From: Arenicella sp.
GTDB taxonomy: Bacteria > Pseudomonadota > Gammaproteobacteria > Arenicellales > Arenicellaceae
Length of the DNA: 33,992 nt
NCBI GenBank assembly: GCA_023301745.1
Contig: JALZVW010000044.1
Span: forward strand, 1-33,992
Reading direction: 5' to 3'
The position numbers and the translations under genes were made by a program. The notes beneath the pieces were generated by a model. It was not told the DNA's origin. It saw only the letters and a program-made list of their open reading frames with translations, and did not search any database. Positions 1 through 33,992 of the stretch are shown here, one piece after another (positions within the stretch are counted from its first letter, which is position 1; every line of letters starts with the position of its first letter).

Positions 1-552
1 GTCCGGGTTTTGGCTGCCTGGGCGTCGAAAGTTATCAGCGTATTTTTTTAGAATTTCGGGGCGTATCACCATTAGGTCGCAAATAGCTAGCCCTGCGAAT
101 TTGTCTTGATGGGTGTTCATCGTCGCAAGGCCGACCATGCCGCCATATGAGTGGGCGATAATGGTGGGCTTTTTGTCGTTATCGAACAAGCCTGTATGGT
201 TGGCGACGTCTAGCGCCTCGGCAACTCGAATCTCTTGTGGGTAATCATCGCGCGCACCTGAGTCACCCATGCCGGATAAGTCATAGGCGACTACATGATA
301 GTCCCCGGCAAGCATGGGCGCGATAAATGCAAAGCAGCGGGAATGAGCGAGAAAACCGTGCAGCATCAATAGGCCTGGTTTAGACGAGTCGCCCCAACTA
401 AAGTAATGAATCGGCACGCCATTGGACTCTACCCAGCCCTCTCGGCGGTCAACCGACATCGCCGACAGTAGCCAATCCGATGGTTGATCTACCGCGCCGT
501 TAAGATCATCTAGTGCGGGGCTGGGTTGCTGGCTTTTAAGCGATTGTGTCAT
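1..552 (-). CDS. Alpha/beta hydrolase, 5' part only (runs off the window edge)
   Basis: The ATG is at 552 and the frame is open for 184 codons to base 1, so the C-terminal part, which should hold the catalytic acid and His, is missing. Visible features: an HGF oxyanion-hole motif at residues 65-67, a GMGDSG strand-turn near residue 94, and the nucleophile elbow A-H-S-Y-G with Ser135. These place it in the alpha/beta hydrolase fold (serine hydrolase; lipase, esterase or haloalkane-dehalogenase-like subgroups). No signal peptide is seen, so it is probably cytoplasmic. The substrate cannot be read from the sequence. It is transcribed away from the atp operon. A possible promoter lies at 612-640 on the minus strand. 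Confidence 0.88.
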   Translation of the reverse strand, partial: MTQSLKSQQPSPALDDLNGAVDQPSDWLLSAMSVDRREGWVESNGVPIHYFSWGDSSKPGLLMLHGFLAHSRCFAFIAPMLAGDYHVVAYDLSGMGDSGARDDYPQEIRVAEALDVANHTGLFDNDKKPTIIAHSYGGMVGLATMNTHQDKFAGLAICDLMVIRPEILKKYADNFRRPGSQNPD

Positions 553-611
553 TAATTTTGGTCCGTTTTCATCGCGGTGTCGCGCTGAATAAAAGTTCGT
601 AACACTAGTTT

Positions 612-640
612 ACTATAGTGCGTCATCTCTGGCGTCAAAA
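612..640 (-). promoter_or_regulatory. Possible promoter of the alpha/beta hydrolase gene
   Basis: On the minus strand TATAGT (612-617) is preceded by TTTTGA (635-640) with a 17-nt spacer. TTGACG (633-638) matches a -35 box better but leaves only 15 nt. The leader to the ATG at 552 would be about 50 nt. Motif reading only. Confidence 0.35.
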
Positions 641-808
641 GCTCACCCGCAAGCGCTGTCGGCGAGCATCGATACGGTCGACTGACCATCGAGCCCTATC
701 TAAATCGATATTTGCATTTGATGTTTTTGTTATCGCCGTGATCTGCAAGGCTGTGGTTGGGTCACTTTGTTTAGAAAAACCGCTGGCTAATTGACTAAGA
801 CCCGCCAT
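635..808 (-). CDS. Possible small protein, 57 aa (doubtful)
   Basis: A minus-strand frame runs from ATG at 808 to TGA at 635 inside the 375-nt gap between the hydrolase and atpI. The product would begin MAGLSQLASGFSKQSD and end in a basic stretch (RARWSVDRIDARRQRLRVSF). There is no convincing Shine-Dalgarno sequence; an AAGG lies about 13 nt upstream of the ATG. I recognise no family. An open frame of this length can occur by chance, and it would overlap the putative hydrolase promoter. Confidence 0.18.
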   Translation of the reverse strand: MAGLSQLASGFSKQSDPTTALQITAITKTSNANIDLDRARWSVDRIDARRQRLRVSF

Positions 809-871
809 GATCGTCGTTTTACCTTAACAATTGCTTTAAGAAACTAGCGCTATAAATCAGTGTGACAAGCA

Positions 872-900
872 TTGCGAAACGTCTTTCTAGCATTTATACT
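872..900 (+). promoter_or_regulatory. Probable atp operon promoter
   Basis: TTGCGA (872-877) and TATACT (895-900) are separated by exactly 17 nt, a good sigma70 match. The start point would be near 907, about 20 nt before the atpI ATG at 927. It is the best promoter in the gap and is correctly oriented for the whole operon. Confidence 0.6.
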
Positions 901-926
901 CCGCGAGCAGTCAAAACGGCCGATTT

Positions 927-2350
<1,424 letters not shown>

Positions 2351-2360
2351 TCGTTAGCAT

Positions 2361-2694
<334 letters not shown>

Positions 2695-2725
2695 TTAGCT
2701 CACTTTCTGAAACGAGGAACGATAG

Positions 2726-3205
2726 ATGAATATTAATTTAACCCTTATAGGGCAAACCATCTCGTTCTTGCTGTTTGTTTGGTTTTGTAAGAAGTTTGTA
2801 TGGCCACCTATGGTGAATGCTATGCAAGATCGTCAAAATCAAATTGCAGACGGTTTAGCCGCGGCTGAAAAAGGCCAAGAAGCACAAAATGTGGCAGAGA
2901 AAGAAGCAGCCGAGTTGATTAGCAATGCTAAGACACAAGCTGCTGAAATCATTGCCAGTGCAGAAAAGCGCGGTAACGCCGTTGTTGACGAAGCGAAAAC
3001 CACCGCTACCTCTGAGAAAGAACGCATTGTTGCGTCGGCTCTCACTGAGGTAGAACAAGAAGTACACACAGCGCGTGAATCATTGCGCACTCAAGTGTCT
3101 TCTATTGCGGTGGCAGCGGCCAGCAAAATTGCCGACAAAGAAATCGATGGTGCCGCTCACGCTGGCTTGATCGACGACCTTGTTAAGCAATTAAAAGCTA
3201 GCTAA
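2726..3205 (+). CDS. atpF: F1Fo ATP synthase subunit b
   Basis: Subunit b (159 aa; E. coli 156) is the dimeric peripheral stalk. It begins with one membrane helix (about residues 5-23, followed by [12 protein letters not shown], typical of the family), then a long charged, Ala/Glu/Lys-rich coiled coil (about 30-125) and a C-terminal segment that binds delta. The GAGGAA before the ATG is a good ribosome-binding site. The spacing from atpE is 31 nt and to atpH 26 nt, so these three genes are tightly coupled. Confidence 0.96.
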
Positions 3206-3231
3206 CGCTTGCAACCAAACAGGTAAGAATA

Positions 3232-3768
3232 ATGGCAGACAATGCATCCATTGCTCGACCTTACGCCAAAGCGGTGTTTGATCTAGCGCAAGAGGCCAAC
3301 GCGTTTGACGCGTGGACTGCTGCACTGGGACAACTCGCCGTAATTAGCAACGACGCCGACTTCGGCGCGCTGGTCTCAGACCCGCGTGTAGATGGTGTTA
3401 AAGTTGCTGAGCTATTAACTGATCTTGCTAAAGATAGCCTGCCTGAAGGCGGTGCTAACTTTATCAACTTGTTAGTGCAAAATGATCGTTTGGAATCGTT
3501 GGTTGATATCAATCAGCAGTACACCGATCTAGTTGCTAAAGCGAAAGCCTTAGTCAACGCGGAAGTGATTACCGCTAAACCACTAACAGACGATCAAAAA
3601 TCATCCTTGGCTGCGGCGCTAGAACAGCGTTTAGGCCTTAAAGTAGAACTTGCAGAAACAGTGGATGCCGACCTAATCGGTGGCGCCATTATTAAAGCAG
3701 GTGACATGGTGATTGATGGTTCTGCGAAAGGGCGAATCGAGAAGCTGACGACGGCGCTAATGCGCTAA
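3232..3768 (+). CDS. atpH: F1Fo ATP synthase subunit delta
   Basis: Subunit delta (178 aa; E. coli 177) caps the F1 head and ties it to the b stalk. The N-terminal ARPYAKAVFDLA is the standard delta signature, and the C-terminal part has the family motif around DLIGGAIIKAGDMVIDGSAKGR. It is soluble with no membrane segment. AGGT precedes the ATG at 3232. The gap to atpA is larger (94 nt) and contains one of the structured elements described separately. Confidence 0.96.
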   Translation: MADNASIARPYAKAVFDLAQEANAFDAWTAALGQLAVISNDADFGALVSDPRVDGVKVAELLTDLAKDSLPEGGANFINLLVQNDRLESLVDINQQYTDLVAKAKALVNAEVITAKPLTDDQKSSLAAALEQRLGLKVELAETVDADLIGGAIIKAGDMVIDGSAKGRIEKLTTALMR

Positions 3769-3780
3769 TGTCTAACTGCG

Positions 3781-3834
3781 TGACCTTCAGCCCGGTCAAT
3801 TAATGACTAAGCTGAAGACACGTAGCGAATAAAT
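3781..3834 (+). repeat. Intergenic structured element, copy 1 (before atpA)
   Basis: It reads CCTTCAGC at its 5' side and GCGAATAAAT at its 3' end, matching the copies before atpD and atpC. A long stem can form from CGTG+CTTCAGC (3779-3791) against GCTGAAG+CACG (3811-3822), enclosing a smaller GGTCA/TGACT hairpin (3794-3808, one G-U). It ends 15 nt before the atpA Shine-Dalgarno sequence. Confidence 0.55.
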
Positions 3835-3862
3835 AAGTAGTTAACGTTGAGGACTTGCAGTC

Positions 3863-5404
3863 ATGACAACGCAATTGAACCCATCTGAAATCAGCAACCT
3901 GATTAAAGATCGGATTAAAAATTTTGAAGCATCCGCTGAATCGCGTACCGAAGGTACCGTAGTCAGCTTAACCGACGGCATCGCCCGCATCCATGGCTTA
4001 TCTGAAGCAATGCAAGGCGAGATGTTGGAGTTTCCGGGTGACATCTTTGGTTTAGCACTTAACCTTGAGCAAGACTCAGTAGGTGCGGTGATCATGGGTA
4101 ACTACAAAAACATCTCTGAAGGCGACACAGTAAAATGTACTGGCCGCATTCTAGAAGTACCAGTTGGCCGTGCGCTGCTTGGTCGTGTTGTAGATACTCT
4201 AGGTAACCCAATTGATGGCAAAGGCGCCATCGAAACCACTGAAACCTCGCCAATTGAGAAAGTGGCTCCGGGCGTAATTGAGCGTGAAGGTGTTAACCAA
4301 CCTCTTGAGACTGGTTTTAAATCAATCGATGCCATGGTGCCGATTGGTCGTGGTCAACGTGAGTTGATTATTGGTGATCGCCAGACTGGTAAAACCGCGG
4401 TAGCGATCGATGCCATCATCAACCAAAAAGGTAACGGCGTTAAATGTATCTACGTTGCGGTAGGCCAAAAAGCATCTTCGGTTGCTTCAGTGGTTCGTAA
4501 ACTAGAAGAGCATGGCGCGTTAGAGTACACCACGGTTGTTGCTGCAAATGCATCCGACTCAGCCGCATTGCAATACCTCGCGCCTTACGCGGGTTGTTCA
4601 ATGGGCGAGTATTTTCGTGATAACGGCGAAGACGCTTTGATTGTCTATGATGATTTGTCTAAGCAAGCGGTAGCCTATCGTGAAGTATCATTATTATTGC
4701 GTCGCCCACCAGGCCGTGAAGCCTACCCAGGTGATGTATTCTATCTTCACTCTCGTTTGTTAGAGCGTTCGTCGCGTATCAACGAAGCTGAAGTAGAGCG
4801 TTTGACTGGCGTTAAAGGCAAAACAGGTTCATTAACGGCACTGCCGATTATTGAAACTCAAGCCGGTGACGTATCAGCGTTCGTACCAACCAATGTGATC
4901 TCGATTACAGACGGTCAGATCTTCATGGAAACTGACCTGTTTAACTCCGGTATTCGTCCGCCAGTAGATCCTGGTTTGTCGGTGTCTCGAGTGGGTGGTG
5001 CAGCGCAAACTAACATCATTAAAAAGCTAGGCGGCGGTATTCGTCTTGCTCTTGCTCAATATCGTGAATTAGCGGCGTTCTCACAGTTCGCATCTGATCT
5101 AGATGAAGCAACTCAAGCACAACTTGCCCGTGGTGAGCGTGTGACTGAATTGATGAAGCAAGCGCAGTACGCTCCAATGTCAACAGCTCAAGTGGCTTTG
5201 TCATTGTTCGCCGCTAACGAAGGTTATTTCGATGACGTAGAAAAAGAACAAGTTGGCCCATGTGAAGCTGCAATGCAAGCGCACGTTAAGGCTAACTTCG
5301 GTTCTTTGATCGATGGCATCAATAAAACGCCTAAGCTGACTGACGAAGTTACGTCGGGTATGCACGAAGCCTTGAAAGACTTCAAAGCAAACGGCAGCTT
5401 TTGA
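3863..5404 (+). CDS. atpA: F1Fo ATP synthase subunit alpha
   Basis: Subunit alpha (513 aa, same length as E. coli) is the non-catalytic nucleotide-binding subunit of F1. The Walker A motif GDRQTGKT lies at residues 171-178. The C-terminal half has the conserved SRVGGAAQT segment that supplies the arginine finger to the beta catalytic site. GAGGA at 3849-3853 sets the ATG. No missing key residue was noticed. The stop codon (5402-5404) lies inside the inverted structured element that fills the gap to atpG. Confidence 0.98.
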
Positions 5405-5457
5405 TTCGCGGAGCTCGCTTCGCGATCAAGCGGCTAGCCGCTTCGCGCTGAGGGCTC
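5401..5457 (-). repeat. Intergenic structured element, copy 2, inverted (before atpG)
   Basis: Read on the minus strand it begins GAGCCCTCAGCGCG and ends CGCGAATCAA, matching the atpD copy in the opposite orientation. Its first hairpin is the perfect palindrome AAGCGGCTAGCCGCTT (5428-5443). A second stem pairs GAT-CGCG (5403-5410) with CGCGATC (5421-5427). It overlaps the atpA stop codon. Confidence 0.55.
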
Positions 5458-5490
5458 ATGTAACCGCTAACACACTAGTAGAGAAATAAG

Positions 5491-6357
5491 ATGGCAGTCG
5501 GTAAAGAAATCCGCGATCAGATTGGAAGCGTCAAAAGTACGCAGAAGATCACCAAAGCCATGGAAATGGTGGCCGCAAGCAAAATGCGCAAAGCGCAGGA
5601 CCGCATGTTGGCTGCTCGACCTTACGCACAAAAAATTCGTTCAGTAGTGGCGCATATCGCCAAAGCGAATTTGGAATACAAGCACCCTTTCACGATTGAA
5701 CGTGAAGTGAAGCGAGTAGGCTATATTGTTGTAAGTTCAGACCGTGGTCTGTGTGGTGGTCTCAACATGAACGTTTTCCGTAAAACCATGAACGACATGG
5801 CGGCGTGGGACGAAAAAGGTGTTGAGATTGATGTCGCCACGATTGGTTCAAAAGCCTTATCGTTTTTTCGCAGAGCAGGCGGTAACGTCGTATCAGAAGC
5901 GTCACACTATGGTGATAAGCCAAGTTTGACCGATCTTTTGGGCGCGATTACCTCTATGCTAAAAGCCTACGAAAATGGCAAGATTGATCGTTTGTACGTT
6001 GTGTCTAACGAGTTTGTGAACACCATGACTCAGGCCGCTGTTTCAAAGCAGTTGGTACCGGTTGAGGCAACGCAAGAAGCCACAGACGAAGTGCCTGCCT
6101 TGTTTGACTATATCTACGAGCCTGAAGCAAAGCCGATTTTAGATACGGTGCTGAAGCGTTACATTGAGTCGCAAATCTACGAAGCCGTTGTTGAGAACGT
6201 AGCGTGTGAGCAGTCTGCACGTATGGTTGCAATGAAAGCTGCGAGTGATAATGCGGGTGATCTTATCGGTGAGCTAGAGTTGATTTACAACAAGGCTCGT
6301 CAGTCAGCGATTACTCAAGAGATCTCTGAGATTGTGAGTGGTGCGTCTGCTGTTTAG
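5491..6357 (+). CDS. atpG: F1Fo ATP synthase subunit gamma
   Basis: Subunit gamma (288 aa; E. coli 287) is the rotating central shaft. The N-terminal helix motif [32 protein letters not shown] and the C-terminal helix ending [25 protein letters not shown] are the two coiled-coil ends that enter the alpha3-beta3 ring. The middle carries the [11 protein letters not shown] strand-turn typical of the family. The ATG at 5491 follows GAG in the leader GAGAAATAAG. Confidence 0.97.
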
Positions 6358-6422
6358 GCAAACATAAAAATAATTGATCACAAGGCCTTTTAACGAACGC
6401 CAACTGGTCTTGTGAATAGAGA

Positions 6423-7884
<1,462 letters not shown>

Positions 7885-7890
7885 CGGCCA

Positions 7891-8018
7891 CCTAACGGAC
7901 ATATTTGATCCAGAGACTGCGTTGCCAGTTTATTTTAAGAAAGGTCACATACATGAGTATGCTCCCATTCTTTAAAATAAACCGGCGCCTTGCTCTGAAT
8001 CAAATCTGCCTCGTTAGG
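7891..8018. repeat. 128-bp near-perfect palindrome between atpD and atpC (MITE-like)
   Basis: The left arm (7891-7944) and right arm (7966-8018) are imperfect inverted copies. Shared blocks are CCTAACG / CGTTAGG at the tips, ATTTGATCCAGAG / CTCTGAATCAAAT, and GTTTATTTTA / TAAAATAAAC. The apex is a CATAC-ATGA-GTATG hairpin (7948-7961). The outer tip may extend to ATCCTAACG (7878-7886), paired with CGTTAGGAT (8012-8020), which includes the atpD stop codon. No open frame or clear target-site duplication is seen, so calling it a mobile element is only a possibility. Confidence 0.6.
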
Positions 8019-8021
8019 ATC

Positions 8022-8077
8022 ATGACAGAACTGTTATTGTAGTTAACACAGTTTTGTCATTCCCACTAGCGTGGGAA
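8022..8077. repeat. Two adjacent hairpins in the atpD-atpC gap
   Basis: The first pairs ATGACAGAACTG (8022-8033) with CAGTTTTGTCAT (8049-8060), 12 bp with one G-U. The second pairs TTCCCAC (8060-8066) with GTGGGAA (8071-8077), a perfect 7-bp stem with a TAGC loop. The second resembles the common proteobacterial CATTCCCGC...GCGGGAATG repeat type. Neither is followed by a T-run, so neither looks like an intrinsic terminator. Confidence 0.5.
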
Positions 8078-8102
8078 AGCTTATTGGTAATAGTAAGAAA
8101 AG

Positions 8103-8160
8103 CAGCCTTGAGCTTTAGGTTGCAAGCAACCTAACCGTGAATTCGGTTTTAGCGGATAAA
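8103..8160 (+). repeat. Intergenic structured element, copy 4 (before atpC)
   Basis: It begins CAGCCTTGAGC and ends GCGGATAAA. Hairpin 1 is AGGTTG-CAAG-CAACCT (8117-8132) and hairpin 2 is AACCG-TGAATT-CGGTT (8133-8148). Compared with copy 3, the G-C pairs of stem 1 are replaced by A-T/T-A pairs on both sides, which is the pattern of compensating change. The element ends 3 nt before the atpC ATG, so it must overlap the ribosome-binding region. Confidence 0.6.
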
Positions 8161-8163
8161 AAA

Positions 8164-8580
8164 ATGAATACAATGCAAGTTGAAGTGGTTAGTGCCGAGC
8201 GCGAGATATTCTCCGGCGAAGCAACCATGTTGATTGCCACTGCGACCTCAGGTGAGTTGGGTATCTACCCACAACATACTCCCCTGTTGACGAGCCTCAA
8301 AGCCGGTGATGTTCGTGTTCAAACCGCTGATGGCGAAGAGCAAGTGATTTATGTGTCTGGTGGTATTCTTGAAGTAACACCAAAGAAAATCACCGTATTG
8401 TCTGATACAGCAATGCGAGCGGATGATCTTGATGAAGCTGCAGCGCTTGAAGCGCAGCGTAAAGCTGAGCAAGCTCTGAAAGACACAACGGCCGATATCA
8501 ACTACGCAAAAGCTAAAGCTGAACTAGCCCAAGCGGTTGCACAGTTGGCGGCGATTAAGAAAATGTCAAAACGTCGTTAA
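8164..8580 (+). CDS. atpC: F1Fo ATP synthase subunit epsilon
   Basis: Subunit epsilon (138 aa from this start; E. coli 139) is the rotor foot and the internal ATPase inhibitor. The N-terminal beta-sandwich shows [13 protein letters not shown] and [14 protein letters not shown], and the C-terminal helical hairpin (about residues 90-138) is Ala/Lys/Gln-rich. ATG 8164 was chosen over an in-frame GTG at 8137 because family members begin about 3-4 residues before VVSAE, and the GTG lies inside a hairpin of the structured element. The Shine-Dalgarno sequence is weak. An intrinsic terminator follows, so this is the last gene of the operon. Confidence 0.95.
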
Positions 8581-8604
8581 GACTGTTTTTATAAGTTTTT
8601 AAAG

Positions 8605-8637
8605 AGCCCGCTTATTCGAAAGAGTAAGCGGGCTTTT
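8605..8637 (+). terminator. Intrinsic terminator of the atp operon
   Basis: GCCCGCTTA (8606-8614) pairs perfectly with TAAGCGGGC (8625-8633), followed by TTTT. It starts 25 nt after the atpC stop codon. Confidence 0.9.
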
Positions 8638-8658
8638 ACTTACATAGATGTAAGGTAT

Positions 8659-8685
8659 CCTGAAATTGCAGGAGCAAATTTCAGG
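8659..8685. repeat. Inverted repeat after the atp terminator
   Basis: CCTGAAATT (8659-8667) pairs with AATTTCAGG (8677-8685), 9 bp perfect. It is not followed by a T-run. The rest of 8638-8865 holds no gene that I can support. Confidence 0.45.
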
Positions 8686-8865
8686 GTAGTGAATTGGTCA
8701 ACGCTTGCCTCAACGCTAGCTATAGTATGCTTTAGCTAACGCCCCAAGACTACCGACTAAGCCTTATGTTACTCAAAAGGCTCTCCTAGTTTAACTTTAG
8801 AGGCGGATCCTCTACGAGATCAGCGCTAATTGATCTAAGTCAAACCGATAGTTAGCAGCGCACAT

Positions 8866-8897
8866 TAAAAAAGCCCGACTGCTTACGCAGGCGAGCT
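8866..8897 (-). terminator. Intrinsic terminator of the M48 protease gene
   Basis: On the minus strand AGCTCGCCTGC (8887-8897) pairs with GCAGTCGGGCT (8872-8882) with one mismatch and one G-U, followed by a run of T (A-run at 8867-8872 on the plus strand). It lies about 30 nt after the stop codon at 8928. Confidence 0.8.
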
Positions 8898-8927
8898 TTT
8901 AAAAATCTAAATCAGGCTATTAACCAC

Positions 8928-9710
8928 TTATTTAGATAACTTCTTCATTTTCTTTTCGTATGACTTTATACGCTTAGGGCTACTCGGGTGTGAACTCATC
9001 ATACCGCCGCCATCGCCGTAAGCCTCTTGTAGCACTTTTAACGCACCAATCATTGAATCTAAAGGGGCGTTAGCCTCTTTCAACACTTTTAGGGAAAAGG
9101 CATCAGCCGAAAGCTCATCGCTTCTACTGAAGCTAGCGCCAAAGAACTGTTTTGCGAGTGCACCACCACCAGCATTATAAGCCGCGGTTCCAACTTGGCT
9201 TTGCCCAGCTGCACCCTTGACACCAGCACTCGCGATGAGTGATTTACGAATTTGTTTAAACGAATGCTTTTCAACAACATGGCCTATTTCGTGGCCCAAA
9301 ACAGCGAGTACTTGGTCATCGGTCATTGCATCTAATAATGCCGAGTTAAAACGAATAGAACCGTCCGGCGTTGCAAATGCGTTAAGGTCCTTAGGGTCGC
9401 TTTTATAAACCTTAACGTTGAACTTAACGCCTTTAATTTCAGGCATTGTCACACGGCTTACAATTTTAGCCATACGCGTTGAGTATTTGCTACCTGCGGG
9501 TGTCGCCCCGTTAGCTGAATCGATTGAGTCCACCGCTGAACGTGATTGTTCGATCACATCTTTCTCGCTCATGGTCCCAGCTTTCACGAGGTCGCTGCCT
9601 GAGTTCTTCAAGACGTCACCAAAGCCGATGGCCATAGTTTGCATCGGGATGATAAGCGTGAAAGCCGTTATTATAATTTTTTTCTTCATAATTTTGTTGT
9701 GGTACTTCAT
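8928..9710 (-). CDS. Periplasmic M48 metalloprotease, LoiP/YggG-like
   Basis: This is a 260-aa zinc peptidase. The catalytic motif is HEIGH (residues 140-144), and the third zinc ligand is probably E200 in SRSDELSADAFS. The conserved VKVYKSDPKDLNAFATPDGSIRFNSALLDAMTDDQVLAVLGHE block and the C-terminal SSHPSSPKRI match the LoiP (YggG) branch of M48, which acts in periplasmic protein quality control in E. coli. An N-terminal signal peptide (about residues 8-28, cut after TMA) exports it. Unlike E. coli LoiP there is no lipobox cysteine, so it should be soluble. An in-frame ATG at residue 8 is an alternative start; neither has a clear ribosome-binding site. Confidence 0.85.
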   Translation of the reverse strand: MKYHNKIMKKKIIITAFTLIIPMQTMAIGFGDVLKNSGSDLVKAGTMSEKDVIEQSRSAVDSIDSANGATPAGSKYSTRMAKIVSRVTMPEIKGVKFNVKVYKSDPKDLNAFATPDGSIRFNSALLDAMTDDQVLAVLGHEIGHVVEKHSFKQIRKSLIASAGVKGAAGQSQVGTAAYNAGGGALAKQFFGASFSRSDELSADAFSLKVLKEANAPLDSMIGALKVLQEAYGDGGGMMSSHPSSPKRIKSYEKKMKKLSK

Positions 9711-9733
9711 GGTTAGTTAGTAGGGTTGGGATT

Positions 9734-9763
9734 TTGTCTATCTGGTAAATAGACGGCTATACT
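9734..9763 (+). promoter_or_regulatory. Probable promoter of the FAH-family gene with an embedded dyad
   Basis: TTGTCT (9734-9739) and TATACT (9758-9763) are 18 nt apart. Within the promoter lies the inverted repeat GTCTAT-N7-ATAGAC (9736-9754), placed like an operator. The start point would be near 9770, about 65 nt before the ATG at 9835. The same dyad is 26-44 nt upstream of the divergent M48 gene. Confidence 0.5.
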
Positions 9764-9834
9764 ATTGTAACGAGCGTACGCGGTAAAGGTTTCTAAGCCA
9801 CCGTAATAGAATCAATAAACTATAGTGGCATCTT

Positions 9835-10443
9835 ATGAACCCCATTAACTACGATAGCCATAGAATCTACCCCTCTAAGGTGGTGTGCGTCGGGCGTAAC
9901 TACGCTGAGCATATCGCCGAGCTTAATAATGAAACGCCTGATAAACCAGTGATTTTTCTAAAGCCCAATTCGGCGATTTCGGGCGAGATAATGACCGACC
10001 AGATCGACCAAATCCATTTCGAAGGTGAGATATCGTTTCTGATTTTCAACGGAGAGATAAGCGCCGTTGGCTTCGGTTTAGATTTAACGAAAAGAGAAAT
10101 ACAATCACAACTTAAAAGCAAAGGCCTGCCTTGGGAACGGGCAAAGGCCTTCGATAAGTCGGCGGTCTTTAGTGAATTTGTACCAATAACTAAGGGCCTA
10201 GCTGACTTGCGAATGGAATTAGAACGTAATGGTAAGCTGGTTCAACATGGCGGGGTTAATCAAATGTTGAACGCACCTATCGATCTATTTAACGAAGTAG
10301 CGTCGTTCATGTCATGGGAAGATGGCGATATTTTGATGACAGGAACCCCAAAAGGCGTTGGCATCGTTAAAAAAAACGATGTCTTTATTGGGCGACTGTA
10401 TAATGCTGAGCAACTGCTGATTACACAGAAATGGCGGGTATGA
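9835..10443 (+). CDS. Fumarylacetoacetate hydrolase family protein (YcgM/FAHD1-like)
   Basis: The 202-aa single-domain protein belongs to the FAH superfamily, whose members hydrolyse or decarboxylate acyl-pyruvates and related oxo-acids with a divalent metal. Typical blocks are VVCVGRNYAEHIAEL (residues 16-30), FLKPNSAISG (41-50), HFEGEISFLI with metal ligands E64 and E66, a third acidic ligand at D83 in GLDLTKREIQ, WERAKAFDKSA (100-110) and LMTGTPKGVG near the C-terminus. It is cytoplasmic. It is distinct from the true fumarylacetoacetase at 24791-26113 and not next to that pathway. Substrate is not determinable. The gene converges with the DUF4105 gene, 21 nt apart. Confidence 0.88.
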   Translation: MNPINYDSHRIYPSKVVCVGRNYAEHIAELNNETPDKPVIFLKPNSAISGEIMTDQIDQIHFEGEISFLIFNGEISAVGFGLDLTKREIQSQLKSKGLPWERAKAFDKSAVFSEFVPITKGLADLRMELERNGKLVQHGGVNQMLNAPIDLFNEVASFMSWEDGDILMTGTPKGVGIVKKNDVFIGRLYNAEQLLITQKWRV

Positions 10444-10464
10444 CGTTCTATTGGTCGTCGAGTA

Positions 10465-12360
10465 TTACCAATATAAACCATAGCCCAGCAAAACCTCGGT
10501 AGTACCGTCATAGTTAACATCAAACCGAACATTATGAGACGGATTATCGCCGAACCTGTTTTCCCATCGCGCAACTGACTCTGAATCAGCATCACCGTCG
10601 ATCGCCACTCGCCGCCCTATCAGCAATTGGCTTTTCCAACCACGAAGCGGAGATGCGATAGCACCTATTGTCCCTGTGCTTCGAAATGATCCACCTTCAA
10701 AACTCGAGTGGTAGCTGATTTCGCCCTCGGCGTATATCGTAAGCCTCGGAGAAATTTGTTTAGCCTTTATACGGCTTCCAGAAATGTGGCCAAGTAGACA
10801 GTCAAGGCAAGAGTTGTTCGCCCTTTCTAGGCCAACGCGAAGCCCCCAGCCAGTACCTCCATCCCCTGGTAAACCAGTCCGAGAGATATTAAGTGTCTTG
10901 ATGCCCACAAGATCAAAACGAGTTAACCGCTGCTGCCCGCCTATGGCCGTTGCTTCAATGTTGAACATATTGAGAGTCGAGCTAGGGACATGGCCTCCAT
11001 CGAGGTCAAGTAAATCGTAACTAGCCGGGCGTATTCTTAAGCGTACTCCATCTCCCAATTCAGAATTATGAATGGCTGCTAGCCTAACTAGGCTAGGTCT
11101 TGAGCCTGAGTGTGGCGGCGTTGAGCTAGCTGGGTGGTCGCGACTTATGGACGCTGGAGATTTAAGAGCCAACCGCTTAGCGTATAGCTCGGCTCGCTTT
11201 TTCAAATATTCGTGATTTTTCTGCGGTTTATCCGATTTACTAATGAGAAATGAATAGTAATCAGTGAGGGTGTCAATAATCTCCTGTTGTTGGTTTGTCT
11301 CAAACGAACTCGGGATGTGTTGTGTATCAACATATTCATGCACCGCCGCTTGTTCAGCCTTAGTTAAGCCAAAATAATTTTCGGTGAGTCTACTATGCCT
11401 CGATGGCGTACGGCTCAGCTCTTTAACCAACGGCTTGCCATGATTGGTTGCCTGCATAATGTTGAAGAAAGTATTAGCCGGAACTGTGTAAACCCGGTTT
11501 CTCGGCGAAACACGTCTTCCGAGTGCGTATTGCAATAGGTCTTCGAGAAAATAGCCGCAATTGTTGCTGAAGAACTTATAAGTGAATCGATGCTCTAATA
11601 ACTCCCAACTATAGTAAATCACGCGTTTCTTTTGCGCTTGGGTTAGCTCGAGCTGGTAATCCCACAGATCTCGGAGGTCTGATTCGGAATATGAATGATT
11701 GAGCCTATAAAACCGAGTATCTGAGAACGCTGCCTCATAGCCGCCGAATATGCCTCGGGCCATGTAGAGAAGAAGGTTCTCATTAGCCGGCACGATGGCT
11801 CCGTTATTGATGGTTATGTCTAATAGACCGCCGCCCCGAGAATCTCCGGTATTAAATTTAAGTAAGGGGTGACCGTAATAGGACGCTGGATTCTTAAAGT
11901 AGCCAGATGCAAAAACAAGGCTTACGGATTCAACGTCGTCAATGTTCACCCATTGCTTGAACCTAAGGCAGTTAATTGACTCTATTTGGTTCGGAAAATT
12001 GATAAGCTCGCTGAGGAGTTGATAGCGTGCGATAAATCGGCACCGGGGATGATCATCAGCGGGTTTAGCGCCATCAAGTGGTTTGTACATCGCTTCTATG
12101 GTGGCGAGTAGTTCGTTTTCTGGGTTGGTTGCGCCATCGCTGGCGAAAAAAGAATGTGAAGATTGTATTTCGCTCGACAGCCGCCCTGATAATCTCGATG
12201 TATATTGAACGAGGTGCCGCCAATCATCCGTCTCTGAATATCGAGAGTTGATGACTCTATCTTTCGCTTGCTCGAGCGTATCCCCTTGATCTGCGAATCC
12301 AGATATAGGGCTCAACGTGGTAAGAAGAATTACGCTAATAATTCGAATAGTTAGGTTCAT
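10465..12360 (-). CDS. DUF4105 (Lnb N-terminal domain) secreted protein with possible beta-barrel C-terminus
   Basis: The 631-aa exported protein has a signal peptide (residues 1-23, cut after GFA). The central region matches the DUF4105 family: paired cysteines C107 (CRFIARYQLL) and C131 (NCLRFKQW), YYGHPLLKF with H164, and SNNCGYFLEDLL with C268. The order His then Cys recalls permuted papain-like folds, but catalysis is inference. The C-terminal 200 residues alternate polar and aromatic residues and end LLGYGLYW, like an outer-membrane strand. Function is unknown. The ATG has no Shine-Dalgarno sequence and begins only 16 nt after the upstream gene's terminator, so expression may depend on read-through or a cryptic promoter. 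Confidence 0.8.
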   Translation of the reverse strand: MNLTIRIISVILLTTLSPISGFADQGDTLEQAKDRVINSRYSETDDWRHLVQYTSRLSGRLSSEIQSSHSFFASDGATNPENELLATIEAMYKPLDGAKPADDHPRCRFIARYQLLSELINFPNQIESINCLRFKQWVNIDDVESVSLVFASGYFKNPASYYGHPLLKFNTGDSRGGGLLDITINNGAIVPANENLLLYMARGIFGGYEAAFSDTRFYRLNHSYSESDLRDLWDYQLELTQAQKKRVIYYSWELLEHRFTYKFFSNNCGYFLEDLLQYALGRRVSPRNRVYTVPANTFFNIMQATNHGKPLVKELSRTPSRHSRLTENYFGLTKAEQAAVHEYVDTQHIPSSFETNQQQEIIDTLTDYYSFLISKSDKPQKNHEYLKKRAELYAKRLALKSPASISRDHPASSTPPHSGSRPSLVRLAAIHNSELGDGVRLRIRPASYDLLDLDGGHVPSSTLNMFNIEATAIGGQQRLTRFDLVGIKTLNISRTGLPGDGGTGWGLRVGLERANNSCLDCLLGHISGSRIKAKQISPRLTIYAEGEISYHSSFEGGSFRSTGTIGAIASPLRGWKSQLLIGRRVAIDGDADSESVARWENRFGDNPSHNVRFDVNYDGTTEVLLGYGLYW

Positions 12361-12376
12361 TAGTATGCATGCCCAT

Positions 12377-12402
12377 AAAAAAGCTCGACTGAAAGGTCGA
12401 GC
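12377..12402 (-). terminator. Intrinsic terminator after the DUF3015 gene
   Basis: On the minus strand GCTCGAC (12396-12402) pairs with GTCGAGC (12383-12389), followed by six T (12377-12382). It lies between the DUF3015 stop codon and the DUF4105 start codon. Confidence 0.85.
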
Positions 12403-12456
12403 TTCTCTAACTCAAAGCCAGCCATAAACGTGAAATGGCCTTTAGTAACAATTAAT

Positions 12457-12993
12457 TTAGGCGTTGCATACGGCCATAGCGCGATCAACCATACCGCCCA
12501 TTTTCTTAGCTCTATCGTTTTGCGAACCAGCCAAAAATGTATCATCCGAAAATGATTGAATCAGTTCATTCTGAACACTAATAACAAAGGTACTCTGGGC
12601 GTTTGTATCGCATTGCATGATCTCCATTAACGCGGCAACGTGAGAGCCACTGCCTTTGACGAACTGTTCTTCCAAAACAGGGTATGTTTCATTAATGAAT
12701 GCCGCCGCTGTTTTCGTCGCGCCAGAGCATGATGACGGAGATGAGGTCTGTGAGCTGAAGGCGGTTGTGCCGAAATCCCAAATGGCATTGGAGAAAGTGG
12801 CCGCCGTTGCGTTCTTAGGGAAAATCGCAGCGCCGATGCCGCATTGAGCAAAGGCATTTTCGACCGATACACTTTCCTCGACCGGCGTAGCTTTTTCATT
12901 GGAAGACTCTTCTTGAGCCGATAATGGAGCCGTCGAAAGAGCGATGACTGATGAGAACGCAATAAGGCTTGCGCGAAGTTTGTTTGGAATCAT
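12457..12993 (-). CDS. DUF3015-family periplasmic protein
   Basis: The 178-aa protein has a signal peptide cut near residue 26 (LSA-QEE). The mature part resembles DUF3015 proteins: a Cys-Gly-x-Gly start (CGIGAAIF, C51), a middle cysteine (C89), and the helical block AAFINETYPVLEEQFVKGSGSHVAALMEIMQC ending in C128. A fourth cysteine, C176, is near the C-terminus. Four cysteines in an exported protein suggest two disulfides. The family has no assigned function. A strong terminator follows, so it appears to be transcribed alone or with only weak read-through into the DUF4105 gene. Confidence 0.75.
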   Translation of the reverse strand: MIPNKLRASLIAFSSVIALSTAPLSAQEESSNEKATPVEESVSVENAFAQCGIGAAIFPKNATAATFSNAIWDFGTTAFSSQTSSPSSCSGATKTAAAFINETYPVLEEQFVKGSGSHVAALMEIMQCDTNAQSTFVISVQNELIQSFSDDTFLAGSQNDRAKKMGGMVDRAMAVCNA

Positions 12994-13343
12994 GTTTTAT
13001 CCTTTTTTATATTAACTACTTAAACCTTGTGTTACCGAGAATACAGCTGACACGGGCCGATAGTAACTAAGAAAATTGATCTAAGCAATTACTTAATTTA
13101 CCCACTCGTAACTAGCTCATAAATAACCGTTGATATTAATATTGGGGGCTAGTCGAGTTGTTACCATTGGAGTCAACTAAACGCTACAAAGTAGCGTTTA
13201 GTCTGGCGTAAATCGACTTAACGGTGCTCCCCAAAAGTTTTATAGACAGCTAAACATGAGTGTTATCGCCATCAAATCACCATGAAATTCCAAAAAAACG
13301 CCCTTATCTGTTATAAAGAGTCATCTAAAACATTGAGGGAATC
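12994..13343. other. Divergent intergenic region, DUF3015 / lemA
   Basis: The 350-nt gap should hold promoters for both flanking genes, but no box pair is convincing. A TTATAA at 13311-13316 could be the lemA -10. One perfect 12-bp hairpin lies at 13176-13202 (listed separately). I see no open frame worth calling and no RNA gene that I can name. Confidence 0.5.
13176..13202. repeat. Perfect 12-bp inverted repeat
   Basis: ACTAAACGCTAC (13176-13187) and GTAGCGTTTAGT (13191-13202) pair without mismatch around an AAA loop. No T-run follows on either strand, so it is not a standard terminator. It could be an operator or an RNA hairpin; the sequence does not decide. Confidence 0.5.
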
Positions 13344-13934
13344 ATGATGGGAACTGGAACCATACTATTAATAGTATTTATAGGTCTGATTTTATACGGC
13401 GTAGGAATGTACAACCGTCTCATTTCGGGCCGTAATAATTATAAAAATGCATTTGCGCAAATAGACGTTCAGCTTACCCGCCGACACGACTTGATTCCAA
13501 ACTTAGTCGAGACCGCAAAGGGCTATATGGCGCATGAGAAGGACACGCTTGAAGCCGTAATCAATGCTCGTAACTCCGCCGTTTCCGGTTTAAGCAATGC
13601 TAAAGCTGACCCAACCGACCCGGCCGCTATGAAGCAACTCGGCCAAGCAGAACAAGGCTTGAGCGGCGCATTAGGTCGCCTATTTGCCTTGTCTGAGTCT
13701 TACCCAGACCTCAAAGCCAACGAAAACATGATGCAGCTTTCAGAAGAACTTACCACAACTGAAAACAAAGTTTCATTTGCGCGTCAGGCGTATAACGACG
13801 CGGTAATGATGTACAACAATCTTCGTGAGCAATTTCCAAGTAACTTCATTGCCAATTGGTTTGTTTTTAAGGGTGCGGAACTACTCGAAATCGAAGACGA
13901 GGCGATGAAGCAGGTGCCCAAGGTAGAATTTTAG
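13344..13934 (+). CDS. lemA: LemA family protein
   Basis: The 196-aa protein has one N-terminal membrane helix (about residues 5-22) followed by a helical-bundle domain. The signature YNRLISGRNNYKNAFAQIDVQLTRRHDLIPNLVETAKGYMAHEKDTLEAVINAR is typical of LemA. Family role is unclear. GAGGGA at 13335-13340 lies 3 nt before the first ATG (13344) but 6 nt before the second (13347), so translation may begin at Met2. It is followed after 18 nt by an M48 membrane metalloprotease, a pairing found in many bacteria; the two probably form an operon. Confidence 0.9.
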   Translation: MMGTGTILLIVFIGLILYGVGMYNRLISGRNNYKNAFAQIDVQLTRRHDLIPNLVETAKGYMAHEKDTLEAVINARNSAVSGLSNAKADPTDPAAMKQLGQAEQGLSGALGRLFALSESYPDLKANENMMQLSEELTTTENKVSFARQAYNDAVMMYNNLREQFPSNFIANWFVFKGAELLEIEDEAMKQVPKVEF

Positions 13935-13952
13935 AACCAAGGTCAATCGACG

Positions 13953-15920
13953 ATGAATTTCTTTGAGCATCAAGAGAAAGCGCGAAAGCAGTCTCGCTGG
14001 ATTATATTTGCCTTTATTGGTGTCGCGCTTGTGATTGTCTTGGCGGTTGATTTAGTGGTGATGTTTGTCTTTTCTACCCAAACGTCTCTGTCAAGCGGTG
14101 GCAGTCAGCTTGGCTTGACTAACATGCTCGATCCAGCGATGTGGCAATCTAACGCGGGTCTTCTACTAGGAAGCAGTGCCTTAACCGGTGGTGCTATCGG
14201 CTTGGCAAGCCTTGGTAAGATCGCAAGCTTAAGAAGCGGTGGCGGCAAAGTCGCCCGTGATATGGGGGGCGTGATTGTTACCCCCGATACGCGAGACCCG
14301 TTGCGCCGGCGGCTCTATAACATTGTCGAAGAAATTGCGCTCGCCTCGGGCACACCTGTACCTGAGGTTTACGTCATGGAGAACGAGCCGGGCATCAATG
14401 CTTTCGCAGCCGGTTATACCGCCAGCGACGCGGCCGTAGCGGTTACCCAAGGCACCCTTGAAAAGCTAAATCGTGCGGAGCTGCAAGGCGTTATCGCGCA
14501 CGAGTTTAGTCACATATTCAATGGTGATATGCGAATCAACATACGTATGATGGGTGTGATTTTCGGCATTATGGTAATAGCCATTTTGGGCCGAAAATTC
14601 TTGCACACCAGTCGCTATAGAATTCGCTCTTCGCGTGATAATAATGGTTCGGCGATTGTTGCGATTGGCCTTGTGTTAATGATTGTTGGTTACATTGGCC
14701 TCTTCTTTGCACGTTGGATGAAGTCAGCATTGTCTCGTCAGCGAGAATACTTGGCTGATGCATCGGCGGTACAATTCACGCGAGACCCCGATGGCATTTC
14801 AGGCGCGTTGAAAAAAATAGCCGCCTATAGCCATTCATCTTATCTAAAATCAGATTCCGAAGAAGTGAGCCATATGTTGTTTGGTAGCGGTTATCGATCA
14901 CTGATGTTTTCAACACACCCGCCTTTAGAGCAACGTATATCTCGAATTGAAAAAGGCTTTGATGCCAGCGACATCGAGCAGCTAGCAAGCAAACTTAAAA
15001 AACAAGAAAGAGTTGAACACGTACAAGCTGAGCAAGCCGCCGAAGAGCAAGAAAAAAAGAAAGCCAAGGCGAAGGGAGGTTTCTTCGATGTTGAAGGGAT
15101 GTTCAGTGACATCGGTAGCCCAAATACCGAGCGCATCGCAGCGGCGGCTATGTTAACGGCGTCGTTACCCTCTGGGCTTTCAAGTTCAGCACACAGTTTA
15201 GAATGGGCGCCTGAAGTCTTGTTCTATTGCCTATTAGATAAAGATGAAGAAACTCGAACTAAGCAATTGATGATTGTGGTTCAGCAGATGGGCGATATCA
15301 GTGAACGAAAAATTCAACACTTAATTCAAACGCATGGCTTAATTACCGTTGAACAACGCCTGCCGGTACTCGAAATGAGCTTCCCGACCTTGAAGCGACG
15401 GCCTATTTCAGACATTGAGCGTATCCAAACGACGGTAGAGCTGCTTGCTAATGTCGATGATAAGATCGACTCATTCGAATTTTTGCTAACCCGCTTGATC
15501 AAGCAGTATTTGTACGAGGCCTACTCGCCGAATAGAACCCGTTTGCATGGGCGCAAAAAAGTTAAAACGTGCATTGCGGAGCTAACCACTGTTATGAGTA
15601 TTTTGGCAGCTCATGGGCAAGAGCGATCAACGGCTCAAGGCTTACAACTGGCGCAAAGGGCATTCCGAGAAGGAATGGCCGTTGTTGGAATTAATCACAT
15701 GAATCTTAGCTTTAAGGACCAGTGGCAGAGCGATCTAGATCAGGCGATTAGTGCACTTGATGAACTGACTGCGAGCGATAAATCGACCTTGGTTACCGCA
15801 TTAGTTAGAACCGTGTTGGATGATAAACAAGTTATTACCGAAGAGCATGAAATGTTGCGCGTGATCTGTGCCTTAATACATGTGCCTATTCCACTGTTGA
15901 ATAGAATCGAAGCGGCTTGA
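13953..15920 (+). CDS. Membrane-bound M48 metallopeptidase with long C-terminal domain
   Basis: The 655-aa protein starts with a membrane helix (14-40) and a second hydrophobic stretch (about 68-90). The zinc motif HEFSH is at 183-187, and the third ligand is E265 in SRQREYLADASAVQFTRDPDGISGALKKIA, as in HtpX-like M48 enzymes. Two more membrane helices lie at about 196-213 and 233-253 between them. A Lys/Glu-rich linker (about 345-372) leads to a helical C-terminal region whose last part (DDKQVITEEHEMLRVICALIHVPIPLL) recalls TerB-like domains; that match is tentative. AAGG precedes the ATG. Length is about twice that of HtpX. Expected to act at the inner membrane. Confidence 0.87.
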   Translation: MNFFEHQEKARKQSRWIIFAFIGVALVIVLAVDLVVMFVFSTQTSLSSGGSQLGLTNMLDPAMWQSNAGLLLGSSALTGGAIGLASLGKIASLRSGGGKVARDMGGVIVTPDTRDPLRRRLYNIVEEIALASGTPVPEVYVMENEPGINAFAAGYTASDAAVAVTQGTLEKLNRAELQGVIAHEFSHIFNGDMRINIRMMGVIFGIMVIAILGRKFLHTSRYRIRSSRDNNGSAIVAIGLVLMIVGYIGLFFARWMKSALSRQREYLADASAVQFTRDPDGISGALKKIAAYSHSSYLKSDSEEVSHMLFGSGYRSLMFSTHPPLEQRISRIEKGFDASDIEQLASKLKKQERVEHVQAEQAAEEQEKKKAKAKGGFFDVEGMFSDIGSPNTERIAAAAMLTASLPSGLSSSAHSLEWAPEVLFYCLLDKDEETRTKQLMIVVQQMGDISERKIQHLIQTHGLITVEQRLPVLEMSFPTLKRRPISDIERIQTTVELLANVDDKIDSFEFLLTRLIKQYLYEAYSPNRTRLHGRKKVKTCIAELTTVMSILAAHGQERSTAQGLQLAQRAFREGMAVVGINHMNLSFKDQWQSDLDQAISALDELTASDKSTLVTALVRTVLDDKQVITEEHEMLRVICALIHVPIPLLNRIEAA

Positions 15921-16023
15921 TGTGATGCAGTTGCCCTTGGCTTAGACATCATAGTCTCTATCAATATATGGCATTAATTCTCAAAGCGCCGTTTATATCA
16001 TTTTTTTAAGACAGTCATTAGTA

Positions 16024-16560
16024 ATGGAAAAAATTTATACTGCGCTTGCCGCGCACTCAAACTGGTGGAGCGACAACCCGCTTTCTGTTTCTAGGCTAGA
16101 TCCTAAGTTACGGACCTTGGTCTGTACCAAAGGCTCGTTGACCACAGCGCTCGTGAGTTTGAGTGATGGCAACTTCGCAGTTAATTTGATGCGCCAGCGA
16201 ATTACATTGCCCTATTTCCATGAGCAGAAAAAACAAGTTTGTTCGTTATCACAAGCGGCCATGATACGAGAAGTCGAACTGAAAATTCATGGTGAAGCCG
16301 TTGTCTATGCGCGAAGTATTATTCCGTTATCACTGGTGAGCAAAGGCCGCAATGGTTTAGCTAATCTTGGCAGAACTCCGTTGGGCCATCTCCTTTTCAG
16401 CGACGGACGAATAAGAGTGTCAAAGCGCGATTTCATGCAAGACACATTTGATCAGCAGCTTGTAACGGCCAGGCGCACGCCATACGATTATCAAGGTTCG
16501 CAAATTTTGGTCAGTGAATTTTTCTTGCCGGCTCTGAACAAATATCTAAAAGACTATTAG
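16024..16560 (+). CDS. ubiC: Chorismate lyase (chorismate to 4-hydroxybenzoate + pyruvate)
   Basis: UbiC makes 4-hydroxybenzoate, the ring precursor of ubiquinone. The 178-aa protein is a little longer than E. coli UbiC. Matching blocks are IREVELKIHGEAVVYARSIIPLS (R82 equals the active-site arginine R76 of E. coli), LANLGRTPLGHLLF (114-125), and the C-terminal SQILVSEFFLPA with E165 (E155 in E. coli). It is cytoplasmic. UbiA, often the next gene, is not here; the next gene is on the other strand. The ribosome-binding site before ATG 16024 is weak. Confidence 0.88.
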   Translation: MEKIYTALAAHSNWWSDNPLSVSRLDPKLRTLVCTKGSLTTALVSLSDGNFAVNLMRQRITLPYFHEQKKQVCSLSQAAMIREVELKIHGEAVVYARSIIPLSLVSKGRNGLANLGRTPLGHLLFSDGRIRVSKRDFMQDTFDQQLVTARRTPYDYQGSQILVSEFFLPALNKYLKDY

Positions 16561-16664
16561 AAAATACTGAGTGAAATAGCCACCGTGGTTTGGGTTACGA
16601 TTACTTTTCAGTGTTAAAGAGAAACTTAGATGCCAGCTCAATTGTGCCTTGTTCTCGACCTTGG

Positions 16665-17369
16665 CTACAGGCTTTCGATGTAAGCGACGTTACCTTGAGT
16701 GCATAGTTTGTAGTCAAGCGACATACTGTTGAGCAAGTTGTTTAGTGATTCGCTGGTGTCGCTCTTGCCTGTTTGCCCTGTTTTTTCTAAGAGCGCTAGA
16801 TATTTTCGACCAATACCTGTGTTTCCGACGACACTGCTTAGTGCAATTGAGCCGTTATCATCCCTAACCCGTTCAAATTCTTTGAGTATGTCTTTCTTCT
16901 TATCGAACATATGGAGCAGGCCGGCAGACATTATCGAGCCAAAGGTATTGTCGGCGAACGGCAAGTCAAACACGTCGCCTTGAAGAAATGAGATATTGTC
17001 AGGCGCAGAGCCCCGAATTTTCTTCAGGCGTTCGCGTGCACGTTTGAGCATGCCCAGTGAGCGATCTAATAATACAATCGTTTGATTGTCTGATTGGGCA
17101 TAGGCGTTTGCGGTGAACACCAATGACCCGCAGCCCACGTCAATGACTGGTTTATCAACCGATTGTGCGAGCGCCGTCTCACAAAACTTATGATAAGTTG
17201 ACGGCCAATTTCCCCAAAGTAGTTTATTGTAAAATCGGTTGCCGACAAGCGCATCGTAGCCCAGTACCTTACGGTCAAAGCCAGTTTGTTGTCGTGACTC
17301 ATCCAATACCGAAAAGATACCTTCGCTGACCTCCACTGGAGCGGCGTTTTTCAGAATACTGTTTAACAA
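16665..17369 (-). CDS. SAM-dependent methyltransferase (class I), unknown substrate
   Basis: The 234-aa Rossmann-fold methyltransferase has motif I VIDVGCGS (residues 75-82), the acidic motif at LLDRSLGMLKRARERL (D102), motif II around QGDVFDLPFAD (130-140) and a post-motif segment SIMSAGLLHMFDKKKDILKEFERV. This is the Methyltransf_11/25 pattern (small molecules). The start is TTG at 17369: a strong GAGGAG (17377-17382) lies 7 nt upstream and no ATG is nearby, so the rare start is well supported. It is cytoplasmic and close to ubiC, but convergent to it; I do not assign it to ubiquinone synthesis. Confidence 0.83.
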   Translation of the reverse strand: MLNSILKNAAPVEVSEGIFSVLDESRQQTGFDRKVLGYDALVGNRFYNKLLWGNWPSTYHKFCETALAQSVDKPVIDVGCGSLVFTANAYAQSDNQTIVLLDRSLGMLKRARERLKKIRGSAPDNISFLQGDVFDLPFADNTFGSIMSAGLLHMFDKKKDILKEFERVRDDNGSIALSSVVGNTGIGRKYLALLEKTGQTGKSDTSESLNNLLNSMSLDYKLCTQGNVAYIESL

Positions 17370-17449
17370 CTTTCGGCTCCTCGGTCTTAATTAATGATGG
17401 TTTCTTAGTTTAAAGCTCAACGCAGTTCAAATCTTTCTTAGTGTCGACA

Positions 17450-18457
17450 TTATACAGCGCTTTGTCGACGGTACTCGGTTGGCGACATGCCAAATTGGCT
17501 TTGAAACGCCGTATTGAATGACGAAATCGATCGAAAGCCAACATCTAAAGCAATACTTAATACCGGTATTGTTGGCTCTTGGTTTAGTCGCTGCCCCGCT
17601 TCTTGAATGCGATACCTATTCACGAACTGGTTGAAGTTGCGATAACCTAATTGCTTATTAATTTTCTTTCGTAAGCGGTGTTCAGGCAAACCGAGCATGT
17701 CTGCGAGCTTCGCAACGCGCAAGTCGTGATCAGCGTATAAACGCTCTTGCTGCATACGTTCTAGCAAGCTCTTAATTTGTAGGTCTTGGCTATCTACAAT
17801 TGTAGGTTTGCCATGTGCTGCCATTTGACCGCTTGGGTTCATTTTAAGTATAGCGAAATTGATCGATAAAGTTAGCCCAAAAACTGAAAACATGAAGAAC
17901 AATTCAAAGCCCTCAGGAACTAAATGAGCGGTCACTAGGTGTAGAAAAGCGATTAAAAAGGTGAGTGCAGCAATTCCTAAAATAGACCAATTCCGCAGTT
18001 TCGCCCGCGTTTCAACCAGGTCTTCTTCTTTACCTTTCCATAAAAGTATCAATGCGAATAATGCGAGCAATATTTCCACTACCTGCATGGCTCGCATGAA
18101 GGTAGATATTTCGCTCATCATCAAATGAGGTCTGTGAGCAATGGCTTCGAGTACTATATTGATGAAAATTAGGCCCCAAAACCAATGCGGGAATGTGTGT
18201 TGCTCTTCAAACGCCATCCACACGAACAGCACCAGAAACATCGGTGTGAGCGACGCGAATATAAAGAAAAGCGATGTCAGTTCTATTTGCCCATAGGTCA
18301 TTGCCACGGGGCCGAGTAAGTACCCAATTACGCCACTAAAGACTGACGCGCCAGCTAGCCTAACGCAGGGCGGGTTTTTAGAAACGGCAAGCGAAATTAG
18401 CAGCAGCACTACTTGTGATAATGCTAAAAAACGAACTGCAAAAATGACCGGTTCCAT
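17450..18457 (-). CDS. AraC-type regulator with N-terminal multi-pass membrane domain
   Basis: The 335-aa protein has about six or seven hydrophobic helices in residues 1-205 (for example 5-24, 35-55, 60-82, 92-108, 120-140, 158-178, 184-204). A cytoplasmic AraC-type double helix-turn-helix follows (about 235-335), ending DVGFRSISSFNTAFQSQFGMSPTEYRR. The layout suggests a one-component membrane sensor that binds DNA directly. The signal is unknown. It lies 80 nt upstream of the methyltransferase gene on the same strand, but no regulatory link is evident. Confidence 0.85.
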   Translation of the reverse strand: MEPVIFAVRFLALSQVVLLLISLAVSKNPPCVRLAGASVFSGVIGYLLGPVAMTYGQIELTSLFFIFASLTPMFLVLFVWMAFEEQHTFPHWFWGLIFINIVLEAIAHRPHLMMSEISTFMRAMQVVEILLALFALILLWKGKEEDLVETRAKLRNWSILGIAALTFLIAFLHLVTAHLVPEGFELFFMFSVFGLTLSINFAILKMNPSGQMAAHGKPTIVDSQDLQIKSLLERMQQERLYADHDLRVAKLADMLGLPEHRLRKKINKQLGYRNFNQFVNRYRIQEAGQRLNQEPTIPVLSIALDVGFRSISSFNTAFQSQFGMSPTEYRRQSAV

Positions 18458-18656
18458 AAAATCTCAGTTTATTAAGTACGTAAAAAGGTAGCACCTTGCC
18501 CCTTAGAAAATGAAGTTTCATTTGACCACTATTTCTCGAATATTTGTATGCTAAGCGCTACCGAAAACCGAAAAGGTCTATCGAAATCTTCTAAATGGTT
18601 GTTTTTAGAGCCGTGTTCCTTAGAAGTAGTGCCCCAGTTGTTACTCACTACTGGCA

Positions 18657-19568
18657 TTAGATAATTGAAATAGGTAAGTGTAATCTCACATCAAATTTCT
18701 CGTCAGGCTCAAGAAGGTGGTTCTTGGAATAGTGAATAACGGCCGGTGTGGTTTGCAATGTGTAGCCAGATTCGGGTAGCCAATTGTTGAGCACCTTGCC
18801 GATTAATGGCAGCAGGTCACCGTATTGGCCTGTCAATTCAAATACTGCATGCAAGCCACTTGGAATGGTCAGGCTGTTGACCATTCCGCGACGAACAATC
18901 GGCTGGTCAATTGTTAGACAGGCTACGTAGCGGCAGTCTTCTAAAGCCACCCATTCCGGGTTCGAGTGGTGTAGGCCGAGTTGTTGGCCAGCGAGACCAA
19001 TATCATCCGATTCGACACCGCCAAACTTGCGTTGGTGAGTTAGAGCCCATGAGCGCAAGGTCTGCCAAGCGGTGCTGATATTTCTACCGTAACCTTTATG
19101 GCGTACGTAAGCTACGTGTGTTTCATCTAGCATTAGCAACCTAGGTTCGGAGATGGGTTGATTGGCAACTCTATGATATCCAGCGGCTATCTCGCTATCA
19201 GCTAAGTAAGGAGGGGTTGAATGCTCCCGATTGACCACTCGCCATTGGGCTGGTGTGGTTTTAAAAACCTCTTTAAACGCATGTGTGAACGATGACAGTG
19301 AACTAAAGCCGCACTTCTCGGCGATATCGATAACGCGTGTTTGTTGGTCGAACATTAGTTGGTTGGCCGCATGCTCGAGCCGAGTACGGCGAATATAAAC
19401 ATTCACCGATTCACCAACGATGCGTTTAAACACTCGATGAAAATGCTGTTCGGAATAAGCGGCCACCTTGGCTAAGTCGCTGGCAAGCAGCGGTGCTGAA
19501 ATATCTCGGTGAATAACGTGCAATGCGTCATTTACTCTGGAGAGTTGTTGTTCAGTGTTCTTCGTCAT
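18657..19568 (-). CDS. AraC-family regulator with GyrI-like effector domain
   Basis: The 303-aa protein has the AraC/XylS double helix-turn-helix at the N-terminus (about residues 8-110; CGFSSLSSFTHAFKEVFKTTPAQWR is the second half) and a GyrI-like small-molecule-binding domain at about 120-303 (LDETHVAYVRHKGYG ... DCRYVACLTID ... GLHAVFELTGQYGDLLPLIGKVLNNWLPESG). This is the same architecture as Rob and many drug- or metabolite-responsive regulators. Two identical 13-bp direct repeats 22 bp apart lie 33-67 nt upstream of its ATG, which suggests autoregulation. The gene is divergent from the PLP aminotransferase. Confidence 0.88.
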   Translation of the reverse strand: MTKNTEQQLSRVNDALHVIHRDISAPLLASDLAKVAAYSEQHFHRVFKRIVGESVNVYIRRTRLEHAANQLMFDQQTRVIDIAEKCGFSSLSSFTHAFKEVFKTTPAQWRVVNREHSTPPYLADSEIAAGYHRVANQPISEPRLLMLDETHVAYVRHKGYGRNISTAWQTLRSWALTHQRKFGGVESDDIGLAGQQLGLHHSNPEWVALEDCRYVACLTIDQPIVRRGMVNSLTIPSGLHAVFELTGQYGDLLPLIGKVLNNWLPESGYTLQTTPAVIHYSKNHLLEPDEKFDVRLHLPISII

Positions 19569-19577
19569 GGTGTCGCC

Positions 19578-19592
19578 TAGCGTGTCACGCTA
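19578..19592. promoter_or_regulatory. 15-bp palindrome in the leader of the AraC/GyrI gene
   Basis: TAGCGTG-T-CACGCTA is a perfect dyad 10 nt upstream of the minus-strand ATG at 19568. It could be an operator or hide the ribosome-binding site. Confidence 0.4.
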
Positions 19593-19600
19593 AAAATTAT

Positions 19601-19635
19601 CATATATCGACAATTTCAATAGCATATATCGACAA
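19601..19635. promoter_or_regulatory. Candidate AraC-type operator: two identical 13-bp direct repeats
   Basis: CATATATCGACAA occurs at 19601-19613 and again at 19623-19635, identical and exactly 22 bp apart, about two helical turns. AraC-family proteins commonly bind direct repeats with such spacing. The pair sits between the regulator gene and the aminotransferase gene. Confidence 0.6.
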
Positions 19636-19688
19636 CTAAATTTTTGCACTTAACATTACTATCAACTTGCTTGATTGTTGGTGGGAGC

Positions 19689-19718
19689 TCAGTTCATATG
19701 GTTTGTACAATGAACTGA
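19689..19718. promoter_or_regulatory. Inverted repeat upstream of the aminotransferase
   Basis: TCAGTTCAT (19689-19697) and ATGAACTGA (19710-19718) are perfect 9-bp arms with a 12-nt centre, 83 nt before the chosen ATG at 19801. It may be an operator or a leader hairpin. Confidence 0.45.
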
Positions 19719-19800
19719 CATTTTGTTTGTCAAAAAGTTTTCGCGACCAGCGGTTAAGACGTTCGATTATCGTTTCAGCTCAAATAGGCCTTTAAAGAAG

Positions 19801-20952
19801 ATGGAAATTAGCGCACAGCTTGCGGGCATTAAACCGTCGTACATACGAGAGATTTTAGCCGCCACCCAAGCGCCTGGCATGTTGTCTTTGGCCGGCGGCT
19901 TGCCAGCCTCAGAGTTGCTTCCGGTTTCGCAGCTAATGCAAGCGATGGAGTCGCTAGCCCAGAGCCCTGAAGTGTTTCAATACGGCGAGACGACCGGCTA
20001 CGCACCACTGTTGGATTTTCTAAGTGCTAAGCATGGCTTACCGAGCGATAACGCCGCGATGGTGTGTACCGGCTCACAGCAAGCCATTGATCTGATTGCT
20101 CGGGCATACTTAAACCCTGGTGACACCGTTGCGATGGAAGCCCCGAGTTATTTAGGCGCATTGCAGGTGTTTGGATTGGCGCAAGCGAATATTCATTCCA
20201 TTGAGCAAACCAACGAGGGCCCTGATTTAAACCAGCTTGAGACCGCGTTCGCCACCGGCTCTATAAAGTTATTTTACGGTGTGCCTGATTTTCACAACCC
20301 CACGGGTGTCTGTTGGTCGTTGGCGGTGCGTAAAGCGGTGGCAGATTTGTGTAATCGCTACCAGGTAGCTTTTGTAGAAGATGTACCATACCGCGAATTA
20401 CGTTTTACTGGCACGGCGTTGCCATTAGTGTCATCGTTTAGCCCGAACAACGCATTTGTGATGCGATCGTTTTCTAAGGTTTCCTCACCTGGGTTGCGCC
20501 TAGGTATGGTGTCTGCTCCTAAAGAGTGGCTCGCGGCGCTAGTCAAAATCAAGCAAGCGTCTGACTTGCACACGGGCTTACCGATGCAAGCGGTATTGCT
20601 CTCGTTGTTGCGGTCTGAAGGCTTTCCAAAACACCTGGAAATGGTGCGTTCAAATTATAAACAGCGTTACCAGGTTTTATACCAAGCGCTAGAGCCTTTG
20701 TTTGGCGAGTATTGTGAATGTGACACAGTGGAAGGCGGCATGTTTGTTTGGCTAAAGTTGTTAAAATCTCAAGCAATGGATGTCACACGAACACTTTTGG
20801 AGCAAAATGTTGCGGTTGTTCCAGGCGATGTATTTTACAGCTCGGTTGATATCACTCGCCCGGCCTTACGCTTGAATTTCACGCACAGTAGCTTAGCGCA
20901 ACTAGAGGTCGCGGTTGCACGTTTGAGCGATGTGTTGCGAGCTCAGGTCTAG
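19801..20952 (+). CDS. PLP-dependent aminotransferase (class I/II, 2-aminoadipate/aromatic type)
   Basis: This is a fold-type I aminotransferase of 383 aa. Visible features are IREILAATQAPGMLSLAGGLPASELLP at the N-terminus, FQYGETTGYAPL, a cofactor-binding TGSQQAIDLIARAYL, PDFHNPTG with N166, VEDVPYREL with D194 and Y197, and SFSKVSSPGLRLG with the Schiff-base lysine K226. The family includes LysN-type 2-aminoadipate, branched-chain and aromatic aminotransferases, so the substrate is open. A longer frame begins at TTG 19723, but family members start about 12 residues before the IRE motif, which fits ATG 19801. It is divergent from an AraC/GyrI regulator that may control it. A role in tyrosine transamination is possible but not shown. 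Confidence 0.87.
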   Translation: MEISAQLAGIKPSYIREILAATQAPGMLSLAGGLPASELLPVSQLMQAMESLAQSPEVFQYGETTGYAPLLDFLSAKHGLPSDNAAMVCTGSQQAIDLIARAYLNPGDTVAMEAPSYLGALQVFGLAQANIHSIEQTNEGPDLNQLETAFATGSIKLFYGVPDFHNPTGVCWSLAVRKAVADLCNRYQVAFVEDVPYRELRFTGTALPLVSSFSPNNAFVMRSFSKVSSPGLRLGMVSAPKEWLAALVKIKQASDLHTGLPMQAVLLSLLRSEGFPKHLEMVRSNYKQRYQVLYQALEPLFGEYCECDTVEGGMFVWLKLLKSQAMDVTRTLLEQNVAVVPGDVFYSSVDITRPALRLNFTHSSLAQLEVAVARLSDVLRAQV

Positions 20953-20963
20953 GCGACTAGCGT

Positions 20964-20993
20964 CGAATTTAACCGCACTATGCGTTAAATTCG
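20964..20993. repeat. Hairpin after the aminotransferase gene
   Basis: CGAATTTAA (20964-20972) pairs with TTAAATTCG (20985-20993), and CGCA/TGCG extends the stem inside with one bulged C and a CTA loop. It begins 12 nt after the stop codon. There is no T-run after it, so it is an atypical terminator at best. Confidence 0.5.
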
Positions 20994-21050
20994 CAGCCTT
21001 AATTGCGCCGCTCAACGGCTAAGTTGACGATAGCTAGTTAGGCGATAAAT
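20994..21050 (+). repeat. Possible fifth copy of the structured element
   Basis: It begins CAGCCTTAATTGCG, contains GCCG-CTCAA-CGGC (21007-21019) followed by TAAG, and ends GGCGATAAAT. Ends and length (57 nt) match the atp copies; the second hairpin is weak. It would be the only copy here outside the atp operon. Confidence 0.35.
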
Positions 21051-21145
21051 ATAGAAATCGGCCTGTGTGGCCATGTTTATATCGAGGGTATCTAAATTAT
21101 TAGCCCTTTTTGTTTATGTGTGGCTGTTTAAAGTCACCAAATCAG

Positions 21146-21151
21146 TATAAT
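21146..21151 (+). promoter_or_regulatory. Probable -10 box of ppa
   Basis: A perfect TATAAT lies 40 nt before the ATG of ppa. No good -35 box is seen at 16-18 nt upstream. Confidence 0.45.
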
Positions 21152-21190
21152 ACAGCCACTTTTTCAAGACCAATATTCGGAGTGACCTAG

Positions 21191-21727
21191 ATGTCTCTAA
21201 ATAGTGTAGGCCCAGGTAAGTCGTTACCAGATGATGTAAATGTAGTAGTTGAGATACCTAGTTACGGCGACCCAATTAAGTATGAAGTTGATAAAGAAAC
21301 CGGTGCTATGTTCGTAGACCGTTTCATGTCTACGGCGATGCAATATCCGTGTAACTACGGCTATATTCCGCAAACCTTATCTGACGACGGTGACCCGGCT
21401 GATGTATTGGTTCTTGCTCCGTTTCCATTAGCAATAGGGTCTGTTGTTCGTTGTCGCCCAATCGGCGTATTGGATATGGACGATGAAGCCGGTGGCGATG
21501 CCAAAGTTTTGGCCGTTCCTGTTGAGAAGTTAACTAAGTATTATAACGATGTTCAATCTTTTACTGACGTGCCAAAAGAAATGTTAGATAAAATCTCACA
21601 CTTCTTTGAACACTATAAAGACCTTGAGAAAGGTAAATGGGTGAAGGTAAAAGGCTGGGGTGGCGTAGAAGAAGCTCGTAAAGAGATCATCGAATCCGCT
21701 GAGCGTTATCAAGCGACCTTGAAGTAA
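21191..21727 (+). CDS. ppa: Inorganic pyrophosphatase (family I)
   Basis: Ppa hydrolyses pyrophosphate to two phosphates in the cytoplasm and so pulls biosynthetic reactions forward. The protein has 178 aa (E. coli 176). Conserved parts are [52 protein letters not shown] with the metal-binding signature (D66, D68, D71), and D98/D103 in [21 protein letters not shown] upstream supports the ATG at 21191. An intrinsic terminator follows 23 nt after the stop codon, so it is a single-gene unit. Confidence 0.97.
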
Positions 21728-21749
21728 GCGTTTGCTCTATGTTTGAATT

Positions 21750-21780
21750 AAAAAAGCCTGACATTAAGTCAGGCTTTTTT
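21750..21780. terminator. Bidirectional terminator between ppa and the phenylalanine hydroxylase gene
   Basis: GCCTGAC (21756-21762) pairs with GTCAGGC (21768-21774), with an A-run before and six T after. It can end the plus-strand ppa transcript and the minus-strand tyrosine operon. Confidence 0.9.
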
Positions 21781-21813
21781 ATTGGTGCTTTGGATTAAAG
21801 GCGGCGCCCCAAA

Positions 21814-23544
21814 TTAGTCGAGCCCCAAACGTTTGAGCCCCTGCAAAATCAAATCGGCACTTTCCCCAGTTTCATTCATTAATTTATCAAGCAATGATGC
21901 CTGAATGTCAGCGCCAAGTTTATGTGCCATGGCCAGCTCCAGTGCTTCAAACACGATTAGCCAATCAATGTCATCTTGCTGGATCAGGCGGTTGACCAAC
22001 GCAGTCGGATCCTTATCTCCATCGCGCGTATCGCGTAGTTCCGAATAAAATGTAAACAGAGCTCGCTCTTCAGCACGAAGGCTTACATCAGTATGTGCGC
22101 TTAGCGAGGGCGTTTCGTAAATTGGGTATGCATCTTGATCGGCCGAGCCGCCACTGACCGATATTACCGAGTCGCCAACGGCCATGTCGAAGATACCCCA
22201 GCTTGGGTCGAATAGTATATTTCCATCGACATCGTTTACCGTGCACTTGTCAAAACTTAGAAGAATATTAGTTTGCCCACGGCGTAACAAATTGATCAAG
22301 GTTCCTTGCACCGTGATACCCGATAAAAATCGCAGTGTCGCCGGTTTACCAATTCTAATTCCATGACGTTTTAACTCGTCTACGCTGTAGCGCGATAAGC
22401 ATCGTTCGACACCAACTAGTCTTCCAATCGGCGAGCCAAAACCTTCACCATGGTAGTCAATTCCATGGCCTTCAAGCTCGGTGCCGTTCAAGGCAAGTTG
22501 GGTTGGCCCTTGAGTATTAACATAGATCGCATTGCCGACGGCATCGCATAGTACTCGGCTGATCTTTCCTGCAACCTGTAAGCCTGAATTCATGGTGAAA
22601 GTGACAACAGACTCGGCTTCTTGTGCTTTTATTAATGATGACGAACCACCAGCATTACAGCACATATGCCGCCCGTATTCTTCTAGCACATGGCTCAAAT
22701 GCCGACACGACTGGGTAACGAATAGCTGTGGTTGTTGGGCGGTAATGTCGTAGGCTGTGTTAATTGAATTGATGGTCAGTACTTTCTTGTTGACCAGTGA
22801 ATCGTCTAAGCAGCTCTGGCTTTCCGATAGAGATGACAACAAGCCAGCACCGAAGATTCGATAATTTTCAACCTCGCCGACTAAACCATATTCAACCGTC
22901 CACCAGTGTAGCCTGGCCAATAGGTTTGCTTCAGAGGGCACCACTTTGGTGTTTTGTAGTTCTTCTACCGCTTGTTCGGCTTGTTTAATCTGTTCAAGAC
23001 TAGACTCGGTATTTTCTTTTACGATGGAGAGTTCACGAACTGCTTCATAGTGATTCATGTCGTGTTGGTTAGCGATCGCTCGCATTCCTAACTCACCAAA
23101 ACGCTGCAAAAATTCGGCGTAATCAATGTCAATCAAAAAGGGTGCATGCCCCGCGGATTCGTGAATGATGTCCGGTGCCGGGGTGTACAGCATGTGCTCG
23201 AAAGAGCGAATATTGACCGCGATTGCTAATACCCTAATCGCTTGAAATTCCATAAAAACAGCAGGAGGCAAAAAACCATCGACCGCGACAGCACGCCAGC
23301 CAAGCTTGTTGAGCCGTTGGTTTATATCTTCCAAACGAGGAATTTCTTCGAAGCCAATACCGGTTTTTTCTAAGCCTTCAAAATAGGTATCGTGAGCCGC
23401 GTCTTTCAAACTATAAGCCAATTGATGAATTAGAAAGCGCCAGATAGCGTGATCACGTGGGGTGTAGTTAGTATAGTCTTGCGTCGCGACAAACGGTTGT
23501 AGGTGCGGCGGCAGGCTCTGGATGACGTCTAGTTGGCTTTGCAC
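21814..23544 (-). CDS. phhA: Aromatic amino acid hydroxylase (phenylalanine 4-monooxygenase), long form
   Basis: The enzyme converts Phe to Tyr using O2, iron and a pterin. The catalytic domain is clear in residues 20-245: YTPRDHAIWRFL, PDIIHESAGHAPFL with iron ligands H128 and H133, and HWWTVEYGLVG with the third ligand E218. At 576 aa it is about twice the usual bacterial enzyme (about 260-300 aa): the extra C-terminal 330 residues look beta-rich and have no domain I recognise. A helical insert rich in Glu and Gln lies at about 172-205. The start is GTG at 23544, with no strong Shine-Dalgarno sequence. It is the last gene of the tyrosine-catabolic operon. Confidence 0.88.
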   Translation of the reverse strand: MQSQLDVIQSLPPHLQPFVATQDYTNYTPRDHAIWRFLIHQLAYSLKDAAHDTYFEGLEKTGIGFEEIPRLEDINQRLNKLGWRAVAVDGFLPPAVFMEFQAIRVLAIAVNIRSFEHMLYTPAPDIIHESAGHAPFLIDIDYAEFLQRFGELGMRAIANQHDMNHYEAVRELSIVKENTESSLEQIKQAEQAVEELQNTKVVPSEANLLARLHWWTVEYGLVGEVENYRIFGAGLLSSLSESQSCLDDSLVNKKVLTINSINTAYDITAQQPQLFVTQSCRHLSHVLEEYGRHMCCNAGGSSSLIKAQEAESVVTFTMNSGLQVAGKISRVLCDAVGNAIYVNTQGPTQLALNGTELEGHGIDYHGEGFGSPIGRLVGVERCLSRYSVDELKRHGIRIGKPATLRFLSGITVQGTLINLLRRGQTNILLSFDKCTVNDVDGNILFDPSWGIFDMAVGDSVISVSGGSADQDAYPIYETPSLSAHTDVSLRAEERALFTFYSELRDTRDGDKDPTALVNRLIQQDDIDWLIVFEALELAMAHKLGADIQASLLDKLMNETGESADLILQGLKRLGLD

Positions 23545-23593
23545 GGATTCTGTATCAGTTTAAGGGTTATGGGCGGTATAGAAAGTTCGAATG

Positions 23594-24226
23594 CTATTGG
23601 GCATCGGTTTGTTGTTCTGGCGCGGCTTTAGCGAATGCGGGTAGCTTCAAGCAGTCTTGATTTACCCGATTGATGGTCGGATAATTTTCCATTGGGCAAT
23701 CAAAGCGATGCGCATTATAGACTTGCGGTATAAGACAAACATCGGCGACGCTAAGATCGTCTCCAGCACAAAAATTACCCGCACTTTGCGCTAAGCGTTT
23801 TTCTAGCGCGCTAAACCCAACGGCGATCCAATGGCGGTACCATTGTAATTTGTTATCGTCGCCAACGCCCATTTCATTGCCTAAATATTTTTGCACCCGT
23901 AGATTATTCAACGGGTGGATGTCGCTAACAATGGTCTGTGCCAGCGCTCTTACATAGGCCCTTTGAACGAGATTTTCAGGCAGCAAGTGGGTCTGCGGAT
24001 AAGCCTCTTCTAGATACTCAAGAATGGCCATAGATTGAGTAAGATAGTCGTCGCCAACTTGTAAGACTGGCAGTAAGCCATCTGGGTTTAGTGCTAAAAA
24101 CTCAGTTGATTTTTGCTCACCAGTGAATAAATTTAATGGCAAAAGCTCATGTTCAATACCCTTAAGGTTTAACGCTATGCGAACTCGATAAGCCGCCGTG
24201 CTACGAAAATAGGTGCTTAACTTCAT
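23594..24226 (-). CDS. maiA: Maleylacetoacetate isomerase (zeta-class GST)
   Basis: The enzyme isomerises maleylacetoacetate to fumarylacetoacetate with glutathione. From ATG 24226 the protein has 210 aa and begins MKLSTYFRSTAAYRVRIALNLKGI, the zeta-GST motif (usual form SSCS/SSA near residue 9-12). The C-terminal helical domain carries QTIVSDIHPLNNLRVQKYLG and FCAGDDLSVADVCLIPQVYNA. A longer frame from 24286 would overlap the upstream VOC gene; the chosen start lies 4 nt after its stop codon, consistent with translational coupling. Next step in the pathway is FahA, encoded in the same operon. Confidence 0.93.
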   Translation of the reverse strand: MKLSTYFRSTAAYRVRIALNLKGIEHELLPLNLFTGEQKSTEFLALNPDGLLPVLQVGDDYLTQSMAILEYLEEAYPQTHLLPENLVQRAYVRALAQTIVSDIHPLNNLRVQKYLGNEMGVGDDNKLQWYRHWIAVGFSALEKRLAQSAGNFCAGDDLSVADVCLIPQVYNAHRFDCPMENYPTINRVNQDCLKLPAFAKAAPEQQTDAQ

Positions 24227-24230
24227 GCCG

Positions 24231-24776
24231 CTAATCCGCTGCTTCAGAGTCGGTCTTATGAAGCCATGCCGCGTGTTTAGGGGCACGTTTGGTTTTTGAC
24301 CACTCGTCGAGCATCTCCCATTTGACGCTATCTAAACGGTTGAGTTTGGCTTTTTCTGCGGCATCAGGCGCAGCTAATTCAAGGCGGTGACCGTTGGGGT
24401 CAAAGAAATAGATCGAATGAAAGACCGAGTGATTGGTGACACCGAGTACCTCTACGCCGTTACCCTCTAGGTGGGCTTTATATTCCAATAAGGTCGCCAT
24501 GTCTTTTACTTTAAAGGCGATGTGTTGCACCCATTCTGGGGTATTTTCGTCACGCCCCATTGTCGGTTTGGTTGGCAGCTCAAAGAACGCTAGAACATTA
24601 CCCTGCCCGGCATCCAAAAACACATGCATATAAGGGTCAGGTTCTTTGGTTGACGGCACTTCGTCTTCGGCGATGGCGAGCACGAAGTCCATTTTTAAAT
24701 TTTCGACATACCATTCAACTGTCTCTTTGGCGTCATGGCATCGATACGCTACGTGATGAATTTTTTCGATTTTCAT
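24231..24776 (-). CDS. VOC-fold metalloprotein (glyoxalase/dioxygenase superfamily) in the tyrosine operon
   Basis: The 181-aa protein has the paired beta-alpha-beta-beta-beta modules of the vicinal-oxygen-chelate fold. The four expected metal ligands are present: H8 (KIHHVAYRC), E66 (LAFFELP), H85 (EWVQHIAFKV) and E133 (HRLELAAP). The set H/E/H/E matches glyoxalase-type isomerases, whereas extradiol dioxygenases of this fold usually use His-His-Glu. It lies between fahA and maiA, 14 and 4 nt away, so it is co-transcribed with them. Its reaction is unknown. I considered whether it replaces the absent homogentisate dioxygenase, but nothing in the sequence shows that. Confidence 0.8.
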   Translation of the reverse strand: MKIEKIHHVAYRCHDAKETVEWYVENLKMDFVLAIAEDEVPSTKEPDPYMHVFLDAGQGNVLAFFELPTKPTMGRDENTPEWVQHIAFKVKDMATLLEYKAHLEGNGVEVLGVTNHSVFHSIYFFDPNGHRLELAAPDAAEKAKLNRLDSVKWEMLDEWSKTKRAPKHAAWLHKTDSEAAD

Positions 24777-24790
24777 AAGCTAAACTCCGG

Positions 24791-26113
24791 CTACTCGATT
24801 TCAAGCGCTGGCAGCACAGTGGCCGCGGCATGGCCAAAGCCTATACGAGGTGCCGTTTCAGAATCGCACCAGCCGGTCAGTGTCACTGTGTCGCCGTCTT
24901 CTAAGAAAGTGCGTTGTTCGCCGTTACTCAAGTTGATCGGGTTTTTACCGCCTTGGGTCGCTTCTAACAAGGCGCCAACACTCTCGGCCGTGGTGCCAGA
25001 TTGAGTGCCGCTGCCCAAGAAGTCGCCAGGCTTTAAGTTGCAGCCGTTCACCGAGTGGTGCGCCACCATTTGTGCGACGGTCCAATACGACTGATTAAAA
25101 TTGCTCAAGGCTACTCGTTCGGCGGCGTGGCCATCGGCTTTCATCTTTGCTGTTTGCAGTAACACTTCTAGATGCATATCAACCGCGCCGACGTTACGAT
25201 TATCGTGCGACTCCAAATACGGTAAGGGTTGTGGGTGGTCGCTTGGGCGTGACCATGCTTCTCGATACGGCGCTAGAGCTTCCATGGTAACAATCCATGG
25301 AGACACGGTTGAGGCAAAGCTTTTTGATAGAAACGGGCCAAGCGGTTGGTATTCCCAAGCTTGGATATCGCGTGCAGACCAATCGTTGAACATGCACAGA
25401 CCAAACACATGGTCTTCGGCTTGATTGATACCGATTGGGTGACCCATGGCATTGCCCTTGCCGATATAAATACCCACTTCTAACTCGTAGTCTAATCGCT
25501 TACAGGGTGCTAATACTGGAGTGTCGGAGTCAGGCGCTTTGAGTTGGCCGTGCGGTCTATGAAAACCGTGGCCTGATACTTCTATCGATGAGCTTCGGCC
25601 ATGGTATCCAATCGGTATCCACTGGTAGTTTGGCAACAGAGGGTTATCGGGTCGGAACAGTTTGCCAACGTTTGTCGCATGATTTATCGAGGTGTAAAAA
25701 TCCGTGTAATCGCCAATTCGGGCAGGCACTTTATACTCGGCCTGAGTCTGTGGTACCAAACAGTTCTCTAATAGCGCTTGCGAGGGTGACCCTTCTCTCA
25801 AAGCCTGAGACAATTCAAGTCTCAGCTCTGACCAAGCACCTTTGCCCATGCCCATAAACTTATTGAGCTTCGACTTATTCAGTGTTCTTAGCATCGGTGT
25901 AAGCGACATACTAAAAACGCCAGCTTTGTGAGCGGCTGGCAAATCGACGATGTGCTCCCCAATCGCAACCCCTGCGCGAAACTTCTCATTGCGGCCATGG
26001 CGTCTAAATATCGAAAATGGCAGATTTTGAATCGGAAAATCAGTCTGCTGGTTGTTGGCCGATGCCACCCAACTGCGTAACTCCGGTTGATGCGTTTCGT
26101 TTAATTGAGTCAT
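24791..26113 (-). CDS. fahA: Fumarylacetoacetase
   Basis: The enzyme cleaves fumarylacetoacetate to fumarate and acetoacetate, the last step of tyrosine breakdown. The 440-aa two-domain protein has an N-terminal SH3-like domain (about 1-125) and the catalytic fold. Residues equivalent to mouse FAH are visible: metal ligands D138 (DYTDFY), E210 and E212 (DYELEVGIY) and D244 (FNDWSARDIQ), catalytic H145 (INHATNVG) and K264 (LSKSF). WIPIGYHGRSSSIEVSG is a further signature. It is cytoplasmic. It follows hppD by 37 nt. Confidence 0.96.
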   Translation of the reverse strand: MTQLNETHQPELRSWVASANNQQTDFPIQNLPFSIFRRHGRNEKFRAGVAIGEHIVDLPAAHKAGVFSMSLTPMLRTLNKSKLNKFMGMGKGAWSELRLELSQALREGSPSQALLENCLVPQTQAEYKVPARIGDYTDFYTSINHATNVGKLFRPDNPLLPNYQWIPIGYHGRSSSIEVSGHGFHRPHGQLKAPDSDTPVLAPCKRLDYELEVGIYIGKGNAMGHPIGINQAEDHVFGLCMFNDWSARDIQAWEYQPLGPFLSKSFASTVSPWIVTMEALAPYREAWSRPSDHPQPLPYLESHDNRNVGAVDMHLEVLLQTAKMKADGHAAERVALSNFNQSYWTVAQMVAHHSVNGCNLKPGDFLGSGTQSGTTAESVGALLEATQGGKNPINLSNGEQRTFLEDGDTVTLTGWCDSETAPRIGFGHAAATVLPALEIE

Positions 26114-26150
26114 GAGTTTCTCGTTTAACTAATCATTTTAAAATGGTTGG

Positions 26151-27227
26151 TTATTTGCCGCTGATTACGCCGCGTTCAATCTGGTCTCGCTCGATTGATT
26201 CGAATAAGGCCTTAAAATTACCTTCACCAAAGCCGTCGTCTTTCTTACGTTGAATAAACTCGAAAAACACGGGGCCAATTAAAGTGTCAGAAAAAATTTG
26301 TAATAACAAACGTGGGTCGCCATCTTCGGTGCTGCCATCTAATAAAATACCGCGCGACTGAAGCTCTTCAAGTGGCTCGCCATGGTTTGGCAAACGCTCT
26401 TCGAGCATCGAGTAATAGGTGTCAGGTGGCGCGCTCATAAAGGGCATGCCGCGTGCTTTAAGCTTGTCCCAACACTCGATTAAGTTATCGCAAGAGAAGG
26501 CAATGTGTTGAATGCCTTCGCCGTTATAGGCCATTAAAAATTCTTCAATTTGGCCGGTTTCTTTCGACGCTTCTTCGTTCAAAGGTATTCGAATAAGGCC
26601 ATCCGGCGCACTCAGTGCTTTAGAGGTCAAGCCAGTGTACTCGCCCTTAATGTCGAAAAAACGAATCTCTCTAAAGTTAAATAAACGTTCGTAGAAGTCA
26701 GCCCAGTATTGCATGCGGCCACGGTACACATTGTGAGTTAAGTGATCGATGACATCAAAACCACAGCCTTCAGGCTTGCGGTCAACACCGTCGATAAACT
26801 CGAAATCTATATCGTAAATCGACGTGCCTTCTTCAAAACGGTCAATCAAATACAAAGGAGCGCCGCCAATACCTTTAATGGCTGGCAGGCGTAATTCCAT
26901 TGGGCCGACCGGAATATCGACTGGCTGAGCACCGAGTTCAAGTGCGCGCTCGTAGGCCGCTTGAGAGTTTTTAACTCGAAACGCCATGCCGCAGGCCGAG
27001 GGGCCATGCTCTTGAGCAAAGTAGTAGGCGTTACTCGCTGGCTCGTAGTTGATTAGTAAGTTAATGCCACCTTGACGATATAAGTGAACATTTTTTGAGC
27101 GATGCTCGGCTACTTTAGTGAAGCCCGACATTTCAAAAATAGGCTCTAAGACACCCGGTGTGTTCGACGCGAATTCAATGAATTCAAAGCCACATAACCC
27201 CATTGGGTTTTCAAATAAATCAGACAT
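26151..27227 (-). CDS. hppD: 4-hydroxyphenylpyruvate dioxygenase
   Basis: The enzyme converts 4-hydroxyphenylpyruvate to homogentisate with O2 and Fe(II). The 358-aa protein is of the usual bacterial length. The iron ligands are H162 (VIDHLTHNV), H241 (GIQHIAFSC) and E323 (VFFEFIQR), corresponding to H161, H240 and E322 in the Pseudomonas enzyme. The C-terminal [18 protein letters not shown] is the family tail that closes the active site. It is the first gene of the catabolic operon, reading away from the MarR gene, with repeated TAGTTG motifs between the two. Confidence 0.97.
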
Positions 27228-27241
27228 TAGGCGCTCACAAA

Positions 27242-27270
27242 AGAATAGTTTAATATAGTTGCAATAACAA
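27242..27270 (-). promoter_or_regulatory. Probable promoter of the hppD operon
   Basis: On the minus strand TTGTTA (27265-27270) and TATTCT (27242-27247) are 17 nt apart. The spacer contains a TTGCAACTATA motif that matches the repeated operator-like sequence. The leader would be short (about 8-10 nt). Confidence 0.45.
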
Positions 27271-27294
27271 CAAATATAGTTGTAGTTGCAACTA
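27254..27294. promoter_or_regulatory. Candidate MarR operator region
   Basis: The perfect palindrome TAGTTGCAACTA (27283-27294) lies just before the MarR gene. Related sequences ATATAGTTGCAA (27254-27264) and ATATAGTTGTA (27274-27284) are spaced 20 bp apart. The array covers the hppD promoter, as expected for a MarR-type repressor that also controls itself. Confidence 0.6.
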
Positions 27295-27303
27295 AATGCA
27301 AAT

Positions 27304-27780
27304 ATGAATCAAAAATCCTCTAAACACCCGTCAGTGTTGACACTCGAGCGCTTTTTACCTTATCGCTTATCGATACTGTCTAATCGTATTAGTGAGATCA
27401 TCGCCAAAACATATCGCGACAAATTCGCTTTATCGATCACCGAATGGCGAATTATGGCGGTATTAGGAGAGTATCCTGGTGCCTCGGCGGATGAAGTGTC
27501 AGTTAAGATTCAAATCGAAAAATCGATCGTTAGCCGAGCGCTGCAAAAACTGTTAGCGCGGCACTTAGTGAGCCGCGAAGTAGACGACGCTGATCGCCGG
27601 CGCCAGAATCTAACCTTGACCCAAACTGGCTTAGAAATCTACCAACAGGTTGTGCCGGTCTCTTATGACTACGAAGATCAGCTGCAAGAGTGTTTTAGTA
27701 AAAAAGAGCGTGATCTTTTCAACGGTTTGATCGACCGCTTATATGCACATTCTGAAAGCATTGCCCTAAAGACCTCGTAA
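27304..27780 (+). CDS. MarR-family transcriptional regulator of the tyrosine-catabolic operon
   Basis: The 158-aa winged-helix protein has the family pattern: a dimerising N-terminal helix ([24 protein letters not shown]), the DNA-binding block [48 protein letters not shown], and the wing [20 protein letters not shown] 27304 was chosen; an in-frame TTG at 27286 lies within the operator palindrome and is unlikely. No clear Shine-Dalgarno sequence precedes the ATG. Divergence from hppD and the shared palindrome suggest that it represses the operon and responds to a pathway intermediate, as HmgR-like regulators do; the ligand is inference. Confidence 0.88.
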
Positions 27781-27835
27781 TATCAAAGCATCACCTATAA
27801 ACCCCCACCTTACTTTAAATAAAACGACCCTATCA

Positions 27836-30424
27836 ATGACCATTAAACCCATCGTAAAATTCACCCTGCTGTTAGCCTTGCTCATCTCGTCATCGGTTTT
27901 CGCCCAAGCTCAAGAGAAAGACCAAGCGTATCGCCTATCACCCGACATCAAGCCTTTGAGTCAGTTAATCACCCTTAAGCTTGACCCGTATAGCCCTGAC
28001 TTCAGTGGCCATACACAAATTAGCGTAAATGTGACTAAAGCGACTGATGCGATCGGCTTTTACCAATCAGCTTTAGATATCAAAGAAGCCGTGTTGGTCG
28101 CCGCCGGCCAGCGTAAGGTTTTATCGGTCAGCGAAGGCAGCAACGATATTAGCTATGCCAGCTTAAACGACAAAATCGAGGCCGGTGAGTACACCTTAGA
28201 TATTCATTTTACCGGTAAAATTAATACCACCTCTGACGGTGTGTATTTGTCTAAATTTGAGGCTAACAATTATTTATTCACCCAATTTGAGGACATGTTG
28301 GCACGCAAAGCGTTCCCTGGTTTTGATGAGCCGAGTAATAAAATCCCCTATCAGATCACAATACAAGCACCCGAAAAAAACACTGTTTTGTCGAATACAC
28401 CGGTCGTTAAGCGCACCGTTAACGACGGTTGGCAAACGGTCACGTTCAAAAAAACTAAACCAATGCCAAGCTATATCCTAGCGTTCTCAGTGGGTGAGTT
28501 CGATTCAGTAGAAATTAAGGGCTTATCGGTACCTGGGCGAATTTATACACCAAAGGGGCAATCACACAGAACCAAGTTTGCGGTGAAACATACGCCAAGA
28601 ATTCTTGCCAAGCTAGAAGACTATTTTGGCAGCTCATACCCATATGAAAAATTGGATTTTGTCGCGGTACCCAATTTCACCCATGGTGCGATGGAAAACG
28701 CCGGTTTGGTGACCTACCGAAGCGGTTTCTTGCTGTTAGAAGATGAGCCAAGGTTGGCTGAGCAAGCGAGGCCGTTGTCGATTATTGCTCACGAACTTGC
28801 TCACATGTGGTACGGCAATTTAGTCACCATGGCTTGGTGGGACGACCTATGGCTAAACGAAGCATTCGCCTCTTGGATGGCCTCCAAAGTAATGCTCGAT
28901 TTATACCCCGAGCATAATTACAAAGCTCGCCTTGTCGCCGAAAACGCCTTTGGCCAAGATGCGGCGCCAACGACTCGGCCGATCAAAAAGCTGGTGCGTA
29001 CGTCGGCCGACGTGTTTGATGGCTTAGGATTAAACTACAGCAAAGGCGAAGCGATTCTCCAGCTTATGGAGTCGATGGTCGGTGAGCAAGAGTTTCAAAC
29101 CGCGGTGCGTGCCTACATGAAAAAGCACGCATGGGGTAATGCAACCGCTGATGATTTATGGGCGAATTTATCCAGCGTTGCTGACTTTGATGTTCCAGCA
29201 TTAATGCAAACCTATCTCGAGCAACCAAGTTACCCATTAGTGTCTATTGGCGAAGATGGCGGTGTTACGCAAAGCCGTTACCGCTTGAGCGGCGCCAAGG
29301 TCGATGAGCAACAATGGGTCGTACCGTTGAATGTGCGTTTTTCTAAGAATGGCAAAGTTGTCAGCAAAACCTTTTTGATCAGCGATAAAGCCACTAATTT
29401 GAGTGAACTCGAGGGCGTTGATTGGTTATACCCTAACGTTGATGCCAAGGGCTATTTCCGCTGGAAGCTCCCGGCTAAGCAACTGAACTCACTGTTAGCT
29501 AATTTAGATGCCTTGTCTGGCCGTGAAAAGAAGTCTCTACTCTACAATTACAAAGCGCTACTCGATTCTGGTGACACCAGCTTAGGCGAAATGATGTTGA
29601 TACTTGAGCAGCTGGCTAAAGACTCAGACCCAATGGTTGGCCGAGCGGTTGCCACCGTTATCAGCGATTTTGGTGACTTGGTGAATGTCACTAATGAAGC
29701 GTCATTTGCTACATTCATCGATACCTTGATGTTACCTTGGTTTGAGCGTTTAGGCGTGATTGATGATGCCAATGATTCTGACGACATCATTCGTTTGCGT
29801 TCCAGTAGCTTTGGCTTATTGGCCCGTCATTCAAACAGTGAAGTTATGCGAAAGCTAGCATTGAGCCAGAGCCAAAAATATCTAGATGACCCGCTTTCGG
29901 TTTCTAATGCGATTGGCTTACGCGCTATGCGAGGAGTCGCAAAGAATGAAAAATCAGGTTGGTTCGCCCGTTTTGAAAAAGCCTACGCCAACACCAATGA
30001 TGCAAATGTACAAGGCATGATACGTTCGGCTATGCAGTTCTCAAATGAAACAGAAGTAGCTAAGACATTAGACTTTGCCTTGACTGAAGGGGTTGGCCCT
30101 GCCGATGTTTCGTCGATTCTCAGAGTTGCCACCCGCTCGCTCGAAAAGCACGATGTGCTGTATCAGTGGTTAGAGAAAAATGTCGATAAGGTGATCGCTA
30201 AAATGCCCGACTTTCACACGGTGCGCTTGCCATTGCTTACCTCAAGTAGCTGCAGTCGACACAACATAGACCTAGCGAAAGCCTTTTATCAAGACCGAGT
30301 TAGCCAGTACGAGGGCATGCCGAGAACCTTTAACATCGCGATCTCGAATTCCGAGCAATGCCTCTCGTTGAAACAGAAGTATCAAAACGATTTTGACCTC
30401 TACCTAGCTTCGGTCGTAGATTAA
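27836..30424 (+). CDS. M1-family aminopeptidase, exported
   Basis: The 862-aa zinc aminopeptidase has a signal peptide (residues 1-25, cut after AQA or nearby). The substrate-recognition motif HGAMEN lies at 283-288; the zinc site HELAH is at 319-323 with the third ligand E342 (WLNEAF), the usual 18-residue spacing. The transition-state tyrosine is probably Y401 (GLNYSKGEAIL). A long helical C-terminal (ERAP-like) domain follows from about residue 520. It removes N-terminal amino acids from peptides, probably in the periplasm or outside. It follows the MarR gene by 55 nt on the same strand, but a functional link is not evident. Confidence 0.93.
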   Translation: MTIKPIVKFTLLLALLISSSVFAQAQEKDQAYRLSPDIKPLSQLITLKLDPYSPDFSGHTQISVNVTKATDAIGFYQSALDIKEAVLVAAGQRKVLSVSEGSNDISYASLNDKIEAGEYTLDIHFTGKINTTSDGVYLSKFEANNYLFTQFEDMLARKAFPGFDEPSNKIPYQITIQAPEKNTVLSNTPVVKRTVNDGWQTVTFKKTKPMPSYILAFSVGEFDSVEIKGLSVPGRIYTPKGQSHRTKFAVKHTPRILAKLEDYFGSSYPYEKLDFVAVPNFTHGAMENAGLVTYRSGFLLLEDEPRLAEQARPLSIIAHELAHMWYGNLVTMAWWDDLWLNEAFASWMASKVMLDLYPEHNYKARLVAENAFGQDAAPTTRPIKKLVRTSADVFDGLGLNYSKGEAILQLMESMVGEQEFQTAVRAYMKKHAWGNATADDLWANLSSVADFDVPALMQTYLEQPSYPLVSIGEDGGVTQSRYRLSGAKVDEQQWVVPLNVRFSKNGKVVSKTFLISDKATNLSELEGVDWLYPNVDAKGYFRWKLPAKQLNSLLANLDALSGREKKSLLYNYKALLDSGDTSLGEMMLILEQLAKDSDPMVGRAVATVISDFGDLVNVTNEASFATFIDTLMLPWFERLGVIDDANDSDDIIRLRSSSFGLLARHSNSEVMRKLALSQSQKYLDDPLSVSNAIGLRAMRGVAKNEKSGWFARFEKAYANTNDANVQGMIRSAMQFSNETEVAKTLDFALTEGVGPADVSSILRVATRSLEKHDVLYQWLEKNVDKVIAKMPDFHTVRLPLLTSSSCSRHNIDLAKAFYQDRVSQYEGMPRTFNIAISNSEQCLSLKQKYQNDFDLYLASVVD

Positions 30425-30466
30425 TACGGCGTCTTGCTGTCGTTAATACCAATGTTTTGAGGCTGT

Positions 30467-30501
30467 CAAACACCCGACAGCATTACTGTGTCGGGTGTTT
30501 G
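30467..30501. terminator. Perfect 13-bp hairpin after the M1 aminopeptidase
   Basis: CAAACACCCGACA (30467-30479) pairs with TGTCGGGTGTTTG (30489-30501). The T-tract is short and inside the arm, so termination would be modest; it may act in both directions. Confidence 0.55.
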
Positions 30502-30540
30502 TCGCCTTTATGCCGTGCTTTTGCCGTGTTATAAAACACC

Positions 30541-31107
30541 GTGTCGTTTAACAATATTGGCTCACAACCAAGAAGGTATGTTAATAATGATTGTACGAAA
30601 GCTATTGTGCGAAATCTAAGGCTACAAAGAGGTTGGTCGCAAGAGCAACTAGCGCATATTTCAGGTTTGAATGTTAGAACCATTCAACGAATAGAGCGTG
30701 GACAAGCCCCAAGTTTAGAATCAAAAAAATCATTAGCGGCCGCCTTTGAGGTTCAACTCGCGACGTTTGATAATAAAACAAGCGCCGCTTCTACAGACCT
30801 AAGTGAGACCGATATGACTAATCAAAACGCAGTATTAACAACCGAAGAACTTAAAGCCGACGAAGAAATCGCGATTAACTACGCCAAAGGGCTTAAAGAG
30901 TTTTATACCCATCTCCTTATGTACGTAATCTTTGCCAGCATGATTGCCTTAGTTAAGGGTTTTGACGATAGTTTTATTATTTGGGGGTTACTCGGCTGGA
31001 CGTTAGGGGTGGTGATTCACGGCCTTAATGCCTACGAGGTTATTAACCTTTTTAACGCGAATTGGGAACGTAAAATTGTTGAAAAGAAGCTCGGCCGAAA
31101 ACTTTGA
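30541..31107 (+). CDS. XRE-type helix-turn-helix protein with C-terminal 2TM domain (start uncertain)
   Basis: The product has a Cro/C1-type helix-turn-helix (VRNLRLQRGWSQEQLAHISGLNVRTIQRIERGQAPSLESKKSLAAAFEV), a polar linker, and a C-terminal pair of membrane helices (about residues 122-138 and 146-164 of the long form) of the 2TM type. It may tether DNA binding to the membrane; the signal is unknown. The frame opens at GTG 30541 (188 aa) without a ribosome-binding site; GTG 30607 (166 aa) fits family length better. AGAAGG at 30571-30576 points to ATG codons that are out of frame. An imperfect 14-nt tandem repeat (30590-30617) may have shifted an original ATG; see findings. Confidence 0.75.
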   Translation: MSFNNIGSQPRRYVNNDCTKAIVRNLRLQRGWSQEQLAHISGLNVRTIQRIERGQAPSLESKKSLAAAFEVQLATFDNKTSAASTDLSETDMTNQNAVLTTEELKADEEIAINYAKGLKEFYTHLLMYVIFASMIALVKGFDDSFIIWGLLGWTLGVVIHGLNAYEVINLFNANWERKIVEKKLGRKL

Positions 31108-31169
31108 TTAACGCATTAAGGCTTGCCTGAGCAACCACTCAACGGCGGCCTGCCGTCTTGATGTTCGCA

Positions 31170-31304
31170 TCATTTGCATTGCTGGTCGCCGTAGTAATTA
31201 TCTTGAAAGTTGCACATTTGGGCGTTGGCCGCTGCCAATAGCGTTTCGGCTGCTGATAAGCGGCTTGGTGTCAAAGCGTTAAGTAAATTCAACAATGATT
31301 GCAT
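31170..31304 (-). CDS. Possible small protein, 44 aa (doubtful)
   Basis: A minus-strand frame runs from ATG 31304 to TGA 31170. The product would have an amphipathic Leu/Ala-rich first half (MQSLLNLLNALTPSRLSAAE) and a polar end NFQDNYYGDQQCK with two cysteines. There is no strong Shine-Dalgarno sequence (AAAAGAAACACC before the ATG). It lies downstream of oxyR on the same strand. I recognise no family. The gap 31108-31391 otherwise holds only short hairpins, such as ACGGC/GCCGT near 31141-31155 and a TGATG-TTCG-CATCA hairpin near 31159-31173. Confidence 0.3.
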   Translation of the reverse strand: MQSLLNLLNALTPSRLSAAETLLAAANAQMCNFQDNYYGDQQCK

Positions 31305-31391
31305 GGTGTTTCTTTTAAAAATGGAAGGCTGTTTCGTGAAGCACCATGATTACTAAATTTTGATCCATTTGACATCACAAAAAGGTGATCA

Positions 31392-32303
31392 TCAGATTCT
31401 GGATTTTTGAAAATGATGCTTCAAGGACGTTTTAAACTGGCTCATTAGTAACTCAATATTGTTCACACCGGTATAGTTGGGCCGAACGATAAAAGCGATT
31501 CGTCTATGCGGGCCAGGCTCGCTTAAACGTGCCTCGCTCAAGAATGGATTGTTTTTAATTAATTGCTCTAAAGCCATTTCAGGAATTAGGGTTGTGCCCA
31601 TTTTACCAGCCACCAATTGAATTAAGGTATTGAGGCTAGTCGCACCCACACTGTGTTGCTCGCTATTAGGGAGTTTGCAGACTGATAGGGCTTGGTCTTT
31701 TAAGCAATGACCGTCTTGTAATAGCATTAACTTAGATTGCCCGAGCTCGTCGGCGGTAATCTCAGTGCAACCCGCTAGCATTTCATCTGTGTGGGTAATC
31801 CAATAGAAATCTTCTTGCCAAAACTCAAACGACAGTAAACCATCACAGGTATAAGGCAAGGCCAAGATTGCGGTGTCGATCTCGCCGCGGCGTACTTTGT
31901 CAACCAACACATGAGACTGTTCCTCGACGATCTTTAGCTCAAGTTGCGGGTAGTTCTTGGTTAACTCGGGCAGCACAATCGGCAGTAGGTAGGGTGCAAT
32001 GGTTGGAATAATACCGATCGACATTGAGTAGCTCAGCTCGCTGCGTTGAGCGTCGGCCAGCTTGTACAGGTCATCTAGTTGCAGCTTTATGCTCTGCGCT
32101 TTGTCTAAAACTTGTTGACCAATTGGCGTTACTAACACCTTTTTGTTATCCCGTTCAAAGACTTGAAAGCCGAGGTGCTTCTCCAACTCGTTGAGCGCCG
32201 TGCTCAAGGCTGACTGCGAAACCGAGCAGGACTCGGCAGCGCGCCTGAAATGAAGGTGCTTTTCTACGGCCAAGGCGTAGATGAGTTGCTTTAGAGAGAT
32301 CAT
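31392..32303 (-). CDS. oxyR: Hydrogen peroxide-inducible regulator OxyR (LysR family)
   Basis: The 303-aa LysR-type protein has the winged helix at residues 1-60 (FRRAAESCSVSQSALSTALNELEKHLG) and the effector domain from about 90. The redox pair of OxyR is present: C200 in LLQDGHCLKDQAL and C209, nine residues later, equivalent to C199 and C208 of E. coli; the HCLKDQ context is diagnostic. Peroxide forms the C-C disulfide and switches the protein to an activator. The gene is divergent from ahpC, its classical target. Confidence 0.93.
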   Translation of the reverse strand: MISLKQLIYALAVEKHLHFRRAAESCSVSQSALSTALNELEKHLGFQVFERDNKKVLVTPIGQQVLDKAQSIKLQLDDLYKLADAQRSELSYSMSIGIIPTIAPYLLPIVLPELTKNYPQLELKIVEEQSHVLVDKVRRGEIDTAILALPYTCDGLLSFEFWQEDFYWITHTDEMLAGCTEITADELGQSKLMLLQDGHCLKDQALSVCKLPNSEQHSVGATSLNTLIQLVAGKMGTTLIPEMALEQLIKNNPFLSEARLSEPGPHRRIAFIVRPNYTGVNNIELLMSQFKTSLKHHFQKSRI

Positions 32304-32387
32304 GGTGTTCCTCGCAGATTTTCTTATCGTCGTTGATAACTTAGATGCTGATTGCAGATCTATACTTGCATACTTTATGTTCAGTAT

Positions 32388-32445
32388 TTTAGAACACTAT
32401 GATCTAAACAATCTATTTTATTAAACCTTGATTTTGCCATATGAT
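32388..32445 (+). promoter_or_regulatory. ahpC regulatory region: dyad and probable -10
   Basis: TTTAGA-N9-TCTAAA (32388-32408) is a dyad in the oxyR-ahpC gap. TATGAT (32440-32445) could be the ahpC -10, with only a weak -35 (TTTATT, 32417-32422), as is common for activator-dependent promoters. The dyad does not match the full OxyR consensus of four ATAG-type elements. Confidence 0.4.
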
Positions 32446-32528
32446 GCGGCCTTGCTGAAACGTTAGTTAGCTTGAAAGGGCTCGTAGCAGTGAACACTTA
32501 ACCTACTAAATCTTTTTTGGAGACCATC

Positions 32529-33092
32529 ATGGCCCTAATCAACACTCAAATTAAACCTTTCCAAGCCAGTGCATTTCGTGACGGCGAGTTCGTAGACGTA
32601 TCAAGCGATGACATCGCCGGTAAGTGGGCGATATTTTTCTTCTATCCTGCCGACTTCACCTTCGTTTGCCCAACCGAACTTGGTGACCTTGCTGATTACC
32701 AAGAAGAGCTAGCATCGCGCGGGGTTGAAATATTCTCAGTATCAACTGATACGCACTTCACACACAAAGCATGGCATGACGCGTCTGACACAATCGGCAA
32801 AATCAAATACACCATGATCGGTGACCCGAATGGCGTTATTACTAACAACTTTGAAGTGATGCGCCCAGGTGTTGGCCTTGCCGATCGTGCAACCTTCTTA
32901 GTTGATCCAGAAGGCATCATTCAAGCAATGGAAATCACCGCTGAAGGCATTGGCCGCGACGCTGAAGACTTACTTCGCAAAGTAAAAGCGGCTCAGTATG
33001 TGGCGGCTAACCCAGGCGAAGTTTGCCCAGCTAAATGGAAAGAAGGCGAAGCAACATTAGCGCCGTCTCTAGACCTAGTCGGCATGATCTAA
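32529..33092 (+). CDS. ahpC: Alkyl hydroperoxide reductase subunit C (2-Cys peroxiredoxin)
   Basis: AhpC reduces hydrogen peroxide and organic peroxides. The 187-aa protein equals E. coli AhpC in length. The peroxidatic Cys47 is in [13 protein letters not shown] and the resolving Cys166 in [10 protein letters not shown]; the [16 protein letters not shown] block is typical. ATG 32529 is supported by GGAG (32519-32522) 6 nt upstream; an earlier in-frame TTG overlaps this site and is rejected. It is reduced by AhpF, encoded 96 nt downstream, and is likely induced by the divergent OxyR. Confidence 0.97.
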
Positions 33093-33117
33093 GTAGCTCA
33101 ATCAGCCAAAAGTCGCC

Positions 33118-33148
33118 ACGAGAGGCTTAGGCTTTCTAAGCCTCTCGT
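33118..33148 (+). repeat. Perfect 13-bp hairpin between ahpC and ahpF
   Basis: ACGAGAGGCTTAG (33118-33130) pairs with CTAAGCCTCTCGT (33136-33148) around a GCTTT loop. There is no T-run after it, so it may stabilise the ahpC message or reduce read-through into ahpF, rather than fully terminate. Confidence 0.65.
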
Positions 33149-33188
33149 ATTAACTATTGAATTACACTTACCCGAAGAAACGACACCC

Positions 33189-33992
33189 ATGCTTAGCAAC
33201 GACATCTTAAATGCGCTTAAGGGCTATACGGCCAACATGCAGCAATCTGTAACACTCGTTTTACAAACGGGTGAGCACTCAAAACGAAGCGAACTACTTG
33301 AGTTCCTTAACGGCGTTGCCTCAACAACTGACAATATCAGCGTTGAAGAACGTGATACTAGCGGCTACCTACGCAGTTCAATTAGCTTCTTTCTTGAAGT
33401 TGAAGGCAAAAACACCGGCATTAACTTCTCGGGCATCCCAAGTGGTCATGAGTTCAATTCATTGATTTTGTCTATTTTACAAAGCACCGGCACGGCATTA
33501 AAACTTGATGAGACAATCCAAACATTAATTGGCAATCTAAAAGAAGAACTTCATTTTGAGGTCTTCATTTCTTTGAGTTGCCACAACTGCCCCGAAGTTG
33601 TTCAAGGCTTAAACCAGTTTGCGCTTCTCAATGACAATATTAGGTCTGAGATGATTGATGGCGGCTTGTTTCAAAACGTGATCACCGAACGCGACATTCA
33701 AGGCGTGCCCAGTGTGTACCTAAACGGCGAACTATTCGCTAATGGTAAAGTAGACACAGCAACCTTAGTTAATAAGTTGATAGAACGTTTCCCTGAAGCG
33801 GCTAACGCGGCCCCTGCAGAAACATTGCCACTGCAAGACGTTGTCGTGATTGGCGGTGGCCCAGCCGGGGTTGCCTCTGCGATTTACAGCGCCCGTAAAG
33901 GCTTGAACGTGACAATTGTCGCCGACCGTTTCGGTGGCCAAGTTAAAGATACCATGGGTATCGAGAACCTAATTTCAGTACCAAAAACAACT
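33189..33992 (+). CDS. ahpF: Alkyl hydroperoxide reductase subunit F, 5' part (cut by window end)
   Basis: AhpF passes electrons from NADH through FAD and two disulfides to AhpC. The visible 268 residues (about half of the usual 520) contain the N-terminal double-thioredoxin-like domain with the redox motif SCHNCPE (C131, C134), GVPSVYLNG (cis-Pro region), and the start of the FAD domain, VVVIGGGPAGVASAIYSARKGL (219-240), then FGGQVKDTMGIENL. The NADH domain and second CxxC lie outside the window. The frame is open to the last base. A start with moderate GAAG upstream; ahpC is 96 nt before. Confidence 0.95.
   Translation, partial: MLSNDILNALKGYTANMQQSVTLVLQTGEHSKRSELLEFLNGVASTTDNISVEERDTSGYLRSSISFFLEVEGKNTGINFSGIPSGHEFNSLILSILQSTGTALKLDETIQTLIGNLKEELHFEVFISLSCHNCPEVVQGLNQFALLNDNIRSEMIDGGLFQNVITERDIQGVPSVYLNGELFANGKVDTATLVNKLIERFPEAANAAPAETLPLQDVVVIGGGPAGVASAIYSARKGLNVTIVADRFGGQVKDTMGIENLISVPKTT

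Follow-up and report, generated by a model that had tools for sequence, protein, structure and literature searches.

A VOC-fold protein as the likely homogentisate 1,2-dioxygenase of a phenylalanine and tyrosine degradation operon in Arenicella sp.

HmgA is a cupin, and its fold is unrelated to the VOC fold of glyoxalases and type I extradiol dioxygenases. A VOC-type homogentisate 1,2-dioxygenase is also known as a kind, from one deposit title: the Zn complex PDB 9U42, deposited in 2025 as ‘Homogentisate 1,2-Dioxygenase from Acinetobacter’, with a chain that carries the name Glyoxalase. The identity of this Acinetobacter homologue is taken from the PDB title, and the metal seen there is Zn. 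The 9U42 protein shares 95.4% identity with the VOC protein encoded alongside fahA, maiA, iclR and hppD in an A. baumannii operon. In the literature searched, which has most subscription journals and preprints outside its coverage, we found no published account of 9U42, and only one paper, from 2020, on a VOC-type homogentisate dioxygenase (PMC7646211). That paper considers it unlikely that the A. baumannii VOC copy is an active dioxygenase and reports that an hmgA homologue was not found in A. baumannii. The word ‘homogentisate’ is absent from the main text of the GapMind paper (PMC9007349) and occurs once only, in the reference list, in PMC12718150. NCBIfam holds no equivalog for a VOC-type homogentisate dioxygenase.

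Here, we analyzed a window of 33,992 bp from Arenicella sp. (contig JALZVW010000044.1, the whole stretch of DNA considered), in which five genes form a tightly spaced minus-strand operon next to a divergent regulator gene:

21814..23544, minus strand: aromatic amino acid (phenylalanine) hydroxylase, long type, 576 aa (NF010657/PRK14056, 645.1 bits, cut-off 346; PF00351)
23594..24226, minus strand: maiA, maleylacetoacetate isomerase, 210 aa (TIGR01262, 277.4 bits, cut-off 171.05)
24231..24776, minus strand: VOC-fold protein, 181 aa, proposed homogentisate 1,2-dioxygenase (PF00903, likeness to 9U42, exchange with HmgA in its operon slot, residues, structure model)
24791..26113, minus strand: fahA, fumarylacetoacetase, 440 aa (TIGR01266, 542.5 bits, cut-off 375.3)
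26151..27227, minus strand: hppD, 4-hydroxyphenylpyruvate dioxygenase, homogentisate-forming, 358 aa (TIGR01263, 392.9 bits, cut-off 277)
27286..27780, plus strand: MarR-family regulator, divergent from the operon (PF12802/PF01047)

All five operon genes were confirmed at these positions, and hppD, fahA, maiA and the phenylalanine hydroxylase, which the original prediction had placed in one operon, all score above the cut-offs of their named models. The maiA start listed earlier (24286) is too early and was moved to the ATG at 24226, 4 bases past the VOC stop codon, which gives 210 aa. The operon's regulator is probably the divergent MarR-family protein, and a MarR-family gene also lies beside hppD in the five other genus loci examined (L042–L046), whereas the regulator in A. 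baumannii is of the IclR family. The gene order in Arenicella sp., HPPD-FAH-VOC-MAI-PAH, likewise differs from that of the 9U42 enzyme. In the proposed pathway, phenylalanine would be converted to tyrosine by the hydroxylase, tyrosine to 4-hydroxyphenylpyruvate and on to homogentisate (the second step by HppD), homogentisate to maleylacetoacetate by the VOC protein, maleylacetoacetate to fumarylacetoacetate by MaiA, and fumarylacetoacetate to fumarate and acetoacetate by FahA.

The lack of HmgA in the operon, remarked on before, extends to the whole draft genome (191 contigs, 95% complete), in which neither PF04209 (classic HmgA) nor our own profile for divergent HmgA has any match. The divergent enzyme, of ~376 aa, adjoins HPPD in 13 of 16 class-sample genomes that had looked empty; PF04209 gives 20–28 bits in 4 of these 13, while the other 9 yield no match at E 0.001. 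Given that this form escapes Pfam, a dedicated profile was built and the genus was searched with it. The controls G131, G209 and G427 are rows of that profile; of the independent positives, G480 scores 660 bits, and G297, with its classic HmgA, gives a weak 50 bits. Neither type of HmgA was found in any of the 18 genus genomes examined (18/18), or in any of three chromosome-sized A. baumannii records with hppD and the VOC gene. Hence, an HmgA elsewhere on the chromosome, which had been the preferred explanation together with an accessory role for the VOC protein, is not borne out by the genome itself or by the 18 of the genus, and a divergent HmgA missed by Pfam was likewise rejected as the ring cleaver here, given the empty profile search of the genus.

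The 181-aa VOC protein passes the cut-off for PF00903 only (55.4 bits), so by domain content it is not a cupin HmgA, although both have the same inferred reaction and occupy the same operon slot, be the HmgA classic or divergent. No NCBIfam model scores above its cut-off; the catechol 2,3-dioxygenase equivalog TIGR03211 gives 32.9 bits (cut-off 320.2), and the best glyoxalase/Fos-type scores are 43.8 for FosF (cut-off 280) and 37.9 for YaeR (cut-off 140). The H/E/H/E set noted earlier is confirmed as H8, E66, H85 and E133. It had been taken to fit a glyoxalase or isomerase, but the alignment with catechol 2,3-dioxygenases (hhalign probability 97%) places H8, H85 and E133 on conserved His, His and Glu positions of these enzymes, and H116 and Y123 on a further conserved His and Tyr. 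None of these five residues varies among the 99 orthologues or the 5 distant rows (4 distinct genes), while E66 is replaced by D in 1 of the former and in 2 of the latter. The solved relative 9U42, deposited as a homogentisate 1,2-dioxygenase, also speaks against the glyoxalase reading. Glyoxalase I, FosA and FosB resemble the VOC protein in fold and H/E/H/E pattern (Z 13–15.6), but it passes no NCBIfam cut-off and sits in ring-cleavage operons.

On a sequence level, type I extradiol dioxygenases of the catechol 2,3-dioxygenase kind (TIGR03211) share the VOC domain, the triad and the His and Tyr with the VOC protein. They differ in length (~305 aa against 181 aa), in having no counterpart of E66 and in substrate, which for the VOC protein is proposed to be a para-diol; the catalytic His in the PHDIAF stretch of catechol 2,3-dioxygenases has no aligned counterpart. 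The second-best PDB profile match is 1zsw (E 2e-17), with HH and Y...E motifs in common, but 1zsw and 3oaj (MhqO), which we take to be akin to the PcpA/LinE hydroquinone dioxygenases, are 338 and 335 aa long with two VOC units each. The L-DOPA dioxygenase of Streptomyces sclerotialus (6on1/6on3) is another small VOC-fold ring-cleaving dioxygenase (Z 14.2), at 16–18% identity and with a catechol-type substrate. The nearest solved structure is 9U42, at 70.5% identity over 173 aa. A first structure model of the VOC protein (pLDDT 69.6) superposed poorly on it (rmsd 16.2) and was superseded by a deeper one (pLDDT 90.3), for which the superposition gives TM 0.86/0.92, Z 20.7 and an rmsd of 1.6 over 166 residues. 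The VOC protein is hence a close match to 9U42 in sequence and fold, and it is encoded among homogentisate-pathway genes.

Among relatives, the VOC gene takes the slot of HmgA in two operon types. In the HPPD operon, HPPD-HmgA-FAH-MAI is matched by HPPD-FAH-VOC-MAI, and in the form with FAH340, HPPD-HmgA2-FAH340-MAI is matched by HPPD-VOC-FAH340-MAI. In the monooxygenase operon, PaaK-MBL-FMO-HmgA-FAH340-MAI is matched by PaaK-MBL-FMO-VOC-FAH340, although the monooxygenases compared are only 38–40% identical. In the order sample of 109 genomes, a VOC orthologue (≥240 bits; weak paralogues with ≤94 bits and ≤38% identity were left out) is present in 21, HmgA in 9 and both in none. Fumarylacetoacetase scores above cut-off in 17 order genomes, of which 14 have VOC without HmgA, 2 have HmgA without a VOC orthologue, and 1 is truncated where its contig stops. 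The 60 HPPD-positive genomes of the class sample comprise 34 with classic HmgA (two of them, G206 and G361, with an in-frame stop), 13 with divergent HmgA beside HPPD, 10 with a VOC gene (≥150 bits; 8 strong and 2 intermediate) and 3 with none. None of the 10 VOC-bearing genomes has classic HmgA, for which a hypergeometric test against 34 of 60 gives 7e-5, a value that ignores kinship and is not a probability of function. The three genomes in which neither the VOC gene nor either HmgA was found (G162, G196 and G441) imply that HPPD alone does not demand a known enzyme. The VOC gene of G230 and the distant VOC genes of G199 and G305 lie away from hppD. Many of the genomes compared are draft assemblies or MAGs.

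With HmgA lacking from the operon and a close relative of its VOC protein deposited as a homogentisate 1,2-dioxygenase, an enzyme annotated in databases only as ‘VOC family protein’ very probably closes the pathway gap. We are confident that the 181-aa VOC protein is the operon's Fe(II) homogentisate 1,2-dioxygenase, a VOC-fold enzyme that replaces the unrelated cupin HmgA. The direct basis is gene content, the absence of HmgA from the assemblies, the slot exchange, residue conservation and the predicted fold; the metal, substrate and product in Arenicella sp. we infer. The second option of the original prediction, an unassigned step carried out by the VOC protein, is the one that gains support, with a step that can now be named as homogentisate ring cleavage. 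By analogy with type I extradiol enzymes, Fe(II) would be held by H8, H85 and E133, with H116 and Y123 as the proposed second sphere. Homogentisate would bind through its 2-hydroxyl with O2 at an adjacent site, and H116 and Y123 would act as helpers while the C1-C2 bond is cleaved. If true, an apparent gap in tyrosine catabolism is closed for the genus (probably Arenicella-like gammaproteobacteria), A. baumannii and several betaproteobacteria, which would also explain why PMC7646211 reports no hmgA homologue in A. baumannii. A small para-diol-cleaving VOC enzyme, as proposed, would be a useful contrast to cupin HmgA, with the same chemistry in another fold.

The mutual exclusion of VOC and HmgA, true in the order and class samples, is overturned in alphaproteobacteria, in which the two are found together, often within one cluster, and hence are not exclusive overall. 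A one-genome-per-species scan gave at least 592 related stretches, whose ‘VOC family protein’ genes would gain a testable function. The best 80 of these (75–88% identical) were examined. Of the 80 named loci, 27 have HmgA in the same stretch as VOC; among the 76 VOC-bearing named genomes that could be judged, it is present in 52. A flavin monooxygenase and HmgA both accompany VOC in 25 of the 80 named loci, and a monooxygenase without HmgA does so in 23. The VOC proteins of both operon types are intermixed in the tree, where the FMO label requires at least 12 changes. These patterns, together with the double-VOC protein 1zsw as second-best PDB profile match, would fit a ring-cleaving dioxygenase acting mainly on another hydroquinone, the product of a PRK08132-type flavin monooxygenase, with homogentisate as one of several substrates or an acquired one. 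We consider this unlikely, given that homogentisate is the only expected substrate in the HPPD operon and that HmgA fills the same slot of the monooxygenase operon in L039 and L040, which suggests that this operon also ends in homogentisate. A broader proposal, which we put forward tentatively and with some doubt, is that VOC-fold dioxygenases cleaving the ring of homogentisate (or of hydroquinones more widely) form a second class, widespread but unannotated, whose members have repeatedly swapped places with cupin HmgA behind two different upstream pathways, and that in the shared alphaproteobacterial clusters VOC cleaves another hydroquinone from the PRK08132-type flavin monooxygenase.

A much less probable explanation is that the VOC protein is accessory, for example in detoxification of benzoquinone acetate or isomerization of an intermediate, and that an HmgA overlooked in the draft assembly cleaves the ring. 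The incomplete assembly, the 27 stretches shared with HmgA, the glyoxalase fold and the occupation of all four glyoxalase-type ligand positions would be consistent with it, but neither HmgA type was found in any of the 18 genus genomes or the three A. baumannii records, VOC occupies HmgA's own slot, an Enterobacter plasmid carries the island VOC-MFS-FAH-maiA, and the title of 9U42 names the reaction. A broken pathway with homogentisate excreted as pyomelanin, as proposed for a pigmented A. baumannii strain in PMC7646211, is hardly credible, given that fahA and maiA are still present downstream, both in this operon and in the genus loci examined, and that pigment is described there as rare in A. 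baumannii although three chromosome-sized records lack HmgA. With VOC and MaiA occurring together in both the genus and A. baumannii, the VOC protein was also ruled out as a substitute for MaiA.

The 181-aa VOC protein (glyoxalase fold) encoded between fahA and maiA very probably functions as the operon's homogentisate 1,2-dioxygenase. This predicted function was reached from genomic arguments before the title of PDB entry 9U42 was known to us, and the two agree. VOC-type homogentisate dioxygenases are already known from that deposit, though hardly described: we found no publication behind it, and the function is named there by the PDB title only. Because the deposit names the function, we count the kind of protein found in the window as known.

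The five minus-strand genes of the original prediction lie where they had been placed, and four of them pass curated cut-offs; the VOC protein passes only that of PF00903, the general glyoxalase/dioxygenase domain. The maiA reading frame had been started too early and begins at an ATG at 24226. Two of the genes are:

24231–24776, minus strand, VOC gene
21814–23544, minus strand, phenylalanine hydroxylase, a long form of 576 aa (NF010657) whose Biopterin_H domain is confined to the N-terminal part

Intergenic distances are short: hppD is separated from fahA by 37 bases and fahA from the VOC gene by 14; the maiA ATG follows the VOC stop after 4 bases, and 49 lie between maiA and the hydroxylase frame. 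A MarR gene is divergent from hppD.

The original prediction considered it quite likely that the cupin dioxygenase HmgA lies elsewhere on the chromosome, but whole-genome searches find neither its classic nor its divergent type in the window's genome or in any of the 18 genus genomes searched. PF04209 has no match in the window's genome (a 3.05 Mb draft in 191 contigs, 95% complete) and matches 0 of 18 genomes in the genus and 9 of 109 across the order sample. The divergent cupin form, roughly 376 aa long, adjoins hppD in families other than the window's (L140–L143, L150, L153–L159 and L161; L denotes loci read, G genomes compared and f families). Against PF04209 it reaches 20–28 bits in 4 of the 13 genomes that have it, and the remaining 9 give no hit at E 0.001. 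Since PF04209 scarcely detects this form, we ran a second search with its own profile of seven sequences, for which the three positive controls were rows of the same profile and genome G480 was an independent positive at 660 bits; none of the 18 genus genomes matched. Separately, G068 has an HmgA-like domain, 42% identical to HmgA, within a 1017-aa open frame (L041:5025–8078), which may reflect a fusion or an atypical start.

VOC matches in the order sample (48 of 109 genomes) are bimodal, with 21 at 240 bits or more, all at least 62% identical, and the rest at 94 bits or below. The orthologue occurs in 14 of the 18 genus genomes, and the remaining four are 78–85% complete. HmgA was found in none of the 21 genomes with the orthologue; it is present in G024, G025 and G038, which carry only a weak VOC paralogue. 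Fumarylacetoacetase scores above cut-off in 17 genomes, 14 with the VOC orthologue and no HmgA, two with HmgA and no orthologue (G025, G038) and one, G009, in which the contig ends inside fahA.

In the class sample, 60 of 370 genomes have HPPD, the enzyme that makes homogentisate. Classic HmgA (E below 1e-60) is found in 34 of these and the VOC gene in 10 (8 strong, at 280 bits or more, and 2 intermediate, at 150–158 bits), and 13 of the other 16 have divergent HmgA beside HPPD. None of the 60 combines classic HmgA with a VOC gene of 150 bits or more; a 99-bit VOC paralogue coexists with HmgA in G297. The 14 genomes with TIGR01266 fumarylacetoacetase above cut-off comprise 7 with HmgA and 7 with VOC. 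The VOC genomes span six families, and in two of these (f27 and f134) a sister genome has cupin HmgA instead. Two of the 7 genomes that combine this fumarylacetoacetase with VOC, the near-closed G199 and G305, lack both cupin types and carry the intermediate form, away from HPPD and FAH. Genome-wide searches of G162, G196 and G441 (HPPD present, 96–99% complete) found no VOC and no HmgA of either type; in G196, HPPD, the 340-aa FAH-family protein (FAH340) and MAI stand together. A distant VOC group (L138, L139, the same gene in L168, L148 and L149) has the same catalytic residues at 33–46% identity, and in G199 the distant gene adjoins a flavin monooxygenase 34% identical to the PRK08132 type.

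The neighbourhoods show the two proteins exchanging a slot. HPPD-HmgA-FAH-MAI in G038 contrasts with HPPD-FAH-VOC-MAI in the genus, and the HPPD-HmgA2-FAH340-MAI operon (HmgA2, divergent type; G134, G141, G156, G263, G291, G402, G427) has the VOC counterparts HPPD-VOC-FAH340-MAI in G256 and HPPD-VOC-FAH340 in G341. In a second pathway, PaaK-MBL-FMO-HmgA-FAH340-MAI in G054 and G055 (FMO, PRK08132-type flavin monooxygenase) contrasts with PaaK-MBL-FMO-VOC-FAH340 in G071, with flank identities of 59–62% for PaaK, 52–54% for MBL and only 38–40% for FMO. The G071 FAH340 downstream of VOC (L030:5323–6143) is split over two frames by a frameshift or assembly error, and the G070 locus runs to the contig end directly after VOC. 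Ideonella has the order hppD-VOC-fahA. On a conjugative IncFII plasmid of Enterobacter sp. JBIWA005 (L174), transposase genes flank a VOC-MFS transporter-FAH-maiA island; within the 16.5 kb read, VOC is the only annotated ring-cleavage candidate and hppD is not annotated.

A structure model of the VOC protein (43 sequences, pLDDT 90.3) consists of a pair of babbb modules followed by a helical tail at the C-terminus. The structure 9U42 matches it best by a wide margin, with Z 20.7 and an rmsd of 1.6 across 166 residues (runner-up Z 16.4). Over the compared stretch this entry, titled 'Crystal Structure of Homogentisate 1,2-Dioxygenase from Acinetobacter in Complex with Zn ion', shares 95.4% identity with the protein of A. 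baumannii and 70.5% with that of the window. In profile–profile comparison with four catechol 2,3-dioxygenases (probability 97%), H8, H85 and E133 align with a conserved His, His and Glu in the C-terminal half of those enzymes, and H116 and Y123 with a conserved His and Tyr; in catechol 2,3-dioxygenases these are the metal ligands and acid-base residues. All five are invariant in 99 of 99 orthologues and in 5 of 5 distant rows, which represent 4 distinct genes. The additional ligand of glyoxalase type, E66, is replaced by D in 1 of the 99 and in 2 of the 5. The profile match ranked after 9U42 is the double-VOC protein 1zsw (E 2e-17), presumably akin to the MhqO/PcpA hydroquinone dioxygenases. 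Homogentisate is a substituted hydroquinone, and its ring cleavage would therefore have precedent on the VOC fold.

The A. baumannii VOC gene is 70% identical to the window's, in the layout fahA-maiA-VOC, iclR, hppD. Three A. baumannii records filed as plasmids in PLSDB (L170, L172, L173) are chromosome-sized (3.66, 3.97 and 4.09 Mb); each carries hppD and VOC, and none has cupin HmgA, classic or divergent. From its place in the operon we infer that the gene treated in PMC7646211, where dioxygenase activity was judged improbable, is the VOC gene. A table in PMC3758355 lists fumarylacetoacetase, isomerase, 'glyoxalase' and HPPD of A. baumannii together as changed in biofilm cells, with a first ratio of 24 to 79. 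PMC9431530 describes a pigmented strain with a transposon in a gene labelled 'hmgA', and loss of the pigment on complementation. The 'hmgA' reference in PMC11945678, 633 bases long with a 14-base overlap with the fahA reference, is probably maiA, because its size and overlap equal those of A. baumannii maiA.

A wider, species-level scan gave results that run against a simple exchange of the two enzymes. It produced at least 592 related stretches; the 80 best of them belong to alpha-, beta- and gammaproteobacterial Pseudomonadota, to Acidobacteriota and to a single MAG of the Myxococcota. Among these 80, HmgA lies within the VOC stretch in 27, usually as HmgA-FAH-MBL-FMO-VOC-MAI in roseobacters and rhizobia. 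Alphaproteobacterial clusters with both ring-cleaving candidates and a PRK08132-type FMO include L062, L064, L075, L080, L086 and L099. Genome-wide, 52 of the 76 named genomes that could be judged for the best 80 loci have HmgA (27 by view, 25 more by search); none was found in 24 (21 by that search, 3 by the PF04209 search of the order sample), one of which, G480, has divergent HmgA. Fifteen of the best 80 loci combine VOC and HPPD with no HmgA in the stretch: 12 of these genomes, many of the 15 being MAGs, lack both cupin types, and three have a cupin elsewhere (L056 and L120 classic, L074 divergent). In the VOC tree, whose bootstrap is unsettled and whose labels come from stretches differing in length, neither HmgA-bearing clusters (15 changes, of which at least 8 are forced) nor monooxygenase clusters (20 changes, of which at least 12 are forced) form a separate clade, while loci with the HPPD label group together, with 9 changes against a shuffled mean of 23.4. 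Given this co-occurrence and these label patterns, the alphaproteobacterial VOC protein would be either a second homogentisate dioxygenase or an enzyme serving another hydroquinone. In family f12 (L031–L035), with no HPPD in view, a VOC gene of 62–66% identity and a 340-aa FAH-family gene are arranged tail to tail, and in L031–L033 the VOC gene lies near homoprotocatechuate-type genes.
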